Source of the DNA: Acidobacteriota bacterium | GTDB lineage: Bacteria; Acidobacteriota; Vicinamibacteria; Vicinamibacterales; CAVVIG01 | Length of the DNA stretch: 64,000 bases | Assembly (NCBI GenBank): GCA_003222395.1 | Contig: QHWB01000064.1 | Coordinates: forward strand, 1 to 64,000 | Reading direction: 5' to 3' | Shown: in pieces, positions 1 to 64,000 of the stretch | Layout of the letters: each line of letters starts with the position of its first letter | Numbering within the stretch: the stretch's first letter is position 1 | The notes under the pieces: model-generated | Told to the model about the DNA's origin: nothing | What the model saw: the letters and a program-made list of their open reading frames with translations, nothing else | Database searches by the model: none | Program-made: the position numbers and the translations under genes

Positions 1-291
1 ACCCTGGCGTACATGCAGCGAACGCCGCTTCCCGACGCCGTTTGGGAAATCGGCCTTCCGAACGGCACGTACACCGTACGATTGGTCGCGGGCGACCCAA
101 GCTTTTTTGGCAACCATATGGTGATTGCCGCCGAGGGTGTCGTAATCGTAGACGGGACGACCAGCAGCACGAATCCGTGGTTAGACCAGACGCAAACGGT
201 GACCGTGAACGACGGCCGGCTGACCATTAGCAACGTCGCAGGCGCCGACGGCGGCAACAAGATCTGTTTCATTGAGATCTCGCAACCGTAG
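1..291 (+). CDS. C-terminal end of a malectin-like carbohydrate-binding protein (partial)
   Basis: The reading frame is open from base 1 and stops at 289-291, so only the last 96 residues are seen. The text has the pattern of a beta-sandwich malectin/diglucose-binding module: G-TYTVRLVAGDP near residue 19, a hydrophobic strand ending VVIVDG, a TVTVNDGRLTISN strand and the closing KICFIEI. In secreted acidobacterial and actinobacterial proteins this module usually ends a long Ig-like, kelch or glycosidase protein and binds sugar. The gene start and the rest of the domains lie outside the window. The family assignment comes from pattern recognition only. Confidence 0.6.
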   Translation, partial: TLAYMQRTPLPDAVWEIGLPNGTYTVRLVAGDPSFFGNHMVIAAEGVVIVDGTTSSTNPWLDQTQTVTVNDGRLTISNVAGADGGNKICFIEISQP

Positions 292-791
292 CGTCAGCGC
301 CCGCTGTGCCGCGACCCATCGCCCGCCGAACAGACTGGGATCTTAAGAGACGTCCTCGAATGGACTGGGGTCGCAGGAGATCTTCGAGCGAGGTGATCCT
401 TCAGATCGCCTCGCTCAACGCGGTCTTGAGCAGCAGCGACGGCCTCGAGCCCTTCGCGGTTGCACGCGGCCGCTACCGGGACATGCCCGTCGGCGGCGGC
501 GCTACTCGCCGCTCCGGTATTCCGCTCGCGCGTTTGCGCCTCCGGACGCGGCGCACAGCTCCGTCCACGAACATTCTGCACGTTAAGGGCGAGTTCTGGT
601 CGCATCAGCGGATCACCTGACGTCGGCGAATGGCGGACAGCCGCGCTATGTCACGAACATTGTGGACTCTCTTGTGGGAGTTGTCGTTTCCGTCACGAAC
701 ACCAGCAGTCTCCGTCAAGAGTTGAGCGGCGTCAGCGAATGGCCGAAGATCGTGCGCATGACGGCGACGTCTCGCCCGCAGCGACGCTATG
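292..791. other. Stretch without a recognisable gene
   Basis: About 500 bases with open frames on both strands, but none gives protein-like text or a ribosome-binding site. I see no hairpin or repeat that stands out. It separates the malectin-like gene from transposase debris. Confidence 0.4.
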
Positions 792-1190
792 ATCATCGAC
801 TCCGGATCTCGTCCACACGCACCAGGGACGTGACCATCGCGCCGAATCTCGGTGTCCCGTGGTCGACGGCGCGTGGGTGGCTCGCGGCGGAGGCGACGGT
901 CGTGATCAGCCTGGATGTGGCGGAGGTCACAGAGTCGGAGCTACGGCAGGAGATCCTGAAGCTGCGACAACGTGTCGAGAAACGGGCGGCACTGCTCCGG
1001 TTGGCGCTCGCCCTGTTAACAAACCCCCGGGTCCCGGCTCTCAAGCGCTCCTCTGCCGGACGGAGAAGCCAAGCTGCGGATCCTGCGCGCCGTGGATCGG
1101 GCGGGCACGTGTATCCCGTTACGAGTAGTCCTGCGGTTCCTGCATCTGTCCCCAGACGGTACTCGCCTGTTTTTCAGCCGTTGTCAGGCA
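792..1190 (+). pseudogene. N-terminal half of a DDE transposase, decayed
   Basis: The frame beginning near 792 encodes a helix-turn-helix region (VTIAPNLGVPWSTARGWL), then a short coiled coil (ESELRQEILKLRQRVEK). After a frameshift near 1030-1090 it reads ILRAVDRA-CIPLRVVLRFLHLSP. This order matches the front half of integrase-core transposases whose back half (YRHVP...SPSTWY-LV, then the DDE core) is found at 13212-13950 on the same strand. The frame is broken at least once and no catalytic core is present, so it is dead. It may be one half of a gene split by about 12 kb of later insertions. Confidence 0.6.
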
Positions 1191-1846
1191 ACGTCAGGGC
1201 GTGCGAAACGCCCTAGAAACGTTGAGGTCTTTCGCGATTCTCGTGTTTCACGCGCGCTCAGCGAACACCAGCCTACGCGACATTTTGTTACCCGGGTGTT
1301 ACCACGAAAACGCCAGTCAGAGGGTCGCCGGGGCGCACCTGTGCGCCGGTCAAGGAGTTGCTGGCACCCGTCAGAGAGTCGCCGCCGCGAGCCGCGAATC
1401 TCGGTCGCAAGCGGATGTCCAAGGGCTGGCTGGGCGGACTCGACCGGTGCGCGAATGCTGATTGCCGGTTTGCCCAGAATCTTTTCGAATCAGCATGTGG
1501 CCGCGGAAGAAGCCTACGTCATCACCGCGGCCGGTATCGGGCGGCTCGGTGCTTGGCGCGCGGCCGAAGTCCGCCCTCGGTCTGACATGGCCTCAATCTG
1601 AATTTTGATCGAGCTGGAACCTGGCGACCAGCGGGCATCTGAAACTCGTGCATGTGCACTTCACAACGCCGAACTACAACAGGGCTCTAGTCGTCAGCGC
1701 CTCGTTCTCGAACGAGTTGAAGAGTAGACGCTCTTAGGGCGGCTCTCGTTGGGAATTCGAACCCTGTAGACCGACGCAGCTGCGAGCGCCCGGTTGTGTT
1801 CGTCCACTGCGTAATGCTGCTGCGTCGCTACGCCCCAGCAGTTCGC
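1191..1846. other. Stretch without a recognisable gene
   Basis: Low coding quality in all frames. No motif, repeat or structured element could be supported. Confidence 0.4.
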
Positions 1847-2023
1847 TCAGCTTGCCTGCGCCTTCGCGACCATCCACTCGTTAATCTCTTGCTCAAGCCA
1901 GCCGACAGCATTCGGCGAGATTCGGCGGTGCCTTGGGAACTCACCACGACGCTCGAGCCGCCAAATCGTCGACCGCGAAAGCCCGGTCCGGCCGCGAACA
2001 GTGTCCGCACATCGCCCTTTCAC
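1847..2023 (-). CDS. alpA: AlpA-family excisionase/phage regulator
   Basis: A 58-residue frame on the minus strand. GTG at 2023 is the only start codon before an upstream in-frame stop; translation ends with TGA at 1847-1849. The text carries the AlpA (MerR-like winged helix) signature: RTGLSRSTIWRLERRGEFP, then ISPNAVGWLEQEINEWM. AlpA proteins are small DNA-binding activators or excisionases encoded beside integrases in prophages and integrative elements. No intact integrase is adjacent; the nearest is the integrase tail at 16521-16759. The N-terminus is a little short for the family and lacks a clear Shine-Dalgarno, so it may be a relic. Confidence 0.7.
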   Translation of the reverse strand: MKGRCADTVRGRTGLSRSTIWRLERRGEFPRHRRISPNAVGWLEQEINEWMVAKAQAS

Positions 2024-2606
2024 ACGTCAGCTGCAGCGCTCTCAAATGCCAACGGCGTCATAACTCCGACAAGCCTGACGTGGTCCCAGCTCCTGCCGGA
2101 ACCTTACTGCGTGTTTTCCGTCTGGCCGCGGACGCAGTGACGAGTCGCCTTTCCCCCCCAACGTCGAGACCGCCGAGCATGCGCAAATCCGACAGCTCGA
2201 CCGTCGACTCGACAGCGCGACCTGCGTGCGATGAGCGCGGGCGCCCTCAGCTCCAGACTCTCTTGGAATGGACACGGAGGGGCGTCGCCTCTGACCAGAC
2301 ATATCTGTGCTCCGGCGTGCAGATCGGGCTTCGACCGTCCCTATCCGCGAAGAACCCTGGCGAAGAACTCTGTCTCCATCGGAGCTACCGATGTACCTCC
2401 GTGACAAAGCGGCGCCTTCCGTCTCGTCGGATATGGCGCGAGTGAAGTTGGTGGGCGACCACAATCAACTCATCGCGACGATCAATCCGTTCGAGTCGAC
2501 GTTAGTTCAACGGTGGACCTGATCCGATCTCGTGGACAGTTGGTATGAGCTGTCTTTGTTCTTCGTTCTCTTTCTTTTCTAAGAGAGTGATCGATGTCGA
2601 CGCTGT
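2024..2606. other. Stretch without a recognisable gene
   Basis: No protein-like frame recognised on either strand. The last 50 bases are pyrimidine-rich (TTCTTCGTTCTCTTTC around 2558) and lead into the paired hairpins at 2607. Confidence 0.35.
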
Positions 2607-2671
2607 GGGAATCTCGCGTTCTGTGCGAGATTTCCAAACCCCTGTGGGCGCGTTCTGTGCGTCCACAGGGG
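2607..2671. other. Two adjacent hairpins with identical 7-nt loops
   Basis: Hairpin 1 (2607-2635) has an 11-bp stem, GGGAATCTCGC against GCGAGATTTCC. Hairpin 2 (2639-2671) has a 13-bp stem, CCCCTGTGGGCGC against GCGTCCACAGGGG. As RNA every position pairs, each stem using one G-U pair. Both loops read GTTCTGT, and both stems close on CGC/GCG. Three A residues separate them. No coding frame with known homology overlaps. The repeated loop on two different stems suggests selection on structure: a small RNA, a protein-binding RNA element or a DNA hairpin site. Neither hairpin is followed by a clear T-run, so a simple terminator is unlikely. Confidence 0.6.
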
Positions 2672-2852
2672 TGGCGGCGTCCACATCGTCTTCGACGCTG
2701 CAAAAGTTTCAAGATCGAGGCACGCGCAACTACTCGCAGAGGCCCGGACGTTGAAAATTAGGGGGACCTGGAGGTCGAGCCCGGTCACGATCGTCGCTCC
2801 TGGGGCATCCTGAGCAGTTGTTTTGTCGCGCCGACCTTGGCGATCTGGAAGA

Positions 2853-2954
2853 TCATGCCCATCGCTGCTTTTCCAGGCCCAACCGCGCTCGTTGCTCGAA
2901 CACGGCCGGACTCACGTAGCCGATGGTCGAATGCCGGCGCCGCTGGTTGTACAA
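2853..2954 (-). pseudogene. Tail of an IS3-family OrfB transposase
   Basis: The minus strand reads LYNQRRRHSTIGYVSPAVFE and continues to a TGA at 2853-2855. This is the classic C-terminal end of IS3/IS150-group OrfB proteins, where YN-x-RRHS-LGY-SP-FE lies just after the catalytic Glu. Only the last 33 residues remain. Upstream coding is cut exactly at the Tyr-Asn codons, where the left end of the serine recombinase element begins. Confidence 0.75.
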
Positions 2955-2992
2955 CTCGACAACGCAACACCCACAATACTGAGTCTCGAGAA

Positions 2993-3454
2993 GTCCGGTA
3001 CCTGTGGCATCCGTGGTTCGGTCGGCTTGTCACAGTGTACGAAACGATAACCAAAGGCGGACATCCGGTCTGTCGGTGCGGCGTTGAGGATCAGCGCAAT
3101 GACCGATCGGTGGAAGTGCCGGCATGGATGTTTGAACCGGCCGCCTGTGATCACCTGCATCTGACAGCCACGCCATTCGTGGACTGTCAGGCGTTGATCG
3201 AATTGAAAGCCGTGTTGCCGACGGCGCCGCGGGCCGACGTGCTACAAGCACCGCACCATTCCTTGATTGCTCCGGGAGGTGCTGATGCCACGCGCCAGAC
3301 GCCGATTGGGAGTCTCGCAAGCAACCGACGCTGTTTCATCCTCCGCCCCTCGCCCGCACTTTCAGATGCTGCCGCCGGACATTCAGGAACGGACGATTCG
3401 ACTGCTCGCCCGAGTGCTGCGCCGGCACGCCGATCAGCCGCTCGGCTCCGGTGA
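2993..3454 (+). CDS. DUF5372-like accessory protein of the recombinase element
   Basis: Conserved text begins at VRYLWHPWFGRLVTVYE and continues to PAWMFEPAACDHLHL and CQALIELKAVL. This HPWFGR / C / P-WM / LL pattern resembles the DUF5372 family found beside recombinases and transposases. A homologous frame lies at 11568-11929 on the minus strand. The frame runs open through the left end of the element, and no ATG, GTG or TTG lies between that end and HPWFGR, so the true start is unclear; the given start marks where conservation begins. The frame overlaps the next small gene and stops at 3452-3454. A role as a DNA-binding or directionality partner of the recombinase is an inference. Confidence 0.5.
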   Translation, partial: VRYLWHPWFGRLVTVYETITKGGHPVCRCGVEDQRNDRSVEVPAWMFEPAACDHLHLTATPFVDCQALIELKAVLPTAPRADVLQAPHHSLIAPGGADATRQTPIGSLASNRRCFILRPSPALSDAAAGHSGTDDSTARPSAAPARRSAARLR

Positions 3455-3479
3455 AGCGCAGGAGGCGCGTGATGAGTGA
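3285..3479 (+). CDS. Small protein between DUF5372-like gene and recombinase
   Basis: A 64-residue, Arg-rich protein (MPRARRRLGVSQ..., then LPPDIQERTIRLLARVLRRH). The ATG at 3285 follows a strong ribosome-binding site, GGGAGG, 5 bases upstream. The gene overlaps the recombinase start (3472) by 8 bases, which implies translational coupling. The second element copy keeps the same Shine-Dalgarno and ATG (GGAGGTGCTGATG) before it is cut by an IS, so this small gene is a real part of the element. The central LPP-IQE-TIRLLARVL helix resembles short proteins encoded next to recombinases in planctomycete and acidobacterial elements. Function unknown. Confidence 0.6.
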   Translation: MPRARRRLGVSQATDAVSSSAPRPHFQMLPPDIQERTIRLLARVLRRHADQPLGSGEAQEARDE

Positions 3480-5546
3480 CAAGATCCGCCCGCAACACGT
3501 GGCGCGAAAAGCCATCCTGTATGTGCGCCAATCGTCCGCGTACCAGGTGAATCACAACCTTGAAAGCCAACGATTGCAGTACGCGATGCAAGACCGATTG
3601 CATCAATTAGGCTGGCGCGAGGTCGACGTCGTGGATGAAGACCTGAGTCGGTCCGCCGCGGGTACGGTCACGCGTGCGGGCTTCGAACGCATGGTGGCCG
3701 AGGTCTGTCTGGGGAACGTCGGCGGGGTGGCCGCTCGTGAGGTGTCGCGATTTGCGCGGAATAGCCGCGAGGGCAGCACCTGGTCGAGGTCTGTCGCGTG
3801 GTCGATACGGTCTTGGTCGACTTGGAAGCGGTCTATTGCCCGCGCCTCAGTAACGATCGCCTGCTGCTCGGATTGAAAGGTAGTTTGAATGAATACGAGC
3901 TCGATCTCTTGCGGCAGCGGTCGGTGGAAGCGCGTCGCGCGAAAGCCAAGCGCGGCGAGCTCCTCGTGGCGGCGCCGGTGGGGTTTCTGAAAACCGACGC
4001 GCCTCATTTCGAGAAAGATCCCGACCGCCGCATTCAGGAGGCCGTCGCGCTCGTGTTCCAGAAATTTGAGGAATTGGGAACGGTGCGCCAGACGTTATCG
4101 TGGTCTCTGGAACACGGCCTGCAGCTGCCGGCTCGATCGGTGTCCGGTGAGATCACGTGGCGACGGCCGTCGTTCGGCGTGCGCTATCGGATGCTGAATA
4201 ATCCGATCTATGGCGGTGCCTACGCGTACGGAAAGACCGAAAGCACGATTCGGTATGAGCAGGGGGAGCCGCGCACGTCGTCTCGCCGGCGCCCGCGCGA
4301 GGAGTGGCTTGCCTTTATTTCTCACGCCCACGAGGGGTACGTGAGCTGGGAAGAATTTGAGCGGAACCGACAGACGATGGCCGCCAATACACGGGCGTGG
4401 AATCACACCGGGGCGGCGACGAACGGCCCGGCGCTCTTAACGGGAGTACTGCGTTGCCGCCGGTGTGGGCGGAAATTGGTCGTCTGCTACACTGGCAATG
4501 CTCACAACGTCCTGCGCTACGTCTGCGTCCGCGGCGCGCGTGATAACGGGGAACCGCGCTGCATCTCGTTCGGAGGACTCGTGGTGGACGACGCGATCGG
4601 CAAGGAAATCCTCTGTGTCGTGCAGCCGGCTGCCGTTGCCGCTGCTGTCGTCGCCAGTGAGGCGGCGGCCCACCAGCGAGATGAGGTCCTGAACGCGTGG
4701 ACGCGCGAGTTGGAAGCGGCACGGTACGCTGCTCGCCGAGCGCAGAAACAATACGATGCGACCGATCCCGAGAATCGCTTAGGCGCCGACGAGTTGGAGC
4801 GACGCTGGAATACCGCATTGCAGCGTGTCCGCGAAATCGGGGAGCGCATCGAGCAACACACGCACGGCGGCAGTCAGCCCCCTGGTCCCAACCCGAGACG
4901 AATTTGAGAATCTGGCTGCGGACCTTGAGACCGTCTGGAGAAATCCGCACGCGGATGTCCGACTGAAGAAACGCCTCGTTCGAACACTCATTCACGAAAT
5001 CGTCGTCGATACCGATCCCGAGGCCGGTGAGGTCATCCTGGTCATTCACTGGAAAGGCGGCGTGCATACCGAACTGCGAGTGCCGCGACGACGACGCGGG
5101 CAGTGTGCCACGCACACGTCGAAGAACGTCGTCGATGCGGTTCGCGTGTTAGCACGGATTTGTCCTGACGATCTGCTCGCGAATGTCCTGAATCGGAATG
5201 GGCTCCGCACCGGCCGTAGCAATCGCTGGACTCGAGAACGCGTGGTCTCACTGCGCACCCACCACGACATCGCTTGTTACGATCGCGATCGACGGGTCTC
5301 TGAGGGATGGATGAATCTGAACGAAGCCGCTCGGTCCTCGGTATCAGCGCGAGAACGCTCCGGCTGGCCGTCGAGCGCGGCGAAATCGAGGCCGCTCATC
5401 CTTTGCCTGATGGCCCGTGGGTGTTTCATCGTCAGGCGCTCGAAGCTCCAACGGCGGCCGCGCTCGTCGCTCGCGTGCGGGGCCGAAATCACCGACCCGC
5501 AGTACCAAATTCTCAGCAACCAGCTCTCGTGTTTTCAGGCACATAG
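3472..5546 (+). pseudogene. Large serine recombinase, broken by three frameshifts
   Basis: The resolvase domain begins at AILYVRQSS with the presumed nucleophile Ser at residue 21 or 22, then ESQRLQY and the SRFARNSRE region. It is followed by a recombinase domain (GVRYRMLNNPIYGGAYAYG), a Cys4 zinc ribbon (LRCRRCGRKL...YVCVRG...RC), a long coiled coil and a C-terminal helix-turn-helix-like end (LGISARTLRLAVERGEIEA). The reading frame is lost three times: a base missing at 3770/3771 (GAG-TGG-CAG is now GAGGGCAG), a shift around 4855-4870, and a base missing near 5334. Re-joined, the product would be about 690 residues, normal for the family. It would integrate or excise the element. Confidence 0.85.
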
Positions 5547-5570
5547 CCTGGTGGGGCAGTATGAAACACG

Positions 5571-6497
5571 GTTGTAATGATCAAAGAACATCTGTAGCGT
5601 GCGCTCCAAATGACCGGCATTCATGATCAGCAGCCAGTCGAGGCATTCGGAACGCGCGGTCCGAACAAAACGTTCGGCGATCCCATTCGCTTCGGGAACC
5701 TGAATCGGCGTACGAACGATTCGAGCGCCTTCCGACTCAAACACCGCATCGAAGCTGTCCGTGAACTTCCGGTCGTGATCGCGAATGACAAAACGAATGG
5801 GCTGCGCGCGCTCGCCGAGCGTCCATGCGACTTGCCGCGCCTGCTGCGCGACCCACACTGCGTCTGGATGCGCCGTGCAGCCGGCCAGATGCACGCGGCG
5901 ACGGCCGATCTCGATGAAGAACAGCACGTACAGTCGCTGGAGCCAGACCGTGTCCACGGTGAAGAAATCGACCGCGACGATGCTCTCCGCTTGGGTCCGC
6001 AGAAACTCACGCCATGACGGACCCGGTCGCTGACCGGCTGGGCCGACATTGTTCGCGCGCAGCACCTTTCGCACGGTCGTCGCTGATACACTAACGCCGA
6101 GCCCTTTCAGTTCGCCCACGATGCGCTGGTAGCCCCAACGCGGGTTCTCCCGCGCCAGCCGCACGATCAGATCGCGGACCTCACGACTGATCGGTTGTCG
6201 GCCAACTCGGCGACGATAGGTCCAGCGCCGCGCTACCAGTCGACGATGCCACTCGAGCAAGGTGGCCGGCTTGACGATAAATGACGCCCAACTCGCGCGC
6301 GGCAACAGTCGGCTCGCGGCCGACAAGAACACTCGGTCCGCCGTTCTGAGCCCAGGACGACCGACCTGGCGACGCAGAACGGCCAACTCGTGGCGGAGCA
6401 CCACGATTTCCAATTCCTTGAATTCGTGTGAACGAAAGGCGAGAGCGACGAATTGCAGCACGCGTTGAAGTGCGACGTAACAGACGGAGAGGATCAC
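5571..6497 (-). pseudogene. Group A IS transposase, C-terminus cut off
   Basis: About 309 residues of an integrase-core (rve) DDE transposase. It begins MILSVCYVALQRVLQ, with the N-terminal FKELEIVVLRHELAVLRRQV helix and an HTH around WHRRLVARRWTYRR. The catalytic triad is visible: Asp in VAVDFFTVD, Asp in VIRDHDRKF and Glu in NGIAERFVR. Coding stops making sense after FFDHYN; the normal tail (xRPHRxLxLxPP...LGGLLHEYxxAA) is missing. The break is exactly at the Tyr-Asn codons (gat cat tac aac, complement of 5571-5582), where the recombinase element begins. All catalytic residues remain, so activity is not fully excluded, but one IS end is gone. Confidence 0.8.
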
Positions 6498-6561
6498 GAC
6501 GCCTCCGGAAATGTGCGAAAAGCGCCGTTATTCTATACGGGTAGAATTAACGCACCCCACA
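5571..6561 (-). mobile_element. IS (group A, copy 1), truncated at its 3' end
   Basis: The transposase-start end is complete. The outer end reads GCACCCCACA (6552-6561), as in copy 2 at 16511-16520. The other end is lost where the serine recombinase element was joined at 5571. Intact group A ends appear to be TGT...ACA, typical of IS3/IS481-like elements. Confidence 0.6.
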
Positions 6562-6693
6562 GGGTCGCCGATCGCGCGCATGCGGTGCCCGACGTTCGCC
6601 AAAACGCGATCGAAGACTGATCATCCGTTTCCGTTCAGTCTGCTCACGCGATCAGCACGCACCGTTGCGGCTCGCAGCGCCACGTCCCCGATT

Positions 6694-7530
6694 TCAACGA
6701 CGTCGGATTTCAGGGGCGGCGGGTCGACGCCCGACGTCCCGTTCGAATGTGAACTGCCGCGGCAGGTTGAGCTGGAGCCCGGCATAGGCATAGGTGCGAG
6801 GCCCTTCGTCAAGTTGACTGCGTACACTGTGCCCTATGGCCATGAGCAAGATCATCTTCGACGTCAGTTTGAGCCTGCCTCCTCCGACGGTGATCAGCCC
6901 CGTCGAATCGGTAACACGCTCGCCGTGGAGCTCCGCGAGCAGCTCGAGCCGCGGCAGGACGTGGCCTTCGGTCGACACGCCGAAGATCCAGGTGTCCGGT
7001 CCGTTCTCCACGAGGTTTCGTCCCACCTCGCCATTGATCTCAAGGTGGAACATCTCCACCGTGATTTCAGTGGGCAGCAGGAGCTGGCGTCCTTCTTCCG
7101 CGATGCCCCTCGTCACAGAGGAGTGGGCCATGTTGAAGTCGAGCTGAGGATAGATGGACCACGCGATCCTCTCGCCTTCCTGGCCGATGAAGCGCCATTT
7201 GACGCCCACCGTGGCTTTGCCTGCGCCCGTTTCGGTTCTCTGTTCCTCGTGCTGCAGCGCGACCCAGGGCATCTCGAACTTCAGCTGAATCCGACGTCCG
7301 ACCCCGTAATTCAGATCGACGCGCGGCACCTCGACGTGTTTCTGGGCGTGGGTTTTCTCCGTCAGCACGGCGATGTTGATCTCCCAGTAGCCGGGGCCGG
7401 GCGTGTCAGGATCGTCCGTGATGAGAGGCGGGCCACCCTGGGCGACAGCGAGTGCCGGTAGACATGCGGTTACCAGTGTAGCAACAAGGACACGGAGCAG
7501 TCGTCGCGTCACGAGGCAGAGAGTTACCAC
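6694..7530 (-). CDS. Exported transporter/outer-membrane-like protein of unknown role
   Basis: 278 residues with a signal peptide (RRLLRVLVATLVTACLPALAVAQ) followed by GGPPLITDDPDTPGPGYWEIN. The rest is rich in alternating hydrophobic strands (KFEMPWVAL, VGVKWRFIG, WSIYPQLDFN, LITVGGGRLKLTSKMILLMAIGHSV), the look of a small beta-barrel such as the MetA/phenol-degradation (Phenol_MetA_deg) or similar transporter-like families. The protein lacks a C-terminal aromatic end: it closes on an Arg-rich stretch (GRRPAAPEIRRR), so the true 3' end may have been altered. It stands alone between an IS and a non-coding stretch. Family assignment is tentative; the gene itself is convincing. Confidence 0.6.
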   Translation of the reverse strand: MVTLCLVTRRLLRVLVATLVTACLPALAVAQGGPPLITDDPDTPGPGYWEINIAVLTEKTHAQKHVEVPRVDLNYGVGRRIQLKFEMPWVALQHEEQRTETGAGKATVGVKWRFIGQEGERIAWSIYPQLDFNMAHSSVTRGIAEEGRQLLLPTEITVEMFHLEINGEVGRNLVENGPDTWIFGVSTEGHVLPRLELLAELHGERVTDSTGLITVGGGRLKLTSKMILLMAIGHSVRSQLDEGPRTYAYAGLQLNLPRQFTFERDVGRRPAAPEIRRR

Positions 7531-8170
7531 ATTCTCATGTCACGCGGCGCGTCAGATCCCCGGACCCACCATCGCCTCGACCTGCTGGCCGCACGAGCGT
7601 CCTTTTGAAGTACAGCGTGGATTTCTGCGGAGTACAGGGATCTGGCCGCTGGCCGACCTCGCGCGGTCGGTCGCCAGCACTGCACCGGCCAAGATCAGGG
7701 CCGCGACTTCTTACCTATCTCCACCGTGTGACTCTGCAACACGGCGGTCCGACTCCAGCCGCGTCGCGGATTGCGCGCTGCGTCGAGAGTCGTCGTGACT
7801 GCCGTCGCTATGCTGGATCCGCGCGCGTCACAATTTGCGGGTGATTGCGTATCGCGTGTCTCGCACGGCCGCCGTGAGGCGTCCGCAGATCTGTGGTTCC
7901 TACGTCCAGGGCGCACGGAGGGTCCTCAGAGGGTGCAGAGTGCTCGCGTTCAAGTCGCGTTGTACAGCGGCCGAAATATGCTCGGAAGCACTTGGGGTCG
8001 CGGCCGATCCACAGATGTGCGAAACGACTTTCCGAGCGATCAGCTTCTCGGCCCGGAGGCCGCGATCACGGCCTGAAAACGACCACTTCATGGGTTCATC
8101 GCTGCGCTAGGATCAGTCCCTGTGGGAGTCCAAACGCACAACGGGGAGCCTGCCGTGACGAGGTCTCGCG
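7531..8170. other. Stretch without a recognisable gene
   Basis: 640 bases between divergently placed genes. Open frames exist on both strands but none has protein-like composition. The first 100 bases should hold the promoter of the minus-strand gene ending at 6694; I could not fix a -35/-10 pair. Confidence 0.35.
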
Positions 8171-8347
8171 ATGAACAAGACAGTTGAAGTCGCGTTCATG
8201 GCGTATGCCTTCTGCCTGAAGCGTTTGGTTGCGGACGACGAATCCTTCGTCGTCGAACATAAGCACGAATGCATCATTCCTGAGTTTTTCGTTCGAAGGT
8301 TCTGCAGCGGCTGGATTGCGGGCCATATATGGCGCTGGCTCCTGTGA
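8171..8347 (+). CDS. Small hypothetical protein
   Basis: 58 residues, beginning MNKTVEVAFMAYAFCLKRL and ending in an aromatic Trp-rich tail (SGWIAGHIWRWLL). It ends inside the start of the patatin frame (overlap 8329-8347). Composition is more protein-like than the surroundings, but I recognise no family and see no clear ribosome-binding site. It may be a fragment. Confidence 0.3.
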   Translation: MNKTVEVAFMAYAFCLKRLVADDESFVVEHKHECIIPEFFVRRFCSGWIAGHIWRWLL

Positions 8348-9150
8348 AGTACCCTCTATCGCTGGTGCTCGGATCAGGCGGTGCGCGAGGACTCTGTTTC
8401 ATTGGCGCGCTGCGGGCACTGGAAGAGGCTGGGCTTGAAGTGGCACACGTAGTGGGCTCGAGCATGGGCGCGCTTGTGGGCGCTGGATACTGTAGCGGCA
8501 GGTCACCTATGGATCTTGCGCGTTCCATTCATGACTTCTCGTGGCGTCGAATCTTGCGTCCTGATCCGCTTGGTCCTGGCCTCTTCGAACCATCTGGGCT
8601 CATGATTACAGCGTCGGGACTGATCGACGCAAACACTTTGCAGATTTGCGTGTCCCTCTCACGGTCATTTGCACTGATCTCCAAACGGGTTCGGCCGTGC
8701 GTTTTTGCGACGGCCTATTGATCCGCCAGTAGTCGGTAGTTGCCTCACTGCCGGCGTGTTCACACCAGTTCACCACGAAGGTAGGTACCTGGTTGATGGC
8801 GGCTACACCGATCCAGTGCCTGTCACTGCCGCCACAGATAACTCGATTGTTGTTGCGGTTGACCCCTCGGCCATTGCGGACTGGGCACTCGATCTTGAGC
8901 CACGCCATTCGTGGAAGAACATCGCGAAAGTGGGCAAGTTGCTCGACAGATGAGGAAGACGGCCGACGTGTTGATCTTTGCACTGGGACGCGAACGGCTG
9001 CACCTGCGTGAGCACGTTCTCGTCGTGCCGGCGCTTGGCACGATGACGTTCCTCGATTTCAATCGCGCAGAGTGGGCAATCGAGCGCGGTTACGATGCGA
9101 TGAGGGCCTCTATTCCTAACATCGTCGCCAAGATTGAGAATTCGGTGTGA
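8329..9150 (+). pseudogene. Patatin-like phospholipase, frameshifted
   Basis: The first frame (from ATG 8329) shows the patatin oxyanion loop GSGGARG at residue 13 and the nucleophile elbow GSSMG. The downstream text LRVPLTVICTDLQTGSAV appears in another frame after a shift near 8630. The catalytic Asp motif (YLVDGGYTDPVPV) is in the frame starting near 8705. The final ADVLIFALGRERLHL...YDAMRASIP block is in the original frame again. At least three shifts break the gene, so no active enzyme is expected. Intact relatives are serine-aspartate dyad lipid acyl hydrolases with a total length near 270 residues, as here. Confidence 0.75.
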
Positions 9151-9730
9151 TTCGCTAAGTGTGCCCAGGGCCGATCGGTCCAGGTTCGCGAAAGCTCCGT
9201 TCACCTGAAAGAATCGAGTGGACCTGGACGGACGGCGCCGTTGGACAAAGCTGGAACGCGAGGGAGGACCATCGCTGGTTAATCAAATCGGTTTTTAGCA
9301 CGCCAAAAAACATCTGAACTCGCCATTGCGCACTTGCTAAAACCTCCATCCAATTGTGTATCGCGGTGCTAGCCCGCGACATCGCGCGTTGGCGTCGGCC
9401 AACTCCACGAGGGCGACTCGGCCCGCCTCCCTGTCCCCGTAGACGATCTTGAGCTTCAGGAGTTGAACAGCATTGAAGAGGTTCAGGACATGCGTGTCGG
9501 CCGCACCGAGACCGATGAGGAAGTCATAGCGGTTCATTATCCAATGTTTCATAGTGGTACACCGATCGAGAATCTGGCCTACCCGCCGCGTGAGGCAGAC
9601 ACCGCCGCGTCGTGGCGCTAAAGCTACGAGTAGACTCGCGAGATCGAAGGCGTGCGCGACGTGCCGTTAATTTGCTCAAGGACCACGTGATTCGGCACGC
9701 GATCCTGCGCAATGATGTTGCGAACAGGGA
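9151..9730. other. Stretch with one weak small frame only
   Basis: The minus strand at 9337-9552 could encode 71 residues (KHWIMNRYDFLIGLGAADTHVLNLF... ending YTIGWRF) with ordinary composition. It has no homology I can name and no clear ribosome-binding site. Nothing else is supported here. Confidence 0.25.
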
Positions 9731-10413
9731 TCAAGTGAATAGCTTTCGTCGTGCGTCATCGCGCTCTCGACGCCATCTGATTATGACCCATTCTCCGATC
9801 GGGACACCGATGAGCACTGTCAAGTATGCTGCTCTTGTCAGTACCACACTGCCCGTCCGCAAGCCAACGACGGCAAGCACGAAGCCAAGTGCCGATGCAA
9901 CGATCAGTAAGGAGCACCGCAAGAAAGCCCGTCTTTCGATATAGTACTTATAAAGAATCTGTGCTTCCAGTTGGCCTCCGGCGCCTCTAAAGATGCGGCG
10001 CTTGTACATGTCCAAGAAGTTTGCGTTGACGTTGCGGACGCCAATCACGTTGGCCACCTGCAGCAGCGTCAGAAGACCACAATAAATCAAGATGTCAGTC
10101 ACTTCGGCGATCAAGCACCCAAACGCAAGAGCCAGCCAGACGGCAACGATAAGGACAGGCCCTTCTGCTTCTTTCTTTTTGTCGTCGACAAACGCCTCGT
10201 GCATCAAATCCAATTCGTGTCTGACGGTATGCAGGTACAGGACGAAATCAAGCGTCGTGACTGTTAGCAGCGCCGCTGCTAAAATGGCTGTTGTTCGGTC
10301 ATCGTGGAACATTTGAATCAGTCGATCTCTTGAGAGTAACAGCGCTGCTACAGCCAACGCGAATCCAAAAGACCAGTTGATATATTCCCTGAGTCGATCG
10401 TACAGGACCGTTC
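9731..10413 (-). CDS. Integral membrane protein, 5' end cut by IS
   Basis: About 227 residues from RTVLYDRLREYINW to the C-terminus. Six hydrophobic segments are visible: FGFALAVAALLL, AILAAALLTVTTLDFVLYL, VLIVAVWLALAFGCLIAEV, LIYCGLLTLLQVANVIGV, LLIVASALGFVLAVVGL and AAYLTVLIGVPIGEWVII. The charged C-terminal tail is RWRRERDDARRK. The open frame runs upstream into the IS, but the IS terminal repeat TGTCCCA lies at 10414-10420, so the natural start has been lost and the 5' end now reads from IS sequence. Function unknown; a paralogue of small six-helix sensor or transport-associated proteins is possible. Confidence 0.6.
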
Positions 10414-11563
10414 TGTCCCATCGCTCAGCCGAAGTAATGAGCGGTTGATCACGCTGCGCGCCGGTAGAAGTTGAGCAGTCCACCGAGCCGTGACTGCCGG
10501 CGCACTCGGCCGGTACCGGTCACCGGTGCACCGTCAATCAAGGCGTTCTCCAGACCTTGATGATTCCTCTCGCGATGATAATGCGCGACAAATTCCGTCA
10601 CTGCTCGTCGGAAGTAACCCTCTCCGATCGGAATAATCCTGTCGAGACATTCTTCCTTCATCGATCGCACGAAACGCTCCCGCGTAGGCATTCGCCTTCG
10701 GGGCCTCATACGGTGTCTGCACCACGCGAATCCCAGCCTCCTCGAGCCGTTCGCGCACGGCCGCGCTCCACTTCGCATCCCGGTCGCAAATCAACACGCG
10801 GCATACATGACCGTCCGCCACCGAAAGCGTTCGCACGACCTGTCGCATGAACGCTTCGTCCGGATGCGGCGTGGTCCCAAGCACCTGAACGCGGCGCGAC
10901 GCGAGATCAATGACGAACACCGTGTAGAACGTCACGAGGCCTCGCCACGTCCACACCTCCGTCGTCAAGAAATCGGTCCCCGCGATCACTCCCCAATGCG
11001 CTCGCAAAAACGTCTGCCATGACGTCGGGCGCTTCGGCGCTGGTAACACACCGTGGGCCTTGAGGATGCGCGCGATCGTCGAGCGCCCGATCTGGTGGCC
11101 GACATTCGTGAGGGCACCCTGAATTCGCGTATAGCCCACGTCGGATTTTCCCCGGCCATGCGCAGCACGAGTTGTCGGATCTCGGCAAGAACACCGGAAC
11201 GGCTGGTGCGCCTCGTCGTATAGGTCCACTTCCGCGCCACCAGCTGCCGGTGCCAGCGCAGCAGCGTATCCGGCGTGACGATCGTCGCGACCTCACGCAA
11301 GGCGTTCCGACCCAGCCGGTGGGCGCGTATGGCGAGTCGCCGCCGGTCGTCATCGGTGAACCGCAGACGCCGGCCACCGACCTGCCGCCGGAGGAGGCGA
11401 TTCTCTTCGATCAGATACGCGAGTGCTCGCGCTCCCGGCGATCGAGCCAACCGATAATTGTCAGGAGCAACAACCGAAGGACGGACAGCTCGATCACGAG
11501 TGGGAGCTTATATCACAGACCGACGAAACCGTCCGGCAGATCACGCGATCCTAAGCTGGGACA
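10414..11563 (-). mobile_element. IS (group B, copy 1), dead
   Basis: Ends are TGTCCCA (10414-10420) and TGGGACA (11557-11563), the same inverted ends as the intact copy at 36627-37795. The stop-codon-to-end distance is nearly the same in both copies (28-31 bases). The left end cuts the membrane protein gene. The right end cuts the second copy of the DUF5372-like element at its small-gene start. Confidence 0.7.
10449..11540 (-). pseudogene. Group B IS transposase, several frameshifts
   Basis: Compared with the intact copy at 36665-37729, the parts lie in different frames: LRLLLLTIIGWLDRRERE, then ALAYLIEENRLLRRQ, then [29 protein letters not shown] with the first catalytic Asp ([12 protein letters not shown]) and the second (ICDRDAKW). 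The Glu region is split: NAYA in one frame and [13 protein letters not shown] in another, near 10690. The tail [14 protein letters not shown]...LGGLLNFYRRAA ends at 10449. At least three indels, so the copy is dead. Confidence 0.8.
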
Positions 11564-11567
11564 TTAC

Positions 11568-11933
11568 GCCGTGGCATCAGCACCTCCTGCCGTGAGCAAG
11601 GAACGATGCTGGGCTTGTAGCACACCGTCAGAATCCGGACGTTGGGCAGGCCGTTGCGCGGCTCGCAGCAACGCCTTCAACTCCAGCAAGGCGTCGCAGC
11701 CGACCGTCGGCACGGTCATCACGCGCAGCCGACAACATGCGGCCGGCTCAAACATCCAGGTCGGTATCTCTATGGATCGATGATGTTGCACCTCCTCGAG
11801 ACCGCACCGACACACGGCGTGCCCTTGCTTGACGAGCTTCTCATACACGACGACAGAACGACCGAACCACGGGTGCCATGGATAACAGACCTGTCGCGCC
11901 TCAATATTATGGGTGTTGTGTTGTCGACTTGTA
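11568..11933 (-). pseudogene. Second copy of the DUF5372-like element, left end only
   Basis: The minus strand reads QVCYPWHPWFGRSVVVYEKLVKQGHAVCRCG, PTWMFEPAACCRL and CDALLELKALL, homologous to the gene at 2993-3454. It continues into the same GGAGGTGCTGATGCCACG ribosome-binding/start region of the small gene and is then cut by the group B IS end at 11567. The outer end (TACAAGTCGACAAC, minus strand from 11933) matches the first copy. As in copy 1, no start codon lies between the element end and HPWFGR. No recombinase gene is left here. Confidence 0.7.
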
Positions 11934-12075
11934 TCACAAAAGCCGGACGCATCTCGGACTGGGCAAGGACACGCCGGACGGCAGACCGATCCAGCCGGCA
12001 AGCGCCGGAGAGATCGTCGCGAGTCCTGAAGTCGGTGGTCTCCATCATCGATACGAGCGTCGCGCGGCATACGCG
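11929..12075 (+). pseudogene. Tail of a group C IS transposase
   Basis: The plus strand encodes LYHKSRTHLGLGKDTPDGR, then IVASPEVGGLHHRYERRAA. This is the C-terminal end of an integrase-core transposase like that at 41441-42250. Coding upstream of the Tyr-His codons is missing and is replaced by the left end of the second recombinase element (TTGTA at 11929-11933). Confidence 0.7.
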
Positions 12076-12343
12076 TCACGTCCCTTCGCTGCCTGTCGAA
12101 TCAGGCAACGCTTGCGAGAGTACGCGCGGCTCGTGCTGTACTGAGACGGGCTTTCGCGTTTTTCAAGAGCACCGAGTCAATTCCGTGTACTCAAGGACGT
12201 CCGTTCGACAGCTTCGATGCGTTCGAGGGTAAGGCTGCTCGTGGCGCCGGAAGACGTTTTGGCGAATGACACCTTCTCGCGAACGGCCACACCACACAGA
12301 ATCCGCACCGCATCCCGCTGCGCTGACGTGCGCCGTTGCGCAA
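12076..12343. other. Short stretch, one possible peptide remnant
   Basis: On the minus strand the text AGKLIAQRRTSAQRDAVRILCGVAVREKVSFAKTSS and so on has reasonable composition, but it has no start of its own and no family I can name. It overlaps the end of the broken beta-helix gene in another frame. Confidence 0.25.
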
Positions 12344-13164
12344 TCAACTTCCCGGCTTTCTCGGCACTGCTTGCGTGGCGATCGTCGGGCACTGGGCGTT
12401 GACAGCGGTCACGCACATGTTGCCGAGGAAGAAGTTCGTGCCGGGCGCTGACTGATCCCAGATGTCCATGCCCCCGCCGGTCGGCACGCTGTTGGACACC
12501 TGGACCGGCGGATTGCCGACAATCACGTTCTGCCGGATATGGTTGTTCGCCGCGCGGTCGCCGGACCAGTCGCATAGCCGTTGCCGCTCGTCTCGTTCCA
12601 CCGGAGCGAGTTGGTGTTTCCCTGCACTCATATGCCGCCGCAGGTGAACCCAGCGGCCGATGCCCCGTTCCTGACCGACACGTTGCTCTCGACGCTGATC
12701 TGCGACGATGTGGGATTGATGCGAATGCCGGACATGCAGTTGGTGGTCGTCGTCACGTTCTGGACCCAACCGCGTGTGGTGCCCATGAACAGGATGCCGT
12801 CGGCCATGAATCGCTGCACCACTCCGGGTCCACGAATGCCGACGTTGCTCTGCGCATTCGTGCTGATGCCGATGTCAGTCGACGTCGGCGTCCCCTTGCA
12901 CGCCGTATCCGGATCGGCTTGTCCGGTCATGGTGAACCCGTTGAGGGCAAGCACGATGTTCGGCGCGCCGAACGCGATGCAGGGCCCACCGGTCACGCGA
13001 CACGTGACATCGCCGACGAGCCGTGTGTTTTCCGACAGCATGACCGTTCTCATGACGGTCCCGCTGATGTCTTCGGCGCGCCCGTCTCGCGCACCGAGGA
13101 GCAGGACTGCGATTGTGAGGGCGGGAACGACAACAGCGCCGGTCCATCCTCTCGCGTTGTGCAT
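12344..13164 (-). pseudogene. Exported right-handed beta-helix protein, broken
   Basis: Starts MHNARGWTGAVVVPALTIAVLLL with a clear signal peptide ending GRAED. Repeated short strands of a parallel beta-helix follow (LVGDVTCRV, IVLALNGFTMTG, VGIRGPGVVQRF, GILFMGTTRGWVQNVTTTT, GIRINPTSSQISVESNVSV). A TGA at 12628-12630 interrupts the frame after FTCGGI. The same frame then continues sensibly (GNTNSLRWNETSGNGYATGPATA), and a one-base shift near 12550 leads to NNHIRQNVIVGNPPVQVSNS and the end CPTIATQAVPRKPGS. So there is one nonsense codon plus one frameshift. Relatives are secreted right-handed beta-helix proteins of unknown substrate. Confidence 0.7.
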
Positions 13165-13211
13165 GAGTCACCTCGAGTGCTGAAAGTGAACGCCCCTTGC
13201 GCGAAGGTTAT

Positions 13212-13950
13212 ATCGCGTTCCGCCTCCGCACCGTCACGCGCTTTACGTGGGCATCCCCCTCGACCTGGTACCACCTGGTGCGGAAGTTCGGCTGGCGCCG
13301 GCCCCGGCTCCGCATGCACCCGGCCAAGCCGAAGGTCGGCCTTCGAACGACCCGAGCCAACGAGATGTGGCACGTCGACACCACCGTCATCCGCCTGCTC
13401 GACGGGACTCGCGCCTACCTGCACGCGGTGATCGACAACTTCTCTCGACGGATCTTGGCGTGGCGGGTCGCTGATACGTTTGCGCCGGCGACCAGTGTCG
13501 CTGTGCTGGTCGAAGCCAGTCGGACCGCGACGCCGTCAGAAACGACTCCGGCCGTCTTGGCGGACGCCGGCGTCGAAAAACGTGAATGCTCAGGTCGACG
13601 AGCTGATCACCACGGGAGTTCTGCGCCGGGTCTTGGCGTTCACCGAACTGAAGTTCTCGAACTCCATGATCGAAGCGTGGTGGCGCTCCCTCAAGCATCA
13701 GTGGCTCTTCCTCCACTCGTGGGACAGCGTCACCACGGTCCGGCGATTAGTCGCGTTCTACGTCCAGGAACACAACACGGTGCTTCCGCATTCGGCGTTT
13801 TGCGGACAGACGCCTGACGAGATGTACTTCGGCAGAGGCGACGCGGTTCCAGCAGACCTGACGGCACGCGCCGCCGCACGCCGGGCTCGCATTGAGGCGA
13901 ACCGATCGGCGGCCTGCGGGAGATGCCCATCCATCCACGCGGCCGCATGA
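13212..13950 (+). pseudogene. C-terminal half of a DDE transposase, frameshifted
   Basis: Text runs from SPSTWYHLVRKFGWRRPRLR to the integrase core: first Asp in EMWHVDTTVIRL, then YLHAVIDNFSRRILAWRV, the second acidic site in VLADAGVE, and the Glu in NSMIEAWWRSLKHQWLF. The tail PHSAFCGQTPDEMYFG ends RCPSIHAAA. One extra A in a run near 13577 (GTCGAAAAACGTG) shifts the frame in the middle of the core. The N-terminal part is missing. A matching N-terminal half lies at 792-1190 on the same strand, so the two may be one element split by nested insertions. Confidence 0.75.
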
Positions 13951-14163
13951 TCACCGACAGCCGATGACCGGGACCCTGCGGGTCCGTGCGTCCGGAGGGG
14001 AATGCCCGGGACAAGCAGCGCACGCTGTCACCTGAGGAGACAGAGCGGAGCCGTGTCCGGACTCAGCGCCGCTCTCCCAAAGCCGCCCAGTGCCGCCTGA
14101 AATGACGGGAACTCGCGCACGAAATTCCAGAATGTCCGTGAAGATAGCTCGGCTTCTCTTGCT
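13951..14163. other. Intergenic region upstream of higBA
   Basis: About 210 bases after the transposase stop. A GC-rich inverted repeat is present near 13960-13990 (GACCCTGCGGGTCC). No coding frame is supported. Confidence 0.35.
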
Positions 14164-14191
14164 TGCTCCCACTATGGGAGCGCTGTATACT
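14164..14191 (+). promoter_or_regulatory. Promoter and palindromic operator of higBA
   Basis: A -35-like TTGCTC (14164-14169) and a -10-like TATACT (14186-14191) are spaced 16 bases apart. A perfect inverted repeat, CTCCCA-CTA-TGGGAG (14166-14180), lies across the -35 and spacer. HigA antitoxins repress their own operon by binding such palindromes. Transcription would begin near 14198, right at the toxin start codon, so the toxin message may be leaderless. Confidence 0.6.
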
Positions 14192-14198
14192 GACATCG

Positions 14199-14492
14199 TT
14201 GCGGATAATCGCTCGCCGTTCTCTTCGAGAGTTTTGGGAGCGGCACCCCGACGCCGAGCAGTCGCTGCGAGCGTGGTACCACGACGCCCGGAAAGCTGAC
14301 TGGCGCTCGCCGGCCGAGGTCAAGCGTGTCTACGCGAACGCGAGCATCGTCGGCGAAAATCGAGTGGTGTTCAACATCAAGGGTAACAAGTACCGCCTGG
14401 TCGTCGCGATCAACTATCCGTACCGGACGTGCTACATCCGGTTTGTCGGCTCGCACGCAGCATACGACCGAATCGACGTCGCGAAGGTTTGA
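14199..14492 (+). CDS. higB: HigB-type mRNA interferase toxin
   Basis: 97 residues from TTG 14199 (MRIIARRSLREFWERHPDAE); the open frame extends further upstream, but family members start at this position. Hallmarks of the HigB/RelE fold are visible: SLRAWYHDARKADWRSPAEV, NRVVFNIKGNKYRLVVAINY and CYIRFVGSHAAYDRID. HigB toxins cleave mRNA on the ribosome and are neutralised by HigA. The gene lies 9 bases before higA, toxin first, the usual hig order. It is intact, unlike most neighbours, which fits the self-maintenance of a toxin-antitoxin module. Confidence 0.85.
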   Translation: MRIIARRSLREFWERHPDAEQSLRAWYHDARKADWRSPAEVKRVYANASIVGENRVVFNIKGNKYRLVVAINYPYRTCYIRFVGSHAAYDRIDVAKV

Positions 14493-14501
14493 GGACACGG
14501 C

Positions 14502-14879
14502 ATGCAGATCAAGCCAATCAGGACGAAGGCTGACCACCGGGCCGCGCTGAAGGAAATTGACCGGCTCATGGACGCAAAGGCAGGCACGCCAGCTGGTGAT
14601 CGTCTCGACATCCTAACAACTCTGGTCGAGCGTTATGAGTCTCAGCATGAGCCGATCGAACCACCGGATCCAATCGATGCGCTGCTTTACCACATGGAGA
14701 GTCGTGACCTAAAGCGACGAGACCTAGAGCCATACCTTGGTAGTCGCGCCCGCGTCGCGGAAGTGCTCAATCGTCGTCGCCCGCTCACGATCGACATGAT
14801 TCGGAAATTACACAGCGGTCTAGGTATATCGGCAGACGTCCTGATACGGCCGTATACAGTTCGAGGCTCAGCCGCGTAA
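14502..14879 (+). CDS. higA: HigA-type antitoxin
   Basis: 125 residues: MQIKPIRTKADHRAALKEIDRL at the N-terminus, a negatively charged linker (EPIEPPDPIDALLYHMESRDL), then an XRE-like helix-turn-helix (KRRDLEPYLGSRARVAEVLNRRRPLT) and the terminal helix IRKLHSGLGISADVLI. This is the domain order of the long HigA antitoxins paired with HigB of the above type. It would bind and neutralise HigB and repress the operon through the palindrome at 14166-14180. Intact. Confidence 0.85.
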   Translation: MQIKPIRTKADHRAALKEIDRLMDAKAGTPAGDRLDILTTLVERYESQHEPIEPPDPIDALLYHMESRDLKRRDLEPYLGSRARVAEVLNRRRPLTIDMIRKLHSGLGISADVLIRPYTVRGSAA

Positions 14880-14955
14880 TTCTTCTCCAATGTTGGCGTC
14901 GCCAGTAGCAGGTTCGTCGCGTACACAGTCGGGCCAAACTCTCGGAGTTGACAGG

Positions 14956-15266
14956 GTGGCTGACGTTCCAAGAATCGATGCTAATGCCTTCAGGGACGGG
15001 GTTCTCCACTTCAACGGTGAGCTAGAGGCGTTGTTGGCTTCATTCGGCTACCCTCCGGCGTTTGGTTCCCCGCCGCCAAGGAGCATCTCGCAGTTCGGGA
15101 CGTCGATGCTGTTGTTGGCGTGATCGGACAGACCCAGCTCCTGCAGGAATCCGCTGCCGATCATGTCGTCGCGTTGCTGCGGACACTCGACGAGCCAATC
15201 CAGCCTATTGCTCCGTTCACGTGTCTAAGAGCCGCGATTCGACTGCACAAATCTCGTGAGGCATGA
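14956..15266 (+). pseudogene. Hypothetical protein with one frameshift
   Basis: From GTG 14956 the text reads MADVPRIDANAFRDGVLHFNGELEALLASFGYPPAFG. After a shift near 15072 it continues AAKEHLAVRDVDAVVGVIGQTQLLQESAADHVVALL, PIQPIAPFTCLRAAIRLHKSREA and stops at 15264-15266. The joined text is convincingly protein-like, but I do not recognise the family. It lies directly after higA and could have been part of the same mobile segment. Confidence 0.45.
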
Positions 15267-15435
15267 ACAGAAGACCTCGTGCCGCGCGTGACCGATCAGA
15301 GGGCAGGTCATCGGCACCAACGGTGTCAGAACGCTGCCGTTGCTGTGTCGCTCAGCTTGCACCGGCCCGTTACAATCCTCAGCTCACCCAGAGCCTGATT
15401 TCGTCATTGGCGCCCACGACTGATCGCCCGGCACG

Positions 15436-16520
15436 TGTACGGTGCACAAATTCGATCTGGCTCACGCCGCGCGCTCATATTCGTGCAACAGTCCGCCGAG
15501 ACGGTCGCGGCGTTTCACTGCCATCGGTCGCGTGCCCGCCCAGTTCTCAATCGCCGGTCGGCCGTTCGGCGGCGCGAGGTCCAAGCTGCAGTGAGGCCGA
15601 TAGCCGTTGTAATGATCAACGCACACCGTTGGCGTGCGTTCGAGGTGACGTCTGTTCACAATCAGCAACCAGTCCAGACATTCGGACCGGACGGTGCGGA
15701 AACACCGCATCGAAGCTGTCGGTGAATTTGCGATCGTGATCGCGAATCAAGAAACGAACAGGGTCCGCGCGCTCAGCGACCGTCCACGCGACCTGCCGCG
15801 CCTGCTGCGTCACCCACTCCCCGTTGGGCTGTGAGGTGCAGCCCGCCAGGTGCACGCGCCGGCTGGCGATCTCGATGAAGAACAGCACGTACAACCGTTG
15901 GAACCACATCGTGTCGACGGTGAAAAAATCGGTGGCGATGACGTTCTTTACTTGCGCACGGAGGAACTCACGCCACGACGGGCCCCCGCGCGTCCCCGCG
16001 GGGCCGAGCTGTTGCTCGCGCAGCACCTTCCGGGCTGTGGTCGCTGACACGGCGATGCCCAGTCCTTTCAGTTCGCCAACGATATGCTGATAACCCCAGC
16101 GCGGATTCTCGCGTGCCAACCGCACGATCAGCGCTCGAATCTCTTGGCTGATCGGCGGGCGGCCTGGCTGTCGCGCGTAGGTCCAGCGGTTCGCGACCAG
16201 TCGTCTGTGCCAACGTAGAAGCGTCGATGGCGTGACCAGAAAGGACGTCCATCTGACCCGCGGCAGCATCCGGCTGACCGCGCTAAGAACAATCGGTCTG
16301 CGGGCTTAAACGCTGGCCGACGGACCTGGCGTCGCAGGACCGCCAGTTCATGGCGCAGGACGACAATCTCGAGTTCCTTGAACTCAGTCGATCGGAACAG
16401 AAAAGAGATGAGCTGCAGCACGCGTTGGATCGCGACGTAGCAAACCGACAGGAACACGACGCCCTCCGAGCAGAAGCGAAAGCGCCGTTATTCTACGCAG
16501 GTTGATAAAAGCACCCCACA
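15436..16520 (-). mobile_element. IS (group A, copy 2), dead
   Basis: The two ends read TGTACGGTGC (15436-15445) and GCACCCCACA (16511-16520), imperfect inverted ends of the TGT...ACA type. Matches to copy 1 (5571-6561) and to the isolated tail at 18035-18211 define these ends. No clear target duplication is visible, so flanks may have rearranged. Confidence 0.65.
15462..16457 (-). pseudogene. Group A IS transposase with frameshift and core deletion
   Basis: Begins MFLSVCYVAIQRVLQLISFLF with FKELEIVVLRHELAVLRRQV. A shift near 16270 moves to a second frame (LPRVRWTSFLVTPSTLLRWHRRL...), which holds the two catalytic Asp regions (IATDFFTVD and LIRDHDRKFTDSFDAVF). Right after FDAVF about 75 bases are missing compared with copy 1, including the stretch encoding the catalytic Glu (ANGIAERFV). 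The text resumes in another frame at RTVRSECLDWLL and ends GGLLHEYERAA. Cannot be active. Confidence 0.85.
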
Positions 16521-16759
16521 GGCGGGCCGTGTTCCCCGCGTGCAAAACGTTAGCGCTGCCGAACGCGACTTGGCTGACGTTTCGGCGAACGTTCTCGTCC
16601 TGGTCGCATGAGAAGGGCGTGCCGGGAAAGGTCGTCGCTTACCTGATGGGCCACGCGAATGTCGACACGACGTTGAACGTGTACACGCAGGTGATCGAGG
16701 GATCGCTGCGCGCTGCCGTCGACAAAGTCGGCGGCGAATTGTTCACGATGGTTCACTGA
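16521..16759 (+). pseudogene. C-terminal fragment of a tyrosine integrase
   Basis: The last about 79 residues of a phage-type tyrosine recombinase: ATWLTFRRTFSSWSHEKGVPGKVVAYLMGHANVDTTLNVYTQ, then AAVDKVGGELFTMVH. The catalytic H-G-H box (LMGHANVDTT) and the nucleophile Tyr (NVYTQ) are present; the N-terminal arm-binding and core-binding parts are missing, replaced by the end of the group A IS. The stop is 47 bases from the tRNA-Arg-derived 69-bp repeat, the expected place for an integrase next to its attachment site. Confidence 0.8.
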
Positions 16760-16806
16760 CCGGGGCAGATCGGGTCCCCGAGCATGGGTTAAGTCGTTGG
16801 AAACAA

Positions 16807-16875
16807 TGGCGGGCCCAGCAGGACTCGAACCTGCGACCTCCTGGTTCGTAGGTTAACGCAGGTTGTCTATCCTGT
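16807..16875 (-). repeat. Attachment-site repeat A: 3' half of tRNA-Arg(ACG)
   Basis: A 69-bp sequence repeated without mismatch at 30355-30423 in the same direction. On the minus strand it contains the anticodon loop (CTACGAA, anticodon ACG), variable loop, T-arm (GCAGG-TTCGAGT-CCTGC) and acceptor 3' strand ending GGGCCCGCCA of tRNA-Arg. The D-arm and 5' acceptor strand are absent, so it is not a functional tRNA gene but the kind of 3' tRNA duplication left by integrases. Arm-site-like direct repeats TGTTCAC follow at 16938 and 16949. Confidence 0.8.
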
Positions 16876-17020
16876 TGGTTCTTCGATGGTTTACCTCACG
16901 CTTCATACGTGGTGTTCACCGGTGTTCGGGAGCAAATTGTTCACAGATTGTTCACGCTCCGAGTCGCTCGTGCACCGAGCGTGGACCCGACGGCGTTTCG
17001 TCGAGAACACGCTTCGAGAA

Positions 17021-17446
17021 TCACTGCGACGACGAACCTAAAACAGGGAGTCCATGCGCCTTGGCGGCCAGCCCGAGTGCCCCGTCATGTGTGGCCATGA
17101 CGAGATCCACCCGCGACATCTCTTTCCAGAGAAGGGCTGTCGCCAGGTGAATCGCATCGAGGGTGCCCAGTTCCGTCGGCATCGGCTGCGCCGCGCGATC
17201 GAGAACCACGGCATCAATTTCCACGAGTTCCAACGACGCGATCAAGCGTAGGATCGCGGCGCGTCGGTTCGCGATCTCCTCGTCCGGTAGCTTCGCACGC
17301 AGCCGAAGACGATCCAGCGTGCGGAGACTCTCGGTTGTGATCAACGCGCTCGAGACGCCTTGCCGAATCTGTCGCCATTCGGGTAACGCGTCGGGCTGAC
17401 GTAGGGCGACCCGCAACAGTACCGACGCGTCGACGTAGGCGATCAT
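17021..17446 (-). CDS. vapC: VapC-like PIN-domain ribonuclease toxin
   Basis: 141 residues: MIAYVDASVLLRVAL with the first PIN Asp, a conserved Glu in LITTESLRTLDRL, and further acidic residues in LGTLDAIHLATALL and LVMATHDGALGLAAKAHGLPVL. These make the four-acid, magnesium-dependent active site of PIN nucleases, which cut tRNA or rRNA. The start overlaps the antitoxin stop by 4 bases (ATGA, 17443-17446), so expression is coupled. It lies just inside the block bounded by the tRNA-Arg repeats. Intact. Confidence 0.85.
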   Translation of the reverse strand: MIAYVDASVLLRVALRQPDALPEWRQIRQGVSSALITTESLRTLDRLRLRAKLPDEEIANRRAAILRLIASLELVEIDAVVLDRAAQPMPTELGTLDAIHLATALLWKEMSRVDLVMATHDGALGLAAKAHGLPVLGSSSQ

Positions 17447-17703
17447 CGGTGCAGTTGACGTTCTTCCAGCAGCAGTTGCACGACGTCGATGGTGGATTTC
17501 AGACGCTTCGGTAGTGGCACACGATTCGGCGGCGGTGTGCCAGGTGCGGGTTTGCGGATTCGAAGCGCCGTTCGGTCTCGGACGGGCACGATTTGGGGGA
17601 CAGGTGTTTCACGGTCGAGTACCGCAATGGTCTCGCCCCGACGAACAGCGCGTAAGTACTCGCTGAGCCGTGCCTTCAGTTCGGCAATCCGCACCTCTCT
17701 CAT
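17443..17703 (-). CDS. vapB: Phd/VapB-type antitoxin
   Basis: 86 residues from ATG 17703 (MREVRIAELKARLSEYLRAVRRGETIAVLDRETPVPQIVPV). This is the Phd/YefM-like N-terminal DNA-binding fold, with the standard RGETI-V-DR-PVA pattern, followed by a disordered Pro-rich stretch (KPAPGTPPPNRVPLPKRL) and a C-terminal toxin-binding helix. A further in-frame ATG at 17730 lies within the operator palindrome; the family pattern favours 17703. Upstream gene of the pair, coupled to the PIN toxin. Confidence 0.8.
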   Translation of the reverse strand: MREVRIAELKARLSEYLRAVRRGETIAVLDRETPVPQIVPVRDRTALRIRKPAPGTPPPNRVPLPKRLKSTIDVVQLLLEERQLHR

Positions 17704-17712
17704 AGTCACATT

Positions 17713-17730
17713 ATGACCAGAAGTGGTCAT
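17713..17730 (-). promoter_or_regulatory. Palindromic operator of the VapBC-type operon
   Basis: A perfect inverted repeat, ATGACCA-GAAG-TGGTCAT, lies 9 bases upstream of the antitoxin ATG. It overlaps a -10-like CATAAT on the minus strand, so repressor binding would block transcription. Autorepression through such palindromes is established for Phd/VapB antitoxins. Confidence 0.6.
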
Positions 17731-17746
17731 CGGTGCAAGTTGGCCC

Positions 17747-18040
17747 TATCTGAAACGGTGTCTGCACCACACGAACCTCCGCCTCGGCCAAGAACTGCCG
17801 CACCGGTGCGCTTCATTTCTGGTCGCGGTCGCAGATCAGAATGCGATGACGCAGCGACTCCTCGTCATCAGCGCGTAATGTCCCGCTCATCAGCCGAACC
17901 GACAATCATGCCGCGCGCTCGTAGTAATTGAGCAGTCCGCCCAGGCGCGGTCGACGACGGATCGCTCCAGCTCTGGTCGCCGGTACACCAGCGATCAACG
18001 CGTTCCCGATTCCTTGATGATGCCGTTCGAGATGGTACAA
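17747..18040 (-). pseudogene. Two nested fragments of group B IS
   Basis: 17747-17872 matches an internal piece of the intact group B IS (the region around 36930-37060). At 17875 a fresh group B terminal repeat begins (GTAATGTCCC), followed by the complement of the transposase C-terminus (YHLERHHQGIGNALIAGV...LGGLLNYYERAA). That second copy is cut at its Tyr-His codons at 18035-18040, where it joins the tail of a group A IS. Confidence 0.7.
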
Positions 18041-18211
18041 GGGCTATCGACCTCACCGCAGCTTGGACCTCGCGCCGCCGAACGGCCGACCGGCGATTGA
18101 GAACTGGGCGGGCACGCGACCGATGGCAGTGAAACGCCGCGACCGTCTCGGCGGACTGTTGCACGAATATGAGCGCGCGGCGTGAGCTGGATCGAATTTG
18201 TGCACCGTACA
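18035..18211 (+). pseudogene. Tail of group A IS transposase (copy 3)
   Basis: The plus strand encodes GYRPHRSLDLAPPNGRP, ENWAGTRPMAVKRRDRLGGLL and HEYERAA, then the IS end GCACCGTACA (18202-18211). It is nearly identical to the complement of 15436-15612, giving an inverted repeat pair of about 170 bp. Coding begins exactly at the Tyr codon of the conserved HYN motif. Confidence 0.75.
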
Positions 18212-18213
18212 CG

Positions 18214-18243
18214 CAGCCGACCCCGGAAAATCGGGGTCGGCTG
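18214..18243. terminator. Perfect 12-bp hairpin beside IS end
   Basis: CAGCCGACCCCG, loop GAAAAT, CGGGGTCGGCTG. It begins 3 bases after the group A IS end and lies about 170 bases upstream of the TPR/LytS/LytTR operon. There is no T-run, so it would be an atypical terminator; it may insulate the operon from IS transcription or be a protein-binding site. Confidence 0.45.
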
Positions 18244-18410
18244 TCAGGCATCATGATCGTCCGATACCGATTGTGGACGGGTGTTGCCGAAAGTCTTGCA
18301 AGTTCTTGCAAGGGGCGACCTGTGGGTCGGATACCGCACAAAGGACCGAGGCGTTGGCGCCTTGACTCGCGTCGATCGTGCGGATAGTCTCCGAACGCGG
18401 AAACACGCGC

Positions 18411-20048
18411 ATGGCCCGACAGCAGTTACAGATGCTCGCCCAAATCGGACTGCCCGTGCTTGTCGTCGGTCTCGTGGTTAGTCCGCCTTCAGGCGCGTCG
18501 CGCTCCGCCGGACCACACCAACATCTTCCGAATGCCACCGATGGCGTGCCGTCGTTCCCCGCCACCCTCGGCACCCTTCACCACCGGATTTCCACCGACA
18601 GCGCGCCAGGTCAACACCTGTTCGATCGAGCGCTGACGATGTACTACGGGTTCAATCGAGATGCGGCACAGCGAACGTTCGCGCGCGCCGCGACGCTGGA
18701 TCCGCGCGCGGCGATGCCGCAGGTCGGGATCGCGCTTGCGCGCGGACCGAACCTCAACATGGATGCGACGCCCAGCGACGTGCGCGCGGCATGCGATGCA
18801 TCGCGCGATGCGGTCAGATTGGCGGCCGATAGCGGTGAGCGGAGGTACGCGGACGCTGTCGTCGCTCGATACTGCACGGTCGACGGTCAGGTCAACGCAC
18901 GCGCGTACGCCGACAAGATGCGTGGGTTAGCTCACACTCTCGACGGCGATCTGGATGCTTCCGTCCTGTACGCCGACAGCCTCCTCCAGATCCGACCGCG
19001 CACGCCGGAGCAAGACGATGAAATCGTCTCCGTGCTCGAATCGACTCTGCATCGAGATGCGATGCACGTCGGCGCCAATCATCTGTACATCCACGCAGTC
19101 GAGGGCTCGACGACGCCGATGCGGGCGCTGGAAAGCGCAAGGCGACTGGAAACGCTGGTTCCAGGGATCGGACATTTGCTTCACATGCCGTCCCATGTAT
19201 ACATGCGCGTCGGCGACTATGACGCGTCGATTCGCATGAACGCGCGCGCGGTGTCGGCCGATTTTTGGTACCTGCAACACAATCCGCCGGGCGACGATGG
19301 CGCCATGTACTACATACACGATCTCGAATCCCTCGCCGTCGCCGACGCGTTCGACGGCCGGTTTGCGGAAGCCCAGAGCGCGGCGCGTGAGTTCGCCCGG
19401 GTGGAAGCAGGGCTTGCCGGCGACTTGACTCCACAACGGTTTTCCGCGCCGCTCGCCGTCGTCCTCATGCGGTTTCACGCGTGGACGGAGGTACTTGCGC
19501 TCGGTGCTCCATCACGCGATGATCCGTTCGCGTTGATGCTTTCCAGCTTTGCACGCGCGCAGGCGTCACTTGCGCTCGATCAGTCGCCGCGGGCGCGGCA
19601 GGAACGCGATGCGTTCGACGCCGCCGCCGCATATATGCCGGCGACCGCTACATTCCGCGGCAACCCGATCGAGCGCGTCGTCGCGGTGTTTCGTGCCGTT
19701 CTGGCGGCCAGGTTCATCCAGGCTGAACGAGGTCTGACGGCCAGCGTCGAGTCGTGGCGACAGGCCGTCGCCGCCGAGGAACTGCTCGACTATCATGAGC
19801 CGCCGCCTTTCTACTACCCGACTCGTGAGTCGCTCGGCGCGGCGCTCTTCGCGGCCCGCCAGTTTGATCAAGCGGAACGCGTGTTCCGGGCCGATCTGGC
19901 GAGAAATCCGGGGAACGGCCGATCGCTGTTCGGACTATGGCAGGCGCTCCTTGCCATGCGTCGCACCGTCGATGCCGAACGCGCACACGCGATGTTTCGA
20001 CGCGCCTGGCGGCACGCAGACGCTCAACTCTCGATCGCAGATTTGTGA
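18411..20048 (+). CDS. Exported tetratricopeptide-repeat protein
   Basis: 545 residues from ATG 18411 (MARQQLQMLAQIGLPVLVVGLVV, a signal peptide). An upstream in-frame ATG at 18378 exists, but the signal peptide fits the later start. TPR-like helical pairs run through the protein: FDRALTMYYGFNRDAAQRTFARAATLDPRAAMPQVGIA, GHLLHMPSHVYMRVGDYDASIRMNARAV and QFDQAERVFRADLARNPGNGRSLFGLWQALLAM. The His-rich GHLLHMPSH motif recurs in a family of acidobacterial TPR proteins of unknown role. One base separates its stop from the histidine kinase start, so it is the first gene of a three-gene operon and may be a periplasmic partner of that sensor (inference). Confidence 0.75.
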   Translation: MARQQLQMLAQIGLPVLVVGLVVSPPSGASRSAGPHQHLPNATDGVPSFPATLGTLHHRISTDSAPGQHLFDRALTMYYGFNRDAAQRTFARAATLDPRAAMPQVGIALARGPNLNMDATPSDVRAACDASRDAVRLAADSGERRYADAVVARYCTVDGQVNARAYADKMRGLAHTLDGDLDASVLYADSLLQIRPRTPEQDDEIVSVLESTLHRDAMHVGANHLYIHAVEGSTTPMRALESARRLETLVPGIGHLLHMPSHVYMRVGDYDASIRMNARAVSADFWYLQHNPPGDDGAMYYIHDLESLAVADAFDGRFAEAQSAAREFARVEAGLAGDLTPQRFSAPLAVVLMRFHAWTEVLALGAPSRDDPFALMLSSFARAQASLALDQSPRARQERDAFDAAAAYMPATATFRGNPIERVVAVFRAVLAARFIQAERGLTASVESWRQAVAAEELLDYHEPPPFYYPTRESLGAALFAARQFDQAERVFRADLARNPGNGRSLFGLWQALLAMRRTVDAERAHAMFRRAWRHADAQLSIADL

Positions 20049-20049
20049 G

Positions 20050-21156
20050 ATGACGCTCGGACCGCTCCGTATCGATGCGAATGCACTGAAAACAATCCTG
20101 GCGCTCATCGTCTGCTTGTGTGTGCTCGACATCATCCATACGTACGTCGGCGGTGTCGGCGAGGGCCTTCACCTCTCCTGGACGTACCTGTTCGTCGGCG
20201 TTCCCGAGTTCTGGATCACGTACCTGGTCGCGCTTCCCCTGGCGATTGCGCTGGCGGGGCGGTACCGACTCGATCTGCATCAGTGGCGCACCGTGCTGCC
20301 GCACGTCGTAGGCGGGTTCGTCTTCGCCTATGTTCATATGCTGCTCGTGGCAGGCGCGCCGTTCATCAGCCTCCGCCCGGAGCTGCCCTTTGCATCACGG
20401 CTATTCCGGATCATGCGCATGAATTTCGCCTCGGACTTCCTGGCCTACTGGGCGATCGTGGGGGCGACCTACATCGCGCGGCATTACTCGGAACTGCACC
20501 GGCGGCAGGTATCGGAGGCGCATCTCGAAACGAGCCTGGCGCAGGCCCAGCTCGAGGCGCTGCAGGCGCAAATGCGCCCGCATTTCTTCTTCAATACGCT
20601 GCAGGCGATCTCTGTTCTTGCGCTGAAGGGCGATAAGAACGGTGTCGTGGAGACGCTCGGTCACCTCGGCAATCTGGTGCGGGTCACCTGCGATTCGAAA
20701 CGGCCTCAAAAGGTGACGCTGGCATCGGAACTCGAGTTTCTGGAGGAGTACCTCGCTATTCAGCAGTTGTCGCTCGGCGACCGGTTCCACGTCGAACGCC
20801 ACATCGATGCTGATACGTTGCGCGCCCTCGTCCCGAGCATGCTGCTCCAACCTGTCATCGAAAATGCGATCGTTCACGGCGTCGCGTGCCGTCAGGGCTC
20901 CGGTACGATCGCGCTCGCGGCAACCCGCGTCAACGGCACGCTGGACTTGCGCGTGGCCGATTCCGGCCCTGGATTCGGCCGGATGCAGCACCGCGACGGC
21001 ATCGGGCTGGCGAACACCCGTGGACGGCTGCAGCGGACGTACGGCAGCGCCTTTCGGCTCGAGTTGGGTGATGACGCGATTACAGGCGGCGGCTGCGTCT
21101 CGATCTCGATCCCGTACGAGCCCTCGGACGCGACGGTCCCGTCGTACGAAGAGTAG
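20050..21156 (+). CDS. LytS-type sensor histidine kinase
   Basis: 368 residues. Four hydrophobic membrane segments fill the first 145 residues (ILALIVCLCVLDII, FWITYLVALPLAIALA, VVGGFVFAYVHMLLV, FLAYWAIVGATYI). A linker coiled coil follows (QLEALQAQ), then the His_kinase domain with phospho-acceptor His178 in QMRPHFFFNTLQAIS, and an ATPase domain with the N box (LQPVIENAIVHGV) and G boxes (VADSGPGFG, GIGLANTRGRL). This is the 5TM/4TM LytS-YehU class that pairs with LytTR regulators, here encoded 11 bases downstream. The ATG at 20050 is one base from the previous stop. Confidence 0.9.
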   Translation: MTLGPLRIDANALKTILALIVCLCVLDIIHTYVGGVGEGLHLSWTYLFVGVPEFWITYLVALPLAIALAGRYRLDLHQWRTVLPHVVGGFVFAYVHMLLVAGAPFISLRPELPFASRLFRIMRMNFASDFLAYWAIVGATYIARHYSELHRRQVSEAHLETSLAQAQLEALQAQMRPHFFFNTLQAISVLALKGDKNGVVETLGHLGNLVRVTCDSKRPQKVTLASELEFLEEYLAIQQLSLGDRFHVERHIDADTLRALVPSMLLQPVIENAIVHGVACRQGSGTIALAATRVNGTLDLRVADSGPGFGRMQHRDGIGLANTRGRLQRTYGSAFRLELGDDAITGGGCVSISIPYEPSDATVPSYEE

Positions 21157-21167
21157 GCGGTGTCGTG

Positions 21168-21884
21168 ATGATCCGGACGCTAATCGTCGACGATTCGCCG
21201 CTCATCCGCGAAGGCATCCGTCTGCTGCTCGAATCCGAGAAAGATATCGAAGTCGTCGGTGAAGCGGCCGATGGAGCGTTGGCGGTGTCCGCAGTATCGA
21301 GGCTCCGCCCCGACTTGATCTTCCTCGACGTTCAGATGCCCGGGACCGATGGATTCGAAGTGCTTGAAAAGGCCGTCTCACCAACGTGCGCGGTCATCTT
21401 CGTAACGGCGTACGATGATTATGCGTTGCGAGCATTTCAAGCGAACGCGGTCGGATATCTACTGAAACCGATCACGCCGAGATTGTTTCAAGCAGCCCTT
21501 CAGCGCGCGCGCCAGGTCTTGTCGGCCGGACGCAGCGAATCGACCCGCGAGACGAGCCCGAGCCGGTCGCTCGCTCGATTGGTGGCAAAAGACGGCGGCC
21601 GCTTCATCGTCTTGCGCCCGGATGAAGTGGACTGGATCAGCTCGGCCGGTGACTATGTCGAACTGCACGCACACGAGCGCTCGTTCCTCGTGCGCCACAC
21701 CTTATCGGAGCTTGAATCTGCCCTGGATCCGGAAAAGTTCGTGCGCATCCACCGCACCACTATCGTGAATGCCGACCGGGTTCGCGCGATCGAGGCGTTG
21801 CCGCAAGGGGACTTCAGTGTGATGCTCACCACGGGCGCGAGGCTACGACTCAGCCGCAGTTACCGAGCGAGGCTGCTTCCGTAA
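21168..21884 (+). CDS. LytTR-family response regulator
   Basis: 238 residues. Receiver domain: IVDDSPLIREG acidic pocket, phospho-acceptor Asp54 in LIFLDVQMPG, VTAYDDYA switch Thr and conserved Lys in YLLKPI. Linker, then a LytTR DNA-binding domain (FIVLRPDEVDWISSAGDYVELHA, FVRIHRTTIVNADRVRAIEAL, GARLRLSRSYRARL). ATG 21168 is preferred; a GTG directly upstream (21165) is possible. Cognate regulator of the LytS-like kinase; LytTR targets are direct repeats that I cannot place here. Ends 14 bases from the convergent sulfatase-TPR stop. Confidence 0.9.
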   Translation: MIRTLIVDDSPLIREGIRLLLESEKDIEVVGEAADGALAVSAVSRLRPDLIFLDVQMPGTDGFEVLEKAVSPTCAVIFVTAYDDYALRAFQANAVGYLLKPITPRLFQAALQRARQVLSAGRSESTRETSPSRSLARLVAKDGGRFIVLRPDEVDWISSAGDYVELHAHERSFLVRHTLSELESALDPEKFVRIHRTTIVNADRVRAIEALPQGDFSVMLTTGARLRLSRSYRARLLP

Positions 21885-21898
21885 ATCGCGTGGGGCGA

Positions 21899-24265
21899 TC
21901 AGTGCACTTTCACACGCGCCGCGAGCCGGCGGCCCTCCGCCGCCTCGCGCGACGCATCGGCGCCGCGTCCCTGACGCGTATACGCATCCGCGATCACGAA
22001 GTGACCGAGCGGCGCAAACTCGGCCTCAGGGTTCAGCTCGATGCCGCGCCGCGCGAGCTGGACTGCCTCGTGAAGATCGCCGCGATCGAGACGGAGCTTT
22101 GCGAGAAACAGATGTCCCTCCGCGAATGCGGGATTGCTGTTGACTGCCGCCCGGAACGCGTCCTCTTCCTCCGACACTTTGCCCAGTGTCTCGAAGACTT
22201 TGCCGAGGTTGAATTCGGCCATGTAGCTTCCCGGATGAGAGTCGATTTCCTTCTTGTACTCGGCAATCGCCGTGTTCAAATCGTTTCGCCGCTCCGCCGC
22301 AAGCGCCAGATTGAAATGCGCGAGGCGTAGATCGGGATTCTGCGACAGCGCCGCTCGAATCTCCCGTTCACCGGAGTCCAGGTCGCCTTGCTTGAGACGG
22401 AGCGCCCCGAGCGTGTTTCTGGCGGCGGCCATCGCGGGCTGCAGATCCAGCGCGACTTGCAGTTCCTTCTCAGCTTCATCGAGCGTGCGGCGATCTACGA
22501 GAATTTGAGCTACGAGCTGGTGCGCCTGCGCGTTGCGCGGATCGAGGGCAAGCAGGCGCCGGTATCCGAGCAGTGCCTCCTCGTCGCGCCCAATCGCGCG
22601 ATACACGCCCGCTAGGTTGAACACGGCCAGGTCGTAGTCCGGTTTCAGCGCGAGCGCGCGGCGAAGCGCGTCCAGGGCGCGATTAAATTCGTGGCGGTGC
22701 GCGTACTGGTTCCCGAGCATCACCCACGCGTCGATCACCTCCGGATCTGTTGCGACGAGTTGCCTTAGCGTCGCGAGCCCCCGCTCCGAGGCGTTCGCGT
22801 CATGGAGCTTCTCGCGCGCGTCGACGAGCAGATTGAAGACGTCAATCTTGTCTTTCGGGTCTGCAAGGCGCTGGGGCCCGCGTGATGGTCCTCCAGCAAA
22901 CGTTCCGACGTAACCGAGCGCTGCCAGCCGCACGCGGGCGTCCGGATCGAGGTCGACTTTCGGTTTCGGGCCCTCGTCGCGCGCCGAATCCATCGACTGG
23001 AGAGAGGCAGCCATCCGGTCGGCCAGCGGCCGGCGATCCGCGTAGATGTTCCGCGTCTCGCCTGGATCCTGGACCAGATCGTACAGCTCGGGTCGCGGCG
23101 CATCGATGTACTTGAAACGTCCTTCCGTCAGACTGCGGAGATCCCCCCAGCCGAAGTGGTATCGCGGGTAGACGGCTTCGGCGTAGCCGACGAGTCCCAT
23201 GTCGCGCGTCGGTCCGGTCATCGCAGGGACGACGCTTTGTCCGTCGATGCGGCCATCGAACGGAATCGCGAGCAAATCGAGCAGCGTCGGCGCCACGTCG
23301 ACGCTGCGCACGAGGTCTGTCACGCGGCGCGCGCGCAGCGCGTCGTACGGCGTCCGCATCAACAGCGGAACACGAAGGACCGAGTCGTAGACGAAGAATC
23401 CGTGCGTGCTCTCGCCGTGATCGCCGAGGCTCTCGCCGTGATCCCCCACGGCCACGATCACGGTTCGATCGAGCAGGCCGTGCGTTTCCAGAAAGCTTCG
23501 GATCCGGCCGACTTGCGAGTCGACGAACGCGATCTCGCCGAGGTATGGCCGACGAGCAAATCTGGTTTGGTACGGTTCCGGCGGGTTGTACGGCGAGTGC
23601 GCGTCGTAAAAATGAATCCAACAGAAGAAGCGGAACGATCGAACTGTCTCGAGCCACGCCAGCGCGTGGTCCGCGACGTCATTGCCCGGCCTCTCCACCT
23701 CGCCCAGAGACGGCGACTCGTACTTCGAGAGGTCGAAATCGTCAAAGTAAGTGTCGAAACCCTGCGAGATGCCCCAGGACCGATCGAGCACGTACGCGCC
23801 GACGAATCCTCCGGTACGGAAGCCGTGCGCCTTCAACCGTTGGGCGAGTGTCGTCTCCCGTGCGTCGAGGAAGAAGCCGCCATTGTCGCGCACGCCGTGA
23901 TGAGGCGGGTATTTCGCGGTGAAGAGCGACGAGTGTGCGGGAAGCGTGAGTGGTGCCGCGGTAACGGCGCGCTCGAACAGCACACCCTCGCGAGCGAGCC
24001 GATCGAGTTCGGGCGTGACGGTCTCAGGAAATCCGTAAGCGCCGAGTCGATCCGCACGCGTCGTGTCGAGCGTGATCAGAACGATATTCAGATCCGACGG
24101 CCGAACGCCAGACGGCAGCCGCCCGATCACGGTGCCGCCCGCAGTTTGGTACTGACGATCGCGAAACGCCATCCGCGACAGAACAGCGATGCCAGCGCCT
24201 GCCGCGGCGACGACTACTACTGCTGCAATGTACCCAAGCCTGCCCGCAATGAACTGCCGATGCAC
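21899..24265 (-). CDS. Membrane-anchored sulfatase-like enzyme fused to TPR repeats
   Basis: 788 residues from GTG 24265. One N-terminal membrane segment (LGYIAAVVVVAAAGAGIAVL) is followed by an alkaline phosphatase/sulfatase domain (about 55-470): metal-binding NIVLITLDTTRADRLGAYG (Asp67), the active-site stretch PLTLPAHSSLFTAKYP, HFYDAHSPYNPP and the second metal site GDHGESLGDHGE. Seven or so TPR units follow (about 500-780). The sulfatase signature C/S-x-P-x-R is here T-L-P-A-H (107-111), so no formylglycine can form; Thr107 could act as nucleophile as in phospho-transferring relatives. Third gene of an operon with the PQQ dehydrogenase (10-base gap) and the receptor. Confidence 0.8.
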   Translation of the reverse strand: MHRQFIAGRLGYIAAVVVVAAAGAGIAVLSRMAFRDRQYQTAGGTVIGRLPSGVRPSDLNIVLITLDTTRADRLGAYGFPETVTPELDRLAREGVLFERAVTAAPLTLPAHSSLFTAKYPPHHGVRDNGGFFLDARETTLAQRLKAHGFRTGGFVGAYVLDRSWGISQGFDTYFDDFDLSKYESPSLGEVERPGNDVADHALAWLETVRSFRFFCWIHFYDAHSPYNPPEPYQTRFARRPYLGEIAFVDSQVGRIRSFLETHGLLDRTVIVAVGDHGESLGDHGESTHGFFVYDSVLRVPLLMRTPYDALRARRVTDLVRSVDVAPTLLDLLAIPFDGRIDGQSVVPAMTGPTRDMGLVGYAEAVYPRYHFGWGDLRSLTEGRFKYIDAPRPELYDLVQDPGETRNIYADRRPLADRMAASLQSMDSARDEGPKPKVDLDPDARVRLAALGYVGTFAGGPSRGPQRLADPKDKIDVFNLLVDAREKLHDANASERGLATLRQLVATDPEVIDAWVMLGNQYAHRHEFNRALDALRRALALKPDYDLAVFNLAGVYRAIGRDEEALLGYRRLLALDPRNAQAHQLVAQILVDRRTLDEAEKELQVALDLQPAMAAARNTLGALRLKQGDLDSGEREIRAALSQNPDLRLAHFNLALAAERRNDLNTAIAEYKKEIDSHPGSYMAEFNLGKVFETLGKVSEEEDAFRAAVNSNPAFAEGHLFLAKLRLDRGDLHEAVQLARRGIELNPEAEFAPLGHFVIADAYTRQGRGADASREAAEGRRLAARVKVH

Positions 24266-24275
24266 GGCGTGGCTT

Positions 24276-26690
24276 CTATGGCTCCGGCCGCCTCAGCTCG
24301 ATGCCGTTCAAATCGCCCGCGGTCTTGACTTCCTTGTCGCCGGCAGGCAGCCGGTTCATTTTGAGAATGTAGACGACCGTATCGACGACCGTCCTTTCGG
24401 TCAGGCTGCCCGGCTCATCGGGCGGCATCAAACTGATGATGGTGCTGTACAGCGAACGAACCGGCTTGCCATCCCACGACGACCAGAACGCGTTCCCTCG
24501 GAGTGGAGGCCCCCACCCACCCTGCGAATGACATGTCGCGCAGCTTTTCTGAAAGATCGCTTCACCGCGCCTGGCTTGCGCATCGGTGTAAATGGCTGGT
24601 GTGACGCCGTTCCCGACCCGGGGAGCCGGCGTGAGGCTGGTCAGGCTGATGCTTTCAGACCCGGGTGCGACAGCGAAGGCGACCCAGCCGGCGCCGTAAC
24701 CCTTTCCTCCGATCGGCACAACGATGTACTGCCTACCGCCGGCCACATAAGTGATCGGGCCACCAGTGGTTCCCACCGGCAGCTCTGTTTCTGCGATCAC
24801 CTGCCCGGTCGCCTTGTCGTAGGCGCGCAACTTCGCGGGGCCGTATATACCGCCGCGACCGAAGACGACGTCGCTTGAATCCCCGACAAACAAGAGCGTC
24901 TTCGTGACGAGCGCCACCGGCCGACCTGGATTCCCGAGTGGCCCCAGGTTGAGGTCCTTGAGGAGCGCGTGATTTCGAGGACCATCACCGTTCGGAACGC
25001 TCCAGACGCGTGTGCCCGTATTCATGTTCACAGCGGTCAACCGGCTGTACGGCGGTTTCGTGAGCGGAAGGCCGTCAATCGAAAGTCGCGACGGTTCCGG
25101 CTGAACTCTCTCTTCGGCGTCGTTCCCATGCTGGATCTGTTCGGGCGTTTCATGCGCGATCCAGTACGCCATCGTCGCGTGCGGGTCGGTGGTCTTCGTC
25201 AGCCCGTATGTGCCGAGTTGCCCCCAGGACGCGGCATAGTAGATGCCGGTTTCAGGATCGAATGCGCCGGTGTTCCAGTTGGCTGATCCCCACGCATTGG
25301 GAAACGCGAGCGTGCCCTTCTTGCCGTTCGGGCTGGTGCTCTTCATCGCTGGAGGAGTAAAGAGCGGGCCCATGGCATATTGGCTCGCCAGTTCGAGGGC
25401 TCGCTTCCGCAGTTCTGGCGTGAAGTCGATCAAATCATTCTCAGTGACGCCCTGACGATCGACCGCCGGCGGTTTGGTCGGAAAGGGCTGCGTTGGCGAC
25501 GTCTGCTCGCCCGGAACGTCGGACTGGGGCACGGGCTTCTCCTCAATCGGCCACACCGGCGCGCCGGTGACCCGATCGAACGCATACAGAAAGCCCGTCT
25601 TATTAGCAGCGATGACCGCTTTGATCTTCTTGCCGCCGACGGTGATATCACCGAGAACCGGCGGAGTCGCGGAGTCATAGTCCCAGAGATCGTGGTGCAC
25701 CATCTGGAAGTACCACACCAGCTGGCCGTTCCTGGCGTTGAGGACGACGAGGCTATCGGAGAAGAGATTCTGGCCGTGGCGATGCCCACCGTAGTACGAG
25801 ACGGTGGGCGCGCTGAGCGGCACGTAAACGTAGCCGAGGTCCTCGTCTGCCGTGAGCGATGCCCACGCCGCCATGTTGCCGACGAACTCTCCCGAGCCCT
25901 TTTCCCACGTCTCCGCGCCGCGTTCGCCCTTCTGCGGCAGGACATGGAACGTCCAGAGCTGCTTGCCAGTCCGCACGTCGTAACCTCTGATGTCTTCAGG
26001 TCTGGCCCTGGCTTCGAACCCATCGTCGCCGTAGCCTTCGCCCGATTTGCCGCCGCCATTGCCACCGACGACAATGACGCCGCCGACGACGAGAGGACCG
26101 GCAAAGCCGAAATAGCGCGCATCGTCGGGCGTGTGGCGGTTGAGCGAGACGCGGCCGTTCTGTCCGAAGTCGCGATAGGGCGCGCCGGTCCTGGCGTCGA
26201 GGGCGTAGAGGTATTCGCCGCGCACCGCGATGATGCGCGCGTCCGCGCCATCGCGCCAGTACGCCACACCGCGCGTGCTTTGGCCGGTTGCTTCCTTCAG
26301 CGTCGGCGACGCCGGCTGCTGAATCCAGATCGTCCGCCCGGTGGCCGCGTCGAACGCCTCGATCAGTCCGACACCGTCGGGCGCATACAGCACGCCGTCG
26401 ATCATGATGGGCGTGCCCCGAAAGTAGTTCGACGCGACGAGATCGGGAAATTTGGCCAACAGTTGTGATTCGATCGCCGGCCGCCGCCACACGGGTCGCA
26501 GGTTGACAACGTTCTCGCGGTTGATCTGATCGAGCGGCGAGTATCTCGTGAAGCCTTTGTCTCCTCCGTACGTCCGCCACTCGCCGGACGCGGACTGCTG
26601 CGCGACACCACGGCGTCCCGCCGTGGCGACGATCATGATGACAGCGCAACCGAGGACAGCGACCCTGCTGAAACGCTGAGAGTTCGTCAT
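24276..26690 (-). CDS. PQQ-dependent dehydrogenase with C-terminal cytochrome c domain
   Basis: 804 residues, signal peptide (VAVLGCAVIMIVATAGRRGVAQQ), then an eight-bladed quinoprotein propeller with the entry motif GEWRTYGGDKGFTRYSPLDQINRENV and repeated tryptophan-docking-like strands (AATGRTIWIQQ, DARTGAPYRDFG, DVRTGKQLWTFH, MNTGTRVWSVPNG). A haem-binding CATCH lies near residue 717, followed by MPP-type Met ligand region SLMPPDEPG. The domain order resembles type II quinohaemoprotein alcohol dehydrogenases, or membrane glucose dehydrogenase-like enzymes without the membrane helices. ATG 26690 follows AGAGG and is 6 bases after the receptor stop. Likely oxidises an alcohol or sugar in the periplasm and reduces its own haem. 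Confidence 0.88.
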   Translation of the reverse strand: MTNSQRFSRVAVLGCAVIMIVATAGRRGVAQQSASGEWRTYGGDKGFTRYSPLDQINRENVVNLRPVWRRPAIESQLLAKFPDLVASNYFRGTPIMIDGVLYAPDGVGLIEAFDAATGRTIWIQQPASPTLKEATGQSTRGVAYWRDGADARIIAVRGEYLYALDARTGAPYRDFGQNGRVSLNRHTPDDARYFGFAGPLVVGGVIVVGGNGGGKSGEGYGDDGFEARARPEDIRGYDVRTGKQLWTFHVLPQKGERGAETWEKGSGEFVGNMAAWASLTADEDLGYVYVPLSAPTVSYYGGHRHGQNLFSDSLVVLNARNGQLVWYFQMVHHDLWDYDSATPPVLGDITVGGKKIKAVIAANKTGFLYAFDRVTGAPVWPIEEKPVPQSDVPGEQTSPTQPFPTKPPAVDRQGVTENDLIDFTPELRKRALELASQYAMGPLFTPPAMKSTSPNGKKGTLAFPNAWGSANWNTGAFDPETGIYYAASWGQLGTYGLTKTTDPHATMAYWIAHETPEQIQHGNDAEERVQPEPSRLSIDGLPLTKPPYSRLTAVNMNTGTRVWSVPNGDGPRNHALLKDLNLGPLGNPGRPVALVTKTLLFVGDSSDVVFGRGGIYGPAKLRAYDKATGQVIAETELPVGTTGGPITYVAGGRQYIVVPIGGKGYGAGWVAFAVAPGSESISLTSLTPAPRVGNGVTPAIYTDAQARRGEAIFQKSCATCHSQGGWGPPLRGNAFWSSWDGKPVRSLYSTIISLMPPDEPGSLTERTVVDTVVYILKMNRLPAGDKEVKTAGDLNGIELRRPEP

Positions 26691-26696
26691 ACGCCT

Positions 26697-29477
26697 CTAA
26701 AACTCGTACCGGATGCCGACTTGCGCCTGGCGTGGCGGTACGACGTTGAGAATTCCGATGTGACCGGTTCCGGTGTAGTAATTCTCCAGTGAGCTGTTGT
26801 TCTGGATGCTGTTCGGAGTGTCGACGTTGAAGAGATTCTGAACGTCGAGCGAGAGCCGCAGCCGCTGACTCGGTTGACCGAGCGGGAAGTCCTTGTCCAG
26901 ACGCAGCTTGACGTTGTTGAGAGCCGGCAGGGTGTAGGTGCCGCGAGGCTCGGCGAGCACCGCGCGCGCGCCCTGACTGAGCGGGACTCTGATGATCCGC
27001 CCATACGGGCGCCCGGAGTCGCCGAAGTACGTCGCACCCACATGAATCCCCCACGGCGCCTCCCACGAGCCCGACAAGCGGACACCATGCGTGCTGTCGA
27101 CTCCCGATCGCGCGTAGGCGTTGATCAAATCGTTCGGATCGCTGCCGTACGCGCCGCGACTGAGGAATCCGAATCCCTGGGAGTTGACGGCGCCCCTCGC
27201 GTAGATCAGACTCCGCTGCCATGTGTACGACGCTTGCAGCTGCCATCTCGCTGAAAGCCGCTTGTTCGCCTCGAAGGTGAAGCTCTTGTAGTCCTGATCG
27301 AGGTCGTCTCTGTTGGCCACTTCGTACAAGCTCTGCGACGAGGGGGAGGCGCGGTTGAAGACAGTCAGCGTCTGTGTCCGACCGTTGAACGTGTCGACGA
27401 ACGCTTGTGCCGCGTACGTGCCGCTGACGTCCTTGACGCGGATGAAATTCCTCTCCTTCTTCATCAGGAACGACACGTTGATGCCAAAGTTAGGCTGAAG
27501 CTGTCGTTCGATCCCGACGAAGAACTGATCGACCCACTGGTTGCTGACACGCGGGTCGACAGCGTAGTTCGCTTTCGGGTCGATCGAATAGTACGGGATG
27601 TCGTACTTGCCCGTGACGTCGTTGTAAAAGAAGTAGTTGTACGGCGTATTGCCCGGGGCAATGCCTTGGAATTGAGGCGCGATGATCTTGCTGAAGTAGC
27701 GTCCCCAGTGCCCCTTCAGCACCGTCTTGGCGGCTTGATCCAGCTTGATGGCGAAGCCAACCCGCGGTGAGACGTCGTTGAAGTGGAAGACATTCGGAAT
27801 TCCAGGGAATGTCTTACCGGTCGGCTGCAGGGTGCTGTCGAGCTGCTCGAGCGACGGCACAGAGCCGTTCGTCCGATCGTAACGGATGCCCAGGTTGACT
27901 GTGGCGCGGCCGTTGACGGTCCAGTCGTCCTGGGCGAACGCGCCATACATTTTGATCGTGCCGCCTTGTGCGTACGGTTCCTGCGTCAGCACGTAATAGG
28001 GCTTTGTGCCGAGGTCATAGAACATTCTGCCGCTCGCATATCCGCCGCGGATCGTCGACGTGTTCCACGGCGTCGTCTGCACTCCGAACTTGAATTCGTG
28101 CGTTCCCTTGACGAAATCGGTGGCGGTGTGCGACAGCGTGGCGTTGATGTTCTGCCTGTTTTCGAGGTCGCGGGTGTTCGCGGAGGTCCGATTCAGGCTG
28201 GCCGCGCCGGTGAGGACGTCGATATGTCCCGGAGTAGTCCGGTCACCGATCTGGGGGACATAGTCCTTGTTGATGTACACGCCACCGCCTTTCACCTCGA
28301 GCAGCGTGCTGCTGTTGAAGATGTGGGCCCATTGGGCGATCACGACGGGGTCCTTCCCAATCTCGACGCTGGCGGCAATCGGCGGCACCAGCTTGCCGGC
28401 GCCATATCCCCACCAGTCGCGGCAGTCGTTGTAATGCACCGAGAACGAGTCGCTGTTGGTGGGACGCGCGTCGATCTTGATAAACGGCCGCCAGATGCGC
28501 GTCTTATCCATCAAATCGGGCGGAACTCCAAGGCCGTCGGCCCGTTCCCACCGGATATGCTCCGAGATGTACTGAAACCAGAGCCTGTCCTTCATGATCG
28601 GTCCGCCGAACGAGTAGTTGTAGTCGAGGCGGTGATCGGTCTTCCGCGGGTATTGCTCATTCGGCGTGTTGTTCGCCTGCAGCGGGTCCCAGATGCCGTA
28701 GAAGGAGCCGCTCCCTCGAATCCGATTGCTGCCCGACTTGAGCACCAGGTTGATGACGCCGCCCTGGAAGCCGGCGTACTCGGCCGATGCCCCGACCGAC
28801 TTCACCTGCATTTCCTGCATCATGTCGAAGTTCGGCCAGTCGAACGGCCCCCCAAACGACGGCGCCGACACGTCGAGCCCGTCATATTGGAACGCGTTCT
28901 GGTTACTGTCCGACCCGTTGATGTTGAACCCGCTGCCCGCGCCAATGTTGCCGTTCGTCACCTGGACGCCCGGCGCGAGCGCCGGGATGTCGAAAAATGA
29001 CGTACGCGACACCGCGATGTTCTGGATTAGCTCCGTGCTGAAGTTCGAGCTCGTTCCGCCGTGTACGGTGTCGACCACCGGCGCCTGACCCGACACGGTC
29101 AGCGTCTCAGCGACGGCGCTCACCTTCAGCATCTGATCGAGCTCGATCGATCGCCCAACCTCGACGCGGATTCCTTCCTGCCGAACGGTGGCGAATCCGG
29201 AGAGCGAGAAGGTCACCGAGTACTGCCCGACCGGCAGGTTCTCCACGCGGTACGCGCCGTCGTTGTCCGTGACGACGACGGCCGTCCCCATGCGTGCTGG
29301 GCTGCTGGCTTCCACCGTGACTCCAACCAGCACGCCGCCTGTGTCATCGCGCACGATGCCGCGTATGCCGCCCGTCGACACCTGCGCAAATGCCGCGTCT
29401 GCCCCGAAGGCCATGGCGCCGACAATCACACTGGCCGTGATTGCTCGGCTCAACCAGGCACGATGTCGAGACGTCAT
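26697..29477 (-). CDS. TonB-dependent receptor, Oar-like (1)
   Basis: 926 residues from ATG 29477, which follows GGGAGG; a longer open frame upstream is ignored because the signal peptide (ITASVIVGAMAFGADAAFAQ) fits this start. N-terminal carboxypeptidase-regulatory-like domain (GGIRGIVRDDTGGVLVGVTVEAS...GFATVRQEGIRVEVG), plug with SRTSFFDIPALAPGVQVTNG and DGLDVSAPSFGG, then a large beta-barrel ending QVGIRYEF with the terminal Phe needed for outer-membrane assembly. Such receptors take up bulky ligands with energy from TonB. It starts a three-gene minus-strand operon with the PQQ dehydrogenase and the sulfatase-TPR protein. Confidence 0.9.
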   Translation of the reverse strand: MTSRHRAWLSRAITASVIVGAMAFGADAAFAQVSTGGIRGIVRDDTGGVLVGVTVEASSPARMGTAVVVTDNDGAYRVENLPVGQYSVTFSLSGFATVRQEGIRVEVGRSIELDQMLKVSAVAETLTVSGQAPVVDTVHGGTSSNFSTELIQNIAVSRTSFFDIPALAPGVQVTNGNIGAGSGFNINGSDSNQNAFQYDGLDVSAPSFGGPFDWPNFDMMQEMQVKSVGASAEYAGFQGGVINLVLKSGSNRIRGSGSFYGIWDPLQANNTPNEQYPRKTDHRLDYNYSFGGPIMKDRLWFQYISEHIRWERADGLGVPPDLMDKTRIWRPFIKIDARPTNSDSFSVHYNDCRDWWGYGAGKLVPPIAASVEIGKDPVVIAQWAHIFNSSTLLEVKGGGVYINKDYVPQIGDRTTPGHIDVLTGAASLNRTSANTRDLENRQNINATLSHTATDFVKGTHEFKFGVQTTPWNTSTIRGGYASGRMFYDLGTKPYYVLTQEPYAQGGTIKMYGAFAQDDWTVNGRATVNLGIRYDRTNGSVPSLEQLDSTLQPTGKTFPGIPNVFHFNDVSPRVGFAIKLDQAAKTVLKGHWGRYFSKIIAPQFQGIAPGNTPYNYFFYNDVTGKYDIPYYSIDPKANYAVDPRVSNQWVDQFFVGIERQLQPNFGINVSFLMKKERNFIRVKDVSGTYAAQAFVDTFNGRTQTLTVFNRASPSSQSLYEVANRDDLDQDYKSFTFEANKRLSARWQLQASYTWQRSLIYARGAVNSQGFGFLSRGAYGSDPNDLINAYARSGVDSTHGVRLSGSWEAPWGIHVGATYFGDSGRPYGRIIRVPLSQGARAVLAEPRGTYTLPALNNVKLRLDKDFPLGQPSQRLRLSLDVQNLFNVDTPNSIQNNSSLENYYTGTGHIGILNVVPPRQAQVGIRYEF

Positions 29478-29866
29478 CCCGCACCTCCCGGGTCTGTGAC
29501 CGCAAACCTCAGCGGCGTGGACCAAACCACGCAGACGAATCCGAGCTGAAATCGCGGAGTACGTATGCGGTAGGCGCGCGGGAATCAAGCGATTTGCGAC
29601 GAGTCGCGATAGAAGCCGTCGAGCCGCAATTAGCGCGTACCAGTTGACGGCTGATAGGGACCCGTCTGCTGGGAGACTCTCCGTCGTTCGAACACAGCGT
29701 TAGCACCCTTAACAGTCAGACATCTCGGCTGAAGCACCCCTGACAAAAACGTCGGAGTTGATGAATTGCCGCCTCGATTCGACACGCCGCTGAACGTCCC
29801 GGGCAACGCATCGGGGAGTTTCACCGATCGCGAAGAGAAAAGATCAGCAAAATGATCGGCGGCTCG
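29478..29866. other. Upstream region of the receptor operon
   Basis: About 390 bases without a convincing gene. It should contain the promoter of the receptor/PQQ/sulfatase operon; no pair of -35/-10 boxes stands out. The receptor Shine-Dalgarno (GGGAGG) is next to 29477. Confidence 0.35.
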
Positions 29867-30270
29867 TCAAACGGTTCGTGATGGATGGATCACTGAAAGG
29901 TTAAGAAGGGTTTCGAACGGATCGAAATCGCGGTCGCGGGTGCAACAGCGAGTGCCGCTCGCGGATACAAAAACGAGACAATCGATTGTTTTCCGGACAG
30001 TATGGCCGCGGCTGCGCAGCGTCCGATCGTTCCGGGTGGCCCTCCCTGGCCAGGTCGACGCCGCCTGATTCGAACACCTCCAGCTTGAGCAGTTGGCGCT
30101 CGACATTTTTCACTGCAATCTCGTCCCGTACGCCTTGCAAGACTTCACAGAGGATGACGTCCGTCACGCCGAGACGCTGGCGATCAAGTTCTGCATGTCG
30201 CCAATCTGTCTCGGGATTCCTGATGCCCTGGAGGTAATCGACCCAGACCGTCGTGTCGACGATCACCACG
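29867..30270 (-). pseudogene. VapC-like PIN toxin, frameshifted
   Basis: GTG near 30270 starts VIVDTTVWVDYLQGIRNPETDW with the first PIN Asp, then LGVTDVILCEVLQGVRDEI with the Glu. The text changes frame near 30060 (then TLRSRGHTVRKTIDCL, with the third Asp), changes back at CIRERHSLLH, and again at RDRDFDPFETLLNLSVIHP, which holds the last Asp. So three shifts split a standard 130-residue VapC. No antitoxin gene is recognisable upstream; the tRNA-Arg repeat B begins 85 bases away. Confidence 0.75.
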
Positions 30271-30354
30271 TCGGTTATTTTCGGATGCGACCCACGCGGG
30301 ACGCGTCGAGGTCGCCTTCCCAGAGTCTGAATCAAATCCCTTTTTTCAGTTAGT

Positions 30355-30423
30355 TGGCGGGCCCAGCAGGACTCGAACCTGCGACCTCCTGGTTCGTAGG
30401 TTAACGCAGGTTGTCTATCCTGT
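30355..30423 (-). repeat. Attachment-site repeat B: 3' half of tRNA-Arg(ACG)
   Basis: Identical over 69 bp to 16807-16875 and in the same direction. TGTTCAC direct repeats follow at 30448 and 30459, with the same 11-base period as at copy A. With copy A it frames a 13.5-kb block. The D-arm is missing, so it is not a working tRNA. Confidence 0.8.
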
Positions 30424-30593
30424 GTTCCCTGGTGTCTGGCAGAAAATTGTTCACGAATTGTTCACAGCGGCCGACATAGGAAGCGCCGACCAGCGGCATT
30501 CGTTCGCGGATTCAACGGAGAGAAGTGCAGCTTATCGTCTACGCTCCGGCCGTCATGGTACAGCTTCAGACCGCAGCATGACCGATCCCGTTT

Positions 30594-31650
30594 CTATTTG
30601 TACGAGGAACGTTCCACGGCGGCGCCGCGCAGGTACACAGAGGAGATCCTCCGCGTGTTGGTGATGTCGTCCAGCGGGTTGGCGTCCAGCACGAGGAAGT
30701 CGGCACTCTTGCTTGCTTCGATCGTGCCGGTGTCGGTCATTCTGAGAAACTGTGCACCGTTACGCGTGGCGGCGACAATCACCTGCATCGGCGTCATCCC
30801 GGCCGCGACCATGTCCGCCATTTCCACGTGCGGCGCATAAGGCGTATTCCCATCGGTCCCGACCACGATGCGCGCGCCTGCGGCGCTCATCTTCGCGAGG
30901 TTGCGCGCTTGGATGCTCCAGAATGCGTGGGCGTCCGGCCGATTGGTGTTGCCCGTCTGAAGCCTTTCGAACTCCGCTGTCGGAAGGCTCTGCCGCAGCC
31001 AGTCGATATCTGCTACGACGACGCGATCGGGCATGTTCGGACCGAGGACCAGATTTTGATGCTGTTTTACGAGCGTGATGAACTCGTCATCGAGGTCCTT
31101 GTCTCGCACGCCGTGCGCAAACGCGTCGAGGCCGGCGCGAAGGGTTCCCTTTGCGTCCTCGAGCGTGTAGATGTGAGCGATGACGCGAAGGCCATTCTTG
31201 TGCGCTTCATCGATGACCGCGCGATAGATCTCGGGAGAAAGCTTCTTCACGGTGCCCATGCGATCGTCGACCCAGATCTTGATGATGTCGACCCTCTTGG
31301 CCGCATCCTCGTGCACGGCCTTCCGCGCTTCCGTGGTCGTCGTCACCCAGTACGGAGCGGTCGTACGCCCTGGTTCCGGTGCCGTGATCCCGCGCCCCGC
31401 CGTAAAAAACCTCGCCAGGCCCGGCATCGTCTGTGCGCGAACCTGGAATGACATGTCGGTCGTGTCCTGACCGAGACTCAGCGCTGCCAACTCCGAAGTA
31501 CGCCCTCCGGCGCAGATCGTCGAGCAGCATCTCGCGCGTCTGGCTCAGATGGGTGTGCGTGTCGATGATCGCCGGCATCACCGTCTTGCCGGCCAGGTTC
31601 ACGCGTCTCGCATCTGCAGGCACGCGCGGCACGCGCATCCACGTCTTGAA
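30594..31650 (-). pseudogene. Amidohydrolase (imidazolonepropionase-like), truncated and frameshifted
   Basis: Two frames make one enzyme. The first (from about 31650) reads NLAGKTVMPAIIDTHTHLSQTREMLLDDLRRRAYFGV with the metal-binding H-x-H. After a shift near 31500 the second gives LSLGQDTTDMSFQVRAQTMPG, the KIWVDDR Lys region, VIAHIYT and AFAHGVRD histidines, VVGTDGNTPYAPH with the active-site Asp, and the end VLDANPLDDITNTRRISSVYLRG. The N-terminal beta-sandwich half and any signal peptide are missing. Intact relatives are exported amidohydrolases of the imidazolonepropionase/prolidase-like group. Confidence 0.75.
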
Positions 31651-31659
31651 GTCCTGGGC

Positions 31660-32060
31660 TGCCCTTCCTCTCGGCTGCGCTGTTTAGTCTGCTGTCGATC
31701 TCGGAGTCGATCGCTCGAAGCTCTTGCCTTTTGCCTTCGAGCTCGCTCTGTTTCTTCCAATCGACGCGTCCACCGTCTTCCCGGGTGCCTTTGGATCGAG
31801 TTCATCTTGCTGAAGGCCAGCCCACGGCTCCAATTCAGTTATCCGGCTTTCGAGTTCACCTCGTTTTGTTTGTTGTTCTGCGCCCGAGCCGTCAGCAGCT
31901 GCGACACGATGCCGTGTAAGTCGCGGAGATAGCCGATTTGGTCTGTCAGGCGTCTAATATCGTTTTGCAACGTTTCACGTCGGTCGACCAACTGGCTGTG
32001 AAACGCCGGACGCAGGTGGGCGGCCGGATCTCGCTCGTCACCTTCAGCAATTATGGCCGG
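31660..32060 (-). pseudogene. Remnant of a coiled-coil protein
   Basis: The minus strand gives LQNDIRRLTDQIGYLRDLHGIVSQLLTARAQ. It then shifts frame to GELESRITELEPWAGLQQDEL, and again to DWKKQSELEGKRQELRAIDSEIDSRLNSAAERKG. All three pieces have heptad-like patterns and follow one another, so they are probably one decayed gene. The last piece runs into the truncated amidohydrolase. Family not recognised. Confidence 0.4.
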
Positions 32061-32163
32061 AATAGAGCGCAACATCCTCGGGCCGCGATTTCGCCAGGCG
32101 CGCCGCTCAACTGCGATTAGCGATACACTTGGTCCCCTCACGATTCCAGCTATCGAGGTGAAT

Positions 32164-33675
32164 ATGCTGTCGCGCCGCGAGTTCACTGCCTCTCTGTTCG
32201 GCGCCGCTGTCGCTGCGACCCGTGTGGCCGGAGTCGCTTCGACACAGGCCGATGGCCGGCCGGCACCCAGAACGGCGACGGTCAACGCTTCCGAGGCGCT
32301 TGCCGGGCTGACGCTGGCCGAGGCGTCCGCACGGCTGCGGACCGGAGCGGTCACGTCCGTCGATCTCGTGAACGCGTGCCTCGCGGCGCTCGACGCTGAG
32401 CAGCGCGCGGGCAAGGTACGCGGACCGCTTCACGGCATACCGATCGCGCTCAAGGACAACATCGATACCGCCGGCGTCCGCACCACCGCCGCGAGCGCGG
32501 TGTTCGACGATCGCGTGCCGACCGACGATGCCGAGGTCACGCGCCGCCTCGCGGCGGCGGGCGCGATCGTCGTCGGTAAGACGAATCTGCACGAGTTCGC
32601 GTTCGGCGGTACGTCGGCAACAAGCTACTACGGTCCGGTGCGCAACCCGTGGGCGCTCGAGCGCAATCCGGGCGGCTCTTCCGGCGGATCGGCTGCCGCC
32701 GTCGCGACGGATCTGTGCTACGGCGCGCTCGGCACTGATACCGGCGGCTCCATCCGCACGCCGGCCTCGTACTGCAGCGTCGTCGGGCTGAAGCCGACCT
32801 ACGGCCTCGTTTCGATCCGCGGCATCATTCCGCTGACGCTTTCGCTTGATCACTGCGGCCCAATCACGCGCAGCGTGATGGACGCTGCGATAGTGCTGAA
32901 CGTGCTCGCGGGTTACGATCGGCTCGACATCGCAAGCGTCGAACACGGCGCGGAAGACTACGTGACGGCGCTCAACCAGCCGGTGAGCGGTTTCCGGATT
33001 GGGATCGCCCGCGCGCCGTTCTTCGATCTGCTGGACGCCGACGTCGCGAAGGTGGTGGACGATGCTGTGCGCGTGCTGGCAAAGCTGACGAAGACCATGA
33101 CGGACACGATGCTGCCCTCGACGCGGGACGTCACGCTCCCCGGCGAAACGTACGCGTATCACGAGGAGATGTTCGGCCGCATGTCGGGACGCTACATGAT
33201 TCCAACGCGCCGCGCGCTGCAGAACGGCACGAACGCAAAGGCCGCGGATTACATTCGCGGCCGGTGGCGGCTGGAGTTGCTGCGGCGGACAATCGACGAC
33301 GCATTCAAGGACGTGGACCTCGTGGTGCTACCGACGCGGCGCAGAACGCCGCGCACGGTCGACGCTTCGATCAAGCGTGAAGAAACCGACGTGCCGCGCA
33401 ACCCGGAGCTGGAAAACACTGGCGCGTTCAACGTTTATGGGATTCCTGCGATTTCGATCCCCTGCGGCTTCACATCGAAGGGGCTTCCGGTTGGATTGAT
33501 GATTGCCGGGCCGCGGTTCTCGGAAGGCCGCGTGCTCGCCCTTGCGCACGCGTTCGAACGCGCGACCGAGTTTCACACGAAGAAACCACCGATTCGGCCG
33601 GAGACGCCGCTCCCGCCGCTCGCGACGACCGACGAGGACGCACCGGCGCCCAAGAAAAGCAGCGCAGGCCTTTAG
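32164..33675 (+). CDS. Amidase-signature family enzyme with Tat signal
   Basis: 503 residues from ATG 32164. The N-terminus SRREFTASLFGAAVAA is a twin-arginine export signal. The amidase signature is complete: catalytic Lys97 in GIPIALKDNID, cis-Ser in GGSSGGSAAA (172/173) and nucleophile Ser196 in DTGGSIRTPAS, then GLKPTYGLVS. The C-terminal AISIPCGFTSKGLPVGLMIAGP block is typical of the family. The enzyme hydrolyses carboxamides with the Ser-Ser-Lys triad; the substrate cannot be told from sequence. A longer open frame begins at 32053, but the Tat signal fits 32164. A candidate protein partner is not encoded nearby. Confidence 0.9.
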   Translation: MLSRREFTASLFGAAVAATRVAGVASTQADGRPAPRTATVNASEALAGLTLAEASARLRTGAVTSVDLVNACLAALDAEQRAGKVRGPLHGIPIALKDNIDTAGVRTTAASAVFDDRVPTDDAEVTRRLAAAGAIVVGKTNLHEFAFGGTSATSYYGPVRNPWALERNPGGSSGGSAAAVATDLCYGALGTDTGGSIRTPASYCSVVGLKPTYGLVSIRGIIPLTLSLDHCGPITRSVMDAAIVLNVLAGYDRLDIASVEHGAEDYVTALNQPVSGFRIGIARAPFFDLLDADVAKVVDDAVRVLAKLTKTMTDTMLPSTRDVTLPGETYAYHEEMFGRMSGRYMIPTRRALQNGTNAKAADYIRGRWRLELLRRTIDDAFKDVDLVVLPTRRRTPRTVDASIKREETDVPRNPELENTGAFNVYGIPAISIPCGFTSKGLPVGLMIAGPRFSEGRVLALAHAFERATEFHTKKPPIRPETPLPPLATTDEDAPAPKKSSAGL

Positions 33676-33689
33676 CGAGTTCTGCTCCA

Positions 33690-34085
33690 ACACCCCGGCG
33701 GATCGTTCATTTCAACATCACCGAGCATCCGACAGCGGCCTGGACGGCGCAGCAAGTCATTGATGCCTTTCCCATGACTCGGCGCCGCGCTGGTTGTTGC
33801 GCGATCGGGACGCGACCTACGGCGAGGTGGTCCGCCAGCGAGTGGCGGGGATGGGTATCCGAGAGGTCTTGTCGGCGCCATCCAGTCCCATGGCAGAACG
33901 CGGTCGCGGAGCGATTCATGCGGAGGATTCGTCGGGAGTGTCTCGACCGGCTGCTGATTCTGAATACCCAACATCTCGAGCGTGTCCTCCGCGTGTTCAC
34001 GGCTCATCGAAGTCGCACGCACCTTGGACTCGCGAAGGACGCGCCAGATCATCGATACGACCGGCGCTGGCGCGGTGAAGCACCA
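33690..34085 (+). pseudogene. 3' part of a group C IS transposase, frameshifted
   Basis: Reads IVHFNITEHPTAAWTAQQVIDAFP. After a shift it gives PRWLLRDRDATYGEVVRQRVAGMGIREVLSAPSSP (second catalytic Asp). After further shifts it gives WQNAVAERFMRRIRRECLDRLLI with the Glu, and SRTHLGLAKDAPDHR. The 5' half is missing. It fills the gap between the amidase and the convergent PQQ dehydrogenase. Confidence 0.7.
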
Positions 34086-34110
34086 CGGTCGTGTCGCGAG
34101 GATCACCTCG

Positions 34111-36096
34111 CTACGGCAGGCTCAGCGCGACCCATTCGGCGCTCCGAGGCTCCCTGCTGCCGACCGCGATGGCAATGTATTGCTTTCCGCCGAACATATA
34201 GGTCATCGGCGCGCCGGTCGTGCCGGAGGGCAGCTCGGTTTCCCAAAGGACGGCACCGGTCGTCTTGTCGAACGCGCGGAACTTCCGGCCACCGTAGCCG
34301 GGGGCGAGCGACGCAGGCATCTCGGGTCGAAGCCGCGACCCGAGCGCCGCCATGACCGGATCGCCTTCGCCGACGAAGAGCAGCGCTTTCGTCACGAGCG
34401 GCGCGCTCCGGCCAGGAGTGCCGAGCGGCGGCAGATTGAGCGGCTTGAGCAGCGGCGCATTTCGCGGCCCGTCGCCATTCGGCACCATCCACACCTGATC
34501 GCCTTTGTTCAAATCGATGGCCGTGATGCGGCCGTACGGCGGCTTGAGCAGCGGGAGCCCCTGCGGGCCGGGCGTCCACGCCCGCGTGCCGGACACGTAA
34601 TTGAGATTCGAAACCTTCGGATCGCCCTTGACGATATCAGCGGTGAACGGGCCGGTGATCGACTGCACGTACAGCATTCCCGTTTCCGGATCGAATGCGC
34701 CGCCCTGCCAATCGGCACCGCCGACCGATCCCGGCAACTGAATGGTTCCCCGGATGCCGCCCGGGCCATCTCCGCGGACAGTCGGCGGCGTGAACAGGGG
34801 ACCGATCCGATAGTGCTTCAACAGCTCGATCGCTTCGGCGCGCAGCTCGGGGGTGAAATCAATGAGATCGTCGACCGACACGCCCTGTCGGTCGAACGGC
34901 GGCGGCTTGGTCGGAAACGGTTGCGTGGGCGACGTGCGCTCTCCCGGCGTATCCGACGTCGGAACGGGCCGCTCCTCGATCGGCCAGACCGGCGCGCCGG
35001 TCGTGCGATCGAAGACGAACGCGAACGCCTGCTTCGTGAGCTGTACGATCGCCTTGATCGGCCGTCCCTCGACGGTGAGGTCCGCGAGAATCGGCGCCGC
35101 GGGCAGGTCGTAGTCCCACAGATCGTGGTGCACGATCTGGTAATGCCAGACGCGTTCGCCGGTGAGACAGCGGACGCACACCAGCGTGTTGCCGAACACG
35201 TTGTTGCCGAGACGATGCCCGCCGTACATGTCGTTGGTCGGACTCGTCAGCGGCAGATACACGAGTCCCTGCTCTTCGTCAGCGGTGATCAGCGACCACA
35301 GGTTCGCCTCGCCGCTGTACGCCCACGAGTCGTTCTCCCACGTGTCGTTGCCGGCTTCGCCGGGCTGCGGTATCGGATGGAACGTCCACCGCGGCTTGCC
35401 CGAGCGCACGTCGAACGCCTGGACGTTCCCCGGCGCCGCCTCCTTGTGCGTCGGGCGATCCGACATCGATCCGCCGATCCCGGTGCCGACAATGACCACG
35501 TCGCGACACACCTGGGGCACTCCGGTCCAGGCATACTTGGTTGCCCGGGGCCCGAGGCCCGGCCGCAAATTCACGCGACCCTTGTCGCCGAACGAGGTAA
35601 GCAGCTTTCCGGTCCGCGGATCGAGCGCGATGAGGTACTCGCCGCGCACGAGGAACAGACGCCGCTCCGCTCCATCGGTCCAGTACGTCACGCCGCGTGT
35701 GCTGTCGCCTCGCAGCCCCTGTCCGGGCTCATCGCGAAACGGCTCCTGCACCCAGATTGTTTTGCCGGTGCCGGGGTGAAACGCCTCGACCAACCCGATC
35801 GCGTTCGGGCTATACAACACGCCGTCGATCATCAGCGGCGTCGCGCGGAAATTCCCCGAATACGAGAAGTCTGGCGCGCTCTCGCTGATGCTTGAATCGA
35901 CACCCGGCCGCCGCCACGCGATGCGAAGCTGCGAGACGTTGGCCTTGTTGATCTGATCGTATGGCGCGTACTTCGTGCTGCCGGCGTCGCCCCCGTACCG
36001 TGTCCACTCACCGCCGCGCGTCCCGTGTTGGCCGGCGAGAACGGCGATGGTCAGGACGACCGCAAAACCCGTCAGGACCGGCGCATGCATCCGCAT
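34111..36096 (-). CDS. PQQ-dependent dehydrogenase without cytochrome domain
   Basis: 661 residues, signal peptide (VLTGFAVVLTIAVLAGQ), then a quinoprotein propeller: GEWTRYGGDAGSTKYAPYDQINKANV, GTGKTIWVQEPF, DPRTGKLLTSFG, DVRSGKPRWTFH, TTGAPVWPIEERPVP and TTGAVLWETELPSG, ending YIAIAVGSREPRSAEWVALSLP. It is closely related to the enzyme at 24276-26690 over the propeller (same TSPTQPFPTKPP-DRQGV and LIDFTPELR blocks) but lacks the C-terminal CxxCH cytochrome c domain, so electrons must pass to a separate carrier. ATG 36096 follows a GGAGG (AGGAGGACACG). The group B IS lies between it and the receptor at 37917. Confidence 0.88.
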   Translation of the reverse strand: MRMHAPVLTGFAVVLTIAVLAGQHGTRGGEWTRYGGDAGSTKYAPYDQINKANVSQLRIAWRRPGVDSSISESAPDFSYSGNFRATPLMIDGVLYSPNAIGLVEAFHPGTGKTIWVQEPFRDEPGQGLRGDSTRGVTYWTDGAERRLFLVRGEYLIALDPRTGKLLTSFGDKGRVNLRPGLGPRATKYAWTGVPQVCRDVVIVGTGIGGSMSDRPTHKEAAPGNVQAFDVRSGKPRWTFHPIPQPGEAGNDTWENDSWAYSGEANLWSLITADEEQGLVYLPLTSPTNDMYGGHRLGNNVFGNTLVCVRCLTGERVWHYQIVHHDLWDYDLPAAPILADLTVEGRPIKAIVQLTKQAFAFVFDRTTGAPVWPIEERPVPTSDTPGERTSPTQPFPTKPPPFDRQGVSVDDLIDFTPELRAEAIELLKHYRIGPLFTPPTVRGDGPGGIRGTIQLPGSVGGADWQGGAFDPETGMLYVQSITGPFTADIVKGDPKVSNLNYVSGTRAWTPGPQGLPLLKPPYGRITAIDLNKGDQVWMVPNGDGPRNAPLLKPLNLPPLGTPGRSAPLVTKALLFVGEGDPVMAALGSRLRPEMPASLAPGYGGRKFRAFDKTTGAVLWETELPSGTTGAPMTYMFGGKQYIAIAVGSREPRSAEWVALSLP

Positions 36097-36626
36097 CGTG
36101 TCCTCCTCGCCCGAGCGCGGGCGCCTCCGGCAGTGGAACGCAAAGATGATCTCCGGTTATGGATTATCCGAAAACGGATGATCGTCACCGTGGGACGTTC
36201 TTCTTCAGATCTCCGGAACCTCCAGCTCCCGAACCGCGCCGCAGCGCCGTGGACCGATAAAATATAGAGGAACCATGGGAGCACGTTCACGGCTTTTCGT
36301 CGCCGTCATGACGGCGACCGACGCGGCGAACGGCTTCATGGCCAGTGGACGCACATTCGCGCGCGACGGCTCGTTGGTCTCCAACCCTGTCCGCCGATCA
36401 CGTAAACGTCAGAAGTGCGCTTCGCATGGGCCCAGTATCGCGGTCGGGGTTACCCCGGCGTCAGCTTTTTGGGGAAGGCCAGGCCATGAACACACGACTG
36501 CTCATGGTGCTGCACGTGAATATCGCGGCACCGCAAAACATCGGCGCCGTACCGCACGGCCCTCGACGAACGGCGCCCATCACGGGCGGCGACTTCGGGG
36601 GCACTCGTCTTCGCGGCACGGCGTAA
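36097..36626. other. Upstream region of the second PQQ gene
   Basis: About 530 bases between the dehydrogenase start and the IS end. No gene supported. A small inverted repeat ATCCG-AAAA-CGGAT lies near 36168 and could be an operator or the end of a short transcript. Confidence 0.35.
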
Positions 36627-37795
36627 TGTCCCAGACATGAGTCGAGCCCACACGTTCGACGGAATTACGCTGCGCGAGCGTAATAGTTGAGGAGCCCTCC
36701 GAGCCGTGGTCGACGACGAATCCGCCTTCCGTCGCCCGGCATCGTCGGTGACGTCTCGATCAGCTCATTCCCCAGACCTTGATGATTGCGCTCTCGATGG
36801 TAGTGCGCCAGGAATTCGCGAATGGTCAGTCGCAGGTGCCGCTCTCCCAACATAATCACGCGGTCGAGGCACTCGGTCTTGATGGAGTGCACAAAACGCT
36901 CCGCGTGCGCGTTCGCATTGGGCGCCTGAAACGGTGTCTGCACCACACGAACCCCCGCGTCGGCCAAGAGCTGCCGCACCGGCGCGCTCCATTTCCGGTC
37001 GCGGTCGCAGATCAGCACGCGATGATGCAGCGACTCCTCGTCATCGGCGGCCGTCAGTGTGCGACCGACCTGGCGCATGAACATCTCGTCCGGATGGGCC
37101 GTCGAGCCCACGATCTGGACCCGTCGCGACGCGAGGTCGATGACGAAGAGCGTGTAGTAGGTCACCAAGCCCTGCCGCGTCCACACCTCCGTCGTGAAGA
37201 AATCCGCCCCGCCGATCGCGCCCCAGTGCGCCCGCAGGAATGTCCGCCACGACGTCGGCCGCTCGGGCACTGGCGGAATCCCCTGCGCCTTGAGCGTTCG
37301 CGCAATCGTCGAACGGCCAACACGATGCCGCAGGTTCTTCAATGCGCCTCGGATTCTGGTGTAGCCGCAGCGCGGATTCTCCTCCGCTATCCGCACGATC
37401 AGCCGTCGGATCTCTGCGGCCACGATCGGACGGCCTGATCGCTTCGTGGCGTACGTCCACTTGCGGGCGATCAGCTGTCGATGCCAGCGCAGAATCGTAT
37501 CGGGCGTGACAGTCGTCGCCCCCTGACTCAAGAGACGACGGCCGAGACGTTTCCCGCGCCGCGCCAGACGGCACCGCTGCTCGTCGCTGAGTCGGAGTAT
37601 TCGGCCGGCGAGTTGACCCCGCAGGATGCGGTTCTCTTCGATCAGATAGGCGATGACGTCCTGCTTTTGGTCATCCAGCCAGCCGGCCAAGGCGGCGAGA
37701 ACAACCTGGACGAACACGAGGTCAATCACGGTGCAGAGTCTACATTGGCGACTGGGCTTCGGGCTTCTGAGAACTGTCGGCCGACTTGTGGGACA
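36627..37795 (-). mobile_element. Intact IS (group B)
   Basis: About 1.17 kb. Ends TGTCCCA (36627-36633) and TGGGACA (37789-37795) are perfect inverted repeats, extended outward by GTAA/TTAC (11 bp in all, GTAATGTCCCA). One intact transposase gene fills it. Same element type as the broken copies at 10414-11563, 17747-18040 and 52444-53070. It separates the second PQQ dehydrogenase from a receptor on the same strand and may have split an operon. Confidence 0.8.
36665..37729 (-). CDS. Group B IS transposase, intact
   Basis: 354 residues, integrase-core DDE transposase of the IS3/IS481-like superfamily. N-terminal part with AYLIEENRILRGQLAG and HTH-like VTPDTILRWHRQLIARKWTY, then CGYTRIRGALKNLRHRVGRSTIARTLK. 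Catalytic core: Asp in GGADFFTTEVW, Asp in LICDRDRKWS and Glu in NAHAERFVHSIKTECLD. The tail is [16 protein letters not shown], then RPRLGGLLNYYARAA. No frameshift, so it could be active and could mobilise related ends in trans. Confidence 0.88.
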   Translation of the reverse strand: MIDLVFVQVVLAALAGWLDDQKQDVIAYLIEENRILRGQLAGRILRLSDEQRCRLARRGKRLGRRLLSQGATTVTPDTILRWHRQLIARKWTYATKRSGRPIVAAEIRRLIVRIAEENPRCGYTRIRGALKNLRHRVGRSTIARTLKAQGIPPVPERPTSWRTFLRAHWGAIGGADFFTTEVWTRQGLVTYYTLFVIDLASRRVQIVGSTAHPDEMFMRQVGRTLTAADDEESLHHRVLICDRDRKWSAPVRQLLADAGVRVVQTPFQAPNANAHAERFVHSIKTECLDRVIMLGERHLRLTIREFLAHYHRERNHQGLGNELIETSPTMPGDGRRIRRRPRLGGLLNYYARAA

Positions 37796-37916
37796 TTACG
37801 GCGCCGAGGCGGTCTCGCGCGGTCACCGATCGACGCCATTCAATAGGCAGCAGGATCGCAACCGCGCTGAGAACTCGGTTTCGCATCGTGAGGTTCTCCT
37901 AATCCAAGTTGCCGCT

Positions 37917-40900
37917 CTAGAAGACGTACTTGACGCCCAGCTGGACTTGCCGGGGAGATCCGGCATTCGCCTGCAGGATCCTCGAGAAATTCTTCGAGTC
38001 GAAGTTGCCGACCGGCAGGTTGTAATGGGCGACGTTCAACACGTTGAACATCTGCAGCTCCACGCGCAGCCGACGCCGTTCGCCTGAGAGCGGGACGTCG
38101 CGCATCAGCGAAATATCGAGGTTGTCGAACCGCGGGCCGATGATGTTGCCGCGCGGCGCGGTGCCGAAGCGGCCCGGCGCCGCCATGAACGCGCACGGGT
38201 TGAACCAGTTCGCGACCGTGTGGATCTCGTTGGGCGCGACGCAGCTCGGATTGGCGGCCACCGGGCCCGCCACGCTCGGATCGCCCACCATATCTGGCCG
38301 GTCCGAGCCGCCAGTCGGAACGGTTCCGCTCTGCGGCACGCCACGCGTGACGGTGAGCGGATGCCCGCTCTGCACCGTGAGAATCCCGCTGAGATCCCAG
38401 TCACCCAGCACCTTGCTGAGCGCCCCGGACGTCAGCCTGCTGCGATCCGGTCCGAACGGCAGCCGGTAGACGACGTTGGTGACGAACCTGTGGTCGGTGT
38501 TGTACTGGCAGCGTCCCCACTCGGCGTCGAGGTCGTTCGGGTTCTGTGGAGTCGTTCCGCCGGACACGTTCGACCCGAAGAAGCTACCGTTGTCGGTGCA
38601 CTTCGACCAGGTGTAGGAGCTGAGAAGGTTGAGGTCGCTGCTCCGCTTCTCCGCCTTCAGCTGTAAAGCGTTGTACTTGCTCGCCGCGCTGTTGTCGACA
38701 GTCTGGAGCGTCGGCTGGAACTGCGGGTACGGAACCGGCTGCCCGGGCTGCGGCTGATTGATCCGGTGGAACCGTGCGAGGTCGACACCGCGGCTGCCGA
38801 CATAGCTTGCGTCGAGCAGCAGATTCTTCGCGGGTATCACCTGAACGCCCGCGTTCCACTGCTGCTGGGAAGGGTCGCGGAAGTTCATCGACATGAACGT
38901 TCCGCCCGGCGGTGTCTGCGACGGCGGCTGGTCGACGATGTTCTGGATCGTCGCGGTGCCCGGGCTGACGATGGTCTGCGTGATGCGGAACGGCGGGTTC
39001 AACCGCGCGTTCAGCTGCGCGTTGAGCAGCAGCTCGTCGTAGTACGTGCCGAAGCCGGAACGCACGACGAAGCGCTCGGACTCGAGCGGACGCCACGCGA
39101 AGCCGATGCGCGGCGCGAAATCGTTGCGGTCCGGCAGGTACGTCGCGTCAGGAATCCCGTTCGTGCCGGCCACGATGAACTCGCATCCGGGTTTCGGCGT
39201 GCACGTCGCTGACGCCCGACTGAGGTCGGGGACGCTCAGCTCGTTGTGCCCTTCGGTGACCGGTGCGTAGTACTCATACCGCAGGCCGAGATTCAGCGTC
39301 AGCGACGAAGTGACGCGGTAGTCGTCCTGGAGATAGACACCAACGGAGTTCGCGTACAGATCCATGTTGACTTCGGAATTCACCGTCTGCGCCGTCGACG
39401 GCGTTCCCTGTAGCAACTGCACGAGCGACGGCGTCGTGCTCGTGCCGTTGAAGTTCCAGATGCCGCGGGCCGTGGTGTCGAACAGCAGGTGATAGAAATA
39501 CCGGCGGAACTCGCCGCCGATTTTCAGCTGGTGCTTCCCGCCGTTGAACGCCGGCGTCCACCCGAAGTTGTCCATCAGGTGCAGCGTGTAAGTCGGGTGA
39601 TCCTGAGGCGTGTTCGTCGGCTGGCCGATGCCGTCGAACCCGGCGACCGACACGTTCGGCCACCCGAGATCGATCGGCGCTGTCAGCACGTTCGGGAACC
39701 CGAGCTCCTTGTTGTGGTCGGTTCTGTCGGCCTGCAGGAAGATCCCGTGCTCACCGTTGAAGCCGGCGCGAAACTCGTTCAACACGTTCGCGCTGAATAC
39801 GTGATTCCAGCTGAACCCGCCGTTCTGGCCGTCGGTGTCCACCGTGGTGCCGTAGCCGGGGAGCTGGGTGTACGGCGCCAGCGGATCGAACGGATTCACC
39901 TTATGGCCGAATGAGAGCGCGTAGTGCCCGGCCACGTTGTCGTGCGCGGCGACCGCCTGATCCACCTTGATCGAGAACAACGGCAGGTTCTGCTCGATCG
40001 TCGGCGCCGACACGTAGGTGTTTGACGTGGTCGGATCGCCCACGTTGGCCGCCGGATACAGATTGAAGATGTTCACACCGGCCGGATTACGCAGCGCCGG
40101 CGGCACCGCGGCCAGCGCGGTCGTCTTCTGCGCTTGCGACGGAACGGTTGCCGTTCGCGTATCCGCCTGGCGCAGGATCAGGTACTCGAACGAGGCGAAG
40201 GCGAAGATTTTGTCCCGGCGAAGCGGGCCGCCGATGGAGCCGCCGAACTGGCTGCGGTCGAGCCGCGGGATTTCGCCCGGCAAATCAAACGCGTTCTTCG
40301 AGTCGAGGCGGCGGTTGCGGAAATACTCGTACGCGGTGCCGTGCACGTTGTTGCTGCCGCTCTTGAGGACGACGTTGATCTGCGCGCCGGAGCTGCGGCC
40401 GTATTCGGCGGAATACGTGCCGGTCTGCACCTTGAATTCCTGAATCGCGTCGACCGACGGCAGAGCGCTGTACTGATTGATCACGAGATCGTTGTTGTCG
40501 ATGCCGTCGAGGAGGAAGTTGTTCGAGATCTGGCGCGCGCCGTTGGCGCTCAACGCGAGCCCCTGGCTCGAGACGAGTGTGTTCTCCGCATCGACCTGCA
40601 CACCCGGCGCGAGATATGCGAAGTTCACGAAGTTGCGCTCGTTGAGCGGCAGGTTTTCGACCTGCGTCTGCCCGATCACCTGGCCGATCGACGAGGTGTC
40701 GGTCTGAATGAGCGGCGCGGCCGCAGTCACCTGGACGTCCTCCTGCAGCGCTGCCACCGCGAGGGTGAAATCCATCCGCACCGTCTGGTTCACCTGCAGT
40801 TCGATGTTGCGGGCGACCTTCTTGCCGAAGCCGGCGAGCTCCGCCGACGCCTCGTAGCTGCCCGGCGGCAGTAGCGGCGCGCTGTAGTCGCCGCTGACGC

Positions 40901-41117
40901 CGGTGATGACGTCGCGGCTCACGTTCGTGCCCTCGTTGCGGATCGTGACGGAGACGCCCGGCAGGACACCGCCGCTCGAATCGCGAATCGTGCCGACGAT
41001 GGTCCCCGTACTTGACTGACCGAACAGCGCGGCTGCATGCAACAGCAGCGTGAGCGCGAAAGCAACCGGGCGCCCCAGAGCTGCGGCGGCCGATCCTGAT
41101 GTCATTGTTAGCGGCAT
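37917..41117 (-). CDS. TonB-dependent receptor, Oar-like (2)
   Basis: 1066 residues; ATG 41117 follows AGGAG. Signal peptide (VAFALTLLLHAAALFGQ), carboxypeptidase-regulatory-like domain (GTIVGTIRDSSGGVLPGVSVTIRNEG...), plug (LPLNERNFVNFAYLAPGV, LLDGIDNNDLVINQYSALPSVDAIQEFKV broken here by me at the motif) and barrel ending QLGVKYVF. It belongs to the receptor family common in Acidobacteria; the ligand is unknown. The group B IS lies downstream, between it and the PQQ dehydrogenase on the same strand, so the two may once have been neighbours in one operon like the receptor/PQQ pair at 24-29 kb. Confidence 0.9.
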   Translation of the reverse strand: MPLTMTSGSAAAALGRPVAFALTLLLHAAALFGQSSTGTIVGTIRDSSGGVLPGVSVTIRNEGTNVSRDVITGVSGDYSAPLLPPGSYEASAELAGFGKKVARNIELQVNQTVRMDFTLAVAALQEDVQVTAAAPLIQTDTSSIGQVIGQTQVENLPLNERNFVNFAYLAPGVQVDAENTLVSSQGLALSANGARQISNNFLLDGIDNNDLVINQYSALPSVDAIQEFKVQTGTYSAEYGRSSGAQINVVLKSGSNNVHGTAYEYFRNRRLDSKNAFDLPGEIPRLDRSQFGGSIGGPLRRDKIFAFASFEYLILRQADTRTATVPSQAQKTTALAAVPPALRNPAGVNIFNLYPAANVGDPTTSNTYVSAPTIEQNLPLFSIKVDQAVAAHDNVAGHYALSFGHKVNPFDPLAPYTQLPGYGTTVDTDGQNGGFSWNHVFSANVLNEFRAGFNGEHGIFLQADRTDHNKELGFPNVLTAPIDLGWPNVSVAGFDGIGQPTNTPQDHPTYTLHLMDNFGWTPAFNGGKHQLKIGGEFRRYFYHLLFDTTARGIWNFNGTSTTPSLVQLLQGTPSTAQTVNSEVNMDLYANSVGVYLQDDYRVTSSLTLNLGLRYEYYAPVTEGHNELSVPDLSRASATCTPKPGCEFIVAGTNGIPDATYLPDRNDFAPRIGFAWRPLESERFVVRSGFGTYYDELLLNAQLNARLNPPFRITQTIVSPGTATIQNIVDQPPSQTPPGGTFMSMNFRDPSQQQWNAGVQVIPAKNLLLDASYVGSRGVDLARFHRINQPQPGQPVPYPQFQPTLQTVDNSAASKYNALQLKAEKRSSDLNLLSSYTWSKCTDNGSFFGSNVSGGTTPQNPNDLDAEWGRCQYNTDHRFVTNVVYRLPFGPDRSRLTSGALSKVLGDWDLSGILTVQSGHPLTVTRGVPQSGTVPTGGSDRPDMVGDPSVAGPVAANPSCVAPNEIHTVANWFNPCAFMAAPGRFGTAPRGNIIGPRFDNLDISLMRDVPLSGERRRLRVELQMFNVLNVAHYNLPVGNFDSKNFSRILQANAGSPRQVQLGVKYVF

Positions 41118-41440
41118 GTTCTGCTCCTGGCGTTTGGTGTCGACGAGTTCGCGCTGCCGTTGACGTGGACGAGACGGGTCTGTCGCAGGACGATAGGAAG
41201 CATGACGACGCTGTCCCGGTTAGCATAACGATCGTTCTCGGTCCGTGATCAGCTGTGCTCCACAAAGAATCGTGTCGCCCATTCGAACCCATTCACGCCG
41301 CTCGCGGCTCCAGGCAATATTCATGATGCGAGACCGGCTCATAGTCGCGGCAATCATACGCGACCGCCGCGGGCCGCCAGCAAGTCCCCCGCGCTGACGC
41401 GCCACTCAATCGATGCACCGTCCCGATTGCGCCGGAAATT
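41118..41440. other. Upstream region of receptor 2
   Basis: About 320 bases. A start-proximal AGGAG belongs to receptor 2. No gene recognised; the right part runs into the truncated group C transposase. Confidence 0.35.
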
Positions 41441-42250
41441 GTGCCGCGCGGTTTTTTTGAAGACGACAACCGTCGTGGTTTTCGGCTGTTCTGGGCGTGG
41501 AAGAGCCGTCGTCGCGGTCGACCAATCGCTACTTCAGATATCCGAGCACTGATCCGCACGATGTCTGAGGCGAACCCACTGTGGGGCGCGCCGAGAATCC
41601 ACGCCGAGCTCCTGAAGCTTGGTTTCCAGGTCAGCCAAGCGACCGTTGCGAAATACATGCGCCGACGATTGAGGCCGCCATCGCAGTCCTGGCGCACCTT
41701 TCTGACGAATCACTTCGAGCAGATCACCGCCGCTGACTTCTTCGGCGTGCCGACGGCTACTGGCTGGCCGTTGTTCGTCTTGGTCATGCTTGCTCACCAT
41801 CGGCGGCGCATCGTGCACGTCGCCGTGACGGCGCCTCCGATTGCCGCATGGACCGCCCAACAGGTCCGAGAAGCCTTTCCCTGAAATGCCGCGCCGCGGT
41901 ACCTACTTCATGACCGCGATCTGTCATTTGCCGGACTAGGCGCGACCGCAGAGGCGATGGCTATGACCAACGTGCTCACGGCTCCCCGTTCGTCGTGGCA
42001 AAACGGAGTCATCGAACGCTTCATCGGATCCGTGCGGCGGGAGTGCCTCGATCACGTCATCATCTTCAACGCCAACGGTCTACAACGCATCTTGAAATCG
42101 TACATGGAATATTACGAACGGTCGCGCACGCACTTGGCACTTCAGAAGGACGCACCGGTTTCGCGACCTGTCTCACCGACGATCACTGCCGAATCATCGC
42201 GATTCCACAGGTCCGCGGGCTTCATCATCGGTACGAACGTGGCCGCGTAA
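41441..42250 (+). pseudogene. Group C IS transposase, 5'-truncated with one TGA
   Basis: The frame begins RRGFRLFWAWKSRRRGRP and continues IRALIRTMSEANPLWGAPRIHAELLKLG, the first Asp in ITAADFFGVPT, then EAFP. A TGA at 41882-41884 stands where relatives have a Trp (TGG). The same frame then continues perfectly: RYLLHDRDLSFAGLGATAEAMAMTNVLTAP with the second Asp, WQNGVIERFIGSVRRECLDH with the Glu, YYERSRTHLALQKDAP, and the end GFIIGTNVAA. The N-terminal 60-70 residues are absent. One nonsense change and a 5' loss make it dead. Confidence 0.8.
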
Positions 42251-42429
42251 TCAATTCAATCATCCACAGCTGTGAACGTCGATATGCCGTCGCAACGGCT
42301 CTGCGTCGGAATAGCCGCTTTCCGTCGTGGCTCGTCGGCAAACCCTGTTCTCGCCAGACGGAGTCACCGACCAATCGCTGCCACACGTGCCCTATGGACC
42401 CCAGATCGAGTTTCCAGCAACGACAGGCC

Positions 42430-42611
42430 GTACGTGCCGGAGACTCAGTTCATATGACGCCCACAGTTATGCGCTCTCGCCCGACAGTCGGAGGTTCCTG
42501 ATGATCAAGGAAGACGCACGGCGCGATGGCGACTCGGAGCCTCCCGAAATCGTCGTGATTCTCAACGGGGGTGAAGAACTGAAGCGGTTCGCGGCGGGTG
42601 CCGTGAAGTGA
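42430..42611 (+). pseudogene. C-terminal tail of a WD40/PD40-type serine/threonine kinase
   Basis: The text SYDAHSYALSPDSRRFLMIKED...PPEIVVILNGGEELKRF ends with a stop at 42609-42611. This closing block (Y-LSPDGRRFLMIKE ... IVVVLNWTEELKR) is typical of acidobacterial transmembrane protein kinases with WD40-like beta-propeller (PD40) C-termini. Only about 60 residues remain, cut on the left by IS debris. Confidence 0.55.
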
Positions 42612-42852
42612 GCTAGGCCTCTCTCGCACACAGATCGTCAGCGCCCCCCGTTTTCTTCAAAAGGGCTTGGTTGTAAACGATTACGGTCGTATACTCGCCA
42701 TCCACGTTTGCGCCGCTGTCGCGCTTGCTGTCCGGTCTGGTAGTGCCCGACGGACATCGCGCACCCGCCTGACGACCGGACATCGACCGGCTCCGACTCC
42801 GGCGTACTCGAACGCTTTGCAAGTCGTTGTTTGATCGCTGGAAGGAGGATGT

Positions 42853-45800
42853 ATGCGGTTGGTCAGAAGTCTCGAGGGCGTAGTGCGTCCCGCGCTCATG
42901 GCCCTCCTCTTCGCGGCCTATCCGGCCGTTCCTCACGCTCAAACGACAAGCGCCTCTGTGGCAGGCATCGTCCAGGACTCCCAGGGCGGAATCCTGCCCG
43001 GCGTGACCGTGACGATGACCAGCCGCACTCAGGGGAATGCGCTGACCGCCGTCACCGACTCTGGTGGCCGCTTCGTGTTTCCCATCGTCCGGCCCGACAC
43101 CTACACGATCCAGGTCGCGCTTCAGGGGTTCAAGACGCTGGAGCGGACGAACCTCGTCGTCAACGCGAACGACAAGCTTTCAATGGGATCGTTGACGCTC
43201 GAAGTCGGCGGGCTGACCGAAGAAGTGAGCGTGACGAGCCGCGTGGTCGAACTGCAATCGGTGAGCGGCGAACGCTCGTTCACGCTCGAAAGCGAAACGT
43301 TGAAGAACATCGCGAACAACGGGCGGGCGCTCTTCAACTTCGCGACACTGGTGCCTGGCGCGCTGTCACAAAATCGCGGCAACACTGAGCTGGGCCAGGT
43401 CAGCAGCTTCACCGTGAACGGCCAGCGGCCCAATTCGAACAACATCACGATCGACGGCGTCGCCAACATCGACACGGGCGACAACGGCGGCAACATGGTG
43501 ACGACGAACATCGACGCCGTCGCCGAGTTCAAGATTCTGACCAACGCGTACCAGGCGGAGTACGGGCGCGCCGTCGGCGGCCAACTGCAAGTGGTCACGA
43601 AGAGCGGCTCGCAGAATTTCCACGGTTCGGGCTACTGGTACGGACAACGGTCGGCGTGGAACGCCAATTCGTACTTGAACAAGCGCGAGACACCAGAGGT
43701 CCCGAAACCGAAGACGTCGCGCAACGACTCCGGGTACACGATCGGCGGACCGGTCGCGTTCCCGGGCTTCAACGAAGAGAAGAAAAAGCTATTCTTCTTC
43801 TGGAGCGAGGAGTTCCAGCGCCGCACCAATCCGCCGACCGTGCACAACGCGCGCGTGCCGACGGCGCTCGAACGGCGCGGTGATTTCTCACAAAGCGTCG
43901 ACAGCAGCGGCGACCCGTTCCCGTACATTCGTGACTTCACGACGGGCCTGCCGTGCAGCGCGTCCGACACGCGAGGCTGCTTCCAGGACGGCGGCGTTCT
44001 GGGCCGGATTCCGCAGAGCCGCCTCTATGCGCCGGGACTGGCCGCTCTCAACATCTTCCCGACCGCGAACTTCTCGGGCGGCAGCGGGTTGAACTTCACG
44101 AGCCAGGTCCCCGACCAGGCACCGCGCCGCGAAGAGCTGCTGCGTATGGACTTCCAGCCAACCGACAGATGGCGGATTACCGGCAGGTACATGAAGGACA
44201 AGGAAGAAATCCTGCAGGCATACGGCACGACGTGGGCCGGCAACGGCAGCGACCAGCTCCCGACGCCGACGCTCTTCATTCATCCAGGATCGAACTACCT
44301 GCTCTCGGCGACGGGCGTCCTCAATTCCAGCACGTCGCTGGAGCTCAGTTGGGGACGCGCCGCGAACTCGCTGAACTACCAACTGCAGCTGCAGCAGTTG
44401 TTCCGTTCGAACGCCGGCGTGTCGGCGTTGCCGCTGCTGTTCCCGCAGGCGGTGCAGGCCGACTACGTTCCGTGGTTCGTCTTCCGCGGTCCGAACGGTA
44501 CCGGGCGCACGGGCAACGCCGGCCAGTACCAAACCGATCGCGGCCCGTTCACCAACAAGAACGTCACGCACGACGTGATCGCCAACGTGACGAAAGTGTG
44601 GAGCGCGCACTCCGCGAAGGCCGGGTTCTACTACCAGAACAGCTTCAAGCCGCAGAGCATCTTCGCCAGCTTCAACAGCCAGATCGACTTCGTGGACAAC
44701 TCGAGCAATCCCTTTGACACGGGGTTCGGCTACGCGAACGCGGCCACGGGCGTGTTCAACTCCTACCAGCAGGCTTCGAAGTACGCGCTTCCGGAGTGGC
44801 GCTATCACAACTTCGAGTGGTACGCGCAGGACAATTGGAAACCCACCGGCCGGGTCACCCTCGATTACGGTGTGCGGTTCTACTACCTGTCGCCGCAGTG
44901 GGACACCACGCTGCAGGCGTCGAACTTCCTGCCGGACAAGTTCAATCCGAACGCGGCCGCACTGCTGTATACACCGGTGTGCGTCGGCGGAGCTCCGGGT
45001 GCGGGATGCATCCGTCGCGGCATGGATCCGACGCTGATCGCGCAGGGCGTCGCTCCGACGCTGACGAACACGGTCGAAGAGCGTTTCATCGGGCGCCTCA
45101 CGCCAAGCTCGAATCGCTTCAACGGCACGTTCCAGGCGGGCAACGGGATCAACGACCAGCTGCAGAACGGCAACGCGTTCCGCGTCTCGCCGCGGGTCGG
45201 CGCCGTGTATGACCTGACGAGAGAAGGGCGCACGATCGTACGCGGCGGATTCGGGATCTTCTACGACCGGCCGCAGGGCAACATGGTGTTCGACATGATC
45301 TCCAACGCGCCCGGCGTGTTGAACTCGAGGGTCGACTGGGGCCGGCTGCAGGACGTGACCTCGGCCGGCGGCGATCCGTTCCCGACGCTGTCGCTGAATC
45401 CGACCGCGTACGGCTTCAGGCCGCCGCGTGTGAATCAGTGGAACGTCGGCGTACAGCACAAGCTGGTCAAGGAAGTGATCCTCGACGTCGCGTACGTCGG
45501 CTCAAGTTCGGGCGACTTGCTGCGGCAGGTGCAGATCAACGCCCTGCCGTTTGGCGCGACGTTCCAGCCACAGAACCAGGATCCCACGCGCGTTCCAAGC
45601 TCGGTTCCTGGTGCCACGGCACTGCCGAACGACTTCCTGCGGCCGTACCGCGGATTCGGCAACATCCGGATGTGGGACTACGGCGGCTACGGGGATTACA
45701 AGGCGCTCCAGACATCGGTGACGCGCCGGTTCGATCGCGGCTTCATGGTGTCCGGCTTCTGGGTGTGGAGCAAGGCACAAGCGATCAACAACGACGACTT

Positions 45801-46479
45801 TGCCGCGGGCGTGCCGAATCTCAGTCCGGAGCAGACGAGACACCTGGACTACGGCCTCGTGAACTACGACCGGACTCACAACTTCACCGTGAACGCGATC
45901 TACCAGACGCCGAAGGCGACCGACCGGAAAGGGCTTGGTCTCCTCGCGAATGACTGGCAGCTCTCCGGCGTCTATCGATGGACCAGCGGACGACCCTACC
46001 AGGTCAACTTCTCGATTCCCGGCATCGGCGCTGCGAACCTGACCGGAACAGACGGCAATCCGAACGCGCGGATCGCCCTCACCTGCGATCCGGGTCGCGG
46101 ATGGAGCAGCGATCCGTATCAGCAGTTCACCAACACATCGTGCTTCGCGCCGCCGCAGCCGGGCAGCAGGGGCGACGAAACGCCACGGTACTTCGCGCGC
46201 GAACCGCCGCTCAACAATCTCGACCTGTCGGTGTCGAAGAATTTCCCGATCGCGCACGGGATGAAGTTCGAGATCCGACTCGACATGTTCAACGTGCTGG
46301 ACACCGTCCAGTTCACCACCGTCAACGCGACCGCGAACTTCAGGAGCCTGACGGATCGGACGATCACCAACCTCCCGTACGATGCGCAGGGCAATCTGGT
46401 GCAGCGGAACGGATTCGGAACGATCAGCGGCGTCGCGCCGCCGCGCACGCTGCAGCTCGTCACGCGCGTGACGTTCTAG
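42853..46479 (+). CDS. TonB-dependent receptor, Oar-like (3)
   Basis: 1208 residues from ATG 42853, preceded by GGAAGGAGG. Signal peptide (VVRPALMALLFAAYPAVPHAQ), carboxypeptidase-regulatory-like domain (ASVAGIVQDSQGGILPGVTVTM), plug (LKNIANNGRALFNFATLVPGALSQ is the plug start; DGVANIDTGDNGGNM), then a long barrel ending LQLVTRVTF. First gene of a likely plus-strand operon: 83 bases separate it from the CRTAC-like gene, which is coupled to the following one. Ligand unknown; pairing with FG-GAP/ASPIC-UnbV proteins is a recurring arrangement in this phylum. Confidence 0.9.
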   Translation: MRLVRSLEGVVRPALMALLFAAYPAVPHAQTTSASVAGIVQDSQGGILPGVTVTMTSRTQGNALTAVTDSGGRFVFPIVRPDTYTIQVALQGFKTLERTNLVVNANDKLSMGSLTLEVGGLTEEVSVTSRVVELQSVSGERSFTLESETLKNIANNGRALFNFATLVPGALSQNRGNTELGQVSSFTVNGQRPNSNNITIDGVANIDTGDNGGNMVTTNIDAVAEFKILTNAYQAEYGRAVGGQLQVVTKSGSQNFHGSGYWYGQRSAWNANSYLNKRETPEVPKPKTSRNDSGYTIGGPVAFPGFNEEKKKLFFFWSEEFQRRTNPPTVHNARVPTALERRGDFSQSVDSSGDPFPYIRDFTTGLPCSASDTRGCFQDGGVLGRIPQSRLYAPGLAALNIFPTANFSGGSGLNFTSQVPDQAPRREELLRMDFQPTDRWRITGRYMKDKEEILQAYGTTWAGNGSDQLPTPTLFIHPGSNYLLSATGVLNSSTSLELSWGRAANSLNYQLQLQQLFRSNAGVSALPLLFPQAVQADYVPWFVFRGPNGTGRTGNAGQYQTDRGPFTNKNVTHDVIANVTKVWSAHSAKAGFYYQNSFKPQSIFASFNSQIDFVDNSSNPFDTGFGYANAATGVFNSYQQASKYALPEWRYHNFEWYAQDNWKPTGRVTLDYGVRFYYLSPQWDTTLQASNFLPDKFNPNAAALLYTPVCVGGAPGAGCIRRGMDPTLIAQGVAPTLTNTVEERFIGRLTPSSNRFNGTFQAGNGINDQLQNGNAFRVSPRVGAVYDLTREGRTIVRGGFGIFYDRPQGNMVFDMISNAPGVLNSRVDWGRLQDVTSAGGDPFPTLSLNPTAYGFRPPRVNQWNVGVQHKLVKEVILDVAYVGSSSGDLLRQVQINALPFGATFQPQNQDPTRVPSSVPGATALPNDFLRPYRGFGNIRMWDYGGYGDYKALQTSVTRRFDRGFMVSGFWVWSKAQAINNDDFAAGVPNLSPEQTRHLDYGLVNYDRTHNFTVNAIYQTPKATDRKGLGLLANDWQLSGVYRWTSGRPYQVNFSIPGIGAANLTGTDGNPNARIALTCDPGRGWSSDPYQQFTNTSCFAPPQPGSRGDETPRYFAREPPLNNLDLSVSKNFPIAHGMKFEIRLDMFNVLDTVQFTTVNATANFRSLTDRTITNLPYDAQGNLVQRNGFGTISGVAPPRTLQLVTRVTF

Positions 46480-46562
46480 GATCAGGACGAGTTCGACATC
46501 GGGGCTCGAGGGCGCACGCGCCTTCGAGCCCTGCATTGGTCGGACGTAAACTCACTGCGGTC

Positions 46563-48734
46563 ATGTGCGTCTGGACCCGTTGGGTTCGTGCGGCTGGAGT
46601 AGGCCGTGCGGTTGTGCTCGCGTCGACCGCGTCGCTCGGCGCGATCGGGGCCTACGTGCCGACCGACGCAGCGCAGCAGGCAAGGGCGGACGCGCAGGAG
46701 CGCACGCGGCTTCTGCAATTACAGCGCGACGCGGTCAGCCGGCTGCAACAGGCTCGCCCTGAAGCGACGGCCGATCAGGTTCGACGCGCGCTTCAGGAGG
46801 CGAGCCGCGGTCTCGACGCAATGGGCGCCGCAACGACGATTCTGGATCCGTCGCTGCGAAGTGATCTTCGTCGCGCGGCAGTCGAGCTCACTTCGCTCGC
46901 ATCGGCAGATACTCAACGCGTCGCCTCCGCGATCCAGTCCGCCCTCGCGCTCCTCGAAAAAGCGCGAGCTCAACTCGAGGCCGACGTCGCGCTTGGCCTC
47001 CCGTTCCAAGGAAGCTTCAGCCAGACGAAGCCCAAAGATCCTGCGTACGGCGGCCACGCGTCATCGATGGGGCCCGCGCCGGCGAACATGCCATTACCCG
47101 AAGACGGCGCCCCCGTGCCGGTGACGTTTGACGTCGGTGCACAGCTGCCGTGGAAGATGTATTGCGGCGGACCCACCAAGGATCACATCCTCGAATCGGC
47201 GTGCGGCGGCGTCGCCCTGTTCGACTACGACGGCGATGGACTGCTCGACATCTATTTAGTGACGGCAGCAGAGCTCACTCCGACGCGTGAGCGCGTCCCA
47301 CATCGCAATGCCCTGTATCGCAACCTCGGAGGATGGAAGTTCGAGGACGTATCCAGGCAGGCCGGCGTGGATCTCGCGGCCTGGGGCAGCGGCGCGTGCG
47401 TCGGCGATTTCGACGGCGACGGCCGACTCGATCTCTACGTGACCAATTGGGGCCCGAACGCGTTGTTCCGCAACCGTGGCGACGGCACGTTCGAGAATGT
47501 GGCGGCCCGCGCCGGCGTCGCTGCCGGCGGCTGGAGCACAGGATGTGCGTTCTTCGATGCGGACGGCGACGGCGATCTGGATCTTTACGTCGCGCGCTAC
47601 GTCGACACGACGTGGGAATCCGTCGTGCGGGCGCAGCGGACGCTCCAATGGCGCAACGGGCCACACATCATGGTCGGGCCGACTGGACTTCCCGGAGAGT
47701 CCGATCTGTTCTTCGAAAATGCCGGCAACGGACGGTTCGTGGAGGTCACTGACGCGCACGGCCTCTCCGATCTGTCACGTGCGTACGGCTTCGGCGTCGT
47801 GGCGACCGATTACGATGACGACGGGTTCATCGACCTATTCGTCGCAAACGACTCGAACCCGAATTTCCTCTATCACAACCTCGGGAACGGCCGCTTCGAA
47901 AGCGTCGGACTCGAGACCGGCGTGGCGGTGAACGGCGAGGCGCGCGCCCAGGCGGGGATGGGCGTCGACGCTGGGGACTACGACGGCGACTCGCGGATGG
48001 ATTTAGTGCTCACGACATTCGCGCACGATCGCTACACGCTGTATCACAACGTCGATGGCAGGCACTTCGAGGACGCGAGTACGCAGTCGGGCATCGCGGC
48101 CCCCACGTTTAACCGCATGGGATGGGGCGCTGCCTTCTTCGACGCCGACCTCGACGGAAAGCTCGATCTGTTCTTCGCCAACGGCCACATTTTTTCGGAC
48201 ATCGACCGATTCCCGCGGCTCGGCGAAACCTATCGCCAGAAGAACCAGCTGCTCCTGAACCTCGGCACCCGATTCCGCGACGTGTCGGAACGCGCCGGCG
48301 CGGGCCTGCAGATCGCGGCGGTTGGCCGCGGCCTTGCCGTCGGAGATCTCGACAACGATGGCGATCTCGATCTCGTCGTCAGCAACACGGACGGGTCGCC
48401 GACGTTGCTGGAGAATCGGCAGGCGACCGGGCACCACTGGGTGGCCGTGCGCGCCGTGGCCGCAACCGGAAACCGATTCGCGATCGGCGCGAAAGTGACG
48501 GTCAGCGGCGGAGGCGCAAAACAGATCCGCGAGATCCGTTCGGGCGGGAGCTTCCTCTCGCAAAACGACCTGCGGGCGTACTTCGGGCTCGGCGATTATG
48601 CGGGTCCCGTCGACGTCGAGATCCGCGTGCCAGGCGGGCGTCGCTGGGGCTGGAAACAGCTTCCGAGCGACCGCCTCCATGTTCTCAAGCTCTCGGATTC
48701 ATCGAGCATCCCTCGAGCCGGCGCTGGTCGATGA
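46563..48734 (+). CDS. Exported FG-GAP/ASPIC-UnbV (CRTAC-like) protein
   Basis: 723 residues from ATG 46563. Signal segment (GVGRAVVLASTASLGAIGAYV), a helical region (about 35-150: coiled coil LLQLQRDAVSRLQQARPEATAD), then FG-GAP/VCBS repeats forming a beta-propeller with calcium-binding loops (DYDGDGLLDIYLV, DFDGDGRLDLYVT, DADGDGDLDLYVA, DYDDDGFIDLFVA, DLDNDGDLDLVVS), and a C-terminal ASPIC/UnbV domain (NRFAIGAKVTVSGGG, EIRSGGSFLSQNDLRAYFGLG). Such proteins are secreted and resemble cartilage acidic protein; their role in bacteria is unknown. Its last 4 bases overlap the next start (ATGA). Confidence 0.88.
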   Translation: MCVWTRWVRAAGVGRAVVLASTASLGAIGAYVPTDAAQQARADAQERTRLLQLQRDAVSRLQQARPEATADQVRRALQEASRGLDAMGAATTILDPSLRSDLRRAAVELTSLASADTQRVASAIQSALALLEKARAQLEADVALGLPFQGSFSQTKPKDPAYGGHASSMGPAPANMPLPEDGAPVPVTFDVGAQLPWKMYCGGPTKDHILESACGGVALFDYDGDGLLDIYLVTAAELTPTRERVPHRNALYRNLGGWKFEDVSRQAGVDLAAWGSGACVGDFDGDGRLDLYVTNWGPNALFRNRGDGTFENVAARAGVAAGGWSTGCAFFDADGDGDLDLYVARYVDTTWESVVRAQRTLQWRNGPHIMVGPTGLPGESDLFFENAGNGRFVEVTDAHGLSDLSRAYGFGVVATDYDDDGFIDLFVANDSNPNFLYHNLGNGRFESVGLETGVAVNGEARAQAGMGVDAGDYDGDSRMDLVLTTFAHDRYTLYHNVDGRHFEDASTQSGIAAPTFNRMGWGAAFFDADLDGKLDLFFANGHIFSDIDRFPRLGETYRQKNQLLLNLGTRFRDVSERAGAGLQIAAVGRGLAVGDLDNDGDLDLVVSNTDGSPTLLENRQATGHHWVAVRAVAATGNRFAIGAKVTVSGGGAKQIREIRSGGSFLSQNDLRAYFGLGDYAGPVDVEIRVPGGRRWGWKQLPSDRLHVLKLSDSSSIPRAGAGR

Positions 48735-51700
48735 CGTTGCAGTGCGTACCGCGGACGAAGCGGCTCCTCATCGCAGGCCTTCTGTCGGCGTGTGCCGTGT
48801 TTCGTGGAACAGCGCAAGTAGAGAAGCAAGCCGACTATCGACCCAAGCTCGCGGTTTCGGAATCGGCGGAGCCATTTCTGAAACAGCTCGAACCAGGCAA
48901 CGATGGGTTCCCGCTCGAGCGTCAGGCAGCCGAGCTCGACGCGCGGCTGCGCGAGTGGTCCGAGGCGCTTCGCGTCGGCGGAGCCCAGGCCGCGGCCGTG
49001 GCCGCGCGGCTGCTTGATCCCGGCTTCCGCGGCGCACGGCTGCTCCCGATCGAGGACGCTGCAGACGATCAGGCGCCGCTCGCGGTAAGCAGGGCGAGCG
49101 ATCTGCCGCGAGATGCCACGCTCGACGCTCGCGCGTTTGCGGCGGAACTGCGGCGGCTGACCGGCGATTTCCGTGACGTCACGGTCGCGGAGTTCCTCAT
49201 CACCGCCATCGAACCGGACGCCCCCGGCGATCCGCCGCCAAGTCTCCGCACGACCGTCCGCTACGACATCGTCGGCGCCGGGACCACAGCGTACCGCGTG
49301 GAGCACGTCGGCGAGTGGGAGATGGGATGGCGGCGAAACGCGTCGGGCTGGCAGGTCGTTCGATGGACGGCAGCGTCGCATCTGGTCAGCCGCGCGCGAC
49401 AGCCAATCTTCACCGAGATCACCGCGGCGGCGCTCGGTGGCAACGACTCGTTCCGCCGCCAACTCAACATCGATCTCGACTCGTGGATGGCGACGTTCGA
49501 CTCGGTGCTGACGCGCGACTCGAACGGCCATCAAGGCGTGTCGGTCGGAGATGCGGATGGAGATGGACTCGACGACCTGTACGTCGCGCAGCCGGCCGGA
49601 TTGCCGAATCGCCTCTATCGAAATCGCGGTGACTCGACCTTCGAGGACATCACGGACCAAGCGGGTGTCGGCGTCCTGGATGACACGGCGCAGTCGCTCT
49701 TTGCCGACGTCGACAACGACGGCGATCAGGATCTCGTCGTCGCGACGTCGACCAACCTGCTTCTCTTCATCAACGACGGCAAAGGGCATTTCACGCCTGT
49801 GCCGGACGCGTTTCGATTCGCGCGGCCGCTGCAGGGCGTGCTGACGTCGATCACGATGGCGGACTACGACCGCGATGGTTTTCTCGATCTGTATGTGTGC
49901 GTCTACTCGTACTTTTTCGGCGCCGGCGAGGACAAGGCGGGCACGCCGGCGCCGTACTACGACGCGCGCAACGGACCGCCCGGTGTCCTCTTTCGCAATG
50001 ACGGCCGCGGACGATTCGTCGACGCCACACACGAAGCGGGACTCGACGCCGGAAACGATCGCTATCACTTCGCGGCGGCCTGGGCCGACTACGACGGCGA
50101 CGGCTGGCCGGATCTTCTGATCGCGAACGACTTCGGAACCAAGAACCTGTATCACAACCTCGGGCCGCGTGACGGCAAGGTGACGTTCGAGGACGTCGCC
50201 GCTTCGGCGGGCGTGCTCGATTACGGTGCCGGGATGAGCGTCGCATTTCTCGACTACGACAACGACGGGTTGATCGACATCTACACCGGCAACATGTGGA
50301 GTGCGCCCGGACGGCGCATCACGTCGGCGCCCGCGTTCATGCACGACGCAACGCCGGAGGTGCGTGCGCTCTATCGCCGGCACGTGCGCGGGAACTCTCT
50401 GTTTCGGAATCTGGGAAACGGACGCTTCGAGGACAAGACGCTCGACGCGCACGCCGCGATGGGACGCTGGGCGTGGTCGTCGGACGCGTTCGATTTCGAC
50501 AGCGACGGCTGGGACGACCTGTACGTCGTCAACGGCATGCTGACACGCACATCTCCCGCGCCGGCTGCCGATCTCGAGGGGTTCTTCTGGCGTCAGGTCG
50601 TGGCGCGCTCGCCACTCACGCGCGTACCGGGCACGCCGTACGACGATGCGTGGCGCGCGATCAACCAGCTGCTGGTGCACGGCTCGATCGCGAGCCGCCA
50701 GCGCAACGTGTTCCTGCGCAACGACCGACATGGCAGCTACGACGAGATCTCCGGAACCGTCGGCCTCGACCTCGATCAGGACGGCCGATCGTTTGCGGTG
50801 CTCGACATCGACAGCGACGGTGATCCGGATCTCGTCGTGATGGCCGATCGGCAGGCGCCGCAGCTTCGCGTCTTCCGAAACGACTTCGAGGCGAAGTCGG
50901 CGTCGATCGCCGTGCGCCTGCGCGGCACCAGGAGCAACCGCGACGCGATCGGTGCCCGCGTGACGGTCGACACCGATAGGGTCCACCGGACCAAGATCGT
51001 CCAGTGCGGTTCCGGATTCCTGTCGCAGCATTCGAAGGAGCTGCTGATCGGTCTGGGCGCGAGCGAGCGCATCCTGAAGCTGACGGTCAGCTGGCCCTCG
51101 GGGGCGGCGCAAGTGTTGACCGACGTTCCGCTGAACGCTCGCATTCGGATCGTCGAAGGCGGTCAAATCCAAACGGAGGCGTTCAAACCGCGACCGGCAG
51201 GGAAGACAACGACGTCTGCGGTTCCCGCTCAGGCGTCACCGCCACGCGCCACGTGGATGTACGAACCTTTTCCGGCGCCCGACTCTTCGCTCGCGGCGCT
51301 GAGAGGCAAACCCGCGATAGTACTTCTGTGGTCGTCAGAGGTTCTCGCGTCACGCGCAGCGCGCGAGACGCTCGAGCGCGGCGCAGCGGCGTTGACCCGG
51401 GCCGGCGTGGGATCGATCGCCATTGCCGTCGATGCTGCCGCGCCTGAAGTGAGCCTGAGCTACGCCGTTCTCAACCGGCATCTGTTCATGAATCGCCAGG
51501 ACCTGCATCTGCCCACGGGTCTGCTCGTCGATGCGAGCGGCAACGTCGTGAAGGTCTATCGTGATCGCGTGGACGTCGACGAGATCGTGAGCGACGCGGG
51601 CGCGATCGACGTGTCGCCGACCGAGCGCCTCTCTCGCGCCATCCCCTTTCCTGGAACGTTCTATTCCGGACTGCCGCTCCGCAATTACCTGCCGTACGGC

Positions 51701-52429
51701 CGCGAGCTTCTCGACAACGGACTCGAGCGTGCCGCCGTGATGGTGTTCGAGCGCGCGGCCCAAGCGAATCCGGGTGCGTCCACGTTGTATCGTCTGGGCA
51801 CGCTGCTCGCCAGAAGCGGCGAGACCGTCAAGGCGCGTGCAGCGTTCGAGCACGCGCTCGTCCTCAAACCAGATCTCGCTGAGGCCAACAACGATCTCGG
51901 AGCGCTGCTCGCGCAGGGGGGCGATCTCGATGCGGCGATAAGCCGGTTTCGGGCGGCGCTGGGGTCGATGCCTGACTATCCCGACGCGCTGAACAATCTG
52001 GGCTATGCGCTGCTGCTGACCGGCCGCGAGCAGGAAGCCCGCACGCTGTACGAAAAGGCGTTGGCGCTGCAGCCCGATTTTCCAGAAGCGCTGAACAATC
52101 TGGGGCTGCTCGTTGGCCGCGCCGGCGACATGGATCGCGCGGAGCGCTATTTCCGTGATGCGCTCGCCCGCCGCGCCGATTACGGAGAGGCGGCCAACAA
52201 CCTCGCGCTGGTCCTCGTCTCGCGCGGGCAAACGGACGCAGCGGTTACCCTTCTCCAACGCCTGCTGCAGCAGACGCCGCAGTACGAGGCCGCGTACGTG
52301 ACGTTGGCCAAGATCTATTTCAGCGCCGACCGTCCGAAAGACGGCATCGCCGTGCTCGAACGGCTGCTGCAGAGGAATCCGAACCATCCCGTCGCCCTTG
52401 AACTGCTTCGGCAATGGAAACGGCGCTGA
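48731..52429 (+). CDS. FG-GAP/ASPIC-UnbV protein fused to thioredoxin-like and TPR domains
   Basis: 1232 residues; ATG 48731 overlaps the previous stop (ATGA), so translation is coupled. Domains: signal peptide (LLIAGLLSACAVF), a helical N-domain to about 250, FG-GAP repeats (DADGDGLDDLYVA, DVDNDGDQDLVVA, DYDRDGFLDLYVC, DYDGDGWPDLLIA, DSDGWDDLYVV), ASPIC/UnbV domain (NRDAIGARVTVDTD, CGSGFLSQHSKELLIGLG), a thioredoxin-fold piece without CxxC (LRGKPAIVLLWSSEVLAS...IAIAVDA), then about six TPR units (LYRLGTLLARSGETVKARAAFEHALVLKPDLAEANNDLG and on) to the C-terminus. The large fusion is unusual but intact. Probably a secreted assembly factor or scaffold acting with its neighbour (inference). Confidence 0.85.
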   Translation: MTLQCVPRTKRLLIAGLLSACAVFRGTAQVEKQADYRPKLAVSESAEPFLKQLEPGNDGFPLERQAAELDARLREWSEALRVGGAQAAAVAARLLDPGFRGARLLPIEDAADDQAPLAVSRASDLPRDATLDARAFAAELRRLTGDFRDVTVAEFLITAIEPDAPGDPPPSLRTTVRYDIVGAGTTAYRVEHVGEWEMGWRRNASGWQVVRWTAASHLVSRARQPIFTEITAAALGGNDSFRRQLNIDLDSWMATFDSVLTRDSNGHQGVSVGDADGDGLDDLYVAQPAGLPNRLYRNRGDSTFEDITDQAGVGVLDDTAQSLFADVDNDGDQDLVVATSTNLLLFINDGKGHFTPVPDAFRFARPLQGVLTSITMADYDRDGFLDLYVCVYSYFFGAGEDKAGTPAPYYDARNGPPGVLFRNDGRGRFVDATHEAGLDAGNDRYHFAAAWADYDGDGWPDLLIANDFGTKNLYHNLGPRDGKVTFEDVAASAGVLDYGAGMSVAFLDYDNDGLIDIYTGNMWSAPGRRITSAPAFMHDATPEVRALYRRHVRGNSLFRNLGNGRFEDKTLDAHAAMGRWAWSSDAFDFDSDGWDDLYVVNGMLTRTSPAPAADLEGFFWRQVVARSPLTRVPGTPYDDAWRAINQLLVHGSIASRQRNVFLRNDRHGSYDEISGTVGLDLDQDGRSFAVLDIDSDGDPDLVVMADRQAPQLRVFRNDFEAKSASIAVRLRGTRSNRDAIGARVTVDTDRVHRTKIVQCGSGFLSQHSKELLIGLGASERILKLTVSWPSGAAQVLTDVPLNARIRIVEGGQIQTEAFKPRPAGKTTTSAVPAQASPPRATWMYEPFPAPDSSLAALRGKPAIVLLWSSEVLASRAARETLERGAAALTRAGVGSIAIAVDAAAPEVSLSYAVLNRHLFMNRQDLHLPTGLLVDASGNVVKVYRDRVDVDEIVSDAGAIDVSPTERLSRAIPFPGTFYSGLPLRNYLPYGRELLDNGLERAAVMVFERAAQANPGASTLYRLGTLLARSGETVKARAAFEHALVLKPDLAEANNDLGALLAQGGDLDAAISRFRAALGSMPDYPDALNNLGYALLLTGREQEARTLYEKALALQPDFPEALNNLGLLVGRAGDMDRAERYFRDALARRADYGEAANNLALVLVSRGQTDAAVTLLQRLLQQTPQYEAAYVTLAKIYFSADRPKDGIAVLERLLQRNPNHPVALELLRQWKRR

Positions 52430-52443
52430 CCGGTACGATTCGC

Positions 52444-53070
52444 CATCACCGCCTCGCGCCAAAATCGGCCGTACCGACGCGAACGATCGTGGCAGGAGTT
52501 TCTGAAAACACACTGGGACGTGCTCGCCGCCGCGGATTTCTTCACGGTGGAGGTGTGGACCTCGGGCTTACGCGATTCGCGGTGTCGTCTGTCATCGAGT
52601 TGGCGACGCGACGCGTCGAGATTGCCGGCATCATGGCAGAGCCCGACAGCGCCTGGGTGGTGCAGTGCGGGCGTCAGGTCACCGATGCGGTCGATGGGTT
52701 CCTCATCGGGAAGCACTTCGTGCTGAACGATCGCGATCCGTTGTTCAGCAAGGCGTTTCGGGAGACGCTGGCGGCAGCTGGCGTTCAGACGGTCCGCCTG
52801 CCACCGCGCTCGCCGAACCTCAACGCGTTCGCCGAGCGCTTCGTGCGGACGATCCAGGAATCGTGCCTCGATCGGCTTATCCTCATCGGCGAAGCCTCAT
52901 TACGCCGGGCGATCCGAGAGTTCGTCGCGCACTATCACGGCGAACGGAACCATCAAGGACTCCAGAATCAGCTCATCATCGACCCGGGCGCCCATCGCCG
53001 TGACGGAACCATCGCGTGTCGTGAGCGGCTGGGTGGTCTGTTGAAGTACTACCACCGGCCAGCCGCGTGA
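52444..53070 (+). pseudogene. Group B IS transposase, 5'-truncated and frameshifted
   Basis: One frame gives YRRERSWQEFLKTHWDVLAAADFFTVEVW with the first Asp. After a shift near 52555 another gives LTRFAVSSVIELATRRVEIAGI, the second Asp in VLNDRDPLFSKAF, the Glu in NAFAERFVRTIQESCLDR, then AHYHGERNHQGLQNQL and GGLLKYYHRPAA. The N-terminal third is missing, starting 14 bases after the TPR gene stop. A degenerate group B end (TTGGACATTAC) lies 165 bases downstream, near 53238. Confidence 0.75.
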
Positions 53071-53308
53071 CCCGGCCGGGCGCAGCAGTCGCATGATCGT
53101 TGAGCCGTTCAGAACAGCGCGAGACGAAGAAAGGTGTTTTGAACCGGCTTCAAGCCAACCGTCCGAAAGGGTTCCACTCGGAAAGTCTCGGCCCGAACCT
53201 CGCGGTCGATGTTGTTGCTGAGTGTGCCGACGCATTCCGATCGAGTTGTTGGACATTACGAGTAGCCAAACGCCGCGAGGACCGCAAGTGACTGATTAGG
53301 AGGACGGC

Positions 53309-56300
53309 ATGAAACGCAGGCCAGAGCAACTCGCGCTATTTCTAGCCCTGGGTTCTCTACTGTTCATCTCGTCGGCTACGGCAAGCGCGCAGGTCACCAC
53401 GGCGGACTTGGTCGGGACGATCAAAGACAGTTCCGGCGGCGTCGTGCCAGGCGTCACAGTCGCGCTGACTAACGAAGCCACCGGCGTCAGCCGCTCAACC
53501 ACGACCACGGACAGCGGCACATACATCTTCACATCGCTGCAACCCGGTCGCTACAGGCTCACCGCTGAACTTTCTGGTTTTCGCAAGGTCGAGCGCACGG
53601 GCGTGGAATTGCAAGTCAATCAACGCGCGCAGATTGACTTGGATCTGGAAGTCGGGCTGGTCAGCGAGAGCCTTCTGATCGAGGGCAAAGCACCGCTGCT
53701 CGAAACCCAATCGTCCGTGCTCGGCAGCGTGATTGAGGAAAAACAGGTGCAGGATCTGCCGCTCAACGGACGCAACTTCGTGCAACTTGCCACGCTCAGT
53801 ACCGGCGTGTCGGGCGCGGGCTCCGGCATGCGCGGCACGATCATGAGCGGGACGCGGCCCGACGACCTGCGACCCGGCACGGAGCTGTTCGTCAACGGCA
53901 ACAGAGAAAACTCGAACAATTATCTTTACGATGGCATCGACAACAACACCAGGCTGACGCTGGTGATCGTCGTACGCCCGAACGTGGAAGCGATCAAGGA
54001 GTTCAAGGTTCAGACCAACCTCTTCTCCGCTGAGCAAGGGCGCAATCCCGGCGGACAGGTCAATGTCGTCACGAAGTCCGGCGGCAACAAGATTCACGGC
54101 GCGACCTACGAATTCGTGCGCAACGACCGGTTCGATGCCAACAATTTCTTCGCCAACCGCGCCGGGCAAAAGAAGCCGCCGCTCAAGCAGAATCAATTCG
54201 GCGGCGCGATTGGCGGACCGATTATCACGAACAAGACCTTCTTCTTCGCCGACTACGACGGGTTCCGTCAAACATTAGGGCGCGTGTTCGTCAACACCGT
54301 CCCCACACTGAAGATGCGGCAGGGGGACTTCAGCGAGCTGCCGGGAGCGATCTACGACCCGCTGACGACGCTCGTGCTCCCCGGCGGGGGCATGTCGCGC
54401 CAGCCGTTCCCCGGCAACGTCATTCCGCAAAGCCGGTGGGACCCGGTGACGGCCAAGCTGATGAACGCGTATCCGATGCCAACGTCTTCGGCATTGGCCA
54501 ACAACCTGGTCACAACCCCGTCGCGTACGCAGGATTGGAATCAGTTCGACGTGCGCATCGATCACACGCAAAGCGAACGGAACAACTTCCTCGCCCGCTA
54601 TTCCTGGTCGAAGACCGCAACGATCAACCCGTACACGTTTCCTGCGGTCCAGCTTCCCGGTTTGTCGAAAGCCGTCGGCCTCGGCAACGAGGACACCTTC
54701 GCGGGTCCCTCGGCCCTGCTCGCGGAGCACGCCGTGTTCGGCTGGGTGCATGTGTTTTCGCCGCGTCTGGTTCTGGACTCGCGCGGCGGGTACAACCACT
54801 TCAATCTCGATTTCACGCAAGCCGACGTCGCACCTGGCGATCAACTCGGCGAACAGCTCGGCGTGCCCAACGCGAACCAGCAGGACGAGCAGAATGGCAT
54901 CCCGATTTTCAGCCCGGCGGGCTATACGGGCATCGGTCAGAGCCGCTCGCTGCCAATTCTGCGGCACGAAAGAACGTTTCAATACGTGACCAATCTGATC
55001 GCTGCCGGCGACAAGCACACGATCAAAGCCGGCTTCGACGTGCGGCGACGGCACATGGGCGAGTTTCAGACGAATCGCGGCAACGGCCGTTTCAACTTCA
55101 CGCCGAACATCACCAACAACCCGGCGAACAACACGGGCGGACACGTGATGGCGTCGTTTCTGCTCGGCGCGCCGAGCTTGATCGAGCAGGATTATCTGCT
55201 GGCTGATGCGGCGATTCGCAGCACTGAGTACAGCGCCTATGTCGGCGATGACTGGCGCGCGACCGAAACGCTGACGTTGAACCTCGGGCTGCGTTACGAG
55301 CTCGACACGCCTCCCAGCGAAACGTCGAACTTGTGGGCCAACTTCGATCCGACGACGGCTACAGTCCTGGTCGCCGGCCGCAACGGCGTGAGCGAAACCG
55401 CAGGTGTCAAGACCTTCAAGAAGGCCTTTGCGCCGCGTCTTGGCTTCGCCTATCAGGTTGCACAACACACCGTCGCGCGCGGCGGAGCGGGTATCTTCTG
55501 GAACACGGCGGGGCACGGCGGCAACGCGTTGCGGTTGCAGCGCCATGTGCCCTTCGGACCGATCTATAGCTTCAGCCCCGGCACCCAATTCGTCACGCAG
55601 CGCGTCAGCGACGGCTTTCCAACGATACCGGCGCTCGATCTGACCCTTGCCGACCATCCCACCGGCAGCGTCATCGGCGTTGACCCGAACTATCGGCCCG
55701 GTTATGCCGAACAGTTCAATCTGACAGTCGAACACGAATTGCCTTGGTCCTTGTTGCTGAAAACTTCGTGTGTCGGCAACCTCGGTCGCCATCTCGATAC
55801 CACCTACAACCTCAATCAAGCGGTGCCGGGATCGGGACCCGTCAACAATCGCAGGCCGTTTTTTGCCGTGCGTCCCACGCTGGCCGATGTGACGTGGGCC
55901 GTGTCTGACGGTACCGCCGAATACCACGCGCTTCAATTCAGCGCCACGAAGCGGTTGACTCGCGGGTTGAGCGGCTTGCTCTCGTATACCTGGGGCCATT
56001 CGATAGACACGGTGGGTCAAAGTTTCGGCGGTGGCGCGGACGGACCGTTGCCACAAGACCCTCGCAATCGCCTCGCTGATCGCGGTAATTCGCCATTCGA
56101 CATCCGCCATCGTTTGACCATCGCCTGGAACTATGCGCTGCCTTTCGGCGAAGAGCACAGATGGCTGAGCGGCGGCGGGCCGGCGGGATACGTGCTGGGC
56201 GGCTGGCAGGTCAACGGCATCAACACGTTTCAGACGGGTTTGCCGTTTACGCCGACGCTCAATGCAACGACGGTCAATACCGGTACGGGCAGCCGCCCTG

Positions 56301-56632
56301 ACCGCATAGGCGACGGCACGTTATCGAACCCGACCGTAGACCGTTGGTTCGACACGGCCGCGTTTGCGACGCCGGCGCCATTCACCTATGGCAATTCGGG
56401 GAGGAATATCCTGTACGGCCCCGGGCGCGTGAACTTCGATTTCTCGCTGTTCAAAGAGTTCGGTATCAAGGAAGGCACGCGGCTGCAATTTCGCGCCGAA
56501 TGCTTCAATCTCTTCAACACACCTCAATTCGATCTGCCGAACGCAGCCATCGGCGCGGGCAATGCGGGAACTATTACAGGCATCGTCGGCACGCCGCGAC
56601 AGATTCAGTTTGGCGCGAAGGTCGTCTTCTGA
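53309..56632 (+). CDS. TonB-dependent receptor, Oar-like (4)
   Basis: 1107 residues; ATG 53309 follows AGGAGG. Signal peptide (QLALFLALGSLLFISSATASAQ), carboxypeptidase-regulatory-like domain (ADLVGTIKDSSGGVVPGVTVAL), plug (LPLNGRNFVQLATLSTGVS, LYDGIDNNTRLTLVIVVRP) and barrel ending QIQFGAKVVF. Base composition is slightly different from its neighbours (more CAA and AAT codons by eye), which may mean separate transfer. It stands between two IS remnants rather than in an operon. Confidence 0.9.
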   Translation: MKRRPEQLALFLALGSLLFISSATASAQVTTADLVGTIKDSSGGVVPGVTVALTNEATGVSRSTTTTDSGTYIFTSLQPGRYRLTAELSGFRKVERTGVELQVNQRAQIDLDLEVGLVSESLLIEGKAPLLETQSSVLGSVIEEKQVQDLPLNGRNFVQLATLSTGVSGAGSGMRGTIMSGTRPDDLRPGTELFVNGNRENSNNYLYDGIDNNTRLTLVIVVRPNVEAIKEFKVQTNLFSAEQGRNPGGQVNVVTKSGGNKIHGATYEFVRNDRFDANNFFANRAGQKKPPLKQNQFGGAIGGPIITNKTFFFADYDGFRQTLGRVFVNTVPTLKMRQGDFSELPGAIYDPLTTLVLPGGGMSRQPFPGNVIPQSRWDPVTAKLMNAYPMPTSSALANNLVTTPSRTQDWNQFDVRIDHTQSERNNFLARYSWSKTATINPYTFPAVQLPGLSKAVGLGNEDTFAGPSALLAEHAVFGWVHVFSPRLVLDSRGGYNHFNLDFTQADVAPGDQLGEQLGVPNANQQDEQNGIPIFSPAGYTGIGQSRSLPILRHERTFQYVTNLIAAGDKHTIKAGFDVRRRHMGEFQTNRGNGRFNFTPNITNNPANNTGGHVMASFLLGAPSLIEQDYLLADAAIRSTEYSAYVGDDWRATETLTLNLGLRYELDTPPSETSNLWANFDPTTATVLVAGRNGVSETAGVKTFKKAFAPRLGFAYQVAQHTVARGGAGIFWNTAGHGGNALRLQRHVPFGPIYSFSPGTQFVTQRVSDGFPTIPALDLTLADHPTGSVIGVDPNYRPGYAEQFNLTVEHELPWSLLLKTSCVGNLGRHLDTTYNLNQAVPGSGPVNNRRPFFAVRPTLADVTWAVSDGTAEYHALQFSATKRLTRGLSGLLSYTWGHSIDTVGQSFGGGADGPLPQDPRNRLADRGNSPFDIRHRLTIAWNYALPFGEEHRWLSGGGPAGYVLGGWQVNGINTFQTGLPFTPTLNATTVNTGTGSRPDRIGDGTLSNPTVDRWFDTAAFATPAPFTYGNSGRNILYGPGRVNFDFSLFKEFGIKEGTRLQFRAECFNLFNTPQFDLPNAAIGAGNAGTITGIVGTPRQIQFGAKVVF

Positions 56633-56757
56633 GAACTCGAAGCGGCGCGTGAAAGCCGGTTAGAACCGACCTTTCAACGCAAACTGCAACTGGCGCATCG
56701 GCACTGTGGCTCTCGTCTCGTTGATCGTGCCAAACCCTGTACGGTGCAGAAAATCGG

Positions 56758-57284
56758 TCAGGCCGCAACGGAATACTCGTGAATCACCCCGCCAAGACGG
56801 TCCCGACGCCGAACGCACATCCCATCGGCCGCGGATGCAGAAGGCTGTGCCTGCCGCGGCGGTTGCGGAGGGCGGAGTCCCAGCGCTCGGTGTGGACGGT
56901 GGACATTGTAAGGAGCGATGAACGTTGCCATAGCCCGCTCAAGATGTCGTTGATCCTGGATCAACAGCCAGTCGAGACACTCCGAGCGAACCGTCCGCAC
57001 AAACCGCTCCGCGACGCCATTTGCTTGAGGAGCCCGAAACGGCGTCCGAATGCTGTCCATGCCGACACTCCGAAACACGTTATCGAAGCTGTCGGTGACC
57101 TTCTGGTCTCGATCGCGAATCACGAAGCGGAACGACTGTGGGCCGTCGGCTAAGTTCCACGTCATCTGTCTGGCCTGCTGCGTCACCCACGCCGCGGTCG
57201 GATTCGGCGTGCATCCGGTCAGGTGGACGCGACGACTTCCCAGTTCGATGAAGAACATCACATAGAGCCGTTGCAGCCAGAGGG
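56758..57284 (-). pseudogene. 3' half of an IS transposase abutting a receptor stop
   Basis: The minus strand starts WLQRLYVMFFIELGSRRVHLTGC. It holds the second catalytic Asp (VIRDRDQKVTDSFDNVF) and the Glu (ANGVAERFVRTVRSECLDWLL), and ends RRDRLGGVIHEYSVAA. The N-terminal half and the first Asp region are missing. Its left-out 5' side meets the stop codon of the receptor at 57285 directly, without spacing, so it was joined there by insertion or deletion. Related to group A but not the same element. Confidence 0.75.
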
Positions 57285-60200
57285 TTAGAACAACACGCGC
57301 AGCCCGAGCTGTACGTGCCGCGGAAAGTTGATCTGGTTCGGCGTCACTTTGCCGAAACGACTCGAGTTGACGCCAACGTCGGGCGCGCCGTAGATGGGCG
57401 TGTTGAACGCGTTGAATGCCTCGATGCGGATCTGCGTCATCACGCGATCTCCGACGCGAGTGTTCTTGAACACCGAGAATGCCCATTGCGGCTCCCATGG
57501 ATCGCGGATGTCGCTGAACCGCACGTTCAAGGTCCGGAAATCGTTCGGCGGAATCACGGCCCACGCGTAGCCTCCGTCTGGCCGCCGATTCGTGGCGGTG
57601 CTGTTGTCGAACCACTGATCGAGCGACTGCTGGCCGTCGGGCAGCTTTGCGGTTGGCTGCAGCAGAATCGCGTTGGGCGTCGCGGTCGGTGTGCCCGACT
57701 GGATTTCGCCGATGACGTTGATCTGCCAGCCGCTCGCCAACTGGGCCGCCAGTCCCGTGAGATCGCCGCCGACGCGGCGGTCGCGTCCGAACGGAAGATC
57801 GTACAGGGCCGTGATGACCAGACGATGCGTGCGGTCAGCGCCACTGATGGATCGCCAGGGCTTCGCGTCGAATCCGTTGTTCAAGTAGCCGGCATTGGTG
57901 CTTGGGCTGGTGTTGATCGTGGTCGCGCCGGCGGCCATCACGCCCTGCTCGAATTGTTTCGACAAGGTGTAGTTGACCACTCCCATCAACCCACTCGAGA
58001 GCCGTTTCGTGACGACGATCTCCAGCGCGTCGTACTGGGTGGCGCCCTCGTTCACGCGGTCCATCGTGATGCCCTGAAATTGCGGATACGGCCGCAAGAG
58101 CTGCCCGCGCTGAACCGTGTCGTTGTTGAGGATTGTCCCGGGCACGAGACCCGCAAATGGATTCGGTAGGAGGGTCGACAAATACGAGGCATTGCCGCCG
58201 AGCCGCTCGATGGCCTTCTCGCGCTCGGCGAGCGGGACTTCGTTGATCGCGTGGCCGTTGATCGGCAGCTTCCTTCCACGATTGCCGACGTACGCCGCGT
58301 CGACGCGGATCGTCCACGGCAGATCGACGTCCACACCGGCGGACCATTGATCGGCGTACGGAGTCTCGAAACTCGGATTGAGGAACGACAGGCCGCTGCC
58401 GATATTCGTCGCGAGCTTCTGCGATCCGTTGAAGGGCTCGAGGAGTCCTTCGGGAAACGGCCGCTCGAGCGTGTTGAACGGAATGCCGGTTTGGATCGAC
58501 GAGATCACGCCCGTTCGCCGGCTGAAGCCGGTCTGGTTGATGCCTTCCTCGCCGCTGCCCGTAAGCGGCAGAAATGATCGGCCGTAATTGCCGCGCAGGA
58601 CCATGCGGTCGTGAAGCTGGTATGCGGCGCCGACACGCGGCTGAAAGTTGTCGTAGTCGCGCTTGTAGGGATACCGCGGATTGCCGTCGACGCCGGCGAA
58701 GAGGAGGCCGCCTTTCAGATCGAGGCCCGGAACCCTGAACGGACTGGGGCTCGCGCGGTCGAAACCGATAGTGAGCTGATCGCGATGCTCCGTCGGCGGC
58801 GCCTGGAAATCCCAGCGCAGGCCGACGTTGATCGTGAGGCGCGTGGTCGCTTTCCAGTCGTCCTGAATGAACGCCGCATCATAGAGATACTGCCGTTGAC
58901 TGGTGGTGTTGATGTCGACGCCGCCTCCCGAGGGATATCCGAGCAGGAACGACGCGAACGCATTGCCGGACGTGGCATCGCCCGACTGCGGATCGCGCTG
59001 CGTGAAGCCCCTGCTGAAATCGAACCGGCCGTTTGCGTCGCCGAGCGAGACACGATCGAGCCGATAGTTCCGGAGCTCACCGCCAAGTTTGACGAAGTGC
59101 CGGCCGGCGGTCTTTGAAACGGACGCTTGGACGGAGTAGATGTTGTTCAAGGTTTGACTGAACACGCCAGGAAAGAAATCCTGGTAGCTGTCGATCGTGA
59201 TGTACGGGTACTGCCCGATGTTCTGGAAAGGCGTCTGGATCCCGAGATCTTCGTTGAGGTCCGCGTAGGTTCTCGGATTGTAGTCATTGAACCGATCGTA
59301 CGACGCTCGAATATTCAGCAGCGTGCTCGAGCTCATGGTGAACACGTCGTCGAACGTGTCCATGTAGTGGTTGCGATGCTTCGGCCATTCACCGCGCAAG
59401 GCCGGCACCGGAAAGCCGTTGCCGTTGCGGAACTCGACGCCCCAGTTGGCGGTGCTCGTGACGAACACGCGATGCCTGTCGCTGAACTTGTGATCGATGC
59501 GTGTCAGATACGAGTTGTACCGATAGAGCCCGAGATTTGGCGATGCCGCGAGGTTGTTCGCGTTCGTGAATGACTCGCCGGTGACGTTCGGCATGGGAAT
59601 GTAGCGGAGCAGCGCCAGCGCGACCGGACTGATTCGTCCCTGCGGAATCTGATTGTTCGGAAAGGGATCGCGAATGAACCGGCCCGGCCTGCTCGGATCC
59701 GGCCGCGTGGTCAGCGGGTCGTACACCGTAATGAGTTGGCCGACACTGTTGAACGTCTGCGAAAAGTCGCCGAGCCGCTGCAGCGGAGTCGGCACGGTCG
59801 ACGTTCGCGGGAACGGGATGTTCTCGTTGAAGCCTTGATACCCGCCCATGAAGAAGGTCCGGTCGCGCTGAATGGGCCCGCTCAACACGCCGCCGCCATC
59901 GACGAAGCGGTGCCCGGATTTCGGGATCTCGTTGCGATTGTTCTGTGTGCTGTTGGCGTCGAGCGCGTTGCCGCGGTAGAAGGTGAACGCGGAGCCGCGG
60001 AACGCGTTCGCGCCCGACTTGAGCGTCATGTTGACGACGCCGCCGCTCGTACGGCCGTAGGACGCGTCGACGCTCGCGGTCTGTACCTTGAACTCCTCGA
60101 TGGCATCCACCGGCGGCGCGTATTGCCAGCCGCCCGTGGCCGAATTCGGCGCGCCGTCGAGCAGGAATTCGTTGTTGCCGGTTCGGCTCCCATGGATTGA

Positions 60201-60791
60201 GATGTTGCCGTTCGTGTCCCAGGCGCGCGTGCCAGAGAACCCTGTACTGCCAAACGTCGTCTGCGTGAAAAACGTGCCGGCCGTGAGCTGCAGCAGCATG
60301 TACACTTGGCGGCCGTTGAGCGGCAGCTCCGACACACGTTTGTTTTCCATCGTTTGCGCGAGCGTCGATTGACTGCTTTCGACCGCCGTCAAGCCGCCCA
60401 CAACCGTCACAGTTTCCTCGACGTCGCCGAGATGGAGCTGAATGTTGACGGTGCCGGTCTCGGCCGTGCGGAGCACGATGGCTTCTCGTACGAACGTCTT
60501 GAAGCCCGGGAGCGCCGCTGCGATGCGGTACGTCCCGGGTTGAAGGGGCGTGGCGGTGTACACCCCGCTCTCGTTCGTCACGGTCGTCAGGCTCGCGTTC
60601 GTGTCGACATTCGTGACCGCGATCGTCACGCCAGGCACGATGGCGCCTTGCTCGTCGGTGACGCGACCGATCATCGTCGCGCGAAATTCCTGTGCGCCGG
60701 CCTGCGCCGCGACGACCGACATCATGAGGGCGAGAGAAATCGACAAACCACGCCGGTACGATAAGCGGATGCGTGCGGCAGCAGCTGTCAC
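57285..60791 (-). CDS. TonB-dependent receptor, Oar-like (5)
   Basis: 1168 residues; GTG 60791 follows GGAGG. Signal peptide (LSISLALMMSVVAAQAGAQ), carboxypeptidase-regulatory-like domain (ATMIGRVTDEQGAIVPGVTIAV), plug (LPLNGRQVYMLLQLTAGTFF, LLDGAPNSATGGWQYAPP) and barrel ending VQLGLRVLF. The terminal Phe codon and TAA survive although an IS remnant touches the stop. It is transcribed divergently from the receptor at 60933; 141 bases lie between them. Confidence 0.9.
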   Translation of the reverse strand: MTAAAARIRLSYRRGLSISLALMMSVVAAQAGAQEFRATMIGRVTDEQGAIVPGVTIAVTNVDTNASLTTVTNESGVYTATPLQPGTYRIAAALPGFKTFVREAIVLRTAETGTVNIQLHLGDVEETVTVVGGLTAVESSQSTLAQTMENKRVSELPLNGRQVYMLLQLTAGTFFTQTTFGSTGFSGTRAWDTNGNISIHGSRTGNNEFLLDGAPNSATGGWQYAPPVDAIEEFKVQTASVDASYGRTSGGVVNMTLKSGANAFRGSAFTFYRGNALDANSTQNNRNEIPKSGHRFVDGGGVLSGPIQRDRTFFMGGYQGFNENIPFPRTSTVPTPLQRLGDFSQTFNSVGQLITVYDPLTTRPDPSRPGRFIRDPFPNNQIPQGRISPVALALLRYIPMPNVTGESFTNANNLAASPNLGLYRYNSYLTRIDHKFSDRHRVFVTSTANWGVEFRNGNGFPVPALRGEWPKHRNHYMDTFDDVFTMSSSTLLNIRASYDRFNDYNPRTYADLNEDLGIQTPFQNIGQYPYITIDSYQDFFPGVFSQTLNNIYSVQASVSKTAGRHFVKLGGELRNYRLDRVSLGDANGRFDFSRGFTQRDPQSGDATSGNAFASFLLGYPSGGGVDINTTSQRQYLYDAAFIQDDWKATTRLTINVGLRWDFQAPPTEHRDQLTIGFDRASPSPFRVPGLDLKGGLLFAGVDGNPRYPYKRDYDNFQPRVGAAYQLHDRMVLRGNYGRSFLPLTGSGEEGINQTGFSRRTGVISSIQTGIPFNTLERPFPEGLLEPFNGSQKLATNIGSGLSFLNPSFETPYADQWSAGVDVDLPWTIRVDAAYVGNRGRKLPINGHAINEVPLAEREKAIERLGGNASYLSTLLPNPFAGLVPGTILNNDTVQRGQLLRPYPQFQGITMDRVNEGATQYDALEIVVTKRLSSGLMGVVNYTLSKQFEQGVMAAGATTINTSPSTNAGYLNNGFDAKPWRSISGADRTHRLVITALYDLPFGRDRRVGGDLTGLAAQLASGWQINVIGEIQSGTPTATPNAILLQPTAKLPDGQQSLDQWFDNSTATNRRPDGGYAWAVIPPNDFRTLNVRFSDIRDPWEPQWAFSVFKNTRVGDRVMTQIRIEAFNAFNTPIYGAPDVGVNSSRFGKVTPNQINFPRHVQLGLRVLF

Positions 60792-60932
60792 TGTGCACCT
60801 CCGTCAAGGTCACTTGCGGGCCCTTACTTAACACCGGCGGCCCGTGCAATCGCAAGTTCATCCTTTGACAGCGATGTGACCCAGGCGTAGGGTTCAGCGC
60901 AGCGTAGCGATAAACGAGACCGGGAGCCTGTT
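60792..60932. promoter_or_regulatory. Divergent promoter region between two receptors
   Basis: 141 bases hold the start signals of both receptor genes (GGAGG for the minus gene; GGGAG for the plus gene near 60923). A GC-rich interrupted dyad (CTTGCGGGCC ... GGCCCG ... CGCAAG, about 60814-60855) lies in the middle and could be a shared operator. No exact promoter could be placed. Confidence 0.45.
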
Positions 60933-63900
60933 ATGCCTACGGTGGTCGGGTTGCTCGCGACGACGCTCTTGCTGCTCACACCAACGATCTCGAGCGCCCA
61001 GATCGGCGGAAGCGGTTCGATTCAAGGAACCGTGGTCGACACGTCCAACGCGGCGATTCCAGGCGCGACCGTGACGGCGACCAACGTCGCGACCGGTATC
61101 GCCACTGTCAGGCCGACGACGGAGGCTGGCGTCTACGCATTGATGCCGCTTGCTCCCGGTCAGTATCGCGTGACCGTTTCGCTCGACGGCTTTCGGACCT
61201 TCGTCCGCGACGGAATCATCGTCGATGCGCTGAGCGTGGTTGGACTGAATGTGACGCTGGAGGTGGGCGGCATCACACAGGAGGTCGTCGTCACGGCCGC
61301 GTCGCCGCCGCTCGCCACCGCCGACGCGCGGCTCGGTCAGACGATTCGAAACGAGGTTTACACCGCGCTCCCGCTCGTCATGAACACCGGTGGACCCCGC
61401 GATCCGACGGCGTTCATGTTTCTCATGCCGGGTGTGCAGTCGATCGGACGCTGGGGCAACGTCATGGGCGGTCAGGACTTCACGACTGACATGTACGTGG
61501 AAGGAATCCCCATCACCAATGCGGTCGTGCAGGGCGAAGGCCGGAATCTGTCGTTCGGGATGTCGGTTGAAGCGATCGATCAGTTCCAGGTCGAGACGAG
61601 CGGCACCGCCGTGATGTTCAGCGGCCAGGGCGCATCCAACTACGTCGTCAAATCTGGAACGAACATCATCCACGGCGGCGGGTTCGCGTACCTTCGGAAC
61701 AAGGCGCTCGATGCGAAGGCCTTCTTCGCGGCGGTCAAACCCGACGACAACCAGCACGAGTACGGGGCGATGCTCGGCGGTCCGATCCGCAAGAACCAGG
61801 CGTTCTTCTTCATGGCGTACGACGGCTACCGCGACCGCCGGCAGACCGATTCGGTGCTGACGTCGATTCCCACGCTCGCTGAGCGCAACGGCGATTTCAG
61901 CGCGCTGCCGGTGACAATCTACGATCCGCGCACGACGCGGCCGAATCCCAACGGCACCGGCTTTGTCCGCGATCCGTTCCCCGGCAACGTCATCCCGCAG
62001 GATCGCATCTCATCGATCTCACGATATTTCCAATCGTTCCTGCCCACTCCAACCAACGCCGGCCTGCAGAGCAACTATCTCGGCGGCGCGCTGCCAATCA
62101 GCTTCAACAACAAGAACGTCACAGCAAAAGTCGATCTGAAGGTCAGCGCGCGGCAGCAGATGTCCGTGCTGTTCGCGCACGGCAAGCGCGGCCAGTCGAC
62201 GCCGTTCCGTGGCGGCACCAATCCGCAAACGGCGTTGCCGTTGCCGTATACGGAGACGCGCCTGGTCGAAGAGATTCCGACGAGCGCTCAGATCAGGCAC
62301 ACGTCCGTCGTGAGCTCAAGGTGGGTGAACCAGGCCAGCCTCGGGTTCTCGCGCCTGTCAGTGCCGATTTTCAACGCGACGATCGACGGCCAGTATCCGA
62401 TCAAGGCCGGTCTGCGCGGGTTGCCGCCGGGCGAGGCCGATTCGTCGTTTCCGGAGATTGCGTTTGCCGGCCCCAACGCGCCGACGCAGTGGCGCGGCAC
62501 CGACGCGCGAGCCTTCACGGAATATCTGAACAACTATACGGTCCAGGACAATCTGAACTGGACTCATGGCAAACATGCGACCACGTTCGGTGCGCAGGCG
62601 CAGCGCATGGACGCCGACGAGCGCGAGCGCACGTACGGCAGCCTTGCAACCTTCGGCTTCAGTAACGTGCAGACCGCCGGGTTCAATGCGGCCGGCACGC
62701 TCCTCACGACCACCGGCAACGCCTACGCGAGTTTTCTGCTCGGCGAGCTGAACGCCACCACCGTCGTCCAGGATTCCGAGGTTGCTACGAGCGGACGTTT
62801 CTACGCCTACGCGTTCTGGGCGCAAGACAACTTCAAGGTGCGGCCGAACCTCACGTTCAACCTCGGTCTGCGCTACGACATCATGAAGCCGTACGTCGAG
62901 GTGCACGATCGGTGGTCCTTCCTCGATCCGGGATTGCCGAATCCGGCGATCGGCGGCTACCGCGGCGCGATCGTATTCGCCGGCGACGGCCCGAACAGTT
63001 GCCACTGCCGGACGCCGATTAAGACGTTTTACGGGGCGATCGGCCCGCGGCTGGGCCTCGCGTACAGTGTCAACGATCGCACCGTCCTGCGCGCGGCGTA
63101 TGGGATCAACTATTCCCGCCGCGGTGCCGTGGGCGGTCGCGCCGGCGCGCGCAACGGCACGGGCACGCTCGGCTTCTCGGCCAACGCGAGCTTTCCGAGT
63201 GCGAACGGCTTCGATCCCGCGTACAACTGGAACAACGGCGTCCCCGCCTATCCGCCGCCGCCTTTCTTCGACCCGACGCTGAATACCGGCTTCGTCGCCG
63301 GACGAGGAACCGGTGGCGGCGTCACGTACGGCGATCCGGAAATCGGCGGGCGACCACCGCGCTATCAGAACTGGAATGCGGGCTTGCAGTACGGCCTCGC
63401 GAGGACGCTCACGTTCGGCGCGACGTACGCCGGAAGCCACGGCGATTTCCTGGGTGGCAGCGGACGCGGATTCTACGCGAATCAGCTCGATCCGCGCTAT
63501 CTCGTCCTGGGCAATCTGCTAACGCAGCCGGCGACACCCGCCAACATCGCCGCCGCACAAGCGATCGTGTCCGGCGTCGCAATGCCGTACGCGAATTTCT
63601 CCGGCACGATCGCGCAGATGCTGCGGCCCTTCCCGCAGTACTCGGGCGTGACCGACGTCTACGGCGACGTCGCACGGTCCAACTACCACTCGCTGCAGCT
63701 CACCGTCGAGAAGCGGCGATCGGACGACGGTCTGACGGTGAGTCTCAATTACACGTTCAGCCGGACGACCGACAATCTGGCCGCGCGGACAGGCTACAAC
63801 TTCGACCAGGACTGGTCCGTCGGCGCCAACGATCAGCCGCACGTCTGGAATGCGATGGTCGTCTACAACGTGCCGTTCGGCGCTGACGGCAGGCCGGGCA

Positions 63901-64000
63901 GCGGCAACACGGTCGTGCGCGCGATGGTGAAGGACTGGCAGATCTCGGGAATCACGCAGTTCCGCTCGGGCCGTCCGCTCGGTTCGATTGGCGCCGCATG
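60933..64000 (+). CDS. TonB-dependent receptor, Oar-like (6), 3' end outside window
   Basis: 1022 codons, open to the last base. ATG 60933 follows GGGAG. Signal peptide (VGLLATTLLLLTPTISSAQ), carboxypeptidase-regulatory-like domain (GSIQGTVVDTSNAAIPGATVTATN...GFRTFVRDGIIVDA), plug with LPLVMNTGGPRDPTAFMFLMPGV and YVEGIPITNAVVQGEG, and most of the barrel (FWAQDNFKVRPNLTFNLGLRYD, ITQFRSGRPLG near the end). The missing part should be about 90-150 residues ending in Phe. It has no frameshift. Confidence 0.9.
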   Translation, partial: MPTVVGLLATTLLLLTPTISSAQIGGSGSIQGTVVDTSNAAIPGATVTATNVATGIATVRPTTEAGVYALMPLAPGQYRVTVSLDGFRTFVRDGIIVDALSVVGLNVTLEVGGITQEVVVTAASPPLATADARLGQTIRNEVYTALPLVMNTGGPRDPTAFMFLMPGVQSIGRWGNVMGGQDFTTDMYVEGIPITNAVVQGEGRNLSFGMSVEAIDQFQVETSGTAVMFSGQGASNYVVKSGTNIIHGGGFAYLRNKALDAKAFFAAVKPDDNQHEYGAMLGGPIRKNQAFFFMAYDGYRDRRQTDSVLTSIPTLAERNGDFSALPVTIYDPRTTRPNPNGTGFVRDPFPGNVIPQDRISSISRYFQSFLPTPTNAGLQSNYLGGALPISFNNKNVTAKVDLKVSARQQMSVLFAHGKRGQSTPFRGGTNPQTALPLPYTETRLVEEIPTSAQIRHTSVVSSRWVNQASLGFSRLSVPIFNATIDGQYPIKAGLRGLPPGEADSSFPEIAFAGPNAPTQWRGTDARAFTEYLNNYTVQDNLNWTHGKHATTFGAQAQRMDADERERTYGSLATFGFSNVQTAGFNAAGTLLTTTGNAYASFLLGELNATTVVQDSEVATSGRFYAYAFWAQDNFKVRPNLTFNLGLRYDIMKPYVEVHDRWSFLDPGLPNPAIGGYRGAIVFAGDGPNSCHCRTPIKTFYGAIGPRLGLAYSVNDRTVLRAAYGINYSRRGAVGGRAGARNGTGTLGFSANASFPSANGFDPAYNWNNGVPAYPPPPFFDPTLNTGFVAGRGTGGGVTYGDPEIGGRPPRYQNWNAGLQYGLARTLTFGATYAGSHGDFLGGSGRGFYANQLDPRYLVLGNLLTQPATPANIAAAQAIVSGVAMPYANFSGTIAQMLRPFPQYSGVTDVYGDVARSNYHSLQLTVEKRRSDDGLTVSLNYTFSRTTDNLAARTGYNFDQDWSVGANDQPHVWNAMVVYNVPFGADGRPGSGNTVVRAMVKDWQISGITQFRSGRPLGSIGAA

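Follow-up and report, generated by a model that had tools for sequence, protein, structure and literature searches.

The window analysed here, a 64,000-nucleotide stretch of an Acidobacteriota contig, holds a large serine recombinase (LSR) element with both ends inside transposase genes. This raises the question of whether such elements choose a conserved transposase codon or whether the arrangement has another origin. The first-pass annotation had placed the two ends at the Tyr-Asn codons of two different transposases and the end of a truncated second copy at the Tyr-His codons of a third, and all three placements hold. Both junctions are precise in the sequence, and the observation not only holds but extends further than first noted, the window element being a member of a clade with conserved ends. 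The codon pair had also been placed just after the catalytic Glu, which needs correcting, as the Tyr lies about 35 residues downstream of the Glu when counted by eye.

The TA cores of the window element are 2625 bp apart and enclose three genes (Table 1). The recombinase gene is split into overlapping broken frames, so the window copy is probably dead. The LSR domain order, an N-terminal Resolvase domain followed by Recombinase and zinc ribbon domains, is found in the recombinases of two relatives, L008 and L002. In L008 all three domains score above the Pfam cut-off, and in L002 the E values are 3e-19, 1.5e-14 and 1.6e-4, respectively, the last falling under the cut-off. The two smaller genes resemble little else. 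A Pfam search with the small ORF gave no match, and neither did one with the L008 and L002 homologues of the left-end ORF. The structure model of the left-end ORF has a mean pLDDT of 80 and retrieved nothing from the PDB at E<=0.001 in a fold search, a PDB sequence search returned nothing at E<=1, and one of 45 family members matched PHROGs. The name DUF5372 was considered for this ORF and dropped, the term being absent from the literature searched and two homologues lacking a Pfam match.

Table 1. Coordinates of the window element, its second copy and their flanks.
Feature	Position	Strand	Basis
Left flank: IS3 OrfB-like transposase tail YNQRRRHSTIGYVSP	2856..2951	-	rve_3, E 0.0066
Left junction GTTGTACAAC, attL core, TA 2950-2951	2946..2955	.	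sequence and relatives
Element, left core TA to right core TA	2950..5576	+	ends conserved among relatives
Left-end ORF, conserved ~100 aa (WHPWxGR protein); open frame 2837-3454	2963..3262	+	
Small ORF, ~64 aa	3285..3479	+	equivalent position in plasmid relatives
LSR, broken; frames 3451-3876, 3798-4907, 4825-5577	3472..5577	+	intact homologues ~690 aa
Right junction GTTGTA, attR core, TA 5575-5576	5571..5576	.	sequence and relatives
Right flank: IS481/IS3-like transposase head ending FFDHYN	5577..6497	-	profile match and intact relative
Second copy, truncated, left end only	11570..11933	-	66% identity; TA at 11932-11933
Second copy's flank: tail LYHKSRTHLGLGKDTPDGR of third transposase	11932..12010	+	read from sequence; end approximate

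Read antisense, the left flank is an IS3 OrfB-like tail, YNQRRRHSTIGYVSPAVFEQ, and the right flank is an IS481-like head, ...LERTLQMFFDHYN, with a best NCBIfam E value of 9e-27 that is yet below that model's cut-off. The window copy is a hybrid whose two flanks derive from two different transposase genes, and a copy with such flanks does not alone demonstrate one clean insertion. The hybrid flanks probably arose via recombination between element copies. Other copies are present in the same genome. One on contig 40 has a 699-aa open recombinase frame and occupies a clean site, its joined flanks reading ...LRRYLSY up to the junction and YHRSRTHLALDKD beyond it. Further fragments lie on contigs 114 and 78, and in L003, also from this genome, the right core reads TTGTG.

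We examined target choice in the clade of the window element (clade A), comprising 88 loci from 80 genome contigs, six plasmid regions and two loci of the window's own genome; of 193 relatives, the best 80 were retained. Seven loci with one end missing by pattern (L010, L026, L065, L077, L084, L086 and L088), three with a misplaced left end (L032, L035 and L072) and four with less than 60 bp of left flank were set aside, giving 74 readable left flanks. In 67 of these the element is inserted antisense at the Tyr codon of the motif [YF][NH]xx[RHKY]xH in IS3/IS481-like (rve) transposases, and in two more it lies in sense at the same motif. Of 395 TTGTA sites elsewhere in these sequences, taken as a control, 10 carry the motif. 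The flanks are transposase-like on both sides: 51 of 66 tails match rve_3 at E<=0.01, and right flanks match NCBIfam IS3 models in 49, IS481 models in 43 and Pfam rve_3 in 46 of 70 cases. The clade relatives thus do not sit at unrelated sites. The palindromic TA core leads one to expect insertion in both orientations, yet the antisense orientation accounts for 67 of the 69 motif sites.

The remaining five of the 74 loci fit the motif in neither orientation. Four of them nevertheless keep the Arg-5 and His-7 codons, against a background of 131 of 26,701 TA sites, and one of them, L047, has flank frames without a match to any Pfam family. On this evidence, the recombinase seems to read DNA rather than the presence of a transposase. 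The crossover falls at the TA within TTGTA, and the attB is mostly one-sided, TACAAY-N6-CGNCCNCAY, corresponding to the Y-N and R-P-H codons. The site logo, drawn without L005, L013, L021, L031, L039, L040, L047, L070, L079 and L087, has an invariant TG at -18/-17; in L039, a sense insertion, the base after the TA is G instead of the C expected from the target codon. The half-site analysis leaves out L031-L032, L035 and L072, and its attB part also omits the sense loci and a few others.

These fixed positions bear on the idea that insertion is fairly free and that selection makes the pattern, only hits in dispensable mobile-element genes persisting. Insertions into such genes would indeed survive, and a few sites do fall outside the strict motif. 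However, selection cannot direct the insertions of 69 of 74 loci to a single base within one codon, nor can it account for the DNA half-site shared by four of the five exceptions or for the invariant TG. The fixed insertion position largely refutes this explanation, and we regard it as highly improbable. It is likewise very unlikely that insertion sequences carried the element as a passenger, so that a few old insertions were copied often. The case that most resembles such spread is that of four Sinorhizobium medicae copies at the same site of one inverted-repeat insertion sequence in four places. Repeated insertion into identical copies of that sequence explains them equally well, and no target duplication was seen by eye at these copies. 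Near-identical S. medicae elements, moreover, occupy several different transposases, and the targets across the clade are diverse: at <90% DNA identity 69 of the 74 left flanks count as distinct, as do 50 tails at <60%.

Comparison with empty sites separates insertion from later deletion. The joined flanks of L017 form a single ungapped piece of 222 nt with up to 99.5% identity to intact genes in other plasmids (3 of the 15 matches listed are annotated as IS3 family transposase), and its attL, attR and empty site have TTGTA in common around the exchange point. Intact counterparts also exist for two further clade A loci, where identity is 92.3% for L082 and 91.9% for L040, with one length difference (IS3 annotation in 8 of the 15 matches listed). 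In other lineages, the joined 220 nt of L143 (lineage B) occur at 100% in at least six plasmids, all annotated istB among the matches listed, and the L140 query (lineage C) matches a gene annotated as IS66 transposase over 87% of its length with 96.3% identity. The short common core of L017 and the ungapped joined site of lineage B, with no target duplication, are features of LSR insertion. It is extremely improbable that the junctions stem from deletion or homologous recombination in IS-rich regions instead of insertion: empty sites exist in other genomes for three clade A loci and two other lineages, and on contig 103 of the window's genome the right flank has an intact relative that reads through the insertion site. 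Flanks of different genes do occur, in the window copy and in some relatives (L034/L080, L045/L046/L060 and L014/L063), where heads and tails of different genes are joined; these loci are not clean insertions and indicate that recombination between copies occurs. This origin is refuted for relatives with matched flanks, and for the window copy recombination is likely a second step. The target preference, offered in the first-pass annotation as inference, is supported by the relatives and their empty sites.

Taken together, these results make it very probable that a three-gene, LSR-moved transposon enters transposase Y-N-x-x-R-P-H codons via attP x attB recombination, that the window copy is a dead one with mixed flanks and that the wider LSR superfamily likewise uses other mobile-element genes, mostly through motifs of its own. 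Precise junctions, empty sites, the motif and the link between lineage and target are directly shown; we infer a circular form, the recombinase as actor, loss of target function and a benefit to the element. The circle would carry an inverted-repeat attP, RTGGGYGTT-N10-RTTGTACAAY-N10-AACRCCCAY, that recombines with transposase coding DNA as attB. Exchange at the central TA would place the element inside the Tyr codon, mostly antisense, and sever the conserved transposase tail. As the first-pass annotation had suggested, the insertion likely disables competing insertion sequences, because this tail is cut off. In this way, the codons that a protein family conserves most strongly would offer an attB in very many different genes, and the element would benefit from target genes being abundant, dispensable and themselves mobile.

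Distant LSR lineages occupy other mobile-element genes at other motifs: the IstB Walker A, IS66 TnpC and TnpB, IS91, group II intron reverse transcriptases, the LLGH motif of tyrosine recombinases, ArdC, the codons immediately before the catalytic Glu of DDE transposases (IS3, IS21 and IS4 types; L190 uses this site) and other LSRs, one of them of this clade's own kind. Targets were assigned by profile, from the flank sequence (L129 and L196) or by eye (L185, an LSR, and L193, a reverse transcriptase); for some of the distant lineages the assignment came solely from by-eye reading or tblastn, and one or two independent sites lie behind ArdC, both IS91 sites, the second IstB site and IS66 TnpB. 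The list leaves out L145, L149, L170, L172, L173, L176, L178 and L181, and L137, which adjoins an apparently uninterrupted IstB gene, was assigned no target; L151 has an ambiguous head. A target could be assigned for 11 of 23 loci from the phylum (L091-L113); of the others, L111 is the copy in the window itself, the evidence is suggestive for both L105 and L109, and nine received no assignment. Lineage and target are associated, most lineages using their own motif: a 53-row tree with 13 target types requires 13 changes, where the minimum possible is 12 and the shuffled mean 33.6. This tree leaves out six target-less rows (L096, L099, L101, L102, L103 and L108), carries revised target labels and scores L005 as rve_YN though its site is an exception.

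The presence of related LSR elements in mobile-element genes points to mobile DNA preying on mobile DNA. We consider it probable that this LSR superfamily lives by invading mobile elements, that its attB sites encode conserved and in many cases catalytic motifs of mobile-element proteins, that prey switches when the attB motif changes and that the elements act as natural brakes on transposition, guided by sequence. By reading codons held constant through protein conservation, a DNA integrase can draw on an enormous number of targets and still remain specific. Such predation between elements may restrain the insertion sequences, introns and recombinases of bacterial genomes and may reshuffle the halves of invaded elements. 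The lineages also provide a natural series of related LSRs with different readable half-sites, useful for studying DNA choice, and their lineage-to-motif map is open to direct testing.

We found no report, in the literature searched, of elements that habitually enter the transposase codons of other elements. LSR transposons of the TnpX/TndX type, such as Tn4451 and Tn5397, are likewise small LSR-moved elements with many target sites and a short core, whereas the elements described here target a single codon string in mobile-element genes. The group II intron RmInt1 homes into ISRm2011-2 and is similarly a mobile element housed in an insertion sequence, but it moves by retrohoming of an RNA-protein particle, unlike the elements described here, which recombine as DNA into conserved codons of many target families. 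RmInt1 and its host ISRm2011-2 belong to Sinorhizobium meliloti (PMC4238363, PMC4496777). A multi-targeting LSR clade with TndX-like members carries DUF4368 in 63%, according to the available text of PMC10083194; two recombinases scanned here had no DUF4368 match at E<=0.1, an absence that is compatible with membership of a TndX-like clade. The same source describes LSR integrases with site-specific insertion into conserved genes, such as those for magnesium chelatase or ATP-dependent protease, and these share with our elements an attB within conserved coding sequence. Its available text names no mobile-element gene as an LSR target, in contrast to the targets found here, and its candidate step retained LSRs of 400-650 aa, whereas the recombinases here are of ~690 aa. 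Finally, the IS607 family also uses a serine recombinase as transposase, and a circle with an overlap dinucleotide has been proposed for it; in the available text, its DNA-binding domain precedes the catalytic domain and its target specificity is very little (PMC4058570), whereas in the clade described here the catalytic domain comes first and target specificity is strong.

The first-pass annotation proposed that the element prefers conserved codons of transposase genes, and this idea is right for clade A, the window element's clade. The clade-A set of 88 loci comprises 80 genome-contig relatives, kept from 193 found by scanning genome contigs, together with six plasmid regions and the own genome; a tblastn search with a recombinase piece gave 1036 places in 487 plasmid records, unsorted by clade. 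When the flanks of these relatives were examined, as had been suggested, for transposase genes cut at the codon pair, the motif [YF][NH]xx[RHKY]xH was read antisense from the TA onward in 67 of the 74 loci whose left flank spans 60 bp or more, as against 10/395 other TTGTA sites and 10/7043 other GTA sites in the same DNA. Two loci (L039 and L040) have the motif-bearing tail on the right side instead, in sense, and a third (L013) has a transposase tail at both ends. Of the 69 motif sites, 67 are antisense despite the palindromic core. Among the 74 left flanks, 69 sequences and 50 tails are distinct. Left tails match rve_3 in 51/66 and rve_2 in 5/66 (E<=0.01), and right-flank frames match rve_3 in 46/70 and, among NCBIfam models, IS3 in 49/70 and IS481 in 43/70. 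In 59 of the 68 loci with both flanks, the site has an open frame of 20 aa or more on each side in Tyr-codon phase, an uncontrolled count.

Both junctions of the window element lie where they had been placed when the sequence is read directly (see table). Read antisense, the left flank gives YNQRRRHSTIGYVSP, which is an IS3 OrfB-like tail; that on the right ends in ...LERTLQMFFDHYN and represents the head of an IS481-like transposase. The flanks of this copy derive from two different genes. A gene of the own genome related to the right-flank gene, 98% identical over 243 bp beside the junction, reads on as HYNGHRAHRRLGLAPP. The segment between the cores carries a left-end ORF, an ORF of about 64 aa and a serine recombinase spread across three overlapping frames; the own-genome copy on contig 40 has a 699-aa open frame, and its joined flanks read through. 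The same genome holds a further fragment (contig 78, 24580-24754) that shows 84% identity to part of the window element's left-ORF region. The main part of the clade has conserved ends, with variants: the left reads GTTGTACAAC-N9-[GC]AACRCCCAC and the right GATGGGYGTTATGAAACA-N3-TTGTA. Among the copies tested, those of lineages A, B, C, E, F and G carry the WHP..G motif of the left ORF, as do several loci of the window's phylum; it was not found in those of D, H, I, J and K. Four phylum loci (L097, L098, L101 and L104) carry an HTH-like ORF (RFGxxVHPRSIERAL) upstream of the recombinase in place of the clade-A left ORF. In the recombinase of L002, a clade-A locus, residues 613-658 form a C-terminal HTH_17/excisionase-like stretch that scores below the cut-off and could perhaps be a built-in directionality factor.

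Junctions of this kind could also arise by later deletion. This was addressed by joining flanks at the TA and comparing them with intact genes in plasmids. The joined flanks of L017 (222 nt) align to intact copies as a single block without gaps, at up to 99.5%, with 117 plasmid records matching, 96 of them over at least 80%, and three of the 15 matches listed annotated as IS3 family transposase. Joined sites of L082 and L040 match at 92.3% to an intact counterpart and at 91.9% with one length difference, respectively, and eight of the 15 matches listed for L040 are annotated IS3. Because joined flanks match intact sites, the relatives' junctions are insertions rather than later deletions; the window copy, for its part, brings together flanks from two different genes. 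Within each of three clade-A sets (L034/L080, L045/L046/L060 and L014/L063), the loci have one flank in common but not the other, as in the window copy, and transposase-gene halves may be reshuffled between copies of the element.

Four plasmids and six genomes that carry several elements supplied more distant recombinases (about 33-45% identity), whose ends were called by comparing copies. In most of these lineages the joined flanks read through in frame, and profiles agree on the targets, which are other mobile-element genes (see table).

Junctions, copies and target sites of the window element and of other LSR lineages
Feature	Position or site	Strand or side	Target or neighbour	Basis
Left junction, GTTGTACAAC	2946-2955	attL		read from sequence
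Right junction, GTTGTA	5571-5576	attR		read from sequence
Second, truncated copy	11570-11933	minus	adjoins LYHKSRTHLGLGKDTPDGR	
B and E	heads end at 98, L143 tail starts at 100 of 232 (Walker A)		IstB	profile
L177 (lineage E copy)			IS66 TnpC	profile
C	ERAIRPI/ALGRKNWLF (cut at slash); heads end 339-340 of 387		IS66 TnpC	profile
D	heads end at 226 of 294 (IS21), 311-312 of 369 (IS3); just before catalytic Glu		IS21, IS3	profile
F	LLGH	in sense	tyrosine recombinase	profile
G	NDRLLLGL/KGTMSEAE (cut at slash)		other LSRs	
H			IS91	profile
J, K	tails start 71-72, L195 head ends 70 of 353		group II intron reverse transcriptase	profile
L091 (phylum locus)			IS91 site	profile
L092 (phylum locus)	tail only, E 1e-5		ArdC	profile
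L093 (phylum locus)	head 2-47, tail 44-99 of 101		IS66 TnpB	profile
L098 (phylum locus)			IS4-type DDE gene	profile
L097, L100, L104 (phylum loci)	pre-Glu sites			L104 rve match below cut-off
L094, L095, L106, L112 (phylum loci)				tblastn or reading
L218-L220 (replicates)			IS66	tblastn
L221 (replicate)			IstB	tblastn
L222, L224 (replicates)			tyrosine recombinase	tblastn
L232 (replicate)			reverse transcriptase	tblastn
L196 (replicate)			TnpB	read from sequence

Lineage-D tails, read by eye, are NGMAE or AKVE. The joined site of L143 (lineage B) matches annotated istB at 100% along 220 nt in all six plasmids listed, with 67 plasmid records matching and 52 covering at least 80%, and that of L140 (lineage C) shows 96.3% identity to an annotated IS66 transposase, the match covering 87% of the query. 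On contig 3 of genome G397, a lineage-G element (L189) sits inside a serine recombinase gene that is, by sequence, of the clade-A kind. On S. fredii CCBAU 83666 plasmid pSF83666a, an element (L129) abuts the apparent left end of a lineage-C element next to IS66 sequence, which looks like nested or tandem invasion. Four copies on S. medicae ml49 plasmids (L124, L128, L132 and L142) are found at four places, each time at one and the same position within an insertion sequence that has inverted repeats, possibly having co-transposed with it.

A 53-row tree with 13 target types needs 13 changes (minimum 12; shuffled mean 33.6; 0/200 shuffles as low), scores that near-copies inflate. The types rve_YN (17 rows), DDE_preE (9), IS66_RKNW (6), gpII_RT (4), Xer_LLGH (3) and IS66_TnpB (2) each come out as a single group (support 99-100), and IstB_WalkerA (5 rows, 4 changes) and IS66_FAGSD (2 rows, 2 changes) are not single groups. 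A first tree needed 17 changes, the least being 15; since labels were revised and six rows of no known target left out after it, the 53-row tree is a description rather than a blind test. The superfamily-wide habit is the larger result, and it rests on fewer sites per lineage. Titles and abstract openings, covering few subscription papers and no preprints, contained no description of LSR elements that target mobile-element genes, and passages of one paper describing LSR target genes name no transposase target (PMC10083194); the novelty of such targeting is not proven.

The most likely mechanism is that the element would be excised as a circle, exchange attP with attB at the TA and land within the Tyr codon, severing the transposase about 35 residues past the catalytic Glu. 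The junctions and the motif are observed directly; the circle, the recombinase as actor, the loss of transposase function and any benefit are inferred. The consensus of 58 distinct joined sites is RTG-N-GG-N-CG-N6-RTTGTA, with TG at -18/-17 and TT at -3/-2 in 98-100%. Exceptional loci L005, L021, L031 and L047 keep Arg at position 5 and His at position 7 (background 131/26,701 TA sites), L070 keeps the Arg without the His, and neither flank frame of L047 matches a Pfam family. Because the first four sites keep these residues, one of them in frames outside any Pfam match, the recombinase probably reads DNA, and transposases would be targeted since their conserved codons spell a half-site. Both attP halves read TACAAY-N10-AACRCCCAY, an inverted repeat, and the tail-side attB half reads TACAAY-N6-CGNCCNCAY, the head side being weakly conserved. 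The distal CNCAY of attB lies 4 bp closer to the core than the CCCAY of attP. Other LSRs show a difference in spacing between attP and attB, which this clade-A offset resembles.
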